From assembly GCF_019599145.1 (NCBI RefSeq), contig NZ_CP080647.1, forward strand, positions 9,548,001-9,612,000: a stretch of 64,000 bases of DNA. The letters run 5' to 3'. Of this stretch, positions 1-64,000 are shown one piece after another. The DNA comes from Streptomyces akebiae (GTDB lineage: Bacteria; Actinomycetota; Actinomycetes; Streptomycetales; Streptomycetaceae). Positions within the stretch are counted from its first letter, which is position 1. The number at the start of each line of letters is the position of its first letter. The notes beneath the pieces are model-generated. The model had not been told where the DNA came from and made no database searches. It saw only the letters and a list, made by a program, of their open reading frames with translations. Made by a program: the position numbers and the translations under genes.

Positions 1-728
1 CCGGCGGCGAGCACCGCCGCGGTGGCCGCCCAGAGACCGGCCGCGGCGGCGACCTGTGCGGGGGTGGGGGGTTTGCCGCCGTCGCCCAGGTCTCCGGCCC
101 TGCCGGCGGGGGCAGAGCCGTCAACGCTGCCGGTGGTGCCGGTGGTGCCGGTGGTGCCGGTGGTTCCGGTCTCGGTGGGTTCCGTCGCGTCGGCAGCGGT
201 GGTGGCAGCGGCCCACGTCGTGCCGTCGGCGGGCGGGGCGGCCGGGGAGGACCCGTCGGGCTCGCGGGACGCGTCGGCTCCGACGGGAACGGGGCCGCCG
301 CCCGCCGACGAGCCGGTCGCGCCCGTTGCTCGCGGGCCCCCGGCGGACGGGGCCTCGCCGGCGCTTCCGTGGAGGCCTGCCGTCGTGCCGGACGGCTCGT
401 GCTCCGGCTCCGCCGTGGCCGCTGAGACGGCCTCGGCGTCGGCCACCGGGCAGGCGCTCAGGACCGCGGCGCGGTGCAGACAGCGGGGGGCGAGCAGGCA
501 ACTGCACACCGCCCCCTCGGTGTCGGTCACCGCGCCCGAGGGGCCGGGCGTCAGCGTGACCTCGGCGTCCTCGCCGCACCGGACGCGCAGGGTGTCGCCG
601 TCGACCGTGACGGGCAGGGCCGCGTACGTCTCGACCGCGGCGTCCAGTTTCTTGCGCAGCCGGGAGGTCAGGCTCTCGACGGCGGCGGCCACCACGTCGG
701 GTGCCGCCGGGGGCAGTTCGGTGTTCAT
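1..728 (-). CDS. SWIM zinc-finger domain protein, partial (3' part outside window)
   Basis: The start ATG overlaps the TGA of the DUF5682-VWA gene (ATGA), so the two are translationally coupled. About 242 residues are visible and the frame stays open to base 1. Near residues 73-85 is a Cys-x-Cys...Cys-x-His pattern (VCSCLLAPRCLH), the signature of a SWIM zinc finger, a fold associated with nucleic-acid or protein binding. After it comes a long Gly/Ser/Thr/Pro-rich, probably disordered linker containing a run of TGT-type repeats encoded by 9-bp tandem repeats. Its place at the end of a MoxR-ATPase/VWA operon matches E. coli YehQ, a SWIM protein in the yeh locus, so a role as a partner or substrate-recognition subunit of the ATPase complex is inferred. 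The gene is not visible to its end. Confidence 0.75.
   Translation of the reverse strand, partial: MNTELPPAAPDVVAAAVESLTSRLRKKLDAAVETYAALPVTVDGDTLRVRCGEDAEVTLTPGPSGAVTDTEGAVCSCLLAPRCLHRAAVLSACPVADAEAVSAATAEPEHEPSGTTAGLHGSAGEAPSAGGPRATGATGSSAGGGPVPVGADASREPDGSSPAAPPADGTTWAAATTAADATEPTETGTTGTTGTTGTTGSVDGSAPAGRAGDLGDGGKPPTPAQVAAAAGLWAATAAVLAA
129..164. repeat. 9-bp tandem repeat (4 units) inside SWIM gene
   Basis: Four perfect copies of GCCGGTGGT lie head to tail, followed by a degraded copy. They are in frame and encode a Thr-Thr-Gly repeat in the linker of the SWIM protein. Such a run can vary in copy number by slippage. It is coding low-complexity sequence, not an origin or a CRISPR. Confidence 0.8.
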
Positions 729-3700
729 CGGCTCTCTCCGCGGAGGCGGTCCCCCACCCAGCGGGCGAGGGCGAGGGGACTGAGGGCGGCGACCGGCATT
801 CCGGCCGCGACGAGTTGCTGGGCGACGGGCACCGAGTAGCGGGGGGTGCCCGTGTCGTCCAGGGCGGCACAGCCCATCAGGTGCACCCCGGAACCCGCGA
901 GGGCCCGGACCTCGCCCAGGAGCCCGCCCAGCGAGTGGCCCTCCTCGAAGTCGCTCACGACGACCACGAGGGTCCGGCTGGGCACGGTCACCAGGGAACG
1001 GGCGTGCGCGAGCCCCGCCGCGATGTGCGTGCCGCCGCCGACCCGGACCTCGAGCAGCAGCGACAACGGGTCGTCCACCCGGTCGGTCAGATCGATCACC
1101 TCGGTCGAGAACGCCAGGAAGTGCGTCGACAGCGTGGGCACGCCGCCCAGGACGGCCGCGGTCAGCGCCGACCAGATGACGGAGGCCTCCATCGACCCCG
1201 ACACGTCGACGACCAGGATCAGCCGCCAGTCCGCCTCCTTGCGGGACCGGGTACTGAACACCGGCCGCTCCGGCACGACGACGGTTCGGCCGTCCGCCGT
1301 ACGGTGGGTGCTCGCCAGGTTGGCCCGCAAGGTGCGCGGCAGGTCGAGCCGGCCACCGGGGCGACGGGTCGGTCGCGGGGTGGCCAGGCCGGTGAGCGCG
1401 GGGCGCATCCGGGTGGCGAGTTCCTTGGCCAGCTCGTCCACCAGCCGTCGTACCAGCGGGCGCAGCCTGGCCAGTTGCTGTTCGGGCATTCCTCCGGCGA
1501 GGTTCAGCACGGAGCTCAGCAGTTCGACAGACGGGCGGACGGCCTTGGGGTCCAACTCGGCCAGTACGTCCGTACGGCCTCGGTCGGCGGCCCGTGCCAG
1601 CACTTCCTCACGGACCTCGGCGCCGAACAGCGCGTCCAGCTCCTCGCCCCACTCCCGGGCCGTGGGGAAGGACGCCTCCTGGCCACCGCCCTGACCCGGG
1701 CCGCCCCGGCCGAGGTCCGAGGAGCCCTCGCCCCGGCCGGTGCCGTACAACTCGTCCAGCGCGTGCGCGTAACGCCGGGCGTTCTGCGGCAGCTTCTCGC
1801 TCTCCCGGCCGAGGAGCAGCCGCCAGCGGTCGGTGGGGGAGAGACGGAGGAGTGAGACGGACGCCTGACCGTCGATGGGGGCTCGGAGCGTCCCGTCGGT
1901 CGCGGGGGAGCCGGCCGCCGCAGGGGCGGTCGCCGTCCCGGCGGCCGAGACGCCGGTCAAGGCCTTCGGCCCGTCCATGGCATCGGGGCTCGGCGTGACG
2001 GTGGGGCTCTGCGCGACGGCGGTGCTCTCGGCAGACCCCGCCGGGGCCGTACCGACGGGCAGCCGGAGGGAGTTGACCGCTGTCAGGCCTGCCGCGTCCG
2101 CCGCCGTCCACAGGGCGAGGAGTTCCGGTGAGGCGGTGAGGGACAGGTCGAGGCGGTCGCCGAGACGTTCGGTGACCGTGCCGAGCAGACGGTCGCGGCC
2201 GGCGGGGGTGAGCGTGTCGAAGCCGCCGCGCAGGGCGGGCAGCCGGTCCAGGAAGCCCTGGTCCGTGAGCGTGTCGACGCGGTCGAGCAGCGGGTCCAGC
2301 GCGGTCGGCGCGGACTGGAGCAGCGGGGCCGCGCCGCTGAGCAGACCGGTGAGCCGGCGGGCGAGCCCGAGGCGGCCGTCGGGGCCGGTGGCCGTGTCGA
2401 TCCAGCCGGCCGCACGCGTTCCGACGGCTGCGGCGCCGTCGAGGTCGAGCAGGACCCGGGCGGCGAGGGCGGCTCCTTGGATCAGCGGGGAACCGGAGCG
2501 CGCGAGCGTGCCCAGCGCGTCGTCCATGCGCAGGCCGAGGCGGTGCTCACCGGCCCGGGAGGCGAGCGCGACGAGCGCGGCCGCGTCCTCCGGCTGGTCG
2601 CTGCCCGCGAGACCGGGCAGCGCGCGGACCGCCGCCTCCAACAGGTCGACGGCCAGGTCGGCCGCCGACGACCGGCCCTCGGGCGTGGTGCCGGGCAGAT
2701 GGCCCCGGCGCAGCGCCTCCAACAGGTCGAGCGCTTCGAGCAGTTCGGGCAGGGTGGCCGCGGCCGGGAGCACCGCGGCGGCGTCCGCCAGCCGGTCGGC
2801 GACCAGCGCGGGCAGGTCGCAGCGGGCCGCCGCCCGGAGCCCGGTGAGGACCAGGGCACAGGTGGGCCCCCCGTCCGCCGACTCCCGGCGGAAGGTCTCC
2901 CGCAGGGTGCCCTCGGCGGCAAGGGCCGCGGTCACACCCCGGATCCCGGCCAGGTCGAGCCGGACGGGAACCGCCGGGGTCCACGACACCCGCCACCGCG
3001 TGGTGAGCGCCGTGCCGTCGCCCGTGCCGGCCACCTCCACGGACTCGCCGTAGCCCGCACCGCACACCGCGAGGCGCTGGAGCAGGATCTCGCGGCGGCC
3101 GTCGAGGGCGGAGCGGAGCGGGTCGAGCCGTAGTTCGCGCGAGGCGGGGTCCTCCGGGCCGGGCAACCGCGCCTCGGCCAACTCCGCCTCCACGGACGGG
3201 CCGAGACCGGAACGGGGAGTGCCCGGTGCGATCCGGCCCCGATCGGTGCCGACCAGCACCACTTCGAGCGCCCGGGCGAGAGCGCGGCCGCGCCCGAGCG
3301 GCTCGCCCTGGCCCATCACCGTCGTCAGCGCCTCCAGGACCTCGCCCCGGCCGGGGGCGGCGAGACCCCGGAGACTGGCCAGGTCGCCCGCCATCCGCAG
3401 GGTCTCGGTCGCCTCGCCCGTGCCCGCGGTGTGCCCGGCCGCGCGCAGCTCCCGGCACACATCGGTGATCGCCCGCGCGGCGGCGCCGTGCAGCAGCTCG
3501 GGGTCGCCCCCGGCCGTGAACACCCCCTGCTGCCAGCGCGGGTCGCGGATGCCCGCCGGATACCCGGAGCGGGAGTCCAGCAGGTCGAAGGCGTACGGGA
3601 CGAGCGAGGTGACGACCGGCGGGTGCTCTCCGACGAGGCCCGCTCCCCGGGCCGCGGCCCTGGTGCCGCCCGCCCCCGGAGCCGACACCGCGCCGCCCGT

Positions 3701-4615
3701 CCCGCCCGATCCGGCCGTCTGCGTGCCGACCGTTCCGGCCGCTCCCTCCTTCACACCGGCCGGGTCCGCGTCCCCGGCGGCCGTGTCCGTCAGCGCCGGG
3801 GCGTGGAACGCGCCGATCACGGCCGCGACGCGGCGTCCGCCCGCCGCGGCGCGGGCGATCGTGTCGCGCATGTGCGCCTCACGGGCCAGGTCGACCGACG
3901 GCACGCCGCCCGCCGATTCGGCGTCGTGACGCAACGCCCACCCCACGCCGAGAGCCGCGCGACGGATCGCCTCGGGCGTACAGCCGGGAGCGAGCACCTC
4001 CACACACCGGTCCCACAGGTCGTCACCGTCACGACCGGTCCCGGCGGCGGTGAGCGCCGCCGCGAAGGCGGTGGGCGAGACGAGGGCCGCCTTCGGGCCG
4101 TCCGTGTCCGACGTGGAACGGTCCGTGTCCGACGTGGGACGATCCGTGTCCGACGTGGGACGATCCGGGCCCGACGTGGGACGATCCGGGTCCGACGCCG
4201 GACGGGCCGAGGACGGGCCGGGCCCGGCCGTGGTCACCTCCGCTCGATCCGTGCTCCACGCCGGATGCGACATCGGCAGGTCGCAGCACACCACGTCCTT
4301 CCCCCGCTCCCGAGCCCAGCGGAGGGCGGCGAGTTCGGGGGAGAAGTCGGCGAACGGGTAGAAGCCGAGGCGGCCGCCCTCACCCGCCCCGGCCAGGGCG
4401 ACCGGCGCGAGGGTGCCCGGGGCGGAGAGGTGGGGAAGCCAGTGCTGGAAGTCGGCCGGCAGCTCCACGCAGACGACGTCGGCGCCGGAGTCGTCCAGCA
4501 GGGCGGGTACGGCCGCGGCGAGGGCCGGGCTGTGGTGCCGTACCCCCAGCAGGTACGGCGCCGCCGAGTCGGCGAGGGCGGTGACGGCCGCCCGCGGGTC
4601 CTGAGTGGTCGTCAC
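725..4615 (-). CDS. DUF5682 - VWA domain fusion protein
   Basis: The protein has 1296 residues. The GTG start at 4615 overlaps the TGA of the ATPase gene (GTGA); a longer upstream reading in this frame is a shadow of that ATPase. The N-terminal ~900 residues begin with the DUF5682-type opening (YLLGVRHHSPALA) followed by alpha-helical, Leu/Ala-rich sequence. The C-terminal ~220 residues form a von Willebrand A domain with a full MIDAS motif: DVSGSMEAS, then the Thr of GGGTHIA and the Asp of VVSDFEEG. In E. coli these parts appear as separate YehM and YehP proteins, so this looks like a fusion. VWA proteins commonly act as metal-dependent substrate adaptors for MoxR AAA+ ATPases. A repeat-encoded disordered insert lies around residues 135-175. 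The substrate is unknown. Confidence 0.85.
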   Translation of the reverse strand: MTTTQDPRAAVTALADSAAPYLLGVRHHSPALAAAVPALLDDSGADVVCVELPADFQHWLPHLSAPGTLAPVALAGAGEGGRLGFYPFADFSPELAALRWARERGKDVVCCDLPMSHPAWSTDRAEVTTAGPGPSSARPASDPDRPTSGPDRPTSDTDRPTSDTDRSTSDTDGPKAALVSPTAFAAALTAAGTGRDGDDLWDRCVEVLAPGCTPEAIRRAALGVGWALRHDAESAGGVPSVDLAREAHMRDTIARAAAGGRRVAAVIGAFHAPALTDTAAGDADPAGVKEGAAGTVGTQTAGSGGTGGAVSAPGAGGTRAAARGAGLVGEHPPVVTSLVPYAFDLLDSRSGYPAGIRDPRWQQGVFTAGGDPELLHGAAARAITDVCRELRAAGHTAGTGEATETLRMAGDLASLRGLAAPGRGEVLEALTTVMGQGEPLGRGRALARALEVVLVGTDRGRIAPGTPRSGLGPSVEAELAEARLPGPEDPASRELRLDPLRSALDGRREILLQRLAVCGAGYGESVEVAGTGDGTALTTRWRVSWTPAVPVRLDLAGIRGVTAALAAEGTLRETFRRESADGGPTCALVLTGLRAAARCDLPALVADRLADAAAVLPAAATLPELLEALDLLEALRRGHLPGTTPEGRSSAADLAVDLLEAAVRALPGLAGSDQPEDAAALVALASRAGEHRLGLRMDDALGTLARSGSPLIQGAALAARVLLDLDGAAAVGTRAAGWIDTATGPDGRLGLARRLTGLLSGAAPLLQSAPTALDPLLDRVDTLTDQGFLDRLPALRGGFDTLTPAGRDRLLGTVTERLGDRLDLSLTASPELLALWTAADAAGLTAVNSLRLPVGTAPAGSAESTAVAQSPTVTPSPDAMDGPKALTGVSAAGTATAPAAAGSPATDGTLRAPIDGQASVSLLRLSPTDRWRLLLGRESEKLPQNARRYAHALDELYGTGRGEGSSDLGRGGPGQGGGQEASFPTAREWGEELDALFGAEVREEVLARAADRGRTDVLAELDPKAVRPSVELLSSVLNLAGGMPEQQLARLRPLVRRLVDELAKELATRMRPALTGLATPRPTRRPGGRLDLPRTLRANLASTHRTADGRTVVVPERPVFSTRSRKEADWRLILVVDVSGSMEASVIWSALTAAVLGGVPTLSTHFLAFSTEVIDLTDRVDDPLSLLLEVRVGGGTHIAAGLAHARSLVTVPSRTLVVVVSDFEEGHSLGGLLGEVRALAGSGVHLMGCAALDDTGTPRYSVPVAQQLVAAGMPVAALSPLALARWVGDRLRGESR
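4101..4205. repeat. 21-bp tandem repeat (5 units) inside the DUF5682-VWA gene
   Basis: Five 21-bp units, consensus TCCGTGTCCGACGTGGGACGA, run head to tail with the last two units diverged. Being a multiple of three they stay in frame and encode a heptad-like Ser-Asp-Thr-Asp-Arg-Pro-Thr repeat, a charged and probably disordered spacer between parts of the DUF5682 region. There are no spacers, so it is not a CRISPR. Copy number is expected to differ between strains. Confidence 0.85.
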
Positions 4616-5772
4616 CGAAGGTTCTCCCGCAGGTCCCAGAGGCGGCGCCACGTCGCCGAGCCGTCCTCGGCGCGACGGCGCACCGGGCCGTCCCAGTAGC
4701 CGAGCAGCCTGGCGTGGTCGGCCGGGTCGTCCTTGCGGACCACGCCCAGCAGGTGCCCGGGGACGAGGTCGAGCGCGTCCCCACCCGGCAGGTACGCGGT
4801 GGCCACCCCGAGCGAGGCCGCGACCGACACGGCCTCGGCGGTGGACATCACCGTGCCCGGGCGCTCCACGTCCCAACCCTCGGCGGAGCGCCCCGCACGC
4901 AGATCGCGGAAGACGGTGACCAGCACGTCGAGCACCGCGTCGTCCACGCCGAAGGCCGCCCCCGCCCGTCGCACCGCCGCCTCCGCCTGCCGCCGGACCA
5001 GGGCGGTCTCGGCGTCGACGTCGGCGATGGGGTGCACGGTCTCGAAGTTGAAGCGGCGCTTGAGAGCGGCCGACATCTCCGAGACACCCCGGTCGCGCAG
5101 GTTGGCCGTGGCGATGACCGTGAACCCGGGCGCGGCCGCGACCTGGGCGTCGTCCGTGCCGGACAGCTCGGGCACGCTCACCCGGCGGTCGGACAGGATC
5201 GACACCAGGGCGTCCTGCACCTCGGGCAGACAGCGGGTGATCTCCTCGACCCGTGCCACCCGGCCGGAGCGCATCGCGCCGAGCACCGGCGAGTCGACCA
5301 GTGCCTGCGGGGTGGGGCCCTGGGCGAGCAGCAGGGCGTAGTTCCAGCCGTAGCGGAAGGCGTCCTCGGTGGTGCCGGCGGTGCCCTGCACGGTGAGCGC
5401 GCTGGTGCCGCACACGGCGGCCGACAGCAGCTCGGAGAGCATCGACTTGGCCGTGCCGGGCTCGCCGACGAGCAGCAGGCCGCGCTCACCGGCGAGGGTG
5501 ACCACGCACCGCTCGACCAGGGCGCGTTCACCGACGAACTTGGGCGCGATCACCAGCTTGTCCGGCAGCGTCTCGTGCGGCTTGGGCAGCTTCAGTGCCT
5601 CGTCGCCGCTGCCGCAGACGAAGGTGACCACGGAACGCGGGGTCAGGCGCCAGCCGGGCGGACGGGGGCCCTCGTCATGGGCCGCGAGGAAGTCGAGTTC
5701 GGTGGCGTGGCGCTCCTCGGCGGGCAGGGTCTGCCGGGCCGGAAGGGCCGTCGCCGTGTCGGTCGGGGTCAT
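4612..5772 (-). CDS. MoxR-type AAA+ ATPase
   Basis: The protein has 386 residues, close to E. coli YehL. The ATG at 5772 is preceded by AAGGACG at a suitable distance. The Walker A motif is GEPGTAKS (residues 103-110). Downstream are a Walker B-like segment ending in VEEIT, a sensor-1-like TANLRD and an arginine-rich LKRRFNFE, all typical of MoxR ATPases. These ATPases remodel protein complexes using ATP, usually together with a VWA partner, and the VWA fusion follows with a 4-base overlap. The ATPase starts a transcript of its own: a perfect hairpin ends the upstream gene, and the 148-bp gap carries an AT-rich palindrome-like segment. The specific client is not evident. Confidence 0.88.
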   Translation of the reverse strand: MTPTDTATALPARQTLPAEERHATELDFLAAHDEGPRPPGWRLTPRSVVTFVCGSGDEALKLPKPHETLPDKLVIAPKFVGERALVERCVVTLAGERGLLLVGEPGTAKSMLSELLSAAVCGTSALTVQGTAGTTEDAFRYGWNYALLLAQGPTPQALVDSPVLGAMRSGRVARVEEITRCLPEVQDALVSILSDRRVSVPELSGTDDAQVAAAPGFTVIATANLRDRGVSEMSAALKRRFNFETVHPIADVDAETALVRRQAEAAVRRAGAAFGVDDAVLDVLVTVFRDLRAGRSAEGWDVERPGTVMSTAEAVSVAASLGVATAYLPGGDALDLVPGHLLGVVRKDDPADHARLLGYWDGPVRRRAEDGSATWRRLWDLRENLR

Positions 5773-5797
5773 GAACGTCCTTGCTCAGTAGGTCAGT

Positions 5798-5811
5798 TGA
5801 TTAATCGATCA
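5798..5811 (-). promoter_or_regulatory. AT-rich inverted TGAT/ATCA segment upstream of the AAA+ ATPase
   Basis: TGATTAATCGATCA is an imperfect inverted repeat, and it is unusually A/T rich for this genome. It lies 26-39 bases upstream of the ATPase start, where a promoter or repressor site would be expected. No consensus -35 was found with it, so the role is tentative. Confidence 0.35.
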
Positions 5812-5886
5812 GGAGATCAGGGGGCGGTGAGGAGATCGACGGGACAGTGCGCGGGTCCGCCAGTCGTGAAGGGAGGCGGGAGGCCC

Positions 5887-5911
5887 GGGGCGCCCGGTGG
5901 CCGGGCGCCCC
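5887..5911 (-). terminator. Perfect 11-bp GC hairpin after the 1637-residue protein gene
   Basis: The stem is GGGGCGCCCGG paired with its exact complement around a 3-base TGG loop, 9 bases beyond the stop codon. Streptomyces terminators often lack a U tract, so this is a plausible terminator separating the DUF4132/giant-protein transcript from the ATPase transcript. Confidence 0.75.
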
Positions 5912-5920
5912 CGATCCCGC

Positions 5921-8900
5921 TCAGCGGCGGCGGCCCCGCCGCACCTTCAGCTCCTCGAACCGGGGCGTGTCGCCGTCCTGGATCCGCTGCCAGGCCCTGC
6001 GGTACAGGTCGGCGGCCGGTTCGGACGGCACGATCACGCCGAACGTGGCGTGCTCGTCGCTCATCAGGCCGGCGAACAGCGGCAGCTTCCACCGCTCCAG
6101 CGGCAGCCGCGGTGACTTGGGGTCGACCCAGGCGCCGGGCAGGAAGAGCGAACGCCCGGCCCTGGCACGGGTGGCCTCGATCACCAGCTCGCCCCCGGTC
6201 AGTTCGGCACGGGCCGCCTTGAGCCGGGCCGGCTTCCACCCCGTCCAGCGGGCCGTCATCCGGTCCGTCGGGTCGGGCATGGCGAGCAGCATCAGATAGA
6301 GCGTGGCGGCGTCCTCGCCGACGCCGTACTCCTTCGCCACCTCGGTCACCAGCTCGGGCACCGAACGGCTCGGGTCCTGCGGCCACCAGGTGCCGTCCTT
6401 GCCGCGCTCGCCCGCCACCGGGTCGCCGGGGTCGGCCAGCAGCGCGGCGTACGGCGCGGAACGGGCCAGCCGCAGCGCCACCTCGGCGGCGTAGGGCCGC
6501 TGGTCGTCGATGCGCAGGGCGGGCAGGTACGGGTCCTGGCCGGCCTCGTCGAGCAGCGCGACCCGGATGCCCGGCGCCGGCTGGTCGTCGTGGGTGGCCA
6601 GGATGACGGCGCCGTACCGCTCGAAGCCCTCACCGACCTCGGTCGGGGTACCCGCGGTCTTCCGGAACTGAGGGAGGCCGATGTACCGCCCGAGGTCCAG
6701 TACGAGCCCGGGGTGGGCGAGCCGCTCGCGCACGGCGGTGAGCGCGGCGGGCAGCGCCGCCCGCAGCGGGTCGCCGGCGGGCAGCCGGTGGGCGAGCCAG
6801 GCGGCGAGGCCGACCGAGCCGACGAGGGTGTCCGCGGTGAACCCGACCGCGTCGTCGTCGACGGGCCGGACCCGGTCGCCCTTGACGGCCCACTCCAGGT
6901 CCCGGGTGAGCCGGGGCTCACCGGCCGGGTGCAGCAGTGCGGGCAGGGCGGCCCGGAGCTCCCACGGGGAGTGCTTGACCGCGCGGGTCGCGTCGGCGAA
7001 CAGTTCCTCGGGGACCGTCGTCCGCCTGCCCACCCTGCTGTTCCAGACCTCGGCCGCGGCGGCCACGTCCGGCCCCTCGGTCCACAGCCGGGCGGGGTCG
7101 GCCGGCAACAGCGCGGCCACCACCGCGGCGCGGATGTCGCCGTCGACGCCGCGCAGTTCGTCCTTGGCGACCGCCGCGGGTGCCAGCTTCACACCGAGGG
7201 CGTTGCGTGCCTCCGTGGACAGGAACGCACGCTGGTAGAGGTCCACCTGGGGAAGTCCGGCGACGATCAGCCGGGCCATCGTGTCGGTGACCCCGGTGCG
7301 ACGCGCGAACTCCTCGGCGGCCTCCGGGAACCACGGGGCCGGGCCACGCGCGGCCAGCTCCGCGAGGAACGCACCCAGCCGGGCCGCCTCCCCAGCCCCG
7401 CTCACCGGGCAGGACTCGCGGAGCGTGTACGGCTCCGGTGTCTCGAAGCGTCCCGTCGGGTCGTGGAAGAACCCGGTGAAGACGGCGCCGTCGTCGTCCA
7501 GGGAAAGGCGTCCCACGATCGCGAGGAAGGCGTCGTCGCCCAGCGGCAGCAGACCGTTCCACGAGCCGGCGCGCCACTCGCCCGACGCGGTGCGCAGCTG
7601 GTCGGCCTTCAGGCTCACGATCACCCCGCGCCACCGCTCGGCATGGGCACCGACCCCCAGTCCCAGTGCGGCGAACCGGTCGAGCAGGGTACGCAGCGCC
7701 TCCCGGTGCTCCTCCGAGGTGGTGGCGGCCGCGGCGCGGAAGGCGATGGCGCTCGTGCGGTCGGCCAGCGACCACAACTCCGGCTGCCCGCTCGGTAGTT
7801 CGGTCCCGTCGAGATGGAGGCGTACGGCCGCTCCCTTCGGGGCGGCGGTGGCGGGGAGAAGTCCCGCGGCCCGGCTCATCACGCGCAGCGAACGGAAGAC
7901 GGTGTCGGCCTCCTCGTCGCGGTTCCACCAGTGGCGTGTCGGCTCGCCGAGGCCGCTCAGCGCGCCCTGGAGGACGGTGTCGGCGGGGCCCGCGGGCCCC
8001 TCCAGCTCGTCCACTCCCTCGTCGAGCGCCCGGGTGAGCCGGGCCGCCGCCGCGTCGAGGACGGCCTGCTGGCCGGCGGCGTGGCGTACGACTCCGGCGA
8101 TGCCCGAGACGAGGGCGTCGTGCGTGACCGGCAGCAGCGCGCGGATCGCGTCGGGCAGCGCGTCCTTGTCCTTGTGGGCGGCGGCGGCCAGCAGGGCCGT
8201 CGACGTGGCCGCGTCGATGCGGCGCAGCGCGGCGGATCCCTCCGGGTCGCGGGCCGTCATGCACTCCCAGAACTGCACCGGAGGCAGCAGCAGCGTGCCC
8301 TCGCCGTAGACGCCCGGGGTACGGTCCGTCTTCGCGACCGAGGTGACCACGCCGTCGTGGTCGACGATCTCCAGCTGCCAGCCGTTGCGGACGACGGCGC
8401 GGGCCCGGTCGTCGCCCGGGAACACCACGAGCGCGGACGGCCTGCCCCTCTCGCGGGGCAGGGTGACGGTGTGCCCGGCGAGGTCCTGGGTGCGCCACGA
8501 GCCGTCGGGCAACTGGACCGTGCGGATGCCGACCACGCCGTCCACGGGGGCCGAGGCCGGTGCGTGGCCGACGGTCGGAGAGGGGCCGAGCCAACCGCTG
8601 TCGTAGACGCTGCCCTCGGGGGCGTCGCGCAGCGCGTCGGCGAGGAAGGCGGGCATGCTCATCCGCCCGCGCCTGTCCGTCGCCGGGTCGTACTCGTGGA
8701 ACCCGTGCGTCTCCCGCTCGCCCTCCGCGTGCCAGACCCAGTACGAGGCGCCGTCGAACAACAGCCACCGCTCGTCGGGGATCGTGGTGTCCCCGGCGTG
8801 CAGCACACCCGCGCCGGTGGTCCGGCCGCCGCCCGGCAGGGGCAGGGTGGTCTTCAGGTCGGCCTTGTACCAGTCCATCTCGGTGCCCCGGGTGCCGCCC

Positions 8901-10834
8901 GGCCCCTCCATGGGCTGGGGGCTGTCGGCCCGGGTGTGCCAGTAGCCGCGCAGGCCGTTGCTCCGGGACCGCCAGTAGACGAGCAGCTCGCCGTCCACGT
9001 GATGGAAGCCCGGGTCCCCCCACTTGTCGTCCGCGGGGATGCGCAGGTCGTGCGTGAGGAGCGTGCCCTCCGCGCCGATCACCCGGGCCTGGGCGCCGCC
9101 CGCGACGACGAGGTGCGGCCAGGCGTCGGCGACGATGATGTCCTCGACGTCGTCCTTCGGGACGAGCGTGGCGGTCGCGTCCTCCCAGGCGGGCCAGCCG
9201 AGTTCGTCGAAGAGGCCGGCGCGCAGCGTGCGCGACAGCACCGGCGCCAGGTCGGTGGAGACGGCGGCGCGGACCTCGTCCTCGGCGAGCGCCAGCGCCT
9301 CGGCGGGCAGCCGCTTCAGCCGGGTGAGCGCGTCGGGCAGCCGGGGCAGACCCACGGCGGCGAACCGCCGGACGACCTCGCGCACCCACTCGGCCAGCAG
9401 CGGTCGCCCGCCCGGCGACGCGGCCAGCACACGGATGGCGCGTCGCCCCGAGTCGTCGTCGCCGAACCGGTCCGCGCCCCGCCGGAAGCCCTCGTGGAAC
9501 CGGGGGTCGGCGGCCAGCGACAGCAGCTCGCGGTGCCCTTCGCCCGGGGCCCACTGCTCCAGCGGCAGCGACCCGTCCTTCGCCGGGGCGGCCACGGGCA
9601 CGTCCAGGGACAGCAGCAGATCCATCAGATCGATGTCGTGCGTGACGCGCAACTCACGTCCGGCGGTGGTGAGTTCGGCGCGCAGACGGTCCGCCGCCCG
9701 CTCGACCAGCGGATACAGCTCGGGCATCCGGGTGGAGCCGCGCCAGGACCGCGCCCGCTCCCGGTAGGTCAGGAACCGCTCCAGCCAGCCCGCCGTGCCG
9801 TCGTGCGGACGCTGCTCCTCGGGCAGGGAGCCGTCCCACAGCCCGGCCGTGGCGCCGGAGGCCTCCAGCATGTCCAGCCACATCGCGGGCATCTCGTCGT
9901 CGTGGGACGAGGGCAGCGTGTCCAGCAGGGTGCCCCGCACCTCGGGCTCCCGCGCCGCCAGCGCCACCAGCGCCGTACGGTGGCCCTTCCACCAGCCCGC
10001 CGCCGCGCGCGCCGTGGACGGCAGGACCAGCAGTTCGGCCAGATAGGCCTGTTCGGTCAGATCCGCGTCGCGGCCGGCGGCCCGGGCCAGCCGACGCAGG
10101 TCGTTCGCCATCTGCGCCGAAGGCGGCAGACCGCCCGCCGTGCGGCGCAGGCACAGCTTGGTGAAACGCCGCAGCGCCTCCTCGGCCGGGACCCGCGCGG
10201 CCAGCTCCTTCGCGTACGCCGACAGCACCTTCACCGGGAGCGCGCCGGCCAGCGCGAACTCCAGGAACACGGCGTCGAGCCGCTCCTCCTCGACGATCAG
10301 CCCGTGCTCCGCCTCGGCCTTGCGGGCGCGGGTGAACAACTGGGCCGCGTACGTGGCGTTCTCCTCCGCGAGGAACACCCGTCCGGCCTGTTCGAAGAAG
10401 GTCGGCAGGAAGTGCGGCACCGACGCCGCCAGCCGCTCGCCGAGCTCCAGATAGGCGTCCATGGCCAGCTTGGGCTTGGACTTCGCCTGCCGTGCGGCAC
10501 GCTCCAGGTCCGGCACGATGCCGAGCGCGTGGTGCCCGTCCGCCGGATGGTGCACCAGCACCCACTCGGGGAAGCCCAGCGACTGCCGCAGCCCGAGCCC
10601 CACGACGGCCGGCTCCGCGTCCTGCTCCAGGCCGAGGAACCCGGCGGCCAGATCCTCCGCCGCCCCCAGCTCCCCGGCGACCAGCCGCACCACCACCCGG
10701 TCCGCCAGGCCCGGGTGACGGTACGTCCGCGCGGTCAGCGGCACCGCCCGCTCCCCGGCACCCTCGGTGTCCGGCGGCAGCACCCCGCCCGCGGCCAGCA
10801 CGTCCTCGTACGACACCTGCGTCCCCCCGCTCAT
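5921..10834 (-). CDS. Uncharacterised 1637-residue protein of the AAA+/VWA module
   Basis: The ATG at 10834 overlaps the TGA of the DUF4132 gene (ATGA); a longer reading into that gene is a shadow. No catalytic motif was recognised. The first ~550 residues look alpha-helical, with TPR/HEAT-like Leu/Ala patterns. The middle (~residues 600-950) is rich in Trp, Gly and short beta-like segments such as LLVYWRSRSNGLRGYWH, suggesting a propeller- or sandwich-like fold. The rest is helical again, and the tail is basic (KVRRGRRR). No signal peptide or membrane segment is seen, so it is probably cytoplasmic. Size and coupling suggest a scaffold or substrate-recognition subunit for the neighbouring ATPase system; this is inference only. 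Confidence 0.7.
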   Translation of the reverse strand: MSGGTQVSYEDVLAAGGVLPPDTEGAGERAVPLTARTYRHPGLADRVVVRLVAGELGAAEDLAAGFLGLEQDAEPAVVGLGLRQSLGFPEWVLVHHPADGHHALGIVPDLERAARQAKSKPKLAMDAYLELGERLAASVPHFLPTFFEQAGRVFLAEENATYAAQLFTRARKAEAEHGLIVEEERLDAVFLEFALAGALPVKVLSAYAKELAARVPAEEALRRFTKLCLRRTAGGLPPSAQMANDLRRLARAAGRDADLTEQAYLAELLVLPSTARAAAGWWKGHRTALVALAAREPEVRGTLLDTLPSSHDDEMPAMWLDMLEASGATAGLWDGSLPEEQRPHDGTAGWLERFLTYRERARSWRGSTRMPELYPLVERAADRLRAELTTAGRELRVTHDIDLMDLLLSLDVPVAAPAKDGSLPLEQWAPGEGHRELLSLAADPRFHEGFRRGADRFGDDDSGRRAIRVLAASPGGRPLLAEWVREVVRRFAAVGLPRLPDALTRLKRLPAEALALAEDEVRAAVSTDLAPVLSRTLRAGLFDELGWPAWEDATATLVPKDDVEDIIVADAWPHLVVAGGAQARVIGAEGTLLTHDLRIPADDKWGDPGFHHVDGELLVYWRSRSNGLRGYWHTRADSPQPMEGPGGTRGTEMDWYKADLKTTLPLPGGGRTTGAGVLHAGDTTIPDERWLLFDGASYWVWHAEGERETHGFHEYDPATDRRGRMSMPAFLADALRDAPEGSVYDSGWLGPSPTVGHAPASAPVDGVVGIRTVQLPDGSWRTQDLAGHTVTLPRERGRPSALVVFPGDDRARAVVRNGWQLEIVDHDGVVTSVAKTDRTPGVYGEGTLLLPPVQFWECMTARDPEGSAALRRIDAATSTALLAAAAHKDKDALPDAIRALLPVTHDALVSGIAGVVRHAAGQQAVLDAAAARLTRALDEGVDELEGPAGPADTVLQGALSGLGEPTRHWWNRDEEADTVFRSLRVMSRAAGLLPATAAPKGAAVRLHLDGTELPSGQPELWSLADRTSAIAFRAAAATTSEEHREALRTLLDRFAALGLGVGAHAERWRGVIVSLKADQLRTASGEWRAGSWNGLLPLGDDAFLAIVGRLSLDDDGAVFTGFFHDPTGRFETPEPYTLRESCPVSGAGEAARLGAFLAELAARGPAPWFPEAAEEFARRTGVTDTMARLIVAGLPQVDLYQRAFLSTEARNALGVKLAPAAVAKDELRGVDGDIRAAVVAALLPADPARLWTEGPDVAAAAEVWNSRVGRRTTVPEELFADATRAVKHSPWELRAALPALLHPAGEPRLTRDLEWAVKGDRVRPVDDDAVGFTADTLVGSVGLAAWLAHRLPAGDPLRAALPAALTAVRERLAHPGLVLDLGRYIGLPQFRKTAGTPTEVGEGFERYGAVILATHDDQPAPGIRVALLDEAGQDPYLPALRIDDQRPYAAEVALRLARSAPYAALLADPGDPVAGERGKDGTWWPQDPSRSVPELVTEVAKEYGVGEDAATLYLMLLAMPDPTDRMTARWTGWKPARLKAARAELTGGELVIEATRARAGRSLFLPGAWVDPKSPRLPLERWKLPLFAGLMSDEHATFGVIVPSEPAADLYRRAWQRIQDGDTPRFEELKVRRGRRR

Positions 10835-11697
10835 GCGTCCTTGCCCTCCTCGATCACGCGCCCGGCGTACAGCGCCGCGGCCATCCGCATTCCCTCCGAC
10901 CAGGCCACCGGGCCCACCTCGCCGAGCGGCAGGGCGTGGCCGTCCTGGTCCTGCCAGGTGAGACCGCCGGTCTCCACCTCGTCGTCCCAGTACGGCTCCC
11001 CGATCCACACGGAGGCCTCGACGGTGCGCTCGCCGTCCCGGACCCGGGCCGTGGCGTAGCCGCCGGAGACGCGGTATCCCAGGGAGGTGGCGCGCGCGGC
11101 GAGGGCGAAGCGGGAGCGGTACCGGCCGCCGGTGAACTCCCGCACGTGGGTCGCCTTGGCGGCCAGGTCGTCCGGTCGTCGCCAGGTGGCCCGGTGTATC
11201 TGCTCGACGCGCTGGACGATGCCGAGCTCCGCCGCGAACTCCCGGATGTCGTCGAGGTCCGGCAGCAGCACCGGGTGCGGCAGGGTCACCGTGCGCGGGG
11301 AGAGGCGGATCGTCTCACCGTCCAGGTTCACCACCCGCAGCTCGCCGGCGTCGGTGGCGCCCCGCAGGAATCCGACCTCGTCCGGGTCGTCGCCGACCAC
11401 CGCGACGTCGCGCAGCGCGGCCTGCCACGCCTCGTCCGGCCACACCCGGGCCAGCAGACCGGTGGGTACGGGCAGTGACGACACCATCCAGGCGTCCACC
11501 TGTTCGACGCACGCCGTCGCGTGCCGATCCAGCCATTCGGCGAACCGGCGCAGCCGGTCCACCTCGGGGTGGTCCTTCAGCGCCTTCGGCAGCGACTTCA
11601 ACTGCCGTCCCGCCGCACGGCCCGAGGTGGCTCGCGCAGCCACCCGCCCCTCCACAAGAGCGACTTCGTACCCGTCGCCCGCCGACAGCCAACCCAC
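10831..11697 (-). CDS. DUF4132 (MolR-like) domain protein
   Basis: The protein has 288 residues starting at GTG 11697; an in-frame TAG lies six codons upstream, so it cannot begin much earlier. Almost the whole length is a DUF4132 domain, recognised from LKSLPKALKDHPEV, the SLPVPTGLLARVWPDE segment, VVNLDGETIRLSP and the PHPVLLPDLDDIREFAAELG block. In E. coli MolR/YehI this domain is the C-terminal end of a protein of more than 1,000 residues that often has a WGR domain; here it stands alone and is coupled to the 1637-residue gene, which may supply the missing helical part. The biochemical role of DUF4132 is not established; old links to molybdate metabolism are weak. Confidence 0.8.
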   Translation of the reverse strand: MGWLSAGDGYEVALVEGRVAARATSGRAAGRQLKSLPKALKDHPEVDRLRRFAEWLDRHATACVEQVDAWMVSSLPVPTGLLARVWPDEAWQAALRDVAVVGDDPDEVGFLRGATDAGELRVVNLDGETIRLSPRTVTLPHPVLLPDLDDIREFAAELGIVQRVEQIHRATWRRPDDLAAKATHVREFTGGRYRSRFALAARATSLGYRVSGGYATARVRDGERTVEASVWIGEPYWDDEVETGGLTWQDQDGHALPLGEVGPVAWSEGMRMAAALYAGRVIEEGKDA

Positions 11698-12027
11698 GAA
11701 CCCCAGCCCCTAGCGTCAATCCCACAGGAAGAAAGCACAGTTCAGCCGGGGAATCCCGGCCCACGTGCGACCATGTGCGGAACGCTAGCGGCAGCCACTG
11801 ACAACCGGTCCGGCGCCTCCCCCGGAGCCCCCTCCAGCACGTCGGGACGTCCCGACGGTGAAACGGACACGCGGGACGATCCCTCCGGCGTCCGGCAAGC
11901 CAATCGAAGCGGACAGGGGCGACGCATCCGTAGACCTACGTAACCGGAGTACGTATTACCGGCCAGTCGCCGTAGGCGGCGCCGCGCGGCCTTCGCACGG
12001 CCTTCGCGCTCACCCTGCGCAGTGACA
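11698..12027. other. Intergenic region with paired TACGTA motifs
   Basis: No convincing gene was found; the open frames here lack family signatures and ribosome sites. Two TACGTA hexamers at 11937-11942 and 11950-11955 sit in an imperfect direct repeat (TACGTAACCGG then TACGTATTACCGG), in the least GC-rich part of the gap. It could be an operator for the DUF4132 transcript, but it is about 240 bases from that start. Confidence 0.35.
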
Positions 12028-12044
12028 CGGCCGGTCACCGGCCG
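12028..12044 (-). terminator. GC hairpin downstream of the M4 peptidase relic
   Basis: A 7-bp perfect stem (CGGCCGG/CCGGCCG) with a TCA loop lies 25 bases beyond the end of the relic frame. It is probably the surviving terminator of the former peptidase gene. Confidence 0.5.
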
Positions 12045-12068
12045 GCGCCGCCTCCGTCCGCCCGGGCC

Positions 12069-12715
12069 CTAAGGCATCGCCGCCGCGGCCGACCGCGGCG
12101 CGGCCTCGCACCTCCCGGCCGGGCGGGCGCGGGTCACCACATGGCTGACGCCGGTGGTGGAGTCGAGCCAGATCACCCGGGTGCCGGTGGCCGCGGCGGC
12201 GGCGAGCACCGCGTCCCGGCCCTGGGTGAACCCGTCGAGCGGGGTGAGGTACTCGGTGAGCGCCTTGCACACGATCTCGTCGGTGAGCGCGGCGCCGAGG
12301 TCCTCGCGGATGTCCCACAACTCCCCTGAGAAGATGGTGGAGTTGAGATGGGCGCCGCCGCTGTCCGTGCCGAACCTCACACCGAGGAAGGACGTGGCCG
12401 TGGTCCTCCCGTCGTTCAGGTCGCGCAACGCGCACTCGGCGGGTGTCCTGGTGCGGCACACCGCTCGCCCAGGAGCCCGGCGTCCGGGTCGTCCATGGGA
12501 ACGCCGTACACGTCCGTCTCGACGGCATTGCCGAAGTAGTCCGCGATCGCCTCGTTCAGGGCGCCGGACTGGCCCGCGTAGACGAGGTCGGCGGAGTGGT
12601 CGATGACGCCGTGGGTCATCTCGTGCCCGACGACATCCAGCCCGGCGGAGAGGGGGCGGTACTCCGCGTCGCCGGTGCCGTACACCATCTTCGTGCCGGC
12701 CCCGCGACCGCGGGG
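12069..12715 (-). pseudogene. M4 (thermolysin-like) metallopeptidase relic, frameshifted and 5'-truncated
   Basis: One reading frame carries GTKMVYGTG and the M4 active-site core GHEMTHGVIDHSAD followed by GALNEAIADYFGN, which supply the zinc-binding HExxH and the downstream Glu. Near 12,461-12,466 the frame is lost. Homology resumes in another frame at CRTRTPAECALRDLNDG and continues through LNSTIFSGELWDIREDLG to about 12,130. The signal peptide, propeptide and N-terminal catalytic lobe are absent, and the C-terminus diverges before the usual end. It cannot encode a working protease. The intact parent would be a secreted neutral protease of the Streptomyces M4 type. The M4 identity is firm; the exact relic limits are approximate. 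Confidence 0.8.
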
Positions 12716-13023
12716 GCCGGGAGCGGGGCCGGAAATCGGCGGATGGCCGAGACCGCGCGCACCACGTGGTGGCGGGGGAGCGGCCCGTGAGGGGCGATAC
12801 GCGCCAATGCCGTCCCGTCCGCATCACGCCCCGAACGGGTGTCACCGACCCCGCCCGCACCCCCTGTCACACAACGGTTACCGTGCGCTGATGCGGTCCC
12901 CGGGGTGACCGTCACGGATCCACCGCATCTCCTTCACCCGGCGCGCACTTCCGGCCGTGAGGCGGTCGCTCGCCGCCCGTCGGGGCAGACGGTGCGCCCG
13001 CCGGATGCCTAGCCTCCCGGCCC
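12716..13023. other. Intergenic stretch between the M4 relic and the secreted protein gene
   Basis: No gene signature or long hairpin was seen. A TAGCCT at 13010-13015 lies 8 bases before the ATG of the secreted protein gene; as a -10 element it would place transcription at or next to the start codon, which fits a leaderless mRNA. No clear -35 accompanies it. Confidence 0.35.
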
Positions 13024-13551
13024 ATGCGATCACCACTGATGAGACGCTTCGGCCTCGGTGCCGTCCTGGCCCTCGCCCTCGCCGTGTTCGGCACGGCCCC
13101 CGGCGCGAGCGCGGCCGCCGCGGCACCCGCGGAGCTGACGTTCGCCACCGACAGCGCCACCACGACGCCCGGTGGCACGGTCAACCTGTCGATGACGATC
13201 ACGAACAACCACACCTACGACGTCTGGTTCGTCTACCAGACCATCCAACCCACCTGGCTGACCAACCAGCGCCCCGACCTGAAGTACTCCTTCATCGGCT
13301 GCAGCCTCGCCACGGCCGCCGGCGCCACCCCCTGCTCCGGGACCGGCCCCGCCGACCTCGGTACCAACTACGGCGCCACGGTCCCGCCCGGCCAGAGCCG
13401 TACCGTCACGCTGACGCTCCAGGTCGCCGGTGACTCCGGCTGCAACGGGAACATCGGCTTCTACTCGTACTACTACGCCGAGTTCAGCGACAGCACCAAC
13501 GTCAGTGGCGGTCCGGTGTTCACGCCCCAGACCCGGGTGCTCTGCGCCTGA
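13024..13551 (+). CDS. Small secreted protein, Ig-like/DUF11-like fold, function unknown
   Basis: The protein has 175 residues with a clear Sec signal peptide: basic start MRSPLMRR, hydrophobic GLGAVLALALAVFG and a probable cleavage after AGASA-type residues near position 30. The mature part (LTFATDSATTTPGGTVNLSMTITNN) looks like a single beta-sandwich domain of the DUF11/CARDB kind, with two likely disulphide pairs (Cys in FIGCSLATAAGATPC and in DSGCNG...VLCA). No Shine-Dalgarno is apparent and a -10-like TAGCCT precedes the ATG by 8 bases, suggesting a leaderless transcript. It has no catalytic motif; an extracellular matrix or binding role is only a guess. It stands alone between a relic and the polysaccharide cluster. 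Confidence 0.75.
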   Translation: MRSPLMRRFGLGAVLALALAVFGTAPGASAAAAAPAELTFATDSATTTPGGTVNLSMTITNNHTYDVWFVYQTIQPTWLTNQRPDLKYSFIGCSLATAAGATPCSGTGPADLGTNYGATVPPGQSRTVTLTLQVAGDSGCNGNIGFYSYYYAEFSDSTNVSGGPVFTPQTRVLCA

Positions 13552-13680
13552 CGGCCCGGCGACGAGGTGGGCGGTCGTGACGGGAGTGACCTGAAATGAT
13601 CTGCGATCGGGCTTCCGTCATGGTCTGAACCACTGGCGAACGACCGGGCGGGCCCGATCGGTCCGCCGACACGTCCCGCG

Positions 13681-13705
13681 GGGCCCGGACCAGCGCGCCG
13701 GGCCC
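13681..13705 (+). terminator. GC hairpin downstream of the secreted protein gene
   Basis: GGGCCCGG pairs exactly with CCGGGCCC around a 9-base loop; outer CGCG segments can extend it with a bulge. It lies 130 bases after the secreted protein stop and would shield the polysaccharide cluster from read-through. Confidence 0.5.
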
Positions 13706-13762
13706 TCGCGGTCGTCGTAGGCCTCGTTCCGGGGGGATGAGAAAACGTTCAATTCGGTTCCA

Positions 13763-13780
13763 TGTCCGCCCAGTTGGACA
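13763..13780. promoter_or_regulatory. TGTCC-N8-GGACA inverted repeat upstream of the polysaccharide cluster
   Basis: Perfect 5-base arms separated by 8 bases sit in the A/T-rich patch about 180 bases before the deacetylase ATG. The size and placement suit a dimeric regulator. No matching regulator gene is next to it, so the binding factor is unknown. Confidence 0.3.
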
Positions 13781-13960
13781 CCTGCGCTTTTCCGTCATGT
13801 TTCGCAGCATGACCACGAAAGCCACACACAGACACCACTATGTGACGCGACGGATGCGTCGACGACCGGGTTCTGAGGGGGAACGCCGGCGTCACGCAAG
13901 GGGGTGCGTCCGCTCCAGGAGAGGCGTGCTCACCCCTGCCCGGGGAGGGGACTTCACCGC

Positions 13961-16105
13961 ATGAAGCGGACTTTACGCACCACCGTGCTCACGGTGGGCG
14001 CGCTCATCGCCGCGCTCGGCCTGCCGGCCGGACCGGTCCACGCCGACGACACCACGCCCCGCGTCGATCTGCGGGTCCTGGTGGTCAGCGACGGTGGCCC
14101 GTCCACCGACGCGATAGCCGCCGAACTCACCACCGCCGGAACGCCGTACACCGAGATCGACCTGACGAGCGCCGACCGGCCCGTGATCGACGCGGGTTTC
14201 CTCGCGGACACCGTCGACGGCCGCCCGCGCGCCAAGTACCAGGCGGTCGTGCTGCCCAACGACAACCCGTTCCCGGCCGGCTCGGCCGAGATGACGGCGC
14301 TCGCGGAGTACGAGCGGACGTACACGATCCCCCAGGTCGACGCCTACACCTACGCGCGTCCAGAAGCCGGTTTGCAGTACCCGGTGTACGGCGGCTACTC
14401 CGGCAGCCTCGACGGCGCCGAGGCCCGGGTGACCGACGCCGGGAAGGCGGGCCCCTTCGGGTACCTCGACGGCGCGGTGCCCTTCGAGGACAACGACCCC
14501 GCCATCGGCGAGAGTTACGCCTACCTGTCGAGGCCCGTCGCGGGAGCCGACTTCACCCCCTACGTCGACGCGGCCGTCCCCGGCGGGTCCACGCGCGGCA
14601 CACTGGTCGGCGAGTACCGGCACGACGGGCGGCGCGAACTCGTCGTCACCTTCGTCTACAACCGCTACCAGCAGCAGTTCCGGCTGCTGGCCCGCGGCAT
14701 CGTCGCCTGGATGACCGGCGGGGTGCACCTGGGCGCCACGCGCAACTACTTCGCCGTGCACGTCGACGACGTGTTCGCCGCCGACGACCGCTGGAACACC
14801 GAGCTCAACTGCACCCCCGGCGACGTCGACTGCGCCGACCCGAACATCGAGCCCGACCCCATCCGCATGACCCCGGCCGACGTCGACCACGCCACCGCCT
14901 GGCAGACCGACAAGGGCTTCACCCTCGACCTCGCCTACAACGGCGCCGGCAGCGTCGACCACCGCGAGGACAACAACGGCGACGACGCCCTCACCGACAG
15001 GTTCATCGCGGAGCGCGACCGCTTCCGCTGGATCAACCACACCTACTCTCACCCCTTCCTCGGCTGTGTCCAGGACACCAGCGTGGTCCCCTGGAGATGC
15101 GCGACCGACGCCGACGGCTCCACCCGATGGGTGAGCCGCGACGACATCTCCGACGAGATCGCCACCAACCGCGTCTGGGGCCGGACGGCCGGACTGCCCC
15201 TGGACGACGGCGAGTTGGTCACCGGTGAACACTCCGGCATGAAGGTGCTGCCGCAACAGCCCGAGGACAACCCCAACCTGGCGCTCGCCCTCGACGACAA
15301 CGACATCACCTGGCTCGGCTCCGACAACTCCCGCGAGCCCGCCCAGCGGCAGGTCGGCCCCGCCACGACCGTGCCCCGCCACCCGATGAACGTCTTCTAC
15401 AACGCGGGCCGGGCGGCCGAACAGGTCGACGAGTACAACTGGATCTACACCAGCCGCGCCCAGGGCGGCAGCGGCATCTGCGAGGACAACCCCGCCACCA
15501 CCACCTGCCTCACCGCGCCGCTCGACACGGCCACCGGGTACGAGGACGTCATCGTGCCGCTGGAGAAGCGGATAGCCCTCGGCCACGTCCTCGCGGGCGA
15601 CCCCAAGCCGCACTTCATCCACCAGTCGAACCTGGCCGAGGACCGCATCGCCTACCCGGTGCTCGACGGTGTCCTGGACGGCTACGCGGCCCTGTTCGCC
15701 GAGAACACCCCCGTGGTCAACCTGCGGATGAAGGACATCGGAGCCGAACTCCGCCGCAGGGCCCTGTGGCAGGCCGCCCTCCAGGCCGGCGAGGTCACCG
15801 CCCACCGCATCGGCGACACCGTCACCGTCGAGGCACCGGACGGCCTGGCGGTCACCGTCACCGCGCCCACCGGCACCACCCTGGCCGGCGGCGCCTTCGG
15901 CGACGCCTACGCGGGCGCGGTCTCCGGCTGGACACCCTCCACGGGCGCCCCCCTCGCCCTCGCCCTCCCCACGGCCGCCGGCCCCTCGGCCGCCGTCGCC
16001 GACGAGCCCGTCGAGACCACGGATCCCGCGCCGGACACCCGTGTCCCCGCAGGCGTGAGCGAGAGAGTGCCGTACACCCCGGACACCGACACCGCGGACG
16101 ACTGA
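13961..16105 (+). CDS. Secreted CE18/NodB-like polysaccharide deacetylase (Agd3-like)
   Basis: The protein has 714 residues. ATG 13961 follows GGGGAGGGG at good spacing; a longer reading adds no homology. A Sec signal peptide (MKRTLRTTVL then a hydrophobic core, cleavage near VHA-DD, residue 28) exports it. Residues ~35-250 form an N-terminal domain. The deacetylase part has a NodB-type metal triad: HVDDVF (H267, D269-D270) and HTYSHPF (H360, H364). Length, the long N-terminal domain and the HVDDVF/HTYSH pair recall fungal Agd3 (CE18), which deacetylates galactosaminogalactan, more than short CE4 enzymes. The tail (~640-714) is Pro/Thr/Asp-rich and has no anchor motif. As the first gene before a PelF-like GT and GH114/GH135 genes, it probably de-N-acetylates the exported polymer, making it cationic and adhesive. 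Family assignment is by recalled motif, not by search. Confidence 0.72.
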   Translation: MKRTLRTTVLTVGALIAALGLPAGPVHADDTTPRVDLRVLVVSDGGPSTDAIAAELTTAGTPYTEIDLTSADRPVIDAGFLADTVDGRPRAKYQAVVLPNDNPFPAGSAEMTALAEYERTYTIPQVDAYTYARPEAGLQYPVYGGYSGSLDGAEARVTDAGKAGPFGYLDGAVPFEDNDPAIGESYAYLSRPVAGADFTPYVDAAVPGGSTRGTLVGEYRHDGRRELVVTFVYNRYQQQFRLLARGIVAWMTGGVHLGATRNYFAVHVDDVFAADDRWNTELNCTPGDVDCADPNIEPDPIRMTPADVDHATAWQTDKGFTLDLAYNGAGSVDHREDNNGDDALTDRFIAERDRFRWINHTYSHPFLGCVQDTSVVPWRCATDADGSTRWVSRDDISDEIATNRVWGRTAGLPLDDGELVTGEHSGMKVLPQQPEDNPNLALALDDNDITWLGSDNSREPAQRQVGPATTVPRHPMNVFYNAGRAAEQVDEYNWIYTSRAQGGSGICEDNPATTTCLTAPLDTATGYEDVIVPLEKRIALGHVLAGDPKPHFIHQSNLAEDRIAYPVLDGVLDGYAALFAENTPVVNLRMKDIGAELRRRALWQAALQAGEVTAHRIGDTVTVEAPDGLAVTVTAPTGTTLAGGAFGDAYAGAVSGWTPSTGAPLALALPTAAGPSAAVADEPVETTDPAPDTRVPAGVSERVPYTPDTDTADD

Positions 16106-16215
16106 CACCGCGGACAACTGACCTGCGGCACCCGCCCATCGAGCCGTCCCGGACGCGTCACCCGCGGCCGGGACCGGCAGGGAACCACCCCACACCACGG
16201 CAGTGGAGCACACCG

Positions 16216-17724
16216 ATGCCCGTTCCCCACGACGCGCGCCGACTCGGCGCGACGCGCGTCACCCTCCTCACCGAAGGCACCTATCCCCACAGTCACGGCG
16301 GCGTCAGCGTCTGGTGCGACCAACTCGTCCAGGGCATGCCGGACCTCGACTTCGACGTCATCGCCGTCACCGGCACCGGACGCGAACCCCTCGCCTGGGA
16401 CGTGCCCGCCCACGTCCGCCGTGTGCTGTCCGTCCCCATGTGGGGCGACCCGCCCGAGGGCCGCGCGCCCCGGGGCCGCGCCCGTCACCGACTCGCCACA
16501 GCCTACGAGCGGTTCCTCACCGCCCTCCTCGACCCAAAAGCCGAGGACGGCTTCGCGCCCGCCCTGTACGAGCTGGCCCGGGCCGCGGCGGACGGCACAC
16601 TCAGCCCCTTCCTGCGCTCGGACCGGGCGATCGCCCAACTGGCCGCCGTCTGGAACCGCCCCGGCCTCGCCGTCCGCGAGGCCCGGCCCACCCTGCACGA
16701 CGCGCTCACCGCGACCTCCCTGCTCGAACACGCCCTGCGCCCGCTCGCCGCGCCCTCTCCCGAGACCGGCGTCGCGCACGCGGTCAGCGGCGGCGTCGCC
16801 GTCCTCCCGGGCCTCGCCGCCCTCGAACGGCACGGCGTCCCCCTGCTGCTCACCGAACACGGCGTCTATCTGCGCGAGCGCTACCTCGGCTACCGCACCG
16901 CCCCCTACCGCTGGCCCGTCAAGGCGGTCGTCCTCGGCTTCTTCCGCCTCCTCGCCGAGGAGACCTACCGCCGGGCCGCCCTGATCACCCCAGGCAACCG
17001 CTACAACCGGCTCTGGGAGGAACAGGGCGGCGCCGACCCCGAGTCCATCCGTACCGTCTACAACGGCGTCGACCCCGCCGCGTTCCCGCCCGCCGGCCCC
17101 GAACCGGAGACGCTCACCCTCAGCTGGGCGGGCCGCGTCGACCCCATCAAGGACCTGGAGACCCTCATCCGGGCGTTCGCCCTCGTCAGGGCCGAACTAC
17201 CGGACACACGGCTGCGGTTGTTCGGCGGGACACCGCGAGGCGGCGAGGCCTACCGCGAGCGCTGCGAGGCCCTGGCCGCGCAACTGGGTCACGGCGACGC
17301 CGTCACCTTCGAGGGCCGGGTCGACGACATCAAGGACGCCTACGCGGCCGGCAACGTCGTGATGCTCTCCAGCATCAGCGAGGGCTTCCCGTTCACCCTC
17401 ATCGAGGCCATGTCGTGCGGGCGTGCCACCGTCTCCACCGATGTGGGGGGTGTGCGCGAGGCCGTCGGCGACACGGGGCTCGTGGTGCCGCCGCGCGACC
17501 CGGAGGCGATGGCGCGGGCCGCGCTGGAACTGCTGGGCGACCCGGCGCGCCGCCGGGCGATGGGGGAGGCGGCCAGGCTCCGGGTGATCGAACAGTTCAC
17601 CCTCCGCCAGACCATCGACACCTTCCGCTCCATCTACCTCGAACTGCCCACCCGGGCAGGGCGGTCGAGGACCGTCGAGATCCCGGCGCGGGTGCCCGCG
17701 ACCATCAGCACGGTGGCCGGATGA
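16216..17724 (+). CDS. PelF-like GT4 glycosyltransferase
   Basis: The protein has 502 residues; ATG 16216 is preceded by GGAG eight bases upstream. The N-terminus carries the PelF/DUF3492 opening TEGTYPHSHGGVSVWCD (residues 19-35). A GT4 Rossmann domain follows with TVYNGVDPAAF, WAGRVDPIKDLETLIRAF and the nucleotide-sugar-binding Glu motif SEGFPFTLIEAMSCG (around residue 388). No signal peptide or membrane span is seen, so it is a cytoplasmic retaining transferase. PelF polymerises N-acetylgalactosamine-rich Pel polysaccharide from UDP-sugars in Gram-negatives; GH114 and GH135 neighbours here point to the same kind of alpha-1,4-linked GalNAc polymer. Its stop overlaps the start of the membrane protein gene (ATGA), implying a synthase-transporter pair. 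Confidence 0.85.
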   Translation: MPVPHDARRLGATRVTLLTEGTYPHSHGGVSVWCDQLVQGMPDLDFDVIAVTGTGREPLAWDVPAHVRRVLSVPMWGDPPEGRAPRGRARHRLATAYERFLTALLDPKAEDGFAPALYELARAAADGTLSPFLRSDRAIAQLAAVWNRPGLAVREARPTLHDALTATSLLEHALRPLAAPSPETGVAHAVSGGVAVLPGLAALERHGVPLLLTEHGVYLRERYLGYRTAPYRWPVKAVVLGFFRLLAEETYRRAALITPGNRYNRLWEEQGGADPESIRTVYNGVDPAAFPPAGPEPETLTLSWAGRVDPIKDLETLIRAFALVRAELPDTRLRLFGGTPRGGEAYRERCEALAAQLGHGDAVTFEGRVDDIKDAYAAGNVVMLSSISEGFPFTLIEAMSCGRATVSTDVGGVREAVGDTGLVVPPRDPEAMARAALELLGDPARRRAMGEAARLRVIEQFTLRQTIDTFRSIYLELPTRAGRSRTVEIPARVPATISTVAG

Positions 17725-19139
17725 GCGGCCCCCTGTCACTCGAACCCGGCGGCGTCGAACAGGACACCCTGGCCATCCGGCTGGCCGACCGGCGCCGCCC
17801 GCGCCGCCGCCCCAGCTGGGCCCTCGGCGACGACACGACCCTCACCATCCGGCTCCCGCACCAGGGCCCGGACGAGGAGGCCGTGAGCGAACTCGCCGCC
17901 GAACTCGCCGACCGCGTCGGCCCGGCCGTCCACCCCTACGAAGTGGCCGCCCTGCTGGAGGCGGAGGGCCTGTCCGCCTCCCTCATCAAGGAACGCTACG
18001 GCCACCCGAACCTCTTCTCGCTGGCCTCGGCCCTGTACGAACGGGTGCCGAGGACGTTCCCCGAACCCGCCCCGACTGCCGACCCCTGGCGCCCGGACAC
18101 CGTGCGCTGCCTGTTGCGAGGCGTCCTCTTCGCCCTCCCCGGCCTCGCCTATCTGCTGACCGCCCCGCTGTGGAACCCCGGCGCGCACGCCCCGGCCCTC
18201 ATCGTGGCCGGCCTCGTCTCCTGGGCCTGGGGCCAGGCCCTCGGCCACCGCGCCCATCTGCGGATGGCGACCGGGCCGCGCGAAGCGGGCCGTACGCTCC
18301 TGACCGGCGCCCCCGCCGGGGCGGTCGTCGCCACGGCGATCGCGGCACTGCCCGCCGACGGCGGCCCGGTGACCCTGGTGGCGGCCGCCCAGTCCGCCTA
18401 CCTGGGGGCGGCGGGCGTCCTGCTGGTCCTCGGCCGGGAGCGCCTCCTGCTCGCCGCGCTCAGCCCGTTGATCGCCGGAGCCGTCGTCCTGCCCTGGTGG
18501 GAACCGGGCCCATGGGCGCGCGCCGGACTGCCCCTCCTCGCCCTGCTGGCCACCCTCGCCGTCACCGGCCGGACCCTGCGTGCCACCCTCGCCGCCCCGG
18601 CCGTCCCGGACGCCCGCCGCCCCCGCCTGCGGTGGTCCCTGCCGTACGGCCTGTTCGGCCTCGCCGCCGGCGTGCTGGTGCTGCTGGAGGGCCGGCAGGA
18701 GCCGTACGCGGTGATCGTGCTGACGGTGAGCATGGGCCCGGCGGAATGGCTGCTCTACCGCTACCGCGGGCTGTCCGTCGCCGCGCTGCGCGCCGTCGCG
18801 ACCCCCGCCGGGTTCCTGCTGCGCTCGGCCGGGATCCTCGCCCTCTGCCTGCTCGCCTACCTGCTGCCGCTGCTGCCCGCGGCCCTGCTCACCGACGCCG
18901 CCCCCGCCCCGCTGCTGCTGCTCGCCGCCGTCCTGTGGACCGCGCTGCTGCTGCAGGCCTTCGGGGCGGCCTGGCCGTCGGCCGTGATCTGTCTCGCGGC
19001 GGCGGGCGGCGCCGGGGCGGTCACCCTGCTGCGCCTGCCACCGGGCGACCTGGCGCTGCCCGTCGGCTGCGCCGCCGCCGCGCTCTGTCTGTCGGCGTGC
19101 GCGCTGCGGCTGCTCGGCCGGCCCGCACCGCACGCCTGA
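17721..19139 (+). CDS. Polytopic membrane protein, probable polysaccharide export partner of the GT4
   Basis: The protein has 472 residues, and its ATG overlaps the GT4 stop. The first ~110 residues are soluble: a short N-terminal segment with ADRRRPRRRP and a helical region (VSELAAELADRVG, EVAALLEAEGLSASLIKERYG). After residue ~125 come about 10-12 hydrophobic spans, beginning VLFALPGLAYLLTAPLW and ending LPVGCAAAALCLSACALRLLG. It occupies the position of PelG, the membrane transporter paired with PelF, but no PelG/MATE signature was recognised, so homology is not claimed. In fungal Gtb3 a GT4-type domain and a membrane-spanning region are in one polypeptide; this tightly coupled pair could be the split equivalent. 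Function as transporter or GT anchor is inferred. Confidence 0.75.
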   Translation: MSGPLSLEPGGVEQDTLAIRLADRRRPRRRPSWALGDDTTLTIRLPHQGPDEEAVSELAAELADRVGPAVHPYEVAALLEAEGLSASLIKERYGHPNLFSLASALYERVPRTFPEPAPTADPWRPDTVRCLLRGVLFALPGLAYLLTAPLWNPGAHAPALIVAGLVSWAWGQALGHRAHLRMATGPREAGRTLLTGAPAGAVVATAIAALPADGGPVTLVAAAQSAYLGAAGVLLVLGRERLLLAALSPLIAGAVVLPWWEPGPWARAGLPLLALLATLAVTGRTLRATLAAPAVPDARRPRLRWSLPYGLFGLAAGVLVLLEGRQEPYAVIVLTVSMGPAEWLLYRYRGLSVAALRAVATPAGFLLRSAGILALCLLAYLLPLLPAALLTDAAPAPLLLLAAVLWTALLLQAFGAAWPSAVICLAAAGGAGAVTLLRLPPGDLALPVGCAAAALCLSACALRLLGRPAPHA

Positions 19140-19216
19140 GCCCCGTGCTCACCCCGACCACCGCACACCCCCACGCGCCACCCCCCACACCACCGACCGA
19201 CCGGAAGGACACCCAG

Positions 19217-20218
19217 TTGACCTCCGCACCGCTCGCCGCCGTCACCGGAGCCGAGGGCTTCATCGGCTCCCACCTGACCGAGGCGCTCGTCGCCGCCGGA
19301 CACCGGGTCCGGGCCATGGCCCAGTACAACTCCTTCTCCTCCTACGGCTGGCTGGAGACCCTGCACCCCGACGTCCTCGACCAGGTCGAGATCGTCCTCG
19401 GCGACGTCCGCGACCCCGGCTCGGTCCGCGGCCTCCTCGACGGCGCCGACACCGCCTACCACCTGGCCGCCCTCATCGCGATCCCGTACTCCTACCAGGC
19501 ACCGCACAGTTACGTGGACACCAACGTCACCGGCACCCTCAACGTCCTGGAAGCCGTCCGAGCCCTCGGCACACCCCGCCTGGTCCACACCTCCACCAGC
19601 GAGACCTACGGCACCGCGCGGACCGTGCCGATCACCGAGGACCACCCCATCAACACCCAGTCGCCGTACGCCGCCTCGAAGGCCGGCGGGGACCGGCTCG
19701 CCGACAGCTACCACGCGAGCTTCGACACCCCCGTCGTGACCCTGCGGCCGTTCAACACCTTCGGGCCCCGCCAGTCGATGCGCGCGGTGATCCCCACGGT
19801 GATCGGCCAGGTCGCGGCGGGGCAGCGCACCATCACCCTCGGCGATCTGCGTCCCACCCGGGACTTCACCTTCGTCAAGGACACCGCGCAGGCGTTCCTG
19901 ACCGTCGGTACCGCGCCCGCCGAGCAGGTCGTGGGGCGCACCTTCAACGCCGGCACCGGGGGCGAGATCTCCATCGGCGACCTCGTCGCGCTGATCGGCA
20001 AGGTCATGGACAGCGAACTCGACGTCCGCGAGGACGAGGCACGCATCCGGCCCGTGAACTCCGAGGTGATGCGGCTCGTCGCGGACGCGAGCCGGCTGAC
20101 CGCCGCCACCGGCTGGCAGCCCGCCCACACCCTGGAGGAAGGCCTCGCGCACACCGTGGAGTTCTTCCGCGACCCGGCGAACCTCGCCCGCTACAAGACC
20201 GGCATCTACAACATCTGA
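19217..20218 (+). CDS. SDR sugar-nucleotide 4,6-dehydratase/epimerase (LegB-like)
   Basis: The protein has 333 residues, with a TTG start at 19217 preceded by GGAAGGAC 7 bases upstream; readings beginning earlier run through the membrane gene in another frame. The extended-SDR fold is shown by TGAEGFIGSH near the N-terminus (NAD binding) and YAASK (catalytic Tyr/Lys). YNSFSSYGWLE and STSETYG resemble NAD-dependent 4,6-dehydratases of the LegB type, but UDP-sugar 4-epimerases share most features. In this cluster the expected task is to supply an activated sugar, for instance UDP-GalNAc by 4-epimerisation of UDP-GlcNAc, as Uge3 does in fungi. The Ser-Glu pair in STSET leans towards dehydratase-type chemistry, so the exact reaction is open. 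Confidence 0.8.
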   Translation: MTSAPLAAVTGAEGFIGSHLTEALVAAGHRVRAMAQYNSFSSYGWLETLHPDVLDQVEIVLGDVRDPGSVRGLLDGADTAYHLAALIAIPYSYQAPHSYVDTNVTGTLNVLEAVRALGTPRLVHTSTSETYGTARTVPITEDHPINTQSPYAASKAGGDRLADSYHASFDTPVVTLRPFNTFGPRQSMRAVIPTVIGQVAAGQRTITLGDLRPTRDFTFVKDTAQAFLTVGTAPAEQVVGRTFNAGTGGEISIGDLVALIGKVMDSELDVREDEARIRPVNSEVMRLVADASRLTAATGWQPAHTLEEGLAHTVEFFRDPANLARYKTGIYNI

Positions 20219-20310
20219 CTCCCGTCGGGCCGCGTCGGCGGAGCACGACCCCGTGCGTCGCCGCGCATCCCCGAAGTCCACCAGTCCACGAAGCACGAAG
20301 GAGGAGCACC

Positions 20311-21024
20311 ATGCACGCAGTGATCCTGGCGGGAGGCAAGGGCGTCCGGCTGCGGCCCTACACGACCGCGCTGCCGAAGCCGCTCGTCCCCATCGGCGAC
20401 CAGCACGCCATCCTGGAGATCGTGCTGCGCCAGCTCTCCGCGGCCGGCTTCACCCACGTCACCCTCGCCATCGGCCACCTCGGCGAGATCATCCGTGCCT
20501 ACGTCGGCGACGGCTCCCAGTGGGCCCTGACCGTCGACTACGCCCCCGAGGAGAGCCCTCTCGGAACCATGGGCCCGCTGCTCAACCTGCGCGACCGGCT
20601 GCCCGAGTCCTTCCTCGTGATGAACGGCGACGTCCTCACCGACCTCGACTACGCCGATGTCCTGTGCCGGCACCGGGAGTCCGGGGCGCCGCTCACCATC
20701 GCCACCTACGCCCGCAAGGTCCACATCGACTTCGGTGTCCTGACCACCGACGACAGCAAGGTCGTCGCCTTCACCGAGAAGCCGAGCATGGACTACCGCG
20801 TCTCCATGGGTGTCTACGGCGTGTCCCGCTCCACCCTGGAGGGTTACACCCCCGGACTGCCCCTCGGTTTCGACGAGTTGGTCCTCGACCTGATAAGGGC
20901 TCAGAACCAGCCGCACGCCTACGACTTCGACGGGTACTGGCTGGACATAGGCCGTCCGGACGACTACGACCGGGCCAACGCCGAGTTCACCACCCGCAAG
21001 TCGCTTCTGCTCAAGGGAGCCTGA
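20311..21024 (+). CDS. Sugar-1-phosphate nucleotidyltransferase
   Basis: The protein has 237 residues; ATG 20311 sits behind GAAGGAGGAG, a strong ribosome site. It has the GT-A-like nucleotidyltransferase signature AGGKGVRLRPYT with PKPLVPIGD just after, VMNGDVLTDLDY for metal binding and FTEKPSMDY. The length equals a catalytic core without a left-handed beta-helix domain, so it is not a GlmU-type bifunctional enzyme. It would condense NTP with a hexose-1-phosphate to give an NDP-sugar for the SDR enzymes on either side; the base and sugar cannot be read from sequence. A gap of 7 bases leads to the next gene. Confidence 0.85.
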   Translation: MHAVILAGGKGVRLRPYTTALPKPLVPIGDQHAILEIVLRQLSAAGFTHVTLAIGHLGEIIRAYVGDGSQWALTVDYAPEESPLGTMGPLLNLRDRLPESFLVMNGDVLTDLDYADVLCRHRESGAPLTIATYARKVHIDFGVLTTDDSKVVAFTEKPSMDYRVSMGVYGVSRSTLEGYTPGLPLGFDELVLDLIRAQNQPHAYDFDGYWLDIGRPDDYDRANAEFTTRKSLLLKGA

Positions 21025-21031
21025 GCACCAC

Positions 21032-22111
21032 ATGCGCATTCTCGTCCTGGGTTTCACCGGATATCTGGGCACCCATGTCGTCGAGGGGCTGCGCGCCCTG
21101 CCGGGCGCGCTGGTCCTCGGCGCCGGCCGCGCGCCCACCGCCGACCACGCCGTCGACCTCGCCACCGTCCGCCCCGCGGAACTGGCGAAGACCCTGGCGT
21201 CGGCCGCGCCCGACACCGTGGTCAACTGTGCGGGCGCGACCGGCGGTGACCCCGTCACCCTCGCCGAGGTCAACGCCCGCGGCCCCGCCGTCCTGTGCGC
21301 GGCGCTCCGCGAGGCCGCCCCCGGCGCACGGCTGGTGCACCTGGGCTCGGCCGCCGAGTACGGGCCCGGCGTCCCGGACGTCCGGGTGACGGAGTCGGCG
21401 GCCACCCGTCCGCTCGCCCCCTACGGCGCGACCAAGCTCGCGGGAACGGTCGCCGTCACCACGTCCGGCCTGGACGCGGTGGTCCTGCGGGTCGGCAACC
21501 CGGTCGGCCCCGGCGCGCCGCCCACCAGCCTCCCCGGCCGCATCGCCACCCTGCTCCGCACCGCCGGGCCCGGCCCCGAGGCCGTGGTCCCGCTCGGCGC
21601 CCTCTCCGCGTACCGCGACTTCGTCGACGTCCGCGACGTCACCCGAGCGGTCGTCCTCGCGGCCACGGCCCCCGGCCCCCTGCCGCCCGTCCTCAACATC
21701 GCCGGCGGCCGCGCCGTCCCGGTCCGTGAGGTGGTGCGGTGCCTGGCCGACAAGGCCGGCTTCCGAGGGCGGATCATGGAGAACGCGACGGGGCCGAGCG
21801 CGTCGGCGGGCGCGGGCGGGAGCACGGGACGGGGCGCGGGGGCGGTCGGCGCGGCTCACGCGGCCGGGTCGGTTCGGTCGGCGGACGTGTCGTGGCAGTG
21901 CTCCGACATCACCGCCGCCGAGACGGCCCTCGGCTGGCGACCGGCCCACACCCTGGACGACGCGCTCACCGCACTGTGGGAGAGCGGCGGAGCCGCCGGG
22001 GAACGCGGAGCCGCCGGGGAACGGGACGGCGCCGCGGAACACAGGACCGTCGGGGGACGGGACGGCGTCGGGGAACGCGGGGGCGGCGAGAAGGGTGTCC
22101 GTACGCCGTGA
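21032..22111 (+). CDS. NAD-dependent epimerase/dehydratase family protein (SDR)
   Basis: The protein has 359 residues starting at ATG 21032. The N-terminal GFTGYLGTH is the dinucleotide-binding Gly motif, and the catalytic Tyr/Lys pair appears as APYGATK. PVLNIAGGRAVPVREVVRCL and WRPAHTLDDALTALW match the C-terminal substrate domain of sugar SDRs. An insert rich in Gly/Ala/Ser near residues 255-285 and a repetitive Gly-Glu-Arg tail (last ~35 residues) are not family features and look disordered. It is the second SDR in the cluster and overlaps the next gene by GTGA. It may reduce or epimerise a nucleotide-linked keto-sugar made by the first SDR; the substrate is not determinable. Confidence 0.8.
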   Translation: MRILVLGFTGYLGTHVVEGLRALPGALVLGAGRAPTADHAVDLATVRPAELAKTLASAAPDTVVNCAGATGGDPVTLAEVNARGPAVLCAALREAAPGARLVHLGSAAEYGPGVPDVRVTESAATRPLAPYGATKLAGTVAVTTSGLDAVVLRVGNPVGPGAPPTSLPGRIATLLRTAGPGPEAVVPLGALSAYRDFVDVRDVTRAVVLAATAPGPLPPVLNIAGGRAVPVREVVRCLADKAGFRGRIMENATGPSASAGAGGSTGRGAGAVGAAHAAGSVRSADVSWQCSDITAAETALGWRPAHTLDDALTALWESGGAAGERGAAGERDGAAEHRTVGGRDGVGERGGGEKGVRTP

Positions 22112-22770
22112 GTCTGCTGATCCCGCTGTACGTCCACCCGGCCGAGGACCCGGGCGCCTGGCTCCGCCTGATCAGGGCGGCGCCCCGTACCTACGCCGTC
22201 GTCCTCAACCCCGCGAACGGCCCCGGCGACGTCCCCGACCCCGCGTTCACCGCGGCGGCCGGGGCGCTGCGCGCGGCCGGGGCCCGGCTGCTCGGCTATG
22301 TCGACACCGACTACGGGGTGCGCGACCGCGCCGAGATCGCCGACGACGTACGCCGTCACCAGGAGTGGTACGCGGCCGACGGCTGCTTCCTCGACCAGGT
22401 GACGGCCACCCCGGACGGCCTGCCCGCCTGCCGCAGGCTCGTCCGGGCCGTCCGCCGGCTCGGCGCCGCCACCGTCGTCCTCAACCCCGGCGTCCACCCG
22501 GCACCGGGGTACGCCCGCCTCGCCGATCTGACCGTCACCTTCGAGGGCCACTGGTCGACGTACGTGTCGGCGTTCAGCCGACCGGCCTGGGTCGCCCGCC
22601 ACCCGCCCGAGCGCCTCTGCCACCTCGTCTACGGCGTCCCCGAGGCACTCGTACCGCTCGCCGTGCGCACCGCGCACGACCGGGGCGCCGCCGTCTGCGG
22701 CCCGGTGACCGGCGAACCGCCCAACCCCTGGGCCCAGTTGACGCCCGCGCTCACCGGGACGGACCGATGA
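22108..22770 (+). CDS. Spherulin-4-like (GH135 / Sph3-type) protein
   Basis: The protein has 220 residues, with the GTG start overlapping the SDR stop. The sequence begins SLLIPLYVHPAEDPGAW and continues with VVLNPANGPG, LLGYVDTDYGVR, GCFLDQV and VVLNPGVHP, the signature strands of the spherulation-specific family 4 fold (a TIM barrel). In Aspergillus the homologous Sph3 (GH135) hydrolyses galactosaminogalactan and is needed for its synthesis; acidic residues in VDTDYG and FLDQV are in the expected catalytic strands. No signal peptide or transmembrane segment is present at this start, so it may act in the cytoplasm, be exported otherwise, or work at the synthase. It overlaps the GH114 gene by ATGA, so two glycosidases of related specificity are made together. 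Confidence 0.8.
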   Translation: MSLLIPLYVHPAEDPGAWLRLIRAAPRTYAVVLNPANGPGDVPDPAFTAAAGALRAAGARLLGYVDTDYGVRDRAEIADDVRRHQEWYAADGCFLDQVTATPDGLPACRRLVRAVRRLGAATVVLNPGVHPAPGYARLADLTVTFEGHWSTYVSAFSRPAWVARHPPERLCHLVYGVPEALVPLAVRTAHDRGAAVCGPVTGEPPNPWAQLTPALTGTDR

Positions 22771-23579
22771 GGAGAAGGAGACCGGCGTTCGGGCATGTGG
22801 CGCTGCTGGCCGCCCTCCTGGCCTCGACGCTGGCGGGCTGCGGCGGCGACCCCGACCCGGATTCCGGCTCCACGTCCGGGCCGCGGTGGAGACCCCGGCC
22901 CGGTCTCGCCTGGCAGTGGCAGCTGGACGGAAGGGTCGACCCCTCCGCGGACGTGCCCGTCTACGACATCGACGGGTTCGAGAACTCCGCGAAGGACGTG
23001 GCCCGGCTGCACCGGGACGGCCGCAAGGTCATCTGCTACATCAACGTCGGCGCCTGGGAGGACTTCCGGCCCGACAAGGACTCCTTCCCCCGCTCGCTGC
23101 TCGGCGAGGAGAACGGCTGGGCGGGCGAACGCTGGCTGGACATAAGGCAGTTGGACGTCCTGCGGCCCCTCATGGAACGCCGCTTCGACATGTGCCGCGA
23201 CAAGGGCTTCGACGCGGTGGAGCCCGACCTGGTGGAGGGCTACGGCGACGACACCGGCTTCCCGCTCACCGCGCGGGACCAGCTCGCCTACAACCGCATG
23301 ATCGCGGACATCGCCCACGAACGCGGCCTGGCGGTGGGCCTGAAGAACGACCTGTCCCAGATACCCGAACTGCTGGCCGACTTCGACTTCGCCGTCAACG
23401 AGGAGTGCGCCCAGTACGACGAATGCGGGCGGCTCTCGCCCTTCGTCGAAGCAGGCAAGGCCGTGTTCCACGTGGAGTACACCGAACCCAGGAGCAGCTT
23501 CTGCGCGGAGTCCCGTCGGCTCGGGCTCTCGTCGATGGTCAAACGGCTGGAGCTGGGGGTGTGGCGGCAGCCATGCTGA
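22767..23579 (+). CDS. GH114 endo-alpha-1,4-polygalactosaminidase, lipoprotein
   Basis: The protein has 270 residues; its ATG overlaps the GH135 stop. The N-terminus is a lipoprotein signal (MRRRRP, hydrophobic stretch, lipobox LAGC with Cys25), so the enzyme is tethered outside the membrane. The GH114 domain shows VPVYDIDGFE, VICYINVGAWEDFRPD, FDAVEPDLVEGY and NEECAQYDEC, with the conserved Asp/Glu residues in the barrel strands. GH114 enzymes cut alpha-1,4-linked galactosamine polymers (Ega3 in Aspergillus, PelA hydrolase domain in Pseudomonas). As the last gene of the cluster it probably trims, releases or clears the secreted polymer. This is the most specific clue to the nature of the polysaccharide. 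Confidence 0.87.
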   Translation: MRRRRPAFGHVALLAALLASTLAGCGGDPDPDSGSTSGPRWRPRPGLAWQWQLDGRVDPSADVPVYDIDGFENSAKDVARLHRDGRKVICYINVGAWEDFRPDKDSFPRSLLGEENGWAGERWLDIRQLDVLRPLMERRFDMCRDKGFDAVEPDLVEGYGDDTGFPLTARDQLAYNRMIADIAHERGLAVGLKNDLSQIPELLADFDFAVNEECAQYDECGRLSPFVEAGKAVFHVEYTEPRSSFCAESRRLGLSSMVKRLELGVWRQPC

Positions 23580-23745
23580 GCGCGGAGGAGCCGGTGGCCG
23601 TGGGCGGCCCCGACTGGGCGGAGAAGGCACCCCGAGGACTTCCGGTTGCGTCTGCTCCATGTCTCCGCCGTCGACGAGGGCTCCGACACCCGCGACGAAC
23701 TCCTCACCCTGCGTGACCGTTGCCCGCCTCCGGCGGCTCCGCCAT
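23573..23745 (+). pseudogene. Possible universal stress protein (UspA) relic
   Basis: Just after the GH114 gene, EEPVAVGG...DWAEKAPRGLP in one frame and LRLLHVSAVDEGSDTRDELL in the next resemble the first ~70 residues of a Usp protein (EPVVVGVDGS...A.RGLPLRLLHVS). Dropping one G in CCGGTTGCG near 23,642 would join RGLP to LRLLHV. The ATP-binding C-terminal half is absent. The similarity is short, so this is a tentative remnant. Confidence 0.35.
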
Positions 23746-23880
23746 GTCCGCGACGCTGCGTCCTCATTCGCACACCCGTGCGTGACCTGGCGGTTTCCCT
23801 GGGAACAGAACCGCGCCCGGGCGGTCCCGTGCTCCTATGGTGGAGATCACAGGCAGGCGACGGACGCTGAGGCGGCGACC

Positions 23881-25110
23881 ATGGCGGAGACGGCGATCGA
23901 CTACGCGGCGGTGTTCCAGGCGCTGCCGGGCATGGTGGCGCTGCTGACACCCGAGCTGGTGTACGCGGACGCGAACGAGGAGTTTCTGCGGGTGTCGGGG
24001 CGCACCCGAGAGCAGGTCGTCGGCCGGTATCTCTTCGACGTGTTCCCCGACAACCCCGACGACCCGTCGGCGGACGGGATGCGGAATCTGGCGGCCTCCC
24101 TCGACCGTGTGGTGGAGAGCGGCGAGCGGGACGCGATGGCGTTGCAGCGCTTCGACGTGGAGTCCGCCGAGCGGCCTGGGGAGTGGGAGGAACGGTACTG
24201 GAGTCCGGTGAACGCGCCGATCCTCGGCACCGACGGGAAGGTGACGCTGCTGATCCACAGGGTGGAGGAGGTCACCGAGCTGATCCGCGCCCGCGAGCGC
24301 GCCCCGGGCGACCGGGCCCGGGTGCTGGAGGCCGAGCTCTACACCCGTGCCCGGGAGCTGCAGGAGGTCAACGAACGGCTGCGTGAGGCGCACGCCCACG
24401 AACGGGAGGTGGCGCTCGCCCTGCAGAAGGCGATGCTGCCCGCGCCCAACCCGGTCGGACACCATCGCGCGGCCGTCCGCTACCAGCCGGCGACGGACGC
24501 GCTGAACGTGTGCGGCGACTGGTACGACCTGGTCAGCCTGGCCGGCGCCGACCGCATCGGGGTCGCCGTCGGTGACGTGGTCGGGCACGGCCTGGCCGCG
24601 GCCGGCGTCATGGGCAAGCTCCGCAGCGCGCTGAGCGCCGCGTCCCTGGTGGCCGACGGTCCCGCCCAGGCACTGGACGCGCTCGGCCTGTACGCCCGCT
24701 CCGTCGACGGCGCCGAGAACACCACCGCCGTGCAGACCTGCGTCGACTGGGACACCCACACCATCACCTACAGCAGCGCCGGCCATCTGCCGCCGGCGGT
24801 GCTGTGCCGCGACGGCACGGTCGTCTTCCTCGACGGAGCCACCGATCCGCCGCTCGGCGCCCGTCCCGAGCACATCCCTCGCCCCGAGGCCACCGTCGAC
24901 TTCAGCGAGGGCGACACCCTGGTCCTCTACACGGACGGTCTGATCGAACGCCGTGACGAGGACATCGACGTCAGCCTTGGCCGCCTCGCCGAAGCGCTCA
25001 CCCGCCATCGCCGCTCCACCCCGGAGTTCCTCGCCGACGCCCTCCTCCTCGACCTCCTCCACCACGGCCGCGCCACCGACGACACGGCCCTCGTGATCGT
25101 CCGGCTGTGA
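23881..25110 (+). CDS. PAS - PP2C (SpoIIE-type) serine phosphatase
   Basis: The protein has 409 residues from ATG 23881 (GAGGCGG upstream). A PAS domain occupies residues ~8-125 (FQALPGMVALLTPELVYADANEEFLRVSGR and a VVGRYLFDVFPDN turn). A helical, probably coiled-coil linker (ARELQEVNERLREAHAHEREVALALQ) follows. The PP2C/SpoIIE domain covers ~195-409 with the metal-binding motifs CGDWYD, GDVVGHG, YTDGLIERRDE and TDDTAL. There is no HATPase or GAF domain. Such proteins dephosphorylate anti-anti-sigma factors in partner-switching circuits in response to a PAS-sensed signal; no sigma or anti-sigma gene is adjacent, so the partner is elsewhere. It is monocistronic and convergent with ligA. Confidence 0.88.
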   Translation: MAETAIDYAAVFQALPGMVALLTPELVYADANEEFLRVSGRTREQVVGRYLFDVFPDNPDDPSADGMRNLAASLDRVVESGERDAMALQRFDVESAERPGEWEERYWSPVNAPILGTDGKVTLLIHRVEEVTELIRARERAPGDRARVLEAELYTRARELQEVNERLREAHAHEREVALALQKAMLPAPNPVGHHRAAVRYQPATDALNVCGDWYDLVSLAGADRIGVAVGDVVGHGLAAAGVMGKLRSALSAASLVADGPAQALDALGLYARSVDGAENTTAVQTCVDWDTHTITYSSAGHLPPAVLCRDGTVVFLDGATDPPLGARPEHIPRPEATVDFSEGDTLVLYTDGLIERRDEDIDVSLGRLAEALTRHRRSTPEFLADALLLDLLHHGRATDDTALVIVRL

Positions 25111-25141
25111 GCCGGCGGCCGGTGCGCGGCGCCGACAACCG

Positions 25142-25160
25142 CAGGCCGGGCCTCGGCCTG
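25142..25160. terminator. Hairpin between convergent PP2C and ligase genes
   Basis: CAGGCCG pairs with CGGCCTG over a 5-base loop in the 72-base gap between two convergent stops; it could serve both directions. The stem is short (7 bp). Confidence 0.45.
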
Positions 25161-25182
25161 GCGTCGATCGCGGCACGCCGGG

Positions 25183-27279
25183 TCAGTCGAGGAAGTCGGC
25201 CACCAGCGCGGCGAACTCGTCCGGGTCGGCCAGCCGGACGCCCAGGGTCTCGGCCTTGGCGCGCTTGGAGCCGGCGTTCTCCCCCGCGACGACCAGGGAG
25301 GTCTTCTTGGAGACGCTGGAGGAGGCGCGTCCCCCGGCGCGTTCGATGAGTTCGTTCATCTGGTTGCGGCTGAGCTTTTCCAGGACGCCGGTCATCGCGC
25401 CCGTCACCACGACGGCCATCCCGGCGAGCGGCCCGCCCGCGGCCTCGGGGCCCTCCTCGGTGTCGGTGGGGTTCTCGTCGGCCGGCGCGGGAGGCGTGGC
25501 GCCCGGCTCGGTCATGTTCACCCCGGCCGCCACGAGCTTGTCGATGAGCGGGGCGAGTTCGGCGAGTTCGGCCACGATCGACGGGGCCTTCTCGGTGCCG
25601 ATGCCCTCCACCCGCTGGATCGCCTCGGCGTCCGCCGCGCGGATGTTGTCCATGGTGGCGAAGTACCGGGCGATACGGCGGGACATGGATCGTCCGGTGC
25701 CCCGCACCCCCAGCGCGCACAGCACCCGCGACAACGGCCGCCCCTTGGCCGCGTCCAGCGCGGCGAGGAGGTTGTCGGTGCTGGTCTCCCCCATGCGCTC
25801 CAGCCGGAGGAGCTGCTCCCGGGTGAGGGCGAACAGGTCCGCGAGGTCGGTCACCAGGCCCGCCTCGACGAGCTGGACGACCCGGGTGTGCCCGAGCCCC
25901 TCCACATCGAGCTGGTCGCGGCCGACGGCGTACGACAGGGAGGCCACCAAGTGGCAGTTGCGGCCGTTCTCGCAGCGCCAGCGCTGTTCGCCGGTGTCGA
26001 TGCCGGAGCCGCATCTCGGGCACACCTCGGGAAAGACGATGGGCTGTTCGTCGCCGGTGCGCAGATGGGCGACGGGGGCCTCCACGCGCGGGATCACGTC
26101 ACCGGCGCGGTGCACCATGACGTGGTCGCCCAGCCGCAGATCGCGGCGGGTGATGTCGGCCGGGTTGTGCAGGGTGGCGTACGTGATGGTGGAGCCGTCG
26201 ATCTCGACGGGCTCCAGCACGCCGCGCGGCGCGATGATGCCGGTGCGGCCGACGTTCCACTGCACCTCCAGCAGCCGCGTGATCTTCTCGACGGCGGGCA
26301 GCTTGTAGGCGATCGCCCAGCGCGGAGCGCGGGAACCGGACCCGGCGGCCTGCTGGTCGGCGGCCAGGTCGGCCTTGACGACGATCCCGTCGATCCCGAA
26401 GGGCAGCCCGGCCCGCAGCGCGGCGATCTCCGTCACCCGGGCGAGGACCTCCTCGACGGAACCGGCGGTGACACCGGGCACGGCCGTACCGGCGGTGGTG
26501 TTGACCCCCAGTTCGGCGGCGCGGGTCATCAGGTCGCTGTGGGCGAGTTCCGCCAGCCTGGCGGCGTCGGTGGAGTCCGTGCCCGGCAGCGCCAGCATCC
26601 CGTACCCGAAGAACGTCATCGGCACGGTGTAGGCACGCTCCCTGGCGCGCAGGGTGCCCGCCGCGGCGTTGCGCGGGTTCGCGAACGGCTGCCCGCCGTG
26701 TTCGGTGCGTATCTCGTTGGCGTGCTCGAACTGGGCGGTGGTCATGAGGACTTCGCCCCGCACCTCCACCGTGACCGGCTCGGCGAGCTCGCCCGGCAGC
26801 CCCTCGATGGTGCCGATGGCGTGCGAGACGTCCTCCCCGGCCGTCCCGTCGCCGCGGGTGATCAACCGCGTGAGCCGTCCCCGTGTGTAGCGCGCGGCGA
26901 CCGCGAGCCCGTCGAGCTTGGGCTCCACGCTGAACCGCTCCACGTCGTGGCCGATCCGCCGGGCCAGCGACGCCGTCCACGCGGTGAACTCCTCGCCCGA
27001 GAACACGTTGTCCAGGCTCAGCATCGCCACCGTGTGCGGCACGTCCCCCTCGACCGCCCCACCGGCCACCTTCCCGGTCGGCGAGTCCGGCAGTATCTGG
27101 TCGGGATGCTCGGCCTCCCACAGCGCGATGCCCCGCACGAGGCGGTCGTAGGTGTCGTCGTCCAGCACCGACGTACCGCCCGTGTAGTAGGCGGCCGAGG
27201 CCTTCACCGCGTCCTCGACGGCCTGCGCGTAGGCGGCGGCATCCACGATCACAGCAACTGATGTCGTCATGCGGACCAT
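25183..27279 (-). CDS. ligA: NAD-dependent DNA ligase, divergent paralogue
   Basis: The protein has 698 residues. Two ATGs are possible: 27279 (MVRMTTS, 4 bases after GGAGG) and 27270 (MTTS, 13 bases after it); ribosome-site spacing favours 27279. All LigA parts are present: an Ia region with YYTGG, the adenylation Lys in [11 protein letters not shown] (K121), an OB fold, a four-Cys zinc finger (CPRCGSG...CENGRNC), HhH repeats ([26 protein letters not shown]) and a C-terminal BRCT domain. It seals nicks using NAD+. The N-terminal opening differs from the housekeeping Streptomyces LigA (recalled as ~735 residues with a longer acidic start), so this is probably a second, accessory ligase. It is monocistronic, with no repair gene beside it. 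Confidence 0.9.
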
Positions 27280-27451
27280 CCTGCCTCCCACCACTGACAA
27301 CGCCCTCGGGCGACGCCTCGCAGGCTGGGGGGCTTCTGATGGATCTCCGCGGCGTCGCGACGCCCGGCACGCACTCTCGCACCCGGAACCGTAGATCCCG
27401 CCACAGACAACGCGGTCCTCGGCTCACGGCGCCATCCCACCCCTGGGCACA

Positions 27452-27490
27452 CCACGGGCCGGACGAGCGGATCGCTCGTCCGGCCCGTGG
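27452..27490 (-). terminator. Perfect 18-bp hairpin after the GAPDH gene
   Basis: The stem CCACGGGCCGGACGAGCG pairs exactly with its complement around a GAT loop, 22 bases downstream of the GAPDH stop. It is the strongest hairpin in the window and a clear terminator; it also blocks transcription into the ligase promoter. Confidence 0.9.
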
Positions 27491-27512
27491 CCGGGGTACT
27501 GCGGCGCGACGG

Positions 27513-28958
27513 TCAGACCGCCGGAGCCGGGTACGTCGGGTACTCCACCCCGGAGACGTGCTGGACGACCCGGATGACCTGGCAGGAGTAGCCGAACTCG
27601 TTGTCGTACCAGAGGTAGAGGATCGCGTTGTCGCCGTCGACCTTGGTGGCACCGGCGTCGACGATCGAGGCGTGCCGGGAGCCGATGAAGTCGCTGGAGA
27701 CCGAGTCGGGCGCGTTGGTGAAGTCGATCTGGCGCTTGAGCGGGGAGGTCAGCGAGACGCCCCGGAGGTAGTCGAGGACCTCCTCGCGGTCGGTCTCGCG
27801 GCCGAGGCGCAGGCTGAGGATCGCGATCGAGACGTCCGGGACGGGGACGCGGATCGAACTGCCGGTGATCGGCGCCTTCAGGTCGGGCAGCGCCTTGGCG
27901 ACGGCCGAGGCGGCACCCGTCTCCGTGATGACCATGTTGAGCGGCGCGGAGCGGCCGCGGCGGTCCGACTTGTGGTAGTTGTCCAGCAGGTTCTGGTCGT
28001 TGGTGAACGAGTGGACGGTCTCCACATGTCCGCGCAGCACACCGAACTCGTCGTCCATCGCCTTCAGCGGCGGCACGATCGCGTTGGTGGTGCAGGACGC
28101 GCAGGACAGGATCTGCTCGTCCGGCTTGATCGTGTCGTGGTTGACGCCGTGCACGATGTTCGGGACGTCACCCTTGCCGGGCGCGGTCAGCACGACCTTG
28201 TCGATGCCGGGACGCAGGTGCTTCGACAGACCCTCACGGTCGCGCCACTTGCCCGTGTTGTCGATGAGGATCGCGTTCTTGATGCCGTACTCGGTGTAGT
28301 CGACCTCGGACGGGTCCCCGGCGTAGATCACCTTGATCTCGTTGCCGTTGGCGTTGATCGTGCTGGTCGCCTCGTCGACGGTGATCGTGCCCTGGAACTG
28401 GCCGTGGATGGAGTCCCGGCGCAGCAGCGAGGCACGCTTGACGATGTCCTGATCCCCACCGCCGCGCACCACGATGGCGCGCAGCCGCAGCCCGTTGCCC
28501 GAGCCGGCCTTCTCGATGAGCAGGCGGGCCACGAGGCGGCCGATGCGGCCGAAGCCGTAGAGGACGACGTCGCGTCCCTCCCCGCCCTCGATCTTGTTGG
28601 CGCCGGTGGCACCGGCGACGGCCTCGGCGGTGAACTCCGCGATCGACAGGCCTCGGTCGTCGGCCTGGTAGGCCTCGGCGAGCAGACCGATGTCGATCTG
28701 GGAGGGGCCGAGGTCGAGCGTGGTGAGGGTCTGCAGGAACGGCAGGGTGTCGGTGACCGACAGCTCCACGCCGGCGATCTGGCGGGCGAACCGGTGGGTC
28801 TTCAGGATGCTGACCACCGACTTGTTCACCAGGGAGCGGCTGTGCAGCAGGACCGTCACGTCCCGCTCGCGGTGCAGCTTCCCGATGATCGGGATCATCG
28901 ATTCCGCGATCTCCTCGCGGTGCTTCCAGACGGTGAACGAGTCCTCGTTGAGAGTCAC
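27513..28958 (-). CDS. Glyceraldehyde-3-phosphate dehydrogenase, long N-terminally extended form
   Basis: The protein has 481 residues from GTG 28958, against about 335 for a standard GAPDH. The catalytic core starts near residue 125: Rossmann motif VVLYGFGRIGRLVARLL, active-site SCASCTTN (C289), TGAASAVAKALPDLKAPITG, and WYDNEFGYSCQVIR at the end. The first ~120 residues (MTLNEDSFTVWKHREEI...) form a helical extension unlike the main glycolytic enzyme. Extended GAPDHs of this kind are known in actinobacteria beside the canonical gap gene. The reaction is oxidative phosphorylation of glyceraldehyde-3-phosphate with NAD(P)+; the direction and cofactor preference are not readable. It is monocistronic, with a -10-like TAGCAT upstream and a perfect terminator downstream. 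Confidence 0.9.
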   Translation of the reverse strand: MTLNEDSFTVWKHREEIAESMIPIIGKLHRERDVTVLLHSRSLVNKSVVSILKTHRFARQIAGVELSVTDTLPFLQTLTTLDLGPSQIDIGLLAEAYQADDRGLSIAEFTAEAVAGATGANKIEGGEGRDVVLYGFGRIGRLVARLLIEKAGSGNGLRLRAIVVRGGGDQDIVKRASLLRRDSIHGQFQGTITVDEATSTINANGNEIKVIYAGDPSEVDYTEYGIKNAILIDNTGKWRDREGLSKHLRPGIDKVVLTAPGKGDVPNIVHGVNHDTIKPDEQILSCASCTTNAIVPPLKAMDDEFGVLRGHVETVHSFTNDQNLLDNYHKSDRRGRSAPLNMVITETGAASAVAKALPDLKAPITGSSIRVPVPDVSIAILSLRLGRETDREEVLDYLRGVSLTSPLKRQIDFTNAPDSVSSDFIGSRHASIVDAGATKVDGDNAILYLWYDNEFGYSCQVIRVVQHVSGVEYPTYPAPAV

Positions 28959-28989
28959 AGGTTTATCTTTCGAGCTAGGCGGCGCTCAT

Positions 28990-28995
28990 ATGCTA
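28990..28995 (-). promoter_or_regulatory. -10-like TAGCAT upstream of the GAPDH gene
   Basis: TAGCAT on the minus strand lies 32 bases before the GTG and would start a ~25-base leader. No good -35 was found, so only the -10 is proposed. Confidence 0.4.
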
Positions 28996-29012
28996 AACGG
29001 TCGCCGAAAGGA

Positions 29013-29045
29013 CCACGCCACCGGGGTCCGAGCCCGGTGGCGTGG
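29013..29045 (-). terminator. Perfect 13-bp hairpin after the S8 peptidase relic
   Basis: CCACGCCACCGGG pairs with its exact complement around a 7-base loop, 25 bases past the relic stop. It is probably the old peptidase terminator and now insulates the GAPDH promoter. Confidence 0.8.
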
Positions 29046-29069
29046 CCCTCGAACGAGTTCAGCGGCTGC

Positions 29070-29360
29070 TCACGAGACGCGCCAGGACGCGGCGTAGGGC
29101 TGGGCGAACTGGGTGATCCGGTGGGCGCGCACGACGACCTTCGCGCCACCGGCGGGGACACCCCTCCAGTTGACCTGCTCGACGTTGTTGACGCGGTCGA
29201 AGCCGGCGCCCGTGCCCATGTTGCCGTGGTGCTCCTGACCGCCTGCGCGGACGATCGGATCCAGGTCGTTCCGCAGAGCCGCGCCGGGCGGGTCGGTCCA
29301 CACCAGGGGTGACCTTCGGGGTGCGGGCCGCCCCTTGGGGCCGCTGCATCAGCTCGGCCG
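29070..29360 (-). pseudogene. Subtilisin-family (S8) peptidase C-terminal relic, frameshifted
   Basis: In one frame RTPKVT ends; one base later, in a second frame, LVWTDPPGAALRNDLDPIV continues through GNMGTGAGFDRVNNVEQVNWRGVPAGGAKVVVRAHRI to a TGA at 29070. Joined, they read TPKVTLVWTDPPG...NDLD...NNVE, the C-terminal jelly-roll domain that follows the protease domain in many secreted bacterial S8 peptidases. One extra C in the CCCCTGG run near 29,310 explains the shift. No catalytic domain lies upstream, because the protease-nuclease gene stops at 29371. It is non-functional. Confidence 0.7.
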
Positions 29361-29370
29361 GGCGGGTGGT

Positions 29371-31578
29371 TCAGGGCCAGACGCCGGAAAAGTCGATCTT
29401 CTGCGCCCACTCCGGGTGGTCTATCAACGGGTTGCGGTCGCCCTGCAGTTCGGCGATGGCGGCGTTGCGATGGCGTTCGTACTCGCTCACCGGCTCGCCG
29501 GCGTGCCAGGCCAGCAGAGTGGGCAGCCGGCTCTCGGGGAACTCGGTCCGGACATCACCGACCAGACCCGGATAGCGAAGCAGGAAGTAGAGGGTGGCCC
29601 GGGCCACCGCTCCCTTGCCGGCCTCCGGCTCGAAGCCGATCACGGCTCGGTCGGAGCCGACGGGGTCGCGCATTCCGCATTCCTCCCGTTCGGCTTCCCG
29701 GAAGTTCGGGAAGTCGAAGTAGGCGAAGTTGTTGCGGAAGCTGTTGCACGCGACCTCGCAGGCGAACAGATGGTGGAGGTCCCCGCGCATCGGCTCCTTG
29801 TGCGCGAACCACGACTGCGGCACCACGTGTTCGCAGTTGAACGGCATCGAGGCCTCCAGCGCGTCGAACTCGGCCTCGAACTCCGCCGGACCCGCCGCGC
29901 GTTCCCGCACGAAGAGTTCCTGAACGCGGGCCAGCCGTGCCTCCGCCACGGCCGCGTCCGCCCTGATGAACTCCTCGGGGGAGAAGTCCTTCCCGGAGTA
30001 GATGCTGCGAAGCCGCCCGTCTCTGTGCAGGTCGACCCAGGGGTAGACCAGGCGGTCGGGCCGGTACTTGGGCCGGGGGGAGTGGGTGTCCTCCAGCAGT
30101 TCGGTGAGCGCGCGGCGCAGTGCCTCCGCGTCGCCGGTGTCGATGCCCGCGTAGTAGGTGTCGCGCGCGGCGGCATCGGCCTGCCGGTCGTAGTACGGCC
30201 GTTCCCGCCCGAGGCGAAGGCTGATCAGAGCGGCCTCCACGTCCCTCTCGACCGCCGACGCACCGTCCGGGGGCGACGGCGGTGCGGGCGCGAGGAAGGG
30301 CGCAGGGCTGGACATCGGCGTCACGGGATGGGCCGACAGGTCGAGTCCGACGCTGATCCTCAGGGGGACGGTGAGGTGGGCGATGCCGTCGGTCACCTGG
30401 ACGCGTGCGCCATCGGTGCCGGGCAGTCCCTTCGCCCCGTCCACCGAGGGCGTGGAGGGGGCAGTGGGCAGCGGGGTGCCGACCGGTGCCGTGACCGTTT
30501 CACCGGTCGGCCCGGCGGTGAGCACCTCGTCGCGCAGCCGGGCCGCCGCACCGGTCAGCCTGATCGTGCTCAGCGCGCGCAGTATCCGGCTGATGCGCAC
30601 CCCTTCGTTGGCCACCCAGGCCACTCGATCCTCGCCCATCTCCGGTGTCCACAGGGTGCCGTCGACGCTCAGGGGGCGGCCCTCGGCGTCGGTCTTCGGG
30701 ACGGCCGAGTGGTGCAGTGCGACGACCTCCCACTGGTCGTTGAGGACCGGCGCACCCGACGAGCCCCGAAGGGTGTCGGTCGTGGAATGCAGGAACCGGT
30801 CCAGGATGTCGACGACCAGGTTCTCCCGCAGTGCCACTTGCTTGGGCTCGCCTCCGGGGTGCTGGATGACGTTGACGAACTCCCCGATGACGATCTTGCC
30901 CTGCTCCTCGCTGAGGGGCAGTAGGCCGAAGGAGGAGAGGGCTTCGCCTCGGCCTCCTTGCTCGGCCACCGCGACCAGGGTGAAGTCCAGTTCCCGGTCG
31001 GTGACGAAGAACCGCTGCGGCTCCAGTGGGAACACCGCCGGTACCAGGGGCCGGCCGTCCATCCCGGCCTGCAGAGCGAACGCGACGGTGCTGCGGCGTG
31101 CCTCCTCCTGACTGCGCAGCACATGGTTGTTGGTCAGCAGCAGGGAGGGCGAGACCATGAAGCCGGTGCCGTGGCCGCCGCCCGGCCCGCTGAGGGTGAC
31201 CCGGCCGACCGAGCGGGCCACCAGCGCGCCCTTCTCCAGGAACGCGACCGGGGTGAGGTTGTTGCGCCCGATCAGGCGCTCCAGCCCCAGCATGTCACTG
31301 CCGAAGTGCTCGGGCGGCAGCCGCAAGGTGCTCCCGGACGTCGTGCGGGGCTCGGTCGGTTCCCGGTCGATCGCCCTGGCCTGGGACCAGTCGGTGCCGA
31401 GGCGGTTCAGCCGCTTCTCGACGCGCTCCGGTTCGTCGGCGTACAGCACGCCGCGGGTCCGGAGCAGTTTCTGATTGCGCTTGCGCCGCTCGGCCCGCTC
31501 CGCGAACCGGTCCGCGGCCCTCGTCAGCTGTGACAAGTAGCCGGATTCCGTGGGGGAGAAGAGTTCCGCCGTTGTCAT
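29371..31578 (-). CDS. Trypsin-like serine protease fused to endonuclease I
   Basis: The protein has 735 residues; ATG 31578 follows GGGAGG with 8-base spacing, and longer readings add only low-complexity sequence. The N-terminal ~110 residues are helical and basic. Residues ~120-340 are a chymotrypsin-fold protease with a complete triad: TNNHVL (H152), RELDFTLV (D198), GSSGAPV (S274). A ~100-residue Pro/Ala-rich linker follows. Residues ~455-735 are an endonuclease I (EndA/NucM-like, beta-beta-alpha metal) nuclease: FNCEHVVPQSWF (E583-H584), GDLHHLFACE, NSFRNNFAYFDF, and a C-terminal NRNPLIDHPEW-type ending (read here as GDRNPLIDHPEW). No signal peptide is seen although members of this nuclease family are usually secreted, so an intracellular effector is possible. 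It is a single gene with its own 440-base upstream region. Confidence 0.85.
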   Translation of the reverse strand: MTTAELFSPTESGYLSQLTRAADRFAERAERRKRNQKLLRTRGVLYADEPERVEKRLNRLGTDWSQARAIDREPTEPRTTSGSTLRLPPEHFGSDMLGLERLIGRNNLTPVAFLEKGALVARSVGRVTLSGPGGGHGTGFMVSPSLLLTNNHVLRSQEEARRSTVAFALQAGMDGRPLVPAVFPLEPQRFFVTDRELDFTLVAVAEQGGRGEALSSFGLLPLSEEQGKIVIGEFVNVIQHPGGEPKQVALRENLVVDILDRFLHSTTDTLRGSSGAPVLNDQWEVVALHHSAVPKTDAEGRPLSVDGTLWTPEMGEDRVAWVANEGVRISRILRALSTIRLTGAAARLRDEVLTAGPTGETVTAPVGTPLPTAPSTPSVDGAKGLPGTDGARVQVTDGIAHLTVPLRISVGLDLSAHPVTPMSSPAPFLAPAPPSPPDGASAVERDVEAALISLRLGRERPYYDRQADAAARDTYYAGIDTGDAEALRRALTELLEDTHSPRPKYRPDRLVYPWVDLHRDGRLRSIYSGKDFSPEEFIRADAAVAEARLARVQELFVRERAAGPAEFEAEFDALEASMPFNCEHVVPQSWFAHKEPMRGDLHHLFACEVACNSFRNNFAYFDFPNFREAEREECGMRDPVGSDRAVIGFEPEAGKGAVARATLYFLLRYPGLVGDVRTEFPESRLPTLLAWHAGEPVSEYERHRNAAIAELQGDRNPLIDHPEWAQKIDFSGVWP

Positions 31579-32019
31579 GGGTCCGCCTCCCATGGGAAGG
31601 GGTGGGGAGTACGGCGCGCCACGCCACGAGTCGTGAGCTGAGCGATGCCTCGTCGGGGTGGGTGCCGAGGCGGCCGTGCGCGAAGAGCGCGGCCTCGCAC
31701 GGGAGATCGCGGACCGGCCGTCACTGCGGCGTTCCGGGCACCTCGCGCTGTGGAGCGCTGCCGGGCACATGTCTTGGTGAACCGGTCCGCAGTCGCGTCG
31801 GCGAACCGGTCCGCAGTCGCGCGCGGACCTCCACAACTCCTGGGACGAGCCGTCGGCTTGATCCCATTCCAGGGTGGTCCCGGCCGCTCCTTGTGTTCGC
31901 TGCCCCCTCTTCCATGCTGACAGCAAGGGCAAACGCGCGCAAAAGGGCGGACATGTTCCCCGTCGGAGATCATGTCCGGCTCCGTCGTCCCGGATCTGGA
32001 GTTCAGCGCGGCCGCCGGC
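31579..32019. other. 441-base region upstream of the protease-nuclease gene
   Basis: There is no gene signature. It contains two 19-bp direct repeats (next entry) about 200-245 bases before the protease-nuclease start. The open frame that continues upstream of that start is Arg/Ser/Pro-rich shadow sequence. Confidence 0.4.
31779..31821. repeat. Two 19-bp direct repeats, 24-bp period
   Basis: GAACCGGTCCGCAGTCGCG occurs at 31779-31797 and again at 31803-31821 without mismatch. The repeats lie in noncoding DNA upstream of the protease-nuclease gene. The ~2.3-turn spacing could suit binding of a regulator on one face of the DNA. Recent duplication is the simpler alternative. Confidence 0.6.
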
Positions 32020-34875
32020 TCAGGCGTTGCCCTCGCGTAGCTCGTCACGGGTCTGCAGGGCCGCCAGCGCCGCACGCGACGTGACGCCGGTCTTGCGGTA
32101 GATGCGGGAGAGGTGGGTCTCCACCGTGCGCGGGCTGAGGAAGAGTCGCTCGGCGATGGCGGGACTGGTCAGGCCCTTCGCGACGAGGGCGGCGATCTCC
32201 CGCTCCCGCGCGGACAGCGCGGCCAGCACGGGCAGCTGCACGGCCGCGGGTTCCGGCGACGGCGTCCCGGCGTCCGCTCCCCTTCCCACACCCACCTCCG
32301 GGCCGGTCTCCGACTCCACGAAGACCGCAGGACGGATCGCCTCCGCGAGGCCGGTCAGCAGGTGAGCGCCGGCCTCGCCGCTCAGCCGTACCGCGCGCTC
32401 CCACATGGCACGGGCCCGGGCGGGGCGCCCCGCCGACGCGGTCAGCGGCGCCCCCATCAGCAGGGACTGCGCCTCCCACAGCCCACCCCGGCCCCGGCCG
32501 GCCTCCTCGGCGGCCTGCTCGAACAACTCGGACGCGGCGGCCAGATCACCCTCGGCCAACCGCACTTGCGCCCGGCTGCGCAGCGCGGACGCCCGCTGCG
32601 CCATGAGATCCAGCCGCTCCGCCTCCTTACGGGCGCGCTCCGCCCACTGCCGGGCATCGCCGTGGTCCCCGGTGAGCACGGAGGCGGAGACGAGGACCTC
32701 GGTGAACAGGGGTCGCATGCCCGGCTGCAGACCGGCGAGATCCTCCCCGCCCGCCCGCAGCAGGGCCGCCCGGGCCCGCACCGGATCACCGGCGTGGAGC
32801 GCGGCGAACCCCAGCACGCACCAAGCGATGGACGCCCACCAGCCGGTACCGGCGCCGGCCCGGGCGACGGCCTCCTCGGCCACGGCCACCGCACCACCGT
32901 CACCCGGCGGGAGCGCGGGGACCAGCGCCTGGGCCTTGGACGCCAGGACGAAGGCGAGCAACTCGTCGCTGCCGATGCCCCGGGCTATCGTCTCCGCCTC
33001 CTCCGCGAGTTCCAGGGCCGACGCCAGACGCAGTGTCATGACGTGGAGATGGGACAGGCAGAGCAGCAGATGCGGCACCACATAGAGCAGACCGCCCCGG
33101 CGGGCGATCACGAGGCCGCGCTCGGCGTGCCGTTCGGCGTCGGCGTACCGTTCCAGGAACGCCTCCGCCCAGCTGAGCCGGGCCAGTGGTTCGCACAGCC
33201 CCGCGAGATCCTGGTCGGTGAGGGAGTCGATGAGCGCGGCCGCCCGGTCGGTCGCCTCGGCGGCGGCCTCGGGGTTGCCCTCGTACGCCTCCCCGAGCGC
33301 GGTGACGGCGAGCCCGCCCGCCTCCGCGACCTCGTCGCCCAGCGACCGGGCCAGCTCCAGCGTGCGGGCCACGTCGTCGCGCACGTCCGGGTACGGGCTG
33401 GCGTGCGGCGCGGACGAGCCCAGCTCCAGGCCGAGTCGGACGGTCTCGGCGGGGGAGAGGTCGGCGCCCCGGGCCAGTTCGCGGCGGAGCAGGGCAACGG
33501 CCTCCGTGTACCGGCCGAGATGGCGCTCCATCACCGCGCACAGCGTGACGGCCAGGGCTCGTGCGCCGTCATCGGTGCCCGGCGGCGACAGGCTGATCAC
33601 CTCGTGCAGCAGGTCCCGGCTCTCGCGCAGCCCGCCGCAGGCGCCGAGCGCCTCGGCCCGGCGCAGCATCAGATCCCGGCGCGGCACGCCGTGCACCGGC
33701 CGCTCGGGCAGGTGCGCGAGGGCGACGCCGAGCCAGTGGGCGCTGCTCGCCGGCGCGGTCGCGGCGGCCTGGCGGGCGGCCTCGGTGAGCACGGCCACGG
33801 CGTGCGGGTCCCAGCCGGTCAGCGCCCGCTCGACGTGGTGCGCCCGTTCGCTGACCGGCGCTCCGATCCGGGCCAGTTCGGCGGCGGCCAGGTGGTGCAT
33901 CCGGGTGCGCAGGGTGGGATCGGTGGTGTCGTGGACGAGGGACCGCAGCACCGGATGCCGGAGCGCCCAACGGCCGTCGGGACCCGGTCGCGCGAGATCT
34001 CGCACGGTCAACTCCCGGAAGTCCGACTCAAGTTCATGCTCCGGGCGACCGGTGACGGCCGCCACCAGAGCGGGTGCCGCGTGGTCGCCGAGCACGGCCA
34101 CGGCCTGGACCGTCCGTCGCTGGTCGTCGGTGAGCGGAGTCAGTTCGTCCAGCAGCAGCGAGCTGAGCCCCGCCGGCCTGCCGGCCTGGAGCAGGGCGAG
34201 AAAGTACAGCGGGTTTCCCTCGCTGGCCGTGTACAGCTCGGCGGCGAGACCGGCCGGGCGGTCCGGGGCCAGCGCCGCGAGGCAGGCGTCCCGGTCCAGC
34301 GGGCCCAGTTCGAGGCGGAGCACCGTCCCGGACTCCACACCCCGGGTGAGGGCGGCGACGAGCCGCGGCGCGGTCTGCCGTTCCCGCCGGGCCACCACGA
34401 TCACCACGGGTGCGCGCCGCGGCGGATGCCGGACGAGATGGTCGAGGAGCTCCAGGGACGCCGGGTCCGCCCAGTGCACGTCGTCGAGGGCCACCACGAG
34501 GCCGGTGCCGGTGCGCGCGATCCGGGTCAGGAAGGCCGCCGCCGCGCGTTGCAGGGCGAAACGGTCCATGGTGTGGGCCTCGGCGAACGGGGACGGGATC
34601 CCAGTTTCGCTGTCGAGGTCGGCGAGGGCGTCGGCGAGAGGCTGATAGGGCAGGTGCCGCTCGTACTCGGTCGCCCGGCCGCGCAGCACCGTCAGGCCCC
34701 GGTCCCGCGCCCGTGCGCAGAACTCGGCGACCAGCCTGCTCTTGCCGATACCCGCCGCGCCGGTGACGTCCACGACCGCCGGGCCGTGGCCTGTCCCGGT
34801 CAGCCCGTCGAGTACGCCGGCGAGGCGAGCCAGCTCGGTCTGCCGGCCCACCAGCGGAGCCACGTCCCACGGCAA
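32020..34875 (-). CDS. LAL-family LuxR transcriptional regulator
   Basis: The protein has 951 residues. The start is TTG at 34875, with AGGGGGAA just upstream. An N-terminal AAA/STAND ATPase carries Walker A GAAGIGKS (residues 39-46) and a Walker B region VVALDDVHWADPASLELL. A long helical middle (TPR-like, ~350-860) follows, and a C-terminal LuxR HTH (LSAREREIAALVAKGLTSPAIAERLFLSPRTVETHLSRIYRKTG). This is the large ATP-binding LuxR type common in Streptomyces, where it usually activates carbohydrate or secondary-metabolite genes. The downstream neighbour on the same strand is the protease-nuclease gene and the upstream one is a fucosidase; either could be its target, but no site was identified. 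Confidence 0.9.
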   Translation of the reverse strand: MPWDVAPLVGRQTELARLAGVLDGLTGTGHGPAVVDVTGAAGIGKSRLVAEFCARARDRGLTVLRGRATEYERHLPYQPLADALADLDSETGIPSPFAEAHTMDRFALQRAAAAFLTRIARTGTGLVVALDDVHWADPASLELLDHLVRHPPRRAPVVIVVARRERQTAPRLVAALTRGVESGTVLRLELGPLDRDACLAALAPDRPAGLAAELYTASEGNPLYFLALLQAGRPAGLSSLLLDELTPLTDDQRRTVQAVAVLGDHAAPALVAAVTGRPEHELESDFRELTVRDLARPGPDGRWALRHPVLRSLVHDTTDPTLRTRMHHLAAAELARIGAPVSERAHHVERALTGWDPHAVAVLTEAARQAAATAPASSAHWLGVALAHLPERPVHGVPRRDLMLRRAEALGACGGLRESRDLLHEVISLSPPGTDDGARALAVTLCAVMERHLGRYTEAVALLRRELARGADLSPAETVRLGLELGSSAPHASPYPDVRDDVARTLELARSLGDEVAEAGGLAVTALGEAYEGNPEAAAEATDRAAALIDSLTDQDLAGLCEPLARLSWAEAFLERYADAERHAERGLVIARRGGLLYVVPHLLLCLSHLHVMTLRLASALELAEEAETIARGIGSDELLAFVLASKAQALVPALPPGDGGAVAVAEEAVARAGAGTGWWASIAWCVLGFAALHAGDPVRARAALLRAGGEDLAGLQPGMRPLFTEVLVSASVLTGDHGDARQWAERARKEAERLDLMAQRASALRSRAQVRLAEGDLAAASELFEQAAEEAGRGRGGLWEAQSLLMGAPLTASAGRPARARAMWERAVRLSGEAGAHLLTGLAEAIRPAVFVESETGPEVGVGRGADAGTPSPEPAAVQLPVLAALSAREREIAALVAKGLTSPAIAERLFLSPRTVETHLSRIYRKTGVTSRAALAALQTRDELREGNA

Positions 34876-34993
34876 TGCGATTCCCCCTGAAACGGGCCCG
34901 GGGCCGTCCCGGGCCGATCCGGAGGTTCATGAACGCGAACCCACCGGTCGATTCCGAGGATTGTACGTAGGTCCCGACATGTCCCCGGTCCGC

Positions 34994-35014
34994 TCCGGCC
35001 CCCGCCTCCGGAGA
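34994..35014 (-). terminator. Hairpin after the fucosidase gene
   Basis: CTCCGG and CCGGAG pair over a 9-base loop, starting 5 bases after the fucosidase stop. The stem is short (6 bp), so it is a weak terminator candidate. Confidence 0.4.
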
Positions 35015-35018
35015 CGGG

Positions 35019-36308
35019 TCAGTCGCGGCCCGAGCCCCGGTAGAGGTCCAGCTCTCCTTCCAACTCCACGGCGAGGACGGTCGCGTACGGGTCGAGGTCG
35101 GCCTCCGCGGGCGCGTCGATCCACGTCACGCCGGGCACCGCGTCGAGGCCGCCGATCACCCGGTGGCCCAGCTCGGTGCCCGTGCCGAGGACGGTGACCC
35201 TGGTGACGGGATTGCGCAGCCCCCGTACCGCCACCGACTCACGCGGCACGTCGAAGCACGTCAGGTACAGGGTGCGCCGGTCGGCGGAGAGCGTGCTCGG
35301 ACCGTAGTGGTGTCCTGCGGGCAGTCCGGCGGCCGTGCCGTACACGGCGTCGGAGTGCCGCCGAATCCATGCCCCGAGCCCTTCCAGCCGCTCGATCTGC
35401 TCGGCGGGGATCGTCCCGTCCGCCCTCGGCCCGACGTCCAGCAGCAGATTGCCGCCCATGCCGATCGTCTCGGCGAAGTAACGCACCAGCTGCCGCACGG
35501 ATTTGTGGTTGTGATCCGCGTGCTGGAAGCCCCATGAGTCGTTGATGGTCAGACACAACTCCCAGGGGCCCTCGGGTGCTTCGAGCGGCACGCCCTGTTC
35601 CGGGGTGGCGTAGTCGCCGTACGAGAGCATGCGGGCGTTGAGCACGGTGTCCGGGTTCTCCCTGAGGATCAGCTCGGCCAACTCCCGCATCCGCCACTGC
35701 TGTTCGGTGCGCTCCCACTCACCGTCGAACCACAGCAGATCGGGGCGGAACCGTTCGACCAGCTCGCCCACCTGGCCGTCCCGGTAGGCGAGGTAGCGCT
35801 CCCAGGCGGCCGGGTCTTCCTCACCGGGTGCGGCGTGCGAGTAGGGATTGGCGTCGTTGCCGCCCGGGTGGTCGTTCGTCCACAGGTCGATCTCCGGGTG
35901 GCGGACACTGGCGTAGTCGGGGTGGTTCCAGTCGGAGTGCGAGTAGTAGAGGCCGACCTTGAGCCCCCGCTCGCGCAGCGCGTCGACGTACCCGGTGATC
36001 AGGTCCCGGCCCGCCGGCGTGCGGTGGACGACGCCCAGGTCGCCCTGGGCGGTGTCCCACAGGGCGACGCCGTCGTGGTGGCGGGCCGTGAGCACCGCGT
36101 ACTTCGCACCCACCCGGGCGAACAACTCGGCCCAGGCGGCGGGGTCGTACGCGGACGCGGTGAAGCCGTCGAGCTGTTTCATGTACCGCTCGTGCGTCAC
36201 CTCGCCCCAGTAGAAGGACCAGGACTCCGGCACCCCGTCCACGGCGTAGATGCCGTAGTGGATGAAGATGCCCAGCTTGGCGGCGGGAAACCAGGTTTGC
36301 ATGGTCAT
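35019..36308 (-). CDS. GH29 alpha-L-fucosidase
   Basis: The protein has 429 residues from ATG 36308; a second in-frame ATG at 36302 is the alternative. The sequence opens WFPAAKLGIFIHYGIYAV, has the AVLTARHHDGVALWDT segment, GLKVGLYYSHSDW and the nucleophile strand LLWFDGEWE (Asp near residue 200), then GGNLLLDVGPRADGTIP. All are GH29 hallmarks. It lacks a signal peptide and a carbohydrate-binding module, so it probably acts on imported fucosyl-oligosaccharides in the cytoplasm. There is no transporter beside it. The minus-strand TAGCGT 6 bases ahead of the ATG is a possible -10 for a leaderless transcript. Confidence 0.9.
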   Translation of the reverse strand: MTMQTWFPAAKLGIFIHYGIYAVDGVPESWSFYWGEVTHERYMKQLDGFTASAYDPAAWAELFARVGAKYAVLTARHHDGVALWDTAQGDLGVVHRTPAGRDLITGYVDALRERGLKVGLYYSHSDWNHPDYASVRHPEIDLWTNDHPGGNDANPYSHAAPGEEDPAAWERYLAYRDGQVGELVERFRPDLLWFDGEWERTEQQWRMRELAELILRENPDTVLNARMLSYGDYATPEQGVPLEAPEGPWELCLTINDSWGFQHADHNHKSVRQLVRYFAETIGMGGNLLLDVGPRADGTIPAEQIERLEGLGAWIRRHSDAVYGTAAGLPAGHHYGPSTLSADRRTLYLTCFDVPRESVAVRGLRNPVTRVTVLGTGTELGHRVIGGLDAVPGVTWIDAPAEADLDPYATVLAVELEGELDLYRGSGRD

Positions 36309-36545
36309 GCGGCCACGCTAGGTGCGGGCTCCCGGCGGGCGCGTGGGCGCGGGTCACCACAACTGGTTCATTTTCACTCCCTCCGCGGCGCGGAAGATCG
36401 GGATGGACGGGCCCTGTCGAAGCGACCGCGCCCGGCGGGGTCGGGCCCGCCGGGCCCCTCGGGCCCTCAGCGGCCCCTCGCGCCCCATATGCATCGGTCG
36501 GGTAGAGGAATGCCCGTCTCCCCGTCGGGTACGCGAGGGGCGCAG

Positions 36546-36572
36546 CGCCCGGGACGGACGCCGTCCCGGGCG
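36546..36572. promoter_or_regulatory. Perfect 12-bp palindromic hairpin upstream of the SseB gene
   Basis: CGCCCGGGACGG pairs exactly with CCGTCCCGGGCG around an ACG loop and ends 29 bases before the SseB ATG. Both flanking genes are divergent here, so a simple terminator is not required. It may be an operator, a leader hairpin or an insulating terminator. Confidence 0.45.
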
Positions 36573-36601
36573 GCCCTTCCGCTACTACCTGGGATCTTGT
36601 G

Positions 36602-37024
36602 ATGGACATACCCACCAATGGCAACAACCCGCCTCAGGCCGCCTCGCCGGCCCAGCGCGCGCTGACCGCGCTCGCCTTCGACACCCATGACACGGCCGCG
36701 CTCCACACGCTCGCCGACACCGACGTGCTGATCCCGGTCCCGGACGACGCCGACGAGGCGGCCGTGAACGATCCGACGGCCGTGGCGCTGCCCGTGCTGG
36801 AGCAGCCCGGCGGCGAGCAGATCGTGCCGGTCTTCACCTCGGAGCCCGCGATGGCGGAGCTCCTGCCCTATGTGTCGCGCTACCGGCTGGTACCCCTGGG
36901 CGCCCTGGCCTCCCAGTGGCCCGCCGACGCGGACCTCTCCCTCACCATCGACGCCGGCTCCCCGCACGGCCTCACCCTGGACGCCCACGACGTGGGCACC
37001 CTCCTGGGAGGCCAGGGGATCTGA
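36602..37024 (+). CDS. SseB-family protein
   Basis: The protein has 140 residues from ATG 36602 (a GTG immediately before it is an alternative start). It matches the SseB N-terminal domain as found in Streptomyces: AQRALTALAFDTHD, VLIPVPDDADE, VPVFTSEPAMAELLP, YRLVPLGALASQWP and LTIDAGSPHGLTL. The domain's biochemical role is poorly defined; the name comes from an E. coli protein. No export signal is seen. It is monocistronic and convergent with the MarR gene. Confidence 0.8.
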   Translation: MDIPTNGNNPPQAASPAQRALTALAFDTHDTAALHTLADTDVLIPVPDDADEAAVNDPTAVALPVLEQPGGEQIVPVFTSEPAMAELLPYVSRYRLVPLGALASQWPADADLSLTIDAGSPHGLTLDAHDVGTLLGGQGI

Positions 37025-37098
37025 CCCGCACGGGGACCACTCGCCCGACGGACGAGGGGACGGCCCTCACGGCGTTCCACGCAGGCCCGAGGGCGGGG

Positions 37099-37500
37099 TC
37101 AGTCCTGTCGCAGCATGCGGGCCAGAACGGCACGCTGCAGGGGCTGGACCTCCGTGTGCAGCCTGCGGCCCTTGTCCGTCAGGGTGACCCACACGCCGCG
37201 CCGGTCCTCCACGCACACGGACCGCTCCACCAGGCCGTCCTTCTCCAGTCGGCCGATCAGCCGGGACAGCGCGCTCTGGCTGAGGTGGACCTTCTCGGCG
37301 ATGTTCTGCACGCGGCACAGGTCCCCGGCCGCCGTGGCCGCCGCCATCCCCGACGCGAGGACGTCGAGGACCTCGAAGTCACTGGCGCCCAGCCCGTGCG
37401 GATGCAGCACGCGATCGATCTCGCACATCGTGCGGGCGTGCACGGACAGGATGTCCCGCCACTGGTCCTCGAGCCGGACACCGGTCGTGTTCGCTGCCAT
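37099..37500 (-). CDS. MarR-family transcriptional regulator
   Basis: The protein has 133 residues from ATG 37500. It has the winged-helix arrangement of MarR: FEVLDVLASG, a recognition region VQNIAEKVHLSQSALSRLIGRLEKDGLVER and the wing motif EDRRGVWVTLTDKGR. It probably represses itself through the TGCA-containing repeats just upstream and may control a neighbouring gene in response to a small ligand. The adjacent VOC-family gene on the same strand, a common MarR target class, is broken. Confidence 0.9.
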   Translation of the reverse strand: MAANTTGVRLEDQWRDILSVHARTMCEIDRVLHPHGLGASDFEVLDVLASGMAAATAAGDLCRVQNIAEKVHLSQSALSRLIGRLEKDGLVERSVCVEDRRGVWVTLTDKGRRLHTEVQPLQRAVLARMLRQD

Positions 37501-37537
37501 ATGTGCACGGTAACAGAGGGCCCACCGGTCGTTGTCC

Positions 37538-37559
37538 GTGCAACTAGTGCAGGTGCAAC
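37538..37559. promoter_or_regulatory. Candidate MarR operator (GTGCAAC repeats / TGCA-N5-TGCA)
   Basis: GTGCAAC occurs at 37538-37544 and 37553-37559. Within it TGCAACTAGTGCA has two TGCA boxes around ACTAG. It lies 38-59 bases upstream of the MarR ATG, the usual position of an autoregulatory MarR site. Confidence 0.5.
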
Positions 37560-37594
37560 CATCGCCCCCGGCCCTACTGCGTCGCCGCCGTGTC

Positions 37595-37809
37595 CTACTG
37601 CAGAAGCCCGATCAGGTTGCCGTCGCTGTCCTTCACCGAGGCGATCAGCCGGCCGCCGCCCACGTCATGGACGTCCTCCAGCGTCTGCGCCCCGGCCCCG
37701 AGCAGCGCCGCGAGTGTCGTCCGGATGTCGCCGACGTGCCAGTACGGCACCGGCCAGCCCGATCCAGGTCCTGGACGGGGTAGACGACGGTCTTCAGTCC
37801 GGCGGTCAT
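37595..37809 (-). pseudogene. VOC/glyoxalase-fold gene with internal deletion and frameshift
   Basis: The frame opens properly: its ATG overlaps the glgB stop and reads [18 protein letters not shown]. It then loses about 45 codons and shifts frame near 37,755-37,765. The C-terminal half continues in another frame as PVPYWHVGDIRTTLAALLGAGAQTLEDVHDVGGGRLIASVKDSDGN...LLQ and a TAG. An intact member would be about 120 residues with a paired beta-alpha-beta fold. Both ends are well preserved, suggesting a recent lesion (or a sequencing error plus deletion). No functional product is expected. Confidence 0.8.
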
Positions 37810-40076
37810 GGCGCACTCCTTCGCGGCGCTCTCGGGGCCTCCGGGCGGAGCCACACCGTGGCCAGCGGGGGCAGGGTCAGGCGGACACTCACCGGCCGCC
37901 CGTGCCAGGCGTGCGGCTCGGCCTCGACAGGGTCGGGACGGGTGACACCGCTGCCTCCGTAGACGGCCGCGTCCGTGTTCAGCACCTCGCGCCATGCCGC
38001 GACGTCGTCCGGCACCCCGAGCCGGTAGTCCTCCCGCACCACCGGGCTGAAGTTGGAGACGGCCAACAAGGGCGTCCCGTCCGCGGCGAGCCGCAGGAAC
38101 GCGAAGACGTTGTCCTCGGCGGCGTCCGCGCTCACCCACTGGAAGCCGGCCGGGTCGGTGTCCCGCTGCCAGAGGGCCGGCGTGTGACGGTAGGTCGTGT
38201 TGAGGTCACGGACGAGGTCCCGCACACCGCGGTGGTCGGCCTCCGCGCCGTACCCGGGATCGAGCAGCCACCAGTCCGGCCCGTGCGCCTCCACCCACTC
38301 CCCGCCCTGGGCGAACTCCTGCCCCATGAAAAGGAGTTGCTTGCCCGGATGGGCCCACATGAAGCCGAGGTAGGCGCGGTGGTTGGCGCGCTGCTGCCAC
38401 CAGTCGCCCGGCATCTTCGACACCAGCGCCCGCTTGCCGTGCACGACCTCGTCGTGGGAGATGGGCAGGACGTAGTTCTCGCTGTACGCGTACACCATCG
38501 AGAACGACATCTCGTTGTGGTGGTACTTGCGGTGCACGGGTTCGTGCTCGATGTAGCCCAGCGAGTCGTGCATCCACCCCATGTTCCACTTCAGGCCGAA
38601 ACCCAGCCCGCCGCTGTCGGTCGGCCGGGTCACCCCGTCCCAGGCCGTGGACTCCTCCGCGATGGTCACCACACCCGGCGCCCGCCGGTACACGGTGGCG
38701 TTCATCTCCTGGAGGAAGGCGACCGCGTCCAGATCCTCGCGCCCGCCGAACACATTGGGGGACCACTGTCCTGAGTCCCGCGAGTAGTCGAGGTAGAGCA
38801 TGGAGGCGACCGCGTCCACCCGCAGCCCGTCGACGTGGTACTCCTCGCACCAGTACACGGCGTTCGCCACGAGGAAGTTGCGCACCTCGGTGCGACCGAA
38901 GTCGAACTCGTACGTCCCCCAGTCCGGATGCTCCGCCCGCCGGCTGTCCCCGGGCTCGTACAGCGGCTCCCCGTCGAAGCGGCCGAGCGCCCAGTCGTCC
39001 TTCGGGAAGTGGGCGGGCACCCAGTCGACGATCACCCCGATCCCGGCCCGGTGCAGGGCGTCGACGAGGTACTTGAAGTCGTCCGGGGTGCCGAGGCGGG
39101 CGGTCGGGGCGTAGAAGCCGGTGACCTGGTAGCCCCAGGAACCGCTGAACGGGTGCTGGGCGACCGGCATCAACTCGACATGGGTGAAACCGAGGTCGGA
39201 GACATACGCGGGCAGCACCTCGGCGAGTTGACGGTACGTCAGTCCAGGCCGCCAGGACGGAAGATGGATCTCGTACACGGAGAACGGCGCCTCGTGCACC
39301 GGGACGTCCCCGCGCCGGGCCATCCACTCCGCGTCGCCCCACTCGTAGTGCGAGGCGTGGACGACGGACGCCGTCGCCGGGGGAGCCTCCGCCCGGCGGG
39401 CCATCGGGTCGGCCTTGAGCAGACGCCTGCCGTCGCGCGTGGCGATCTCGAACTTGTAGTGGGCGCCCTCGCCCACCCCCGGCAGGAACAGCTCCCAGAC
39501 CCCGGAGGAACCGAGCGACCTCATCGGGAACGCCGTCCCGTCCCAGCAGGCGAAGTCCCCGACGACCCGCACCCCTCGGGCGTTCGGCGCCCAGACGGTG
39601 AAGCGGGTGCCGGTGACGCCCTGGTGGGTCATCGGCTCGGCCCCCAGCGCCCTCCACAGCTGCTCGTGCCGCCCCTCCCGGATCAGATGCAGATCCAGCT
39701 CGCCGAGAGCGGGCAGGAAACGGTACGGGTCGTGCACCTCGTGGTCGGCATCCTCGTACGACACGAACAGCGTGTACGCGGGGACGGCGTCGAGCGGCAG
39801 GAGGACGGAGAAGAGGCCGTCGCCCTCCGAGGCGAGATAGGTGCGCTCGCCCTCGATCACGACACTCACGGCATGGGCGTACGGGCGCAGGGCCCGCACG
39901 GCGATCCCGCCGCCCGGCACCGGATGGGCGCCCAGCAGGGCGTGCGGATCGTGGTGCGCGCCGGAGAGCAGCCGTGCACGCTCCTCGGGGGGCAGGGGCG
40001 GGGCGGCCACGGTCAGCCTGGGGCGGCGCCGGGGCGGGCCGGCCGACTCGGGGGGCGTGGTGTCACGCAGGGCCAC
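37806..40076 (-). CDS. glgB: 1,4-alpha-glucan branching enzyme
   Basis: The protein has 756 residues, starting at GTG 40076 four bases after the maltokinase stop. There is an N-terminal branching-enzyme extension ([16 protein letters not shown]), a CBM48-like domain ([20 protein letters not shown]) and the GH13 catalytic barrel: [24 protein letters not shown], the nucleophile in [17 protein letters not shown], the acid/base in [12 protein letters not shown] and [12 protein letters not shown]. It cuts alpha-1,4 chains and re-attaches them as alpha-1,6 branches on the glucan made by GlgE. It is the last intact gene of the glgE-treS-mak-glgB string. Confidence 0.96.
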
Positions 40077-40080
40077 GGCT

Positions 40081-41469
40081 TCAGTCTCCTCTCACGGCGA
40101 GACGCTCGATCGCCGCCATCGGTACGGGGAGCCAGTCGGGTCGGTGCCGGGCCTCGTAGAGGACCTCGTACACCGCCCGGTCCGTCTCGTAGGCGCGCAC
40201 CAGACCGTGCTTGCCGCGCGGGTCCCAGCCGGCGCGGGCCGCGTAGCCCGCGCAGTAGGCCTCCCGGCAGCGGCGCGCCCACTCCGGGCGCCAGGGCCGG
40301 CGCTGCCGGGCGGCGTAGTCGAAGGAGCGCAGCATCCCGGCGATGTCCCGCACCGGCGACTGTGTGCCGCATCGTTCGGCGAGCGGACGGGACGGCTCGC
40401 CCTCGAAGTCGATGACGAACCACTCCGGGCCGGCCCGCAGCACCTGCCCCAGATGCAGATCGCCGTGCACGCGCTGCGCGGGCGGCCCCGCGTCGCACGC
40501 GAGCAGGGCGCGGAAGGCCGTGCGCAGTCCGGGGACGTACGGCCGCAGGGCCGGTACGCAGCGCGCGGCGGCGTCGAGCCGTTCGGTCATCGCGGCCGCC
40601 GTCCGCGCGTTGTCGTCGTGGGCTCCGGCGGGGAAGGCCGAGGCCAGAGCCAGATGCACCTCCGCCGTGGCCCGGCCCAGCTCACGGGCCTGCGCCGTGA
40701 AGTCCTGCCCGGCGGCGAGCGCGCCGAGCGCCAGTGTCCAGCCGTCCGACGCGTCGGGCAGGAACGGCTGGAGCACGCCGAGTGTCGCCGGGAAGGGATC
40801 GGTCGTCCGGAACCAGGCCACCGGCGCCGGCACCCGGCCGCACCCCTGCTTGGCCAGCGCGCCCGGCACCTCCAGATCGGGGTTCACTCCCGGTTGGATG
40901 CGCCGGAAGACCTTCAGGATGTACTCGTCCCCGTACACCAGCGAGGAGTTGGACTGCTCGGCGTCCAGCAGCCGGGGCGCCAACCGGGCCGGTACCCGTG
41001 CGCCGGGGTCCGCCTCGAAGCGCAACGGGCCCGCCGAGCCGGGATGCCGCAGCCGTTCGAGGAGCAATTCGGCCGACCGGGCGTCGTACAGTGCGTCGTA
41101 CACCGTCAGACCGGCGAGCGGCCCCTCGTGCGCCTGCCCGATGAGCGCTCGGGCCAGGCGCGGCACCGGATGCTCACGCACCCCGAGCAGGAGCTGATAG
41201 CAGTCACCGGCCGACGGAGTTCCCCACGGCGCGGGCACCCCGCCGTGACCGGTGTGGCTCGGCTGGCCGGTGTGCACGAGCAGATGCAGGCAGCCCGGAT
41301 ACAGCTCGGTCATCGACAACAGCGCGAGATCCGTGACCGGCCGGTCCTTGCCTGCGAACCAGCGTTGCCGTGGCAGCCACTCGCGCAGCAGCCCCGCCAG
41401 CGAGGTCATGAGGCCGACGTCGACCTCTTCGCCGCTCGGCCGGAGCAGTGCGGATGCGGTCTTCGACAT
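40081..41469 (-). CDS. mak: Maltokinase (Pep2/Mak)
   Basis: The protein has 462 residues; ATG 41469 (MSKTAS) sits 9 bases after AAGGA. Aminoglycoside-phosphotransferase-like kinase motifs are seen: [18 protein letters not shown] (ATP-binding Lys), [11 protein letters not shown] (catalytic Asp) and [14 protein letters not shown] (metal Asp). Mak phosphorylates maltose, made from trehalose by TreS, to maltose-1-phosphate, the GlgE donor. In some actinobacteria TreS and Mak are fused; here they are separate genes 29 bases apart, which supports formation of a complex. Start at MSKTAS rather than upstream is based on ribosome-site spacing. Confidence 0.93.
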
Positions 41470-41498
41470 GGTGACGCGTCCTTTCGCCGGACCGCGCT

Positions 41499-43213
<1,715 letters not shown>

Positions 43214-43217
<4 letters not shown>

Positions 43218-45229
43218 GGGGTGCCTGACCCTCCGTTCTGCGACGACGAGGACGAGCTGTCGGCATGGGGCTGGACGTGGAGGACGTGCGCGGGTGCCCG
43301 CCCGGGTTCCAGGCGCACGTAGTTCGTCCTTCCCCAGCGGTAGGTCTCTCCCGTCAACTCGTCGCGCACTGGCATGTTCTCGCCCATGCCCAGGCCGAGT
43401 TCCGCCGTGTCGAACGTGACCGTGGCCTCCTGGGCGCGGTGGGGGTCGAGGTTGACCACGACCACGACCGCGTCCGACCCGGCGCGCTTGCTGTACGCGA
43501 TCACCGCGTCGTTGTCCGTGTGGTGGAAGCGCAGGTTCCGCAGTCCGTGCAGTGCGGGGTGCCGCCGTCTGATGTCGTTGAGCGCGGTGATGAGAGGCGC
43601 GATGGTACGTCCGTCGCGTTCTGCCGCGTCCCAGTCGCGGGGGCGGAGTTGGTATTTCTCGGAGTCGAGGTATTCCTCGCTGCCGGGTTTGAGGGGGGTG
43701 TTCTCGCACAGTTCGTAGCCGGAGTAGACGCCCCAGGTGGGGGAGAGGGTGGCGGCGAGGACGGCGCGGAGTTCGAAGGCGGGGCGGCCGCCTTCCTGGA
43801 GGAAGGCGTGGAGGATGTCGGGGGTGTTGACGAAGAAGTTGGGGCGCATGTAGGCGGCGGCTTCGCCGGCGAGTTCGGTGGCGTAGTCGGTGAGTTCGGC
43901 TTTGGTGTTGCGCCAGGTGAAGTAGGTGTAGGACTGCTGGAAGCCGGTGGCGGCCAGGGTGTGCATCATCGCGGGGCGGGTGAAGGCCTCGGCGAGGAAG
44001 ATGACGTCGGGGTCGGTGGCGTTGATCCGGGCGATGACCTGTTCCCAGAAGACGACCGGTTTGGTGTGGGGGTTGTCGACGCGGAAGATGCGCACGCCGT
44101 GGTCCATCCAGTGGCGCAGGATCCGGCAGGTCTCGGTGATGAGGCCGGGCATGTCGGCGTCGAAGGCGATGGGGTAGATGTCCTGGTACTTCTTGGGCGG
44201 GTTCTCGGCGTAGGCGATGGTGCCGTCGGGGCGGTGGTGGAACCACTCGGGGTGCTTGTCCACCCAGGGGTGGTCGGGCGAGCACTGCAGGGCGAAGTCG
44301 AGGGCGATCTCCATGCCCAGGGCGCGTGCTTCGGCGACGAAGTGGTCGAAGTCGTCGAGGGTGCCCAGGTCCGGGTGGACGGTGTCGTGGCCGCCCTCGG
44401 GGGAGCCGATCGCCCAGGGCACGCCGACGTCGTCGGGGGTGGGGGAGAGGGTGTTGTTGCGGCCCTTGCGGTAGGTGGTGCCGATGGGGTGGATGGGGGG
44501 CAGGTAGACGACGTCGAAGCCCATGGCGGCGATGGCCGGGAGGCGTCGGGCGGCGGTGCGGAAGGTTCCGTGGGGCTGCTCGGGGGTGCCCTCGGAACGG
44601 GGGAAGAACTCGTACCAGGAGCCGAACAGGGCCCGTTCGCGCTCCACCAGCAGGGGCAACGGCTCGGAGGACGTGACCAGTTCCCGCAGGGGATGACGCG
44701 TGAGGACCTCGTCCACCTCCGGCGCCAACGCCGCCGCCAGACGGTCGGCGGCCGGCAGGGAGTCGTCGCGGAGCCTGCCCACCACCGTCACCAGGACCGC
44801 GTGCAGGTCCGCCTCCGGCACCCCGGCGGCGGCCCGCACATGGAGTTCGGCACCCTCCTCCAGGACGAGCCCCGTGTCGATGCCGGCCGGGACCTTGATC
44901 CGGGCGGTGTGCCGCCAGGTGGCGATGGGATCGCTCCACGCCTCCACGCGGTACGTCCAGCGGCCCTCGGAGGTCGGCGTGACCGAGGCGCCCCAGCGGT
45001 CGGAGCCGGGAGCCAGTTCGCGCATCGGGGTCCACGGGGCCGGACGGCCCTCCGGATCCTTGAGCACGACATTGGCGGCCACCACCGCGTGCCCCTCGCG
45101 GAACAGCGTCGCGGTGACCTCGAAGGTCTCGCCGACGACCGCCTTCGCGGGACGCCTGCCACACTCGACGAGCGGGCGGACATCCCTGACGGGGACGCGG
45201 CCGACGGCCGGGGCCTGAGTCGGGCTCAT
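43214..45229 (-). CDS. glgE: Alpha-1,4-glucan:maltose-1-phosphate maltosyltransferase
   Basis: The protein has 671 residues; the ATG at 45229 is placed 8 bases after GGAGG (a GTG nine bases earlier is less likely). Domains: N-terminal GlgE beta-sandwich and helical insert (residues 1-200), GH13_3 barrel with [28 protein letters not shown], the nucleophile [10 protein letters not shown] (D385) and the acid/base [12 protein letters not shown], then a C-terminal sandwich. It adds maltosyl units from maltose-1-phosphate to the non-reducing end of alpha-1,4-glucan. It leads the operon and is followed by treS, mak and glgB with overlaps or tiny gaps. The last residues are a Ser-rich tail ([10 protein letters not shown]). 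Confidence 0.96.
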
Positions 45230-45289
45230 GGGTCTCACCTCCGCCGTGCTCGGGGATCGGCGCTGGGCCGAACGGGTGCCCTGCGGGTT

Positions 45290-45697
45290 CTAGAGTTCCG
45301 CCGTGGAACGCCTACCGGACGGCGGACCACCTGTGGCGGAACGGCTCTCGCCGGTCCGGGTCTTGCCGGCCGCCTTGCCGCTCCGGTCCTTGCGGCCCCG
45401 GTCCTTGCCGGTCCGGTCCTTGCCGGTCCGGTCCTTACGGGTCTTTCCGGTGGGTTCCTGCTGAGGACGGTCGCCCTGCTCCTGGAGATAGGTGGGCAGA
45501 CTCGTCTGCAGATAGCGCTCGGCGGCCGCCACGGCCTCGCGGGCACAGCGTTTGCCCATCAGGACGCACAGTGTGTAGCCCGAGGCCTCGAAACTGTCCC
45601 GGGCCGCGCGGTCGGTCGGGGACGCGAGCATCACGCGTTCCCAGGTGCGGTAGCGCCGCAGATGTCTGGCCACCTCGTTCTTGGCGGGCAGCAGCAT
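45290..45697 (-). CDS. DUF5133 protein with basic repeat tail
   Basis: The protein has 135 residues from ATG 45697 (GAGGGA 8 bases upstream). The first ~75 residues ([32 protein letters not shown]..., [21 protein letters not shown]) match the DUF5133 family, small actinobacterial proteins often found beside glgE. The tail of ~60 residues is made of Gly-Lys-Thr-Arg-Lys-Asp-Arg repeats, strongly basic and probably disordered, encoded by repeated GGTCCTT/GGTCCGG segments at 45355-45440. Such a tail could bind nucleic acid or the anionic parts of a partner. Function unknown; 60 bases separate it from glgE. Confidence 0.75.
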
Positions 45698-45966
45698 GTG
45701 CTGGTCCCTCCCGGCACTCTCGGCGGAGCACGCTTCCCGGGGGAGGTCGTGCGTGGAGGGGCATCGGCGCCTCAGGGGAGCCGATGCCTTCACTCATGGT
45801 GCACGGGCAACCACCCGGCGTCTTGTTGGCTCTTCAACCACCTCATGCGTCGCTCGTGTTGCACGAATGGCGTAGCCCTCCCACTCTGGAGCTGACTCAG
45901 AAGTGATCGGTGCTCACGCTTCGTGCACACGAGGCGGGGAGCTTCGCCGGTGAGGAGCCAACGACG

Positions 45967-46478
45967 ATGAAGACCGCAGTGCCTCGCTACTACCACCTCG
46001 ACGTGGAAGTCAGTCCGGAACGGGTCGAACAGGTCAGCCGCATCCTGGCCGCTCACCTCCGGTTCTGGGACCTGGAGACCCTCGTCCAGCCCGTCTGCCA
46101 CAGCGCCGAACTGCTCCTGCACGCCATCGAGGAGCACGCGACGGACAAGAACACGTCGATCGAGATGTGGTGGAACGGTCAGCACCTCATCTCGGCGGTG
46201 GCCGAGAACGACCGAGAGCTGCGCCCGGACCGGGAGTTGCGTCCCTGTCTGACCCGTATCGCCGCGCTCAGTGACGGCTGGGGCTGCTGTTCCACGGACA
46301 CCGGCAGCACGGTCATCTGGTTCACCCAGCGGGCCCCCGTCGACCAGAGCGTGCCCCTGGTGCCGACGGCGCCCGAGCCGGCCCTGCGCGAGGTGCTCCA
46401 GGTGCCCCGCGAGATGCCCGTCGCGGCCCTCGCCGGTTCGCCCGGTGGCGAGGCGTCGGACACCCGCGAAGACGCGCG

Positions 46479-46482
<4 letters not shown>
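45967..46482 (+). CDS. HATPase-like (anti-sigma kinase-fold) regulatory protein, degenerate N box
   Basis: The protein has 171 residues; ATG 45967 follows GAGGAG. The fold pattern is that of short Streptomyces anti-sigma/HATPase proteins: a N-terminal helix with VSRILAAHLRFWDLETLVQPVCHSAELLLHAIEEHA, a middle AVAENDRELRP (G1-like) and the closing ALSDGWGCCSTDTGSTVIWF. The usual Asn of the N box (ELxxNAxxH) is His52 here, so ATP binding or kinase activity may be lost. Its stop overlaps the glgX start (GTGA), linking it to glycogen debranching. It could sense metabolite or partner state and tune the alpha-glucan genes; no partner is identified. Confidence 0.65.
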
Positions 46483-48614
<2,132 letters not shown>

Positions 48615-48630
48615 GCCATGGACGGAGCGC

Positions 48631-49431
48631 TCAGCGCGCGCCGCGCGACGTGATCGTGAACTGGGCGCCGTCGGGGTCGCGCAGCACCGCCTCGTGCGCG
48701 TCCTGGGTGAGGATCGTGCCGCCGTGGTGCTGGGCGGCCTCGACCCGGTCCGCCACGTCGGAGACGGAGAAGTGCACCTGCCAGTGCGGGCGGATCGTGG
48801 GATCGGGAGCGGCCTCCAGCGCGCCGGAGCTGATCCGGGCCACCACCTCGCCCTCGCTGCGCAGCACGACCTCGTTCGCCTCGTAGCGCACCTCGCAGCA
48901 GCCGGGCTTCTCGGTGGCCCACTCCAGGACCTCGCCGTAGAAGATCGCCGCGTCGAAGGCGTCCCGGGTGTGCAGCCGGATGAAGGCCGGGGCGGCCTTG
49001 CGCCAGGTCTCCCAATCCGTGAAGAGCGCGCCCTCCCAGATCCCGAAGGAGGCACCGTGCCGGTCCGCCAGCAGGGCGGCGCGGCCGGGCGGGAAGGAGA
49101 GGGGGCCCACCGCGACCGTCCCACCGCGCTCCCTGGCCCGGGAGGCCGCCGCGTCGGCGTCCGACACGGCGAAGTACGGGGTCCAGGCGACCGCCATCTG
49201 CCACAGGGAGGCCACCCCGGCGATCCCGGCGACCGGCACACCGTCGGCCAGCGCGATCCGGAAGTGGTCGCCGAGCTTGGCGGTACGCCACTGCCAGCCC
49301 AGCACGGCGGCGTAGAAGTCCTCCGTGGCCGGCAGATCCCGGCTGGTGAGGCTCACCCAGCAGGGCGCGCCGAAGACGGAATGGCTGGAGACGACGTTCT
49401 CCGCGTCCCGGTGATTGCTGTCGCTGTTCAT
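48631..49431 (-). CDS. Two-domain VOC (glyoxalase/bleomycin-resistance fold) protein
   Basis: The protein has 266 residues from ATG 49431. Two tandem VOC repeats are visible: residues ~20-135 (APCWVSLTSRDLPATEDFYAAVLGWQW...TPYFAVSDADAAASRARERGG) and ~145-262 (PAFIRLHTRDAFDAAIFYGEVLEW...HWQVHFSVSDVADRVEAAQHHGG...LRDPDGAQFTI). Such proteins bind metals or small toxic compounds; the substrate is not predictable. It is convergent with glgX (16-base gap) and monocistronic. The ribosome site (AGGACACGAC) is weak. Confidence 0.85.
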   Translation of the reverse strand: MNSDSNHRDAENVVSSHSVFGAPCWVSLTSRDLPATEDFYAAVLGWQWRTAKLGDHFRIALADGVPVAGIAGVASLWQMAVAWTPYFAVSDADAAASRARERGGTVAVGPLSFPPGRAALLADRHGASFGIWEGALFTDWETWRKAAPAFIRLHTRDAFDAAIFYGEVLEWATEKPGCCEVRYEANEVVLRSEGEVVARISSGALEAAPDPTIRPHWQVHFSVSDVADRVEAAQHHGGTILTQDAHEAVLRDPDGAQFTITSRGAR

Positions 49432-49676
49432 GGCAGTCGTGTCCTGGTCTCGTCCGTCGGCACACCCCGGCCGCACTCCAGTGTCCAACCGGATCCGGGG
49501 CCGGTGCCCGTCGAGTACCCCCGAGTCGGCGTACCGACCCCGGTGACCACGCGATCTTCGGACGACCGTTCGAGTGATGACGGCGGCCCCGGCTTCTTGC
49601 CGCGCGCCGCGCGGACCTGTGCGCCAGGGCGGACGGTGGCGCGGCCCGAGGCTCCCGTGCCTCGGCCCGCGCGGCA

Positions 49677-50708
49677 TCACGTCGACTCCCGCCGCACCAG
49701 TTCCGTCGGCAGGATCACGGCGGCCGGGGCCTCGCCGCCGATCTGCGCCAGCAGGACCCGCACCATCTCGTTGCTGATCCGGTCGTAGGGCTGGCGGATG
49801 GTGGTCAGGGCGGGGACGGACTCCGTGGCCGCGGCCGAGTCGTCGAAGCCGCCCACGGACACGTCCTCGGGGACCCGGCGGCCCGCCCGGCGCAGCGCCG
49901 CGAGGGCGCCCTGCGCCATCAGGTCGGAGGCCACGAACACGGCGTCCATGTCGGGGGCCCGCTCCAGCAGCAGGTCGGTGCCCGCCTCGCCGCTCGCCCG
50001 GCTGTAGTCGCCGGAGGCGATGAGGCGCTCGTCGATCTCGACACCCGCCTCGGTGAGCACCTCCTTGTAGCCGGCGAGGCGGTCGACACCGCCGGGCGAG
50101 TCCAGCGGACCGGTCACGACCCCGATCCGGCGGCGGCCCAGCGACAGCAGATGACGCACCATGTCACGGGCGCCGTCGCGGTCGTCGGCGGCCACGTAAC
50201 TCACCTTGGAGCCGGGAGCCATGGGCTTGCCGCACTGGACGAGGGGGATGCCCGCCTCGCGCAGCTCCTGGGCGACCGGGTCCGCGGAGTGGCTGGAGAC
50301 CACCAGCACACCGTCGACGTGGCCCGCCGTGATGTACCGCGTTATCCGGCGCCGCTCGTCCTCCGTACCGGCCACCATCAGCAGCAGCGGGATGTCGTGC
50401 GCGGCCAGCGCCTGGGTGCAACACCGCAGGAGGACATTGAAGTTGGGGTCCTCGAAGAGTTTCTCCTGCGGTTCCGTGAGCAGGAAGCCGATCGAGTCGG
50501 AACGGCCCGTGATCAGCGAGCGGGCGTGCCGGTTCACGACGTAACCCGTCTTGCGGATCGCGGCGTTGACCGCTTCGGCTGCCGTCGGGCTGACGTAGTG
50601 ACCGCCGTTGAGCACGCGTGAGACGGTCCCCCGGGAGACTCCCGCCTCGCGCGCCACGTCGTGAATGGTCGGCGGTTTGCGCCTGCCCCCCGTGTTGCTC
50701 ATGGTCAT
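49677..50708 (-). CDS. LacI-family repressor of the galactan locus
   Basis: The protein has 343 residues; ATG 50708 overlaps the permease stop, so the regulator is the last gene of the operon it probably controls. The N-terminal HTH is PTIHDVAREAGVSRGTVSRVLNGG (hinge in SPTAAEAVNAAIRKTGYVVN), followed by a periplasmic-binding-like effector domain ending in PALTTIRQPYDRISNEMVRVLL. The likely operators are two identical CTGTGAGCGTTCACAG palindromes upstream of the binding-protein gene. The inducer should be a galacto-oligosaccharide or galactose derivative, by context. Confidence 0.92.
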   Translation of the reverse strand: MTMSNTGGRRKPPTIHDVAREAGVSRGTVSRVLNGGHYVSPTAAEAVNAAIRKTGYVVNRHARSLITGRSDSIGFLLTEPQEKLFEDPNFNVLLRCCTQALAAHDIPLLLMVAGTEDERRRITRYITAGHVDGVLVVSSHSADPVAQELREAGIPLVQCGKPMAPGSKVSYVAADDRDGARDMVRHLLSLGRRRIGVVTGPLDSPGGVDRLAGYKEVLTEAGVEIDERLIASGDYSRASGEAGTDLLLERAPDMDAVFVASDLMAQGALAALRRAGRRVPEDVSVGGFDDSAAATESVPALTTIRQPYDRISNEMVRVLLAQIGGEAPAAVILPTELVRREST

Positions 50709-51610
50709 GACTTTACGGCTCCGGAGAGCAGATCGAGGCTCCAGAACCGCTGGATGACCAGGAAGAGCGCGATCAGCGGGACCACCGCGAGCAGGGCTCC
50801 CGTGATCACCAGGGTGTAGAGCGCCGGCGTGTTCGCGCCCTGTTCGAGGAGAGTGAACAGGCCCAGGGTGATCGGGAACTTCTCGTCGTCGCTGAGCATG
50901 ATGTACGGCAGCAGGAAGTTGTTCCAGACCGCCACGAACTGGAACAGGAAGACCGTCACCAGCCCCGGCACCATCATCGGCAGCGCGATCCGGGTGAAGA
51001 TCCGCCACTCGCTCGCACCGTCCATCCGCCCGGCCTCCACCACGTCGCCGGGAACGGCGGCGGCGGCGTAGATCCGGGCCAGGTACACGCCGTACGGGGA
51101 GAGGACCAGCGGCAGCAGCACGGACCAGTGGCTGTCCGCCAGGTCGGCCTTGGCCATCAGCAGGTACTGCGGGATCGCCAGGATCACCGGCGGCATCAGC
51201 ACGCCCGCCATCAGCACGTTGAAGACCGCCTCGCGGCCCCGGAAGCGGTAGATCGCCAGCGCGTAGCCGCTGATCGCGGAGACGGCCGTCGAGAGGAGGG
51301 CGCCGAGGCCCGCGTACAGGGCGGAGTTGCCCATCCACTGCCAGTAGATGCCGTCGCGGTAGGCGTTGAGGTCGGACAGGTTGTCCGCGAAGCCGGTGCC
51401 CGGCAGGAAGGTGAAGGTGGAGAACAGCTCGCTGCCCGACTTGGTGGCCGCGATCAGCACCCAGGCGACGGGGAGGAGGCAGTAGATCGCGCCGAGCAGC
51501 AGGGTGAGCGTCGGGACGAGCGCGATCCGGCGGCGCAGCGGCGGGCCCTGGGCGGTTCCCGGGGTCGCCCCCGCCGCCGGGGCCGCCTTGCGTACGGCAA
51601 GAGAACTCAT
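50705..51610 (-). CDS. Carbohydrate ABC transporter permease (MalG/GanQ type)
   Basis: The protein has 301 residues; ATG 51610 overlaps the upstream permease stop, and GGAGGCAGCACG is the ribosome site. Six hydrophobic spans occur, with the inner-membrane EAA loop EAGRMDGASEWRIF that contacts the ATPase. FLFQFVAVWNNFLLPYIML and a C-terminal span are typical of CUT1-family MalG-like subunits. With the other permease and the lipoprotein it imports an oligosaccharide. No ATPase gene is in the operon, as usual in Streptomyces where a shared MsiK energises CUT1 systems. Confidence 0.93.
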   Translation of the reverse strand: MSSLAVRKAAPAAGATPGTAQGPPLRRRIALVPTLTLLLGAIYCLLPVAWVLIAATKSGSELFSTFTFLPGTGFADNLSDLNAYRDGIYWQWMGNSALYAGLGALLSTAVSAISGYALAIYRFRGREAVFNVLMAGVLMPPVILAIPQYLLMAKADLADSHWSVLLPLVLSPYGVYLARIYAAAAVPGDVVEAGRMDGASEWRIFTRIALPMMVPGLVTVFLFQFVAVWNNFLLPYIMLSDDEKFPITLGLFTLLEQGANTPALYTLVITGALLAVVPLIALFLVIQRFWSLDLLSGAVKS

Positions 51611-52530
51611 CGTGCTGCCTCCTGCTTCTGACGGGAGTTCGCGGCCCTCAGGAACCCGAAGGAGAGGACCAGGGTGGCCACGGCGATGATCACCGCGCCG
51701 GCCGCCGCCGAGTAGATGTCGCCCTCGCCGAAGGCGTCCCGGTGCACCTTCATCAGCGGGCTCCATGTCGTGGAGACCGAGTTGGTGAGGGGCTTGAGGG
51801 TGGTGGGCTCGCTGAACACCTGGAGTGTGGCGATGATCGAGAAGAAGAAGGTCAGCACCAGCGATGGCGCCACCATCGGGATCTTGATCCGCAGCGCGAT
51901 CTGCAGCGGTGTCGCGCCATCCAGCTCGGCGGCCTCGTACACCTCGACGGGGATCGCCTGCAGCGAGGTGTAGATGACGATCATGTTGAAGCCGGTGCCG
52001 CCCCACACCGCGATGTTCGACAGCGCCGCGTACAGGCCGCCGCCGTCCAGCAGATCCGGCTGCGGCAGGCCCAGCGTCTCCAGCACGAAGTAGAAGGGGC
52101 TGACGTCCGGGAGGTAGAGGAAGCCCCAGAGCAGGGCCGCCACGACGCCCGGGATCGCGTACGGCAGGAAGATCGCCAGCCGGGTGAAGGGGGCGAGGCG
52201 CACCTTGTCGCTGTCCAGCATCAGGGCGAAGACCAGGGCCAGACCGAGCATGACCGGGACCACGATCGCGCCGTAGCCGAGGACACGCAGGGCGCCGTCG
52301 AGCAGTTCGGAGTCGGTCAGCGCGTCGGCGTAGTTCTCGAAGCCCGCCCATACCTCGCTGCGCGCGCCGGAGCCGAGGCCGAGGCCCTTGACCTGCACCT
52401 TGTGCAGGCTGAGCCAGACCGCGTAACCGATCGGGAGCGCGAAGAAGAGAGCGAACAGGATCGTCGCGGGAAGAAGGAAGGCGTACGGGGCCCCCTTGAC
52501 CCCGTACGACCTCCGGCGTGCCGTCGTCAC
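51607..52530 (-). CDS. Carbohydrate ABC transporter permease (MalF/GanP type)
   Basis: The protein has 307 residues; GTG 52530 overlaps the binding-protein stop (GTGA). Spans begin YAFLLPATILFALFFALPIGYAVWLSL; the EAA loop is EAAELDGATPLQIAL. It pairs with the next permease to form the transmembrane channel. By neighbours (GH42, GH53) the substrate is beta-1,4-galacto-oligosaccharide. Confidence 0.93.
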   Translation of the reverse strand: MTTARRRSYGVKGAPYAFLLPATILFALFFALPIGYAVWLSLHKVQVKGLGLGSGARSEVWAGFENYADALTDSELLDGALRVLGYGAIVVPVMLGLALVFALMLDSDKVRLAPFTRLAIFLPYAIPGVVAALLWGFLYLPDVSPFYFVLETLGLPQPDLLDGGGLYAALSNIAVWGGTGFNMIVIYTSLQAIPVEVYEAAELDGATPLQIALRIKIPMVAPSLVLTFFFSIIATLQVFSEPTTLKPLTNSVSTTWSPLMKVHRDAFGEGDIYSAAAGAVIIAVATLVLSFGFLRAANSRQKQEAAR

Positions 52531-53849
52531 TCGGCGACCTCGAAGCCCTGCTTCTTCATGTCGGCGACGGTGTCGTCCTGCATCGTCTTCAGGGCGGCAC
52601 CGAAGTCCGACTTGTTCTTCGCGGCGGCGCCGAACGCGTCCTTGAAGGTGGTGTACGCGACGTTCACGTTCGGGCCCCACGCGGAGGGCGCGGTCGTCTT
52701 CGCGATCTCGGAGGCCACGGTGTAGAAGTCGGCCTGGTTGGCGAAGTAGGCGGGCGGCTCGGCGAACGCGTCACTGGTCTGCGCGGTCGTGGCCGCGGGG
52801 TAGATGCCGCCCTCCTTCGCCAGCGCGGTCAGCGCCTCGGGGTCCGTGTTCAACCAGGCGGCGAACTTCGCGGCGGCGCCCTTGTTCTCGGAGTCCGTGG
52901 TGACGGCGGTGGAGGAGCCGCCCCAGCTGCCGGTGGTGTTCTCGGAGGCCGACCACTGCGGCAGCGGCGCCACCTTCCACTTGCCCTCGGTCTCGGGCGC
53001 GGCCGTGGTCAGCGTGCCCGGCGCCCACACGGCGCTGACCCAGGCGATCTGCTTGCCGGTGTTGAGCGCCTTGTTCCAGGCCGGGGTGTACATCGGCTGG
53101 TTGTCGATGGCGCCCTCCTTCACCAGGCCGCCCCAGAAGTCGGCGACGCGCTGCGTGGCCGGGTCGTCGATGGCGACCTTCCACTTCTGGCCCTCGGTGG
53201 TCCACCACTTGGCGCCCGCCTGCTGGGCGAGACCGGCGAAGAGACCGGAGTCGCTCGCGGAGAACGTCGTCAGGTCGACGTCCGCGTCCTCCTTCTTCAG
53301 CTTGCGCGCGGTCTCGGCGAACTCGTCCCAGGTCTTCGGGACGGTGAGGCCGTACTTCTCGAAGAGGTCCTCGCGGTAGTAGAACATCATCGGTCCGATG
53401 TCCTGGGGTATCGCGTAGACGGCGTCGGAGCCCAGCGTGGTCTGCTGCCAGACACCGGTGGCGAACTTGCTCTTCGCGTCGCCCGCCTCGCTCGCGATGT
53501 CGGCGACCGCGTCATTGCTGACCAGTGTCGGCAGTGCCTGGTACTCGGCCTGCACCAGGTCCGGGCCCTTGCCCGCCTTGTGCGCGGTGAGGATCTTGGT
53601 GACCAGAGTGTCGCCGGAGGCCTGCTTCTTCACCGTGACGGTGATCTGCTGCTCCTTGCCGGGGCCCTTGTTCCACAGGTCCACGACCTTGTCCATGCCC
53701 GGCGTCCAGGTCCAGTACGTCAGCTTCGCCGGCCCCGACCGGTCCCCGCTGTCGTCGTCGGACCCGCCGCAGGCGGCGAGTGTGGTGGCGCCGAGCGTGA
53801 CGGCGACGGCAGTGGCCACAAAGCGCCGGTGCTTCGTGATGTTGGGCAT
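52527..53849 (-). CDS. Extracellular sugar-binding lipoprotein of a galacto-oligosaccharide ABC transporter
   Basis: The protein has 440 residues; ATG 53849 follows GGGAGA. A lipoprotein signal (KHRR, hydrophobic core, lipobox LAAC with Cys27) anchors it outside. The mature protein is a CUT1 solute-binding fold: LTYWTWTPGMDKVVDLW, LVQAEYQALPTL, AIPQDIGPMMFYYREDLFEKYGL, WWTTEGQKW and a C-terminal helix. It captures oligosaccharides released by the secreted GH53 and passes them to the permeases. Expression is controlled by the -35/-10 promoter overlapped by the LacI-type operator. Confidence 0.93.
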   Translation of the reverse strand: MPNITKHRRFVATAVAVTLGATTLAACGGSDDDSGDRSGPAKLTYWTWTPGMDKVVDLWNKGPGKEQQITVTVKKQASGDTLVTKILTAHKAGKGPDLVQAEYQALPTLVSNDAVADIASEAGDAKSKFATGVWQQTTLGSDAVYAIPQDIGPMMFYYREDLFEKYGLTVPKTWDEFAETARKLKKEDADVDLTTFSASDSGLFAGLAQQAGAKWWTTEGQKWKVAIDDPATQRVADFWGGLVKEGAIDNQPMYTPAWNKALNTGKQIAWVSAVWAPGTLTTAAPETEGKWKVAPLPQWSASENTTGSWGGSSTAVTTDSENKGAAAKFAAWLNTDPEALTALAKEGGIYPAATTAQTSDAFAEPPAYFANQADFYTVASEIAKTTAPSAWGPNVNVAYTTFKDAFGAAAKNKSDFGAALKTMQDDTVADMKKQGFEVAE

Positions 53850-53903
53850 GGATCGTTCTCCCCTGACCTGGGTCCTCGCCTGCTGCGAAGACCATGCCAT
53901 GCG

Positions 53904-53919
53904 CTGTGAGCGTTCACAG
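53904..53919. promoter_or_regulatory. LacI-type operator copy 2, CTGTGAGCGTTCACAG
   Basis: A 16-bp near-perfect palindrome (TGTGAnCGnTCACA core) lies in the leader of the binding-protein mRNA. It is identical to the copy 25 bases away. Two and a third helical turns separate them. This is the classic LacI-family sequence type. Confidence 0.85.
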
Positions 53920-53928
53920 GCAGTGCGT

Positions 53929-53944
53929 CTGTGAGCGTTCACAG
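53929..53944. promoter_or_regulatory. LacI-type operator copy 1, CTGTGAGCGTTCACAG, overlapping the promoter
   Basis: This second identical palindrome overlaps the -10 of the binding-protein promoter by 2 bases and covers the expected transcription start, so repressor binding would block initiation. A poor look-alike (TGTGTGCACGTTCCCA, around 54015-54030) lies nearer the GH42 gene. Confidence 0.88.
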
Positions 53945-53971
53945 TAGAGAAACATCCCGGACACTTGTCAA
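53943..53971 (-). promoter_or_regulatory. Promoter of the galactan ABC operon
   Basis: On the minus strand TTGACA (53966-53971) is followed after 17 bases by TCTACT (53943-53948), a good housekeeping-type promoter. The -10 abuts operator copy 1. On the plus strand TTGTCA (53965-53970) with TATGTT (53990-53995) at 19-bp spacing is a weaker candidate for the divergent GH42 gene. Confidence 0.75.
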
Positions 53972-54058
53972 TGGTTGTTGCTGTGCGGTTATGTTGGGCT
54001 CGCACCGCCGCCGCTGTGTGTGCACGTTCCCAGATGATCGACAAAACGGGAGAGATCC

Positions 54059-56080
54059 ATGCCGGAGACCACCCCCACGGGCCTGACCAGGCTCGCCTTC
54101 GGTGGGGACTACAACCCCGAGCAGTGGCCGGAAACCGTCTGGCACGAGGACGTCCGGCTGATGCGCGAGGCCGGCGTCACGATGGTGAGCGTCGGCATCT
54201 TCTCCTGGGCCCTGCTGGAGACCTCACGGGGCACCTACGACTTCGCGTGGCTCGACCGTCTGCTCGACCTGCTCCACGAGAACGGCATCCGCGTCGACCT
54301 CGGCACCCCCACGGTCGCCCCGCCGGTCTGGTTCTACCGTGAGCACCCCGAGGCGCTGCCCGTGACCGCCGACGGCACCCGGTACGAGTTCGGCTCGCGC
54401 GGCGCCATCTGCCACAGCAACGCCGACTACCGGGCCGCCGCCGCGAACATCACCACCAGGCTCGCCGAACGCTACGCCGACCACCCGGCGCTCGCCCTGT
54501 GGCACGTCCACAACGAGTACGGCGTCCCCGTCTCCGCCTGTTACTGCGACTCCTGCGCCACGCACTTCCGCCGCTGGCTGGAGCGGACGTACGGCGATGT
54601 CGCGGCGGTCAACGAGGCCTGGGGCACCGCCTTCTGGGGCCAGCACTACACCGACTTCGCGCAGATCAACCCGCCACGCGTGACCCCCACGGTGGGCAAT
54701 CCCGGGCAGGCCCTCGACTACAAGCGGTTCGCCGACGAGACGATCCGCGAGAACTTCGTCGCCGAGCGGGACATCCTGCACCGGCTCGCGCCCGGCATCC
54801 CGGTGACCACCAACTTCATGGCCGCGCTCAGCCAGTGCGACTCCATGGACTACTGGGCCTGGGGCCGCGAGGTCGATCTCGTCACCAACGACCACTACCT
54901 GATCACCGACGGCCGTCGCACCCACGTCAACCTCGCGATGGCCGCCGACCTCACCCGCTCGGTCGGCGGCGGCGCCCCGTGGCTGCTCCTGGAGCACTCC
55001 ACCTCGGGCGTCAACTGGCAGGCCCGCAACCCCGCCAAGGCCCCCGGCCAGATGGCCCGCAACTCCCTCGCCCATGTGGCACGCGGCTCCGACGGCGCCA
55101 TGTTCTTCCAGTGGCGGCAGTCCCGGCGCGGCGCCGAGAAGTTCCACTCGGCGATGCTGCCGCAGGCCGGCACTGAGTCGCGTGTGTGGCGCGAGGTCGT
55201 CGAACTGGGCGCCTCCCTCGACTCGCTGAGCCAGATCCGCGGCAGCCGGACCGTCGCCGACGTGGCCGTCCTGTGGGACTGGCACTCCTGGTGGGCGCAG
55301 AACCTCGCCTGGCGCCCCAGCGAGGACCACGAGGCCCGCGAACGCGCCGACGCCTTCTACGAGGCCCTCTACGACCGCCACCACACGGTCGACTTCGCCC
55401 ACCCGGAAGCCGACTTGTCGGCCTATCCCCTTGTCGTCGTTCCCGCGCTGTACCTGATGACCGAAGCCGCGGGGCACAACCTCAAGGCGTACGTCGAGAA
55501 CGGCGGCACCCTCGTCGTCTCCTACTTCTCGGGAATCGTCGACGAGCACGACGCCGTCCACGAGGGCCCGTACCCCGGCGCCCTGCGGGACGTGCTCGGC
55601 CTGACCGTCGAGGAGTTCTCGCCGCTGCTCGGCGGGGAGAGCGTCCGCATCACCGGCCCCGACGGCTCGGAACTCACCGGCGACGTGTGGACCGAGTTCG
55701 TGGTGACGCGCGGTGCCGAGCCCGTGTGGACCTACGCCGACGGTCTCGCCGCCGACCGGCCCGCCGTCACCCGGCACCGGCTCGGCGAGGGCTCCGCCTG
55801 GTACGTGTCGACCCGCCTCGACGCGCACGGCCTCGACGCGCTCCTCGGCTGGGCCGCCGACGACGCGGGTATCGCACCCCGGGCCGACCTGCCCCGCGAC
55901 GTCGAAGTGGTGCGCCGGGCGGGGGAGTCGGGCGACTTCCTCTTCGCGATCAACCACACCGCGCTCGACGCGAAGGTGCCGCTGGACACGGCCGGCACCG
56001 AACTCCTCACCGGCGAACGCGCGGCGGGCCGACTCGTCGTACCCGCCGGCGCGGTCAGGGTCGTACGTCTCGACGCCTGA
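54059..56080 (+). CDS. GH42 beta-galactosidase
   Basis: The protein has 673 residues; ATG 54059 follows GGGAGAGATCC. The catalytic TIM barrel has GGDYNPEQWP at the start, the acid/base Glu in WHVHNEYG (E153) and the nucleophile in LLLEHSTSG (E312). A Cys-rich insert CYCDSC with neighbouring His suggests the zinc cluster seen in some GH42 enzymes. A trimerisation (glutamine-amidotransferase-like) domain and small C-terminal sandwich follow. No signal peptide is seen, so it cleaves imported galacto-oligosaccharides in the cytoplasm. It is divergent from the ABC operon and followed by the secreted galactanase, the order expected for galactan use (GanA/GanB-type). Confidence 0.95.
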   Translation: MPETTPTGLTRLAFGGDYNPEQWPETVWHEDVRLMREAGVTMVSVGIFSWALLETSRGTYDFAWLDRLLDLLHENGIRVDLGTPTVAPPVWFYREHPEALPVTADGTRYEFGSRGAICHSNADYRAAAANITTRLAERYADHPALALWHVHNEYGVPVSACYCDSCATHFRRWLERTYGDVAAVNEAWGTAFWGQHYTDFAQINPPRVTPTVGNPGQALDYKRFADETIRENFVAERDILHRLAPGIPVTTNFMAALSQCDSMDYWAWGREVDLVTNDHYLITDGRRTHVNLAMAADLTRSVGGGAPWLLLEHSTSGVNWQARNPAKAPGQMARNSLAHVARGSDGAMFFQWRQSRRGAEKFHSAMLPQAGTESRVWREVVELGASLDSLSQIRGSRTVADVAVLWDWHSWWAQNLAWRPSEDHEARERADAFYEALYDRHHTVDFAHPEADLSAYPLVVVPALYLMTEAAGHNLKAYVENGGTLVVSYFSGIVDEHDAVHEGPYPGALRDVLGLTVEEFSPLLGGESVRITGPDGSELTGDVWTEFVVTRGAEPVWTYADGLAADRPAVTRHRLGEGSAWYVSTRLDAHGLDALLGWAADDAGIAPRADLPRDVEVVRRAGESGDFLFAINHTALDAKVPLDTAGTELLTGERAAGRLVVPAGAVRVVRLDA

Positions 56081-56140
56081 TCATCAGCTGTGGGCGGCGA
56101 CCGGTCACCGAGCCGTACGAGTGACCGCCGCCGCTCCCCG

Positions 56141-56165
56141 CCCGGGGCCGCTTCCCGGCCCCGGG
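56141..56165 (+). terminator. Perfect 10-bp GC hairpin after the GH42 gene
   Basis: CCCGGGGCCG pairs with CGGCCCCGGG around a 5-base CTTCC loop, 60 bases after the GH42 stop. It separates GH42 from the GH53 transcript. Confidence 0.7.
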
Positions 56166-56211
56166 TCACCCCCGACGCCGACCGGATCTCTGGGGACATC
56201 CGGTCGGTCCC

Positions 56212-56250
56212 GGCGGCGCCGCGCCCACGGCCGTCGGGCGCGGCGCCGCC
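56212..56250 (+). promoter_or_regulatory. Perfect 15-bp hairpin upstream of the GH53 gene
   Basis: GGCGGCGCCGCGCCC pairs exactly with its complement around a 9-base loop, ending 46 bases before the GH53 start. It is either a second terminator after GH42 or a stable structure in the GH53 leader mRNA; a promoter between it and the start is not obvious. Confidence 0.5.
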
Positions 56251-56296
56251 ACAGCACCGCACCACCAGGCTCCCCACCTTCGTCGAAGGGACGACG

Positions 56297-57865
56297 ATGT
56301 TCCACGCGAGACGCGCCCTCAGGGCCCTGCTCATACCGCTGTTCGCCGGTCTGGCGCTCACCACCGTGCCCGCCACCTCGGCGCACGCGGCCTCCACGCT
56401 CACCAACGGAGGCTTCGAGTCCGACGGGACCGGGACCGCGACGCCGGCCGGCTGGTCGACGTACTCGGCCGGCGGGCAGAACGCCGCCTCGTTCACCGAG
56501 TCCGGTGGCCACGGCGGCAGTTACCGTCTGACTCACTGGTCGTCCTCCGCGTACAAGGTGGAGACGTACCAGTACCTGTCCGGCCTGACCAACGGGAACT
56601 ACAAGCTCACCGCGTGGGTGCGCTCCGGCGGCGGCCAGAACAGCGCGTACATCGCGCTGAAGAACTGCGGCAGCACCGAGCAGCGCACCGACATCCCGGT
56701 CTCCTCCAGCGGTTGGATCCGGATCGTCACCTCGATCGCGGTGACCAACAACCAGTGCACCATCAGCATCAACTCCGACGCGGGCGCCGGGAACTGGATC
56801 AACGTCGACGACCTGACCTTCGCGTCCGGTACGACGGGCCTGTCCATCAAGGGCTCCGACGTGTCGTCGCTCATCAAGAGCGAGGCCAAGGGCGGCGTCT
56901 ACAAGAACAGCTCCGGCACCACGGGCGACGCGCTCGCCATCCTCAAGGGCGCCGGACAGAACTACGCCCGCGTCAAGGTCTGGGTCAACCCCGCCGACGG
57001 CTACAACAACAAGACGCGCGTGCTCGCCGCCGCCAAGCGCATCAAGGCGCAGGGCATGAAGCTGCTGGTCGACTTCCACTACTCGGACACCTGGGCCGAC
57101 CCGGGCGCGCAGACCGTGCCGTCCCCGTGGACCGGTCACTCCTACAGCCAGCTGAGGACGGACGTCTACAACCACACCTACGACGTCCTGAACGCCCTCA
57201 AGTCCCAGGGCACCACCGCCGACATGGTCCAGGTGGGCAACGAGATCAACGGCGGCATGCTGTGGTCGGCCGGCTCCACGTCCAACTGGTCGCAGCTCGC
57301 CGGACTGCTCAACTCCGGCTACGACGCGGTCAAGGCGGTCAACTCCTCCACCCAGGTGGCGCTGCACCTCGCCAAGGGCGGTGACCTGTCCGGCACCCGC
57401 TGGTGGTTCGACAGCGCGGTCTCCAACGGGGTGAAGTTCGATGTCATCGGCCTGTCGTACTACGGCTACTGGCACGGCACGCTCGCGGACTTCCAGACCA
57501 CGTTGGACGACGCGGCGTCCCGCTACGCCAAGCCGGTGTTCGTCGCCGAGACGGCCTACCCGTTCCGGCTGGACAGCGAGGACGCGCACGAGAACATCAT
57601 CGACCTGTCGAGCGAGCTGGTGTCCGGTTACCCGGCCACGACCGCCGGTCAGACGCGGTGGATGAAGGACATCGCGAGCATCGTCGAAGCCGTCCCGAAC
57701 GGCCGCGGCCTCGGGATCTTCTACTGGGAGTCGACGTGGACCGCCGTCGCGGGCAACGGCTGGGACCCGACGGACGCGGCGTCCGGCAACGGGTGGGAGA
57801 ACCAGGCGCTGTTCGGGTACGACGACAGGGCGCTGCCGGCGATGGCGTGGTTCAGCCATCGGTGA
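56297..57865 (+). CDS. Secreted GH53 arabinogalactan endo-beta-1,4-galactanase
   Basis: The protein has 522 residues; ATG 56297 follows GAAGGGACGACG. Sec signal peptide: MFHARRALRALLIPLFAGLALTT..., cleavage near SAHA-AS. Residues ~35-170 are a CBM61-like beta-sandwich (TNGGFESDGTGTATPAGWSTY...NWINVDDLTF). The GH53 barrel follows: GSDVSSLIKSEAKGGVYKN, LLVDFHYSDTWADPG, the acid/base MVQVGNEINGG (E316), VIGLSYYGYWHG and the nucleophile VFVAETAYPF (E418), ending with GLGIFYWE. It cuts beta-1,4-galactan of plant cell walls outside the cell, giving oligosaccharides for the ABC transporter and GH42. No LacI palindrome is visible directly upstream, so its control may differ. Confidence 0.95.
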   Translation: MFHARRALRALLIPLFAGLALTTVPATSAHAASTLTNGGFESDGTGTATPAGWSTYSAGGQNAASFTESGGHGGSYRLTHWSSSAYKVETYQYLSGLTNGNYKLTAWVRSGGGQNSAYIALKNCGSTEQRTDIPVSSSGWIRIVTSIAVTNNQCTISINSDAGAGNWINVDDLTFASGTTGLSIKGSDVSSLIKSEAKGGVYKNSSGTTGDALAILKGAGQNYARVKVWVNPADGYNNKTRVLAAAKRIKAQGMKLLVDFHYSDTWADPGAQTVPSPWTGHSYSQLRTDVYNHTYDVLNALKSQGTTADMVQVGNEINGGMLWSAGSTSNWSQLAGLLNSGYDAVKAVNSSTQVALHLAKGGDLSGTRWWFDSAVSNGVKFDVIGLSYYGYWHGTLADFQTTLDDAASRYAKPVFVAETAYPFRLDSEDAHENIIDLSSELVSGYPATTAGQTRWMKDIASIVEAVPNGRGLGIFYWESTWTAVAGNGWDPTDAASGNGWENQALFGYDDRALPAMAWFSHR

Positions 57866-57888
57866 GTGCGTGTAGGTGACGGTTTCGC

Positions 57889-57916
57889 GGGGTCGCACGT
57901 CTCGGCGTGCGGCCCC
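57889..57916. terminator. 11-bp hairpin between convergent GH53 and ATP-grasp genes
   Basis: GGGGTCGCACG pairs with CGTGCGGCCCC (one T/G wobble) around a 6-base loop, in the 60-base gap between convergent stops. It is a bidirectional terminator candidate. Confidence 0.65.
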
Positions 57917-57925
57917 TTGCGCCGT

Positions 57926-58759
57926 TCAGCCGCCGGCGGCGCCCAGGAAGTCGTGCAGTGATCGCGTCATGGCGGTGACGAAGGCGTCCCTGACCCGCTC
58001 CGGGACACGGTCCAGCGAGAGGTACGGGTTGAGGTCCTCCAGCTCGACCAGGAGCAGGTCGCCGGACCGGGTGCGGCAGGCGTCCACGCGCTGGATGCCG
58101 TGGTCGAGGGTGTTCCAGTCGATGAAGCGCCGGGCGAAGGCGAGGTCGGCCCCGGAGGCCTCGTAGGGTTCCAGGACCCAGCGGCGGTCGGGGTCGGGTG
58201 CGTACAGGGCGTACTGGAAGGTGTCGTCGACGTAGTAGAAGGACACCTCGTAGCGGAAGTCGACGCGTGGCTGGACGAGGACGTCGCCCCAGGTCAGACC
58301 GGCCAGCTCGGGGCCGGTCGAGAAGCGCAGGCCGAGGGAGTCCGCGCCGGCCCTGGGCTTCACCGCGTACGAGCCGGACTCCGGCAGCCGCCGCAGGTCC
58401 TCGGGCCGGTCGACGGTGGGGATGACCGGGTACCCGGCGCCGGTGAGGTCCAGCAGGTACTGCTTGCCGACCATGTCGGCGCGGCCCGTCAGCGGGTTGT
58501 AGACGCGGGTCCCGAGAGCCGTCGCCCGCTCGCGGAAGGCCTCGTACGCCTCCTGGTGGTGCAGGACGGGCCCGCTGTTGCGCACCACGACCGCGTCGAA
58601 GCGGTCCATCAGCGCCGCCGCGTCCAGCGGGTGGCACAGGGCGATGTCGAACTCCGCGCGCAGCCGGGAGGTGAGGACGATGTCCTCGTCGCCGTAGCGC
58701 CGCCCCCGGGCCGGATAGGCGAGGTCGGTGACGTACAGCAGGCGGGCGCGGGCGGGCAC
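57926..58759 (-). CDS. ATP-grasp-fold protein, substrate unknown
   Basis: The protein has 277 residues; GTG 58759 follows GGGAGA; the reading can be extended upstream but only through low-complexity Pro/Arg sequence. ATP-grasp features: a N-terminal Rossmann-like part (LLYVTDLAYPARGRRYGDEDIVL...DAVVVRNSGP), the central GKQYLLDLTGAGYPVIPTV..., SYAVKPRAGADSLG (ATP-binding Lys) and a metal-binding ending LLLVELEDLNPYLSL (Glu/Asn). Similar proteins ligate a carboxylate to an amine or thiol (RimK, glutathione synthetase type). No biosynthetic neighbours define the substrate; it is divergent from an SMP-30-like gene. Confidence 0.75.
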   Translation of the reverse strand: MPARARLLYVTDLAYPARGRRYGDEDIVLTSRLRAEFDIALCHPLDAAALMDRFDAVVVRNSGPVLHHQEAYEAFRERATALGTRVYNPLTGRADMVGKQYLLDLTGAGYPVIPTVDRPEDLRRLPESGSYAVKPRAGADSLGLRFSTGPELAGLTWGDVLVQPRVDFRYEVSFYYVDDTFQYALYAPDPDRRWVLEPYEASGADLAFARRFIDWNTLDHGIQRVDACRTRSGDLLLVELEDLNPYLSLDRVPERVRDAFVTAMTRSLHDFLGAAGG

Positions 58760-58872
58760 GGCGGTCTCCCTGGTCGGTGACGGCCAACTTAACCCGAGGA
58801 CATGTGGGGCGGCCCGGCCCGCTGCCAGGATGGACCGGTGCAGGCGATCGGGCGGACCTCCGGGAGGCGGAC

Positions 58873-59859
58873 ATGACGGACGCGGCGGACAGGACGGACC
58901 CACACGGCGCACTGGTGCCCCTGGCGTACGTCGGGATCGGCGGGCGAGGGCCCGAGGACGTCGTCGCCGACGAGCGCGGACGGGTGCTGACCGGTGTCGA
59001 GGACGGCCGGGTCCTGCGGGTGGACGGGCTCGCGGAGCCGGGGCGGGCCCGGGTCGAGACGCTCGCCGAGACCGGTGGCAGGCCTCTCGGCCTCGAACTC
59101 CTCCCAGACGGCGACCTGTTGGTGTGTGACGCCGAGCGGGGGCTGCTGCGCGTCACGACCGGCGACGGCACGGTCCGGGTGCTCGCCGACGAGGTGCGCG
59201 GTGAGCGGCTGCGGTTCTGCAGCAACGCCGTGGCCCTCTCCGACGGGACGGTGTACTTCACGGTCTCCAGCCGCCGGTACCCCCTCCATCAGTGGATCGG
59301 CGACATCGTCGAACACACCGGTACCGGACGGCTGCTGCGCCTCGCGCCGGGCGCGGGCACACCCGAAGTCGTCCTGGAGGGGCTCCAGTTCGCCAACGGC
59401 CTCGCGCTCTGCGCCGACGAGTCGTTCCTCGTGCTCGCGGAGACGGGCGCCCGCCGGCTGACCCGTGTCCGCCTCACGGGGGCCGGGGCCGGCACGAGCG
59501 AGCCCTTCGTCGAGGACCTGCCGGGCATGCCCGACAACATGTGGCGCGACCAGGAGGGCGGGTTGCTGTGGGTGGCGTTGGCCGGCCCGCGCATCGGCGC
59601 CCTCGACCGCCTGCACCGCGCGAGCCCGGCCGTGCGGAGCGCCGCGAGCCGGGTGGCGGTACGGGCGCCGTTCCGGCCCCTGGGGTTCGCCGGGGTCGTC
59701 GCGGTCGACGACGAGGGGCACGTCGTCCACACCCTGGTCGACAGCCGTTCCCGGTTCCGCATGGTGACGAGTGCCTGTGTCGCCGAGGGGCAGCTGATCC
59801 TGGGCAGCCTGGTCGAGCGGGGGGTCGCGGTGTGCGCGCTGCCGGGGAAGGCGGACTGA
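58873..59859 (+). CDS. SMP-30/strictosidine-synthase-like beta-propeller hydrolase
   Basis: The protein has 328 residues; ATG 58873 follows GGGAGG. It has the six-blade propeller motifs of the SMP-30/gluconolactonase and strictosidine synthase-like family: GRGPEDVVADERGRVLTGVEDGRVLRVD, RPLGLELLPDGDLLVCDAERGLLRV, FCSNAVALSDGTVYFTVSS, LQFANGLALCADESFLVLAETGARRLTRV and LPGMPDNMWRDQEGGLLWVAL. The conserved Asn/Asp residues at blade tops (FANG, PDNM) would bind Ca2+ and a lactone or ester. No signal peptide is evident. The substrate is unknown. Confidence 0.8.
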   Translation: MTDAADRTDPHGALVPLAYVGIGGRGPEDVVADERGRVLTGVEDGRVLRVDGLAEPGRARVETLAETGGRPLGLELLPDGDLLVCDAERGLLRVTTGDGTVRVLADEVRGERLRFCSNAVALSDGTVYFTVSSRRYPLHQWIGDIVEHTGTGRLLRLAPGAGTPEVVLEGLQFANGLALCADESFLVLAETGARRLTRVRLTGAGAGTSEPFVEDLPGMPDNMWRDQEGGLLWVALAGPRIGALDRLHRASPAVRSAASRVAVRAPFRPLGFAGVVAVDDEGHVVHTLVDSRSRFRMVTSACVAEGQLILGSLVERGVAVCALPGKAD

Positions 59860-60063
59860 ACGTGTGGTGGCCATGACGGGGTACCGGGCGCGTGCGGGGC
59901 GGACCGCGGTGGCGTTACGCTGTTGACCGGCCGCGATCCCCTCGCGGCGCGGCGGTGGGGCCCGCCGTACCCGAACCGCGGCAATCCGCCGCCAACGGTC
60001 CCTGCTTGCGACGGAGTATGTCCGGCCTTCGACCGGGCACCGCCGAGTAGGAGACGCGCCGAC

Positions 60064-60546
60064 ATGACAGTTCCGCACCCCGACGGGGCTCGACCCCTGC
60101 GACCGACCGGGGCCCCCGTCGCCGGACCTCCCCGGGCCGCCCCCTGGCACGACCAGGCATCCGTGGTCGCGGTCGTGGCGATCGGCGGCGGCATCGGTGC
60201 GGCGGCCCGCTACGGCGCGTCGCTCATATGGCCGGCGCAGCCCGGCGGCTTCCCCTGGAGCATGTTCGGGGTGAATGTCGCCGGCTGCTTCGTGATCGGC
60301 CTCTTCATGGTCGTGATCACGGACGTCTGGGCCGCCCACCGCCTGGTACGGCCCTTCTTCGGCACCGGCGTACTGGGTGGCTTCACCTCCTTCTCGGCCT
60401 ACGCCATCGACATCCAGCGCCTGGTCGACGAGGGCCACCCCCGCACCGCCCTCGCCTACCTCGCCGCCACGCTCCTCGTCGCCCTCATCGCGGTCTGGCT
60501 CGCGGCGACGACAGCACGCCTGCTTCTCGCATGGAGGAGACGTTGA
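60064..60546 (+). CDS. crcB: CrcB/Fluc fluoride channel, subunit 1
   Basis: The protein has 160 residues from ATG 60064. After a ~30-residue N-terminal extension come four membrane helices with the CrcB signatures: [26 protein letters not shown] and [18 protein letters not shown]. It exports toxic fluoride by passive permeation as a dual-topology dimer. A second CrcB lies two genes on, as in bacteria where two homologues form a heterodimer. No fluoride riboswitch consensus was recognised in the 200 bases upstream. Confidence 0.9.
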
Positions 60547-60914
60547 CACGTACCGAACGGGCACGGCTCACCGGTCCCGCCGTCCGCCTCACCGTCCTGA
60601 TCGGCGAGCACGACACCTGGCACCACAAGCCGCTCTACAGCGAGATCGTGCACCGGGCACACGCCGCCGGCCTCGCGGGCGCCAGCGTCTTCCGGGGCAT
60701 CGAGGGCTTCGGCGTCTCCTCGGTCGTTCACACGGCGCGGTTGCTCTCGCTCAGTGAGGACCTGCCGGTCGCGGTGATCGTGGTGGACACGGAGGACCGC
60801 GTCCGGGCGTTCCTGCCGCAATTGGACGAACTGGTCGTCGAGGGGCTGGTGACGCTCGACGCCTGCGAGGTCGTCGGCCGGACCGGGTCCACCGAACCAC
60901 GTGAGGAAAGGTAA
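60543..60914 (+). CDS. DUF190 protein between the two fluoride channels
   Basis: The protein has 123 residues. The start is taken as TTG 60543, 5 bases after GGAGGAG and overlapping the crcB stop (TTGA); an ATG 12 bases earlier has no ribosome site. The PII-like DUF190 fold is shown by [42 protein letters not shown] and [35 protein letters not shown]190 genes are recurrent companions of crcB and probably regulate or stabilise the channel; the ligand is not known. Confidence 0.85.
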
Positions 60915-60923
60915 GAAGCCGTC

Positions 60924-61298
60924 GTGAACTGGGCGCTCGTCATCGTCGGCGGAATGGTCGGCGCGCCTCTGCGTTACCTCACCGACCGCGCCGTGCAGTC
61001 CCGTCACGACACGGTCTTCCCGTGGGGCACGTTCACCGTGAACGTCGCCGGTTCCCTGGTCCTCGGCGTCCTCACCGGCGCCGTGACCACGGGTGCCGCC
61101 ACCTCCCACCTGCAACTTCTGCTCGGCACCGGACTGTGCGGGGCGCTCACCACATACTCGACCTTCTCGTACGAGACCCTGCGCCTAGCCCAGGACGGCG
61201 CACGCTTCCACGCCGTCGCCAATGTCGTCGGGAGTGTGGTGGCCGGGCTCGGCGCGGCTCTTGTCGGGATGGCGGCGGCGCAGGCCCTCTGGGCGTGA
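60924..61298 (+). CDS. crcB: CrcB/Fluc fluoride channel, subunit 2
   Basis: The protein has 124 residues from GTG 60924. Four membrane helices with GGMVGAPLRYLTDRAV, FTVNVAGSLVLGVLTG and LLGTGLCGALTTYSTFSYETL, nearer to the canonical CrcB than subunit 1. It is expected to pair with subunit 1 in opposite orientation. The operon order CrcB-DUF190-CrcB with a 4-base overlap and a 9-base gap supports joint expression. Confidence 0.92.
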   Translation: MNWALVIVGGMVGAPLRYLTDRAVQSRHDTVFPWGTFTVNVAGSLVLGVLTGAVTTGAATSHLQLLLGTGLCGALTTYSTFSYETLRLAQDGARFHAVANVVGSVVAGLGAALVGMAAAQALWA

Positions 61299-61338
61299 GT
61301 GCGGGCGCTTACCCGGCCGTTGTACGACTGCCTCCACC

Positions 61339-61359
61339 GGCGCGACCCCGCGTCGCGCC
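61339..61359 (+). terminator. 8-bp hairpin after the fluoride operon
   Basis: GGCGCGAC pairs with GTCGCGCC around a 5-base loop, 40 bases after the second crcB stop. A probable terminator. Confidence 0.6.
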
Positions 61360-61435
61360 CCGGGTACGTCGGCCCGGCCTCGCCCGTCGTGCCCGCAGGA
61401 ATTCGTCGTGCCCCAGCAGAGCAGAACTGGACCCC

Positions 61436-62269
61436 ATGAGCACCATCAGCGTCGGTCAGGCAGTCGTCCTCGGAGCGGTCGAGGGGGTGACGGAGTTCCT
61501 CCCGGTGTCCTCCACCGGCCATCTGAAGATCACCGAAGGGCTGATGGGGATCCAGGTGGACGACAAGGCGGTCGTCGGGTTCTCGGCGGTCATCCAGGTC
61601 GGCGCGATCGCCGCGGTGCTCGTGTACTTCCGTCACGACATCGCGCGCATCGGATCCGCCTGGTTCCGGGGGCTGTTCGACGCGGGGGAGCGGCAGGACC
61701 GCGACTACCGGTTCGCGTGGTGGGTGATCGCCGCGACGATCCCGATCGTCGTCGTGGGGCTGGCTGCCCGGTCGCTGATCGAGGGGCCGCTCGCCTCCCT
61801 GTGGGTGGTGGCCGGCTCCCTGATCGTCGGCAGCGGCGTGATGTGGGTCGCCGAACAGGTGGGCCGGCGCAGGCGAGCGGAGGAGGACACCCGGTTCCGG
61901 GACGCGATGCTCGTCGGCGGTTCGCAGATCCTCGCTTTGCTGTTCCCCGGTTTCTCCCGCTCCGGCGCCACCATGTCGACCGCGCTGCTGCTCGACCTCG
62001 ACCGGGTCGCCGCCACCCGGCTCTCCTTCTTCCTCGGCATTCCGGCCCTCACCGGCGCCGGGCTCTACGAGCTGAAGGACGCCCTCGGCTCGGGGGTGGG
62101 CGCGGCCCCGCTGATCGCCGGCACCACCGTGTCGTTCGCGGTCGCGTACGCTTCGGTCGCCTGGCTGCTGAAGTTCGTGACCAGGCACTCCTTCCAGGTG
62201 TTCGTGTCGTACCGGATCGTGGTGGGCGTCCTGCTGTTCGGGTTGCTCGCTGCCGGTGGCCTCGGCTGA
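61436..62269 (+). CDS. uppP: Undecaprenyl-diphosphatase UppP (BacA family)
   Basis: The protein has 277 residues from ATG 61436. Polytopic membrane protein with both active-site motifs: EGVTEFLPVSSTGH (near residue 16) and FPGFSRSGATM (near residue 175). It dephosphorylates undecaprenyl pyrophosphate, recycling the lipid carrier for peptidoglycan and other envelope polymers. No clear Shine-Dalgarno precedes the start. It is monocistronic. A role in bacitracin resistance is a family property, not shown here. Confidence 0.95.
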   Translation: MSTISVGQAVVLGAVEGVTEFLPVSSTGHLKITEGLMGIQVDDKAVVGFSAVIQVGAIAAVLVYFRHDIARIGSAWFRGLFDAGERQDRDYRFAWWVIAATIPIVVVGLAARSLIEGPLASLWVVAGSLIVGSGVMWVAEQVGRRRRAEEDTRFRDAMLVGGSQILALLFPGFSRSGATMSTALLLDLDRVAATRLSFFLGIPALTGAGLYELKDALGSGVGAAPLIAGTTVSFAVAYASVAWLLKFVTRHSFQVFVSYRIVVGVLLFGLLAAGGLG

Positions 62270-62353
62270 CGAGGCCCACCCCCACGAGGCCGTCACACGG
62301 CACACGGCTGATCCACCACCGCTCGTGACCTGGAAGATCGAATACGGGCCCCC

Positions 62354-62383
62354 TTGACAGCCCCCTCCGGTCACCCGCAGGAT
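62354..62383 (+). promoter_or_regulatory. Promoter giving a leaderless GntR-regulator mRNA
   Basis: TTGACA (62354-62359) and CAGGAT (62378-62383) are separated by 18 bases. The expected start of transcription is at or within a base of the GTG at 62391, so the mRNA would have no leader. No Shine-Dalgarno is present. Confidence 0.7.
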
Positions 62384-62390
62384 CACCCCC

Positions 62391-63122
62391 GTGAACCTGT
62401 CAGACAGCCAGACAGGTGGCTCGGCACCCCGGCGCGTCAGCGCCATGGAAGCGGTGCTCACCCACCTCCGCGACGCCATCGAGCGCGGCAAGTACGCCAT
62501 CGGGGACAAGCTCCCCTCGGAGGCGGAGCTCTGCCGACAGCTCGAAGTGAGCCGTCCGGTCCTGCGCGAGGCGCTGCGCGCCCTCCAGGTGATGGGCCTG
62601 ACCCAGTCCCGCACCGGCAAGGGCACCTTCGTGATCGCGAACGCCGTCGAGGACCCCACCTTCGGCGACTACGCGGCCAGCGACCTGCTGGAGGTGCGCC
62701 GCCACGTGGAGATCCCGGTCGCCGGGTACGCGGCGGTCCGCCGTACCCCGGAGAACCTGGACCACCTGGCCCACCTGCTGGACCGGATGGAGCGGGAGAC
62801 CGACACGACCGCCTGGGTCGCGATGGACACCCTCTTCCACCTGGCCGTGGCCGAAGCCGCCCAGAACCCGGTGTTCCGCCGGGTGATCGAGGAGATCCGG
62901 GACGCGCTGGCCCGCCAGTCGGCCTTCCTCAACGAGCTGGGCGGCCGGCGCGAGCAGTCCAACCGTGAGCACCGGGCCATCGTCGAGGCGCTGATCGACG
63001 GTTCCGAACACGACGCGGTGGAGGCGATGTCCCACCACCTCGACCGCGTCGAGACCACCCTCACCGACATCGTGCGTTCCCCGCGCACGGAGAGTTCCAC
63101 GGAAGGCGGACCCGAGGCGTGA
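62391..63122 (+). CDS. GntR-family (FCD) transcriptional regulator
   Basis: The protein has 243 residues from GTG 62391, the position fixed by the promoter spacing. N-terminal w[48 protein letters not shown] and the wing GKGTFV. C-terminal FCD helical domain with metal-ligand residues in [14 protein letters not shown] and [21 protein letters not shown]-type regulators respond to carboxylic or amino acids. Its stop overlaps the start of an amino-acid permease (GTGA), so it probably senses the permease substrate and controls this operon through the palindrome at its own start. Confidence 0.93.
62396..62416. promoter_or_regulatory. Nested inverted repeat, candidate GntR operator
   Basis: CTGTCAGACAG (perfect 5-base arms around A) sits inside CCTGTC...GACAGG. 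It begins 5 bases after the predicted transcription start and covers the first codons of the regulator, ideal for autorepression by blocking promoter clearance. Confidence 0.6.
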
Positions 63123-64000
63123 GCGAGCAGTCCCTCGAGAAGGACGACGTACGGGCCGGGCAGTCGCCGGCTCACGTCGACGCCGGAGACGCCGGCTACA
63201 GCAAGTCCCTGAAGTCCCGACACGTCAACATGATCGCCATCGGCGGAGCGATCGGCACCGGCCTGTTCCTCGGCGCCGGCGGACGTCTCGTCGACGCGGG
63301 CCCGTCCCTCTTCATCGCCTACGCGGTCTGCGGAGTCTTCGCCTTCCTCGTCGTCCGCGCACTCGGCGAACTGGTGCTGTACCGGCCCTCGTCGGGCGCC
63401 TTCGTGTCCTACGCCCGGGAGTTCCTCGGCGAGAAGGGCGCGTACACGGCCGGCTGGATGTACTTCCTGAACTGGGCCACCACCGGTATCGCCGACATCA
63501 CCGCGGTCGCCCTCTACACCCACTACTGGGGCATGTTCTCCGACATCCCCCAGTGGGTCATCGCGCTCATCGCGCTCGGGGTCGTCCTCGCCGTGAACCT
63601 GATCTCGGTGAAGATGTTCGGCGAACTGGAGTTCTGGTTCGCGATCATCAAGGTCGGCGCGCTCGTCACCTTCATGGTGATCGGCATCTTCCTGCTGGTC
63701 ACCCAGCAGCCCGTCGACGGCCACACCCCCGGCCCGTCCCTGATCACCGACAACGGCGGCATCTTTCCCAACGGTCTGCTGCCCATGCTGCTGATCATCC
63801 AGGGTGTCGTCTTCGCCTACGCCTCCGTCGAGCTGGTCGGCGTCGCGGCGGGCGAGACCGAGAACCCCGAGAAGATCATGCCGAAGGCGATCAACTCGAT
63901 CATGTGGCGCGTCGGTCTGTTCTACGTCGGCTCCGTCCTGCTCCTTGCGATGCTGCTGCCCTGGTCCTCGTACAAGGCCGGCGAGAGCCCCTTCGTCACG
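63119..64000 (+). CDS. Amino-acid permease (APC family, AAT type), partial at window end
   Basis: GTG 63119 overlaps the regulator stop. The visible 294 residues begin with a hydrophilic cytoplasmic tail ([14 protein letters not shown]), then [25 protein letters not shown], the classic AAT-family substrate-loop signature in helix 1, and further spans: [76 protein letters not shown] and [22 protein letters not shown]. It imports an amino acid with protons; AnsP/CycA/GabP-like members share these motifs, so the substrate cannot be named. Co-translation with the GntR/FCD gene suggests substrate-induced expression. Confidence 0.9.

What the first reader, a model, noticed from the sequence alone, without database searches (positions are those of the whole stretch)
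13961..23579. Bacterial counterpart of the fungal galactosaminogalactan cluster
Eight consecutive genes include a CE18/NodB-like secreted deacetylase, a PelF-like GT4, a coupled polytopic membrane protein, two SDR enzymes, a sugar nucleotidyltransferase, a GH135 (Sph3-type) protein and a GH114 (Ega3/PelA-type) lipoprotein. Known biology: Aspergillus makes galactosaminogalactan with Uge3, Gtb3, Agd3, Sph3 and Ega3. Each class is present here in one cluster, while standard Gram-negative pel genes (pelA-G with PelB/PelC/PelD/PelE) are not. Inference: Streptomyces makes a partly deacetylated alpha-1,4-GalNAc-rich exopolysaccharide, perhaps an adhesive sheath.
Basis: partly seen in the sequence, partly recalled or inferred. 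Interest (0 to 1): 0.88.

Follow-up and report, generated by a model that had tools for sequence, protein, structure and literature searches.

The report
Streptomyces GAG/Pel-like sticky-polysaccharide operon
A block of eight neighbouring genes in a Streptomyces chromosome looks like the bacterial version of the fungal galactosaminogalactan machinery, which builds, exports and partly deacetylates a sticky sugar polymer; relatives of it were already published in 2020, but this one also carries its own sugar-supply genes, which hint that its polymer may be built from a different sugar.

Summary
The eight genes are real and at the stated coordinates. GH114 (Ega3-like), GH135/Spherulin-4 and PelF-like GT4 are clear. 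The deacetylase scores below the Pfam Agd3 threshold but keeps the CE18 catalytic motifs, and its best Foldseek match is Agd3. The membrane protein has a MATE/MOP-like fold without detectable PelG sequence similarity; true PelG fills that slot in two distant clusters. Of 297 family genomes, 154 carry the deacetylase; 54 of 80 named Streptomyces loci have all eight genes in order. The host genome has three such loci: A (window), B (CE18-GT4-TM-GH135-GH114) and C (GT4-TM-SDR2-GH135). SDR1 looks like a LegB-like 4,6-dehydratase, so the polymer may contain a 6-deoxyhexosamine instead of, or besides, GalNAc. GH135 shows no signal peptide. A secreted-protein gene and, in 31 of 81 loci, a DasR-like site precede the operon. 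Bacterial agd3 operons with GT, membrane protein, GH114 and Spherulin-4 were reported in 2020 (PMC7229062), so the headline is not new; the sugar-nucleotide module, paralogous loci and operator-like site are the additions.

The parts
13024..13551 (+).
   Evidence: tblastn: present in 74 of 80 named loci, same strand, about 300-650 bp upstream of the deacetylase; 1 of the 6 misses has only 563 bp upstream
13621..13632 (.). DasR-like (dre) palindrome TGGTCTGAACCA, 2 mismatches to the published core TGGTCTAGACCA
   Evidence: at most 2 mismatches in 31 of 81 upstream regions, versus 19 of 1620 mononucleotide shuffles and 20 of 1580 random places; all 30 named-locus sites lie 326-341 bp upstream
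13776..13960 (+). Conserved leader before the deacetylase start; possible GC-rich hairpin
   Evidence: conservation profile of 81 regions; covariation weak, -0.37; no Rfam match there
13961..16105 (+). Secreted Agd3-like (CE18-type) polysaccharide deacetylase, 714 aa
16216..17724 (+). PelF-like GT4 glycosyltransferase, 502 aa, cytoplasmic
   Evidence: NF038011 172.7 bits, cut-off 100
17721..19139 (+). Membrane protein, 472 aa: helical N-terminal domain (residues about 52-110) plus MATE/MOP-like transporter; start overlaps the GT4 end by 4 bp
   Evidence: AlphaFold2 mean pLDDT 81.6; Foldseek rows 1-39 all MATE, WzxE or MurJ
19217..20218 (+). SDR1: LegB-like NDP-sugar 4,6-dehydratase (predicted), TTG start
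20311..21024 (+). Sugar-1-phosphate nucleotidyltransferase, 237 aa, base specificity unknown
21032..22111 (+). SDR2: NDP-sugar 4-ketoreductase or 4-epimerase
   Evidence: best solved match 2pk3 (GDP-6-deoxy-lyxo-4-hexulose reductase) E 1.7e-30, next 6wjb E 1.1e-25
22108..22770 (+). GH135 / Spherulin-4 family protein, 220 aa, no signal peptide seen
   Evidence: Spherulin4 120.3 bits; 5c5g Sph3 E 2e-15; N-termini
22767..23579 (+). GH114 Ega3-like lipoprotein, 270 aa, lipobox LAGC by eye
   Evidence: 288.3 bits; Ega3 6oj1 E 1.6e-58

Best explanation
This is an operon for a Pel/GAG-class exopolysaccharide. The GT4 polymerises an alpha-linked N-acetylated hexosamine in the cytoplasm (inferred from PelF similarity). 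The MOP-like membrane protein carries the chain across the membrane, doing PelG's job with a different sequence (fold and position shown by computation, transport inferred). The secreted CE18-type enzyme removes acetyl groups and makes the chain cationic and sticky (motifs shown, activity inferred). The GH114 lipoprotein trims deacetylated stretches at the surface. GH135, with no signal peptide seen, probably cuts unexported acetylated chain inside the cell (inferred). The nucleotidyltransferase, SDR1 and SDR2 make a dedicated nucleotide sugar for it. Expression in many species is probably under DasR, the amino-sugar regulator (inferred from the operator-like site). The likely role is hyphal adhesion or aggregation.
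For: Family matches; Agd3 as best Foldseek hit of the deacetylase, E 4.8e-12; catalytic motifs DD in 94 of 96, HxxxH 96 of 96, Arg 93 of 96, His 96 of 96 matching Agd3 D377/D378, H510/H514, R613, H668 (PMC7229062, passages); GH114 close to Ega3; MOP-like fold; true PelG sits between GT4 and the CE18-like gene in two distant actinobacterial genomes, G307 and G336; conserved operon; a reduced 5-gene version exists; DasR-like site.
Against: No polymer or activity is known for this locus. The deacetylase is below the Pfam Agd3 cut-off, its sequence profile finds no solved structure, and its AlphaFold model is poor (pLDDT 55.9; TM-score 0.18-0.19 and rmsd 16.6 to Agd3). For the membrane protein only 2 of 256 Foldseek matches reach E 0.001 and all TM-scores of rows 1-39 are under 0.5 (0.27-0.46 by query length). 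The PelG profile comparison is negative, though it had only 3 PelG sequences. 50 of 81 loci do not show a DasR-like site at 2 mismatches or fewer, and whether the host has a dasR gene was not checked.
Confidence: 0.72

Rival explanations
1. Plain GAG/Pel: the polymer is only GalNAc/GalN (with or without Gal). SDR2 or a housekeeping GalE makes UDP-GalNAc, and SDR1 plus the nucleotidyltransferase only decorate the chain or serve something else. (This shares the machine of the best explanation and differs in the sugar.)
For: GH135 and GH114 families act on GalNAc/GalN chains (PMC12054363, passages); the six type B loci examined lack SDR1, NTP and SDR2, as do four loci in genomes of another genus without a strong LegB-like gene; three GalE genes lie elsewhere in the genome; SDR2 matches 6wjb, which I recall as the UDP-GlcNAc 4-epimerase PelX, E 1.1e-25.
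Against: All 16 type A loci and all 68 named loci that do not run into a contig end keep SDR1-NTP-SDR2 in the middle of the operon; SDR1 is the best conserved of the eight in those 16 loci (77-95% identity, against 78-90% for NTP, the next).
Confidence: 0.4
2. A wall-anchored secondary cell-wall glycopolymer rather than a free or loosely bound exopolysaccharide.
For: MOP flippases also move lipid-linked wall precursors; WzxE and MurJ are among the fold matches.
Against: No recognisable wall ligase or anchoring gene among the eight; one GT only; the secreted deacetylase and hydrolases match EPS systems.
Confidence: 0.12
3. A scavenging cluster that degrades galactosamine polymers of fungi or bacteria.
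For: Two glycoside hydrolase families, a secreted deacetylase and an amino-sugar-type operator.
Against: A polymerising GT4 coupled to a MOP-like transporter, nucleotide-sugar synthesis genes, a GH135 without signal peptide, and no sugar uptake or catabolic gene among the eight.
Confidence: 0.05

Closest known systems
Bacterial agd3 operons, including Actinobacteria (Bamford et al. 2020, PMC7229062)
   Same: Agd3 homologue with a cytoplasmic GT, a multi-spanning membrane protein, GH114 and sometimes Spherulin-4; the window locus belongs to this group
   Different: The text seen (section 13 whole, other passages) does not mention the sugar-nucleotide genes, paralogous loci or a DasR-like site; figures and supplements could not be seen
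Fungal galactosaminogalactan cluster (Uge3, Gtb3, Agd3, Sph3, Ega3)
   Same: Counterparts of Agd3, Sph3, Ega3 and of the synthase
   Different: No clear Uge3-type epimerase; adds a 4,6-dehydratase-like SDR, a nucleotidyltransferase and a second SDR; GT and membrane protein are separate; GH135 shows no signal peptide
Gram-positive pel operon pelDEADAFG (Bacillus cereus)
   Same: PelF-type GT, a multi-spanning exporter-like protein, extracellular deacetylase
   Different: No PelD or PelE among the eight genes (not searched elsewhere); PelADA is CE26, not CE18 (PMC13254593, passages); the membrane protein is not PelG by sequence
MatAB and CslA/GlxA polymers of Streptomyces
   Same: Adhesive extracellular glycans of the same genus (PMC12173525, passages)
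   Different: Those are PNAG and a cellulose-like glycan, made by other genes

Membership tests
CE18 (Agd3) | Catalytic motifs CM1 DD, CM2 HxxxH, CM3 Arg, CM4 His | tested here: met
   Pattern search: 94, 96, 93 and 96 of 96 orthologues; D269 D270 H360 H364 R473 H554 invariant in 16 aligned sequences
CE18 (Agd3) | Sequence score over the Pfam Agd3_CE gathering cut-off | tested here: not met
   18.9 bits against 27.6; 8 of 16 members match at E 0.01, best E 1.6e-4. So I call it Agd3-like, CE18-type, not a proven CE18 member
CE18 (Agd3) | Agd3 fold (CBM87, CE and C-terminal domains) | tested here: inconclusive
   6nwz Agd3 is the best Foldseek match, E 4.8e-12, but the model has pLDDT 55.9; CBM87 matched in 1 of 16
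GH114 (Ega3) | Family score and catalytic Asp/Glu | tested here: met
   288.3 bits; Ega3 E 1.6e-58; D189 and E247 of Ega3 fall, with one constant offset of 41 counted by hand, on conserved D and E of the alignment
GH135 (Sph3) | Family score and catalytic Asp/Glu columns | tested here: met
   120.3 bits; Asp and Glu aligned with Sph3 residues; loose Asp and Glu patterns present in 85 of 85
PelF GT4 | Score over the NCBIfam PelF cut-off | tested here: met
   172.7 bits against 100
PelG | Match to PF16933 or profile similarity | tested here: not met
   No PF16933 match in the host genome; hhalign probability 0.1 with only 3 PelG sequences
MOP superfamily | Fold | tested here: met
   Rows 1-39 of the Foldseek list are all MATE, WzxE or MurJ, best E 5.7e-4, but every TM-score there is under 0.5
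GAG cluster: Uge3 / GalE | UDP-sugar 4-epimerase encoded in the cluster | tested here: inconclusive
   SDR1 136 bits against 262.3, not GalE; SDR2 between reductase and epimerase
LegB 4,6-dehydratase | Score over the TIGR04180 cut-off | tested here: not met
   451.7 against 475; 0 of 81 family genomes exceed it; hence LegB-like only
GAG/Pel polymer | Partly deacetylated alpha-1,4-GalNAc polymer produced | not testable with these tools
   Needs chemistry

The most novel reading that the evidence does not exclude
Type A loci make a new member of the Pel/GAG polymer class whose repeating sugar is a 6-deoxyhexosamine (for example 6-deoxy-GalNAc, D-FucNAc), activated by the nucleotidyltransferase, dehydrated by SDR1 and reduced by SDR2, polymerised by a PelF-like GT4 and exported by a non-PelG MOP protein. 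The same cells keep a second, shorter cluster (type B) for the ordinary GalNAc/GalN polymer, with the type A polymer under amino-sugar (DasR) control.
Probability: 0.33. Interest if true: 0.7.

Novelty: new variant of a known kind. Interest (0 to 1): 0.5.

Why it matters
About half of the sampled family genomes carry the deacetylase (154 of 297), yet among the papers listed by the searches made here (top rows only) I saw no functional study of such a locus in Streptomyces. If it works as proposed, Streptomyces hyphae have an adhesive polymer system beside MatAB and CslA, shared in design with filamentous fungi, with possible links to pellet formation. A 6-deoxy version would show that the PelF/Agd3/Ega3 chemistry extends beyond GalNAc. 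The shared gene set bears on the published idea that the fungal cluster came from bacteria.

Tried and rejected
AlphaFold of the deacetylase gave a poor model, used only for its top Foldseek match. Sequence profiles of the deacetylase and of the membrane protein against solved structures found nothing. SDR1 as GalE/Uge3 was rejected on score and motif, although its nearest solved sequences are a mix of epimerases and dehydratases with almost equal scores. A riboswitch in the leader: no Rfam match there; two sub-threshold matches elsewhere in the stretch taken as chance; fold z-score -0.95, covariation weak; left open. Consensus sigma-70 promoters and terminators: nothing above chance. The downstream PAS/SpoIIE phosphatase is not a conserved neighbour (8 of 80 loci). 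The 16-base dre consensus gave 0 hits in the window at up to 3 mismatches (the window site has 4); only the 12-base core (2 mismatches) shows it, so the claim rests on position and on the relatives.

Selection effects: the 80 named loci are the best 80 of 493 confirmed relatives, so they lean to close relatives of the window. The loci were chosen by me. Signal peptides were judged by eye and by a crude hydrophobicity scan that does not separate the groups fully (GH135 maximum 1.94, deacetylase minimum 1.69, medians 1.27 and 2.32), not by a dedicated predictor. The shuffles keep base composition only. In the GT4 tree the support of the type A clade itself was not printed, and the loci were not in it.
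Full report
What is there. The window lies in a 10.55-Mb genome (G000) whose nearest named relatives are Streptomyces; the closest deacetylase found is from S. caniscabiei, 95% identity. Eight genes run on the + strand from 13961 to 23579, with 4-bp overlaps GT4/TM, SDR2/GH135 and GH135/GH114, a 7-bp gap NTP/SDR2, and gaps of 77-110 bp elsewhere. They code for a secreted deacetylase, a PelF-like GT4, a polytopic membrane protein, an SDR (SDR1), a sugar nucleotidyltransferase (NTP), a second SDR (SDR2), a GH135 protein and a GH114 lipoprotein.

How strong each assignment is. GH114: Pfam 288 bits, Ega3 at E 1.6e-58, catalytic Asp and Glu kept. GH135: Pfam 120 bits, Sph3 at E 2e-15. GT4: over the PelF cut-off. 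Deacetylase: Pfam Agd3_CE 18.9 bits, below its cut-off of 27.6, and no solved structure is found by a sequence profile. But DD, HxxxH, Arg and His patterns occur in 94, 96, 93 and 96 of 96 orthologues, the same residues as Agd3 D377/D378, H510/H514, R613, H668 (PMC7229062, passages), and Foldseek puts Agd3 (6nwz) first at E 4.8e-12 and human heparan-sulfate N-deacetylase in rows 2-5, even though the model is poor (pLDDT 55.9) and the overall TM-score is only 0.18-0.19. Bamford et al. give 13-19% identity for bacterial Agd3 homologues, so the weak sequence signal is expected.

The membrane protein. It has no Pfam or NCBIfam match and no meaningful PDB sequence match (best E 0.093; none for the profile). 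A confident AlphaFold2 model (mean pLDDT 81.6) shows a helical N-terminal domain and a transporter whose Foldseek rows 1-39 are all MATE transporters, WzxE or MurJ; best E 5.7e-4, 2 of 256 matches at E 0.001 or better, TM-scores by query length 0.27-0.46. That is the MOP fold, to which PelG belongs (recalled). PelG itself (PF16933) gives no match in the host genome and matches 6 of 296 sampled genomes of the phylum, 3 over its cut-off. In two of those three, G307 and G336, PelG lies between the GT4 and the CE18-like gene, with GH135 on the other strand nearby; in the third, G573, it lies beside a GT4 and no CE18 was seen in the stretch taken. So the Streptomyces protein holds PelG's place with a different sequence; hhalign finds no relation (only three PelG sequences).

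Distribution and gene order. The deacetylase matches in 154 of 297 family genomes but only 13 of 396 genomes over the phylum, 6 of the 13 in the same genus. Of 80 named loci (the best 80 of 493 confirmed relatives), 54 have all eight genes in order, 14 have the first seven, and 12 run into contig ends. Of 16 loci that I picked from the list (at least L037 and L039 are the same loci as L078 and L098), all 16 have CE18-GT4-TM-SDR1-NTP-SDR2 in order, 15 of 16 GH135 and 10 of 16 GH114 within the stretch taken. One of them, L038, has SDR1 split by a frame change, not followed up; the same genome, G237, has a second type A locus, L044.

Three loci in one genome. The host also has a five-gene locus without SDR1, NTP and SDR2 (type B, G000:C1 about 7.575-7.582 Mb; deacetylase 59-60% identical) and a locus GT4-TM-SDR2-GH135 without a recognised deacetylase or GH114 (type C, about 3.504-3.509 Mb). 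Type B was also seen in L160-L164, two of them without GH114. B-like loci without the three sugar genes occur in a third genus (L217, L218, L220, L224; L220 and L224 without GH135; L219 without a deacetylase match in the stretch), in genomes that, G050 (L219) aside, have no strong LegB-like gene. In a GT4 tree of 40 sequences A and B are sisters (support 0.93), with C (0.95) and L158 (1.0) outside. L158 and C both carry SDR2, and L158 also NTP, so the sugar genes look old and type B looks reduced (inference). L158, from another family of the same class, has CE18, GT4, TM, NTP and SDR2 followed by what reads as a nucleotide-sugar 6-dehydrogenase and another SDR (the names of the last two are by eye). 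If so, the sugar chemistry varies between lineages around a constant polymer machine.

The sugar supply. The fungal cluster has a UDP-sugar 4-epimerase, Uge3. SDR1 is not GalE-like (136 bits against 262.3); three clear GalE genes lie elsewhere in the genome. Its best family is LegB, 451.7 bits against a cut-off of 475. In 81 family genomes, 30 have a match of 444-458 bits, a further 11 matches lie at 417-435 bits in places I did not examine, and 0 of 81 genomes exceed the cut-off. C. jejuni LegB is described as a GDP-GlcNAc 4,6-dehydratase (PMC7439481, passages). All 88 SDR1 orthologues read TSTSETYG, with Glu where the epimerase-type 6dnt reads SSSSAVYG; the rule that Thr-x-Glu marks 4,6-dehydratases, and also UDP-glucuronate decarboxylases, is recalled. 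SDR2 reads GSA[AG]EYG in 85 of 85 and is nearest to the 4-keto-6-deoxy reductase 2pk3, then to 6wjb, which I recall as the UDP-GlcNAc 4-epimerase PelX. Together, NTP-SDR1-SDR2 would give an NDP-6-deoxyhexose(NAc). That points away from a pure GalNAc polymer, but does not exclude one.

Working model. GT4 polymerises inside; the MOP-like protein exports; the deacetylase makes the chain cationic outside; GH114 trims. Export and deacetylation may be physically coupled, as predicted for PelADA-PelG in B. cereus (PMC13254593, passages). GH135 shows no signal peptide in the 18 entries examined by eye (host A, host B twice, and 15 other loci), unlike an extracellular hydrolase, so I place it in the cytoplasm; this is an inference. 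In Neurospora, loss of the GAG synthase lowered mycelial strength and affected adhesion (PMC11356417, passages).

Regulation and a ninth gene. A 175-aa secreted protein gene (13024-13551) precedes the operon in 74 of 80 named loci and in 7 of the 16 picked loci (L036-L042); it was not found in the other 9 (L043-L051) or in the six type B loci (type C loci were not tested). Between it and the deacetylase lies TGGTCTGAACCA. The published DasR consensus is A(G/C)TGGTCTAGACCA(G/C)T (PMC4398421, passages). Sites with at most 2 mismatches to the 12-base core occur in 31 of 81 regions, against 19 of 1620 shuffled and 20 of 1580 random stretches, and all 30 of the named loci's sites lie 326-341 bp upstream with many palindrome variants. 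The related loci are not independent, 50 of 81 lack it at that threshold, only 2 of 10 more distant type A loci (L042, L045) show one, and six type B, four B-like and two type C loci show none. The exact pattern GGTCTNNACCA occurs 124 times in the genome against 61 for its reversed control, so a single site proves little; the shared position is the evidence.

What is known. Bamford et al. 2020 (PMC7229062; section 13 whole, other passages) found Agd3 homologues in 45 bacterial species, 30 of the 35 in their tree in or near carbohydrate operons, all the operons identified with a cytoplasmic GT and a multi-spanning membrane protein, GH114 'highly consistent', and Spherulin-4 in some Actinobacteria operons. 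They noted galactosamine polymers and an endogalactosaminidase in Streptomyces and supported transfer of the cluster from bacteria to fungi. The headline of the finding is therefore published. I could not see their figures or supplements, so I cannot say whether the sugar-nucleotide genes were drawn there. My literature searches cover open-licence PMC papers only, and of long lists I saw the top rows.

Verdict. Observation confirmed; interpretation partly supported; a new variant of a known kind, with the polymer's sugar the open question.

Noticed in passing
window 13776-13960: About 185 bp of conserved leader before the deacetylase start, with a possible GC-rich hairpin (GGGGGTG...GCTCC/GGAGC...CACCCC by eye); no Rfam family, weak covariation.
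   Followed up: partly
L158 (G493:C1:2828001-2848000): A related cluster in another family carries NTP and SDR2 with what reads as a nucleotide-sugar 6-dehydrogenase, another SDR with TSEVY and a possible GH114-like TIM barrel, suggesting a different sugar with the same machine (names by eye).
   Followed up: partly
L154 (G582:C5:84000-99608): Deacetylase matches split over several frames next to GT4, TM and GH114: a decayed gene or assembly errors. Described only.
   Followed up: no
L216 (G048:C4:336001-354000): A type A locus without a deacetylase or GH114 match, in a genome that keeps a CE18 in its type B locus.
   Followed up: partly
L044 and L038 (both G237): One genome with two type A loci, each with the sugar-nucleotide genes; the second is only about 60% identical in the deacetylase.
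   Followed up: no
G000:C1:4789073-4789714 (L033, L035): A third GH114 gene, 36% identical to the window's, with no other cluster gene found in the 13 kb taken around it.
   Followed up: partly
family genomes, for example G033:C1:430926-431810: A second class of LegB-like genes (417-435 bits, 11 matches in 11 genomes); context not examined.
   Followed up: no
G000:C2: The second contig has many open frames of about 2,000-9,900 aa whose parts weakly ring for the GalE model, as modular polyketide synthase reductase domains might (my reading).
   Followed up: no
window 23659-25110: PAS plus SpoIIE phosphatase gene directly downstream; matched in only 8 of 80 loci, so not part of the conserved operon.
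   Followed up: yes
window 17874-18050 (membrane protein residues about 52-110): Conserved helical N-terminal domain of unknown function before the transporter part, also visible in L158 and in the type C locus; it could be a regulatory or GT-docking domain.
   Followed up: no
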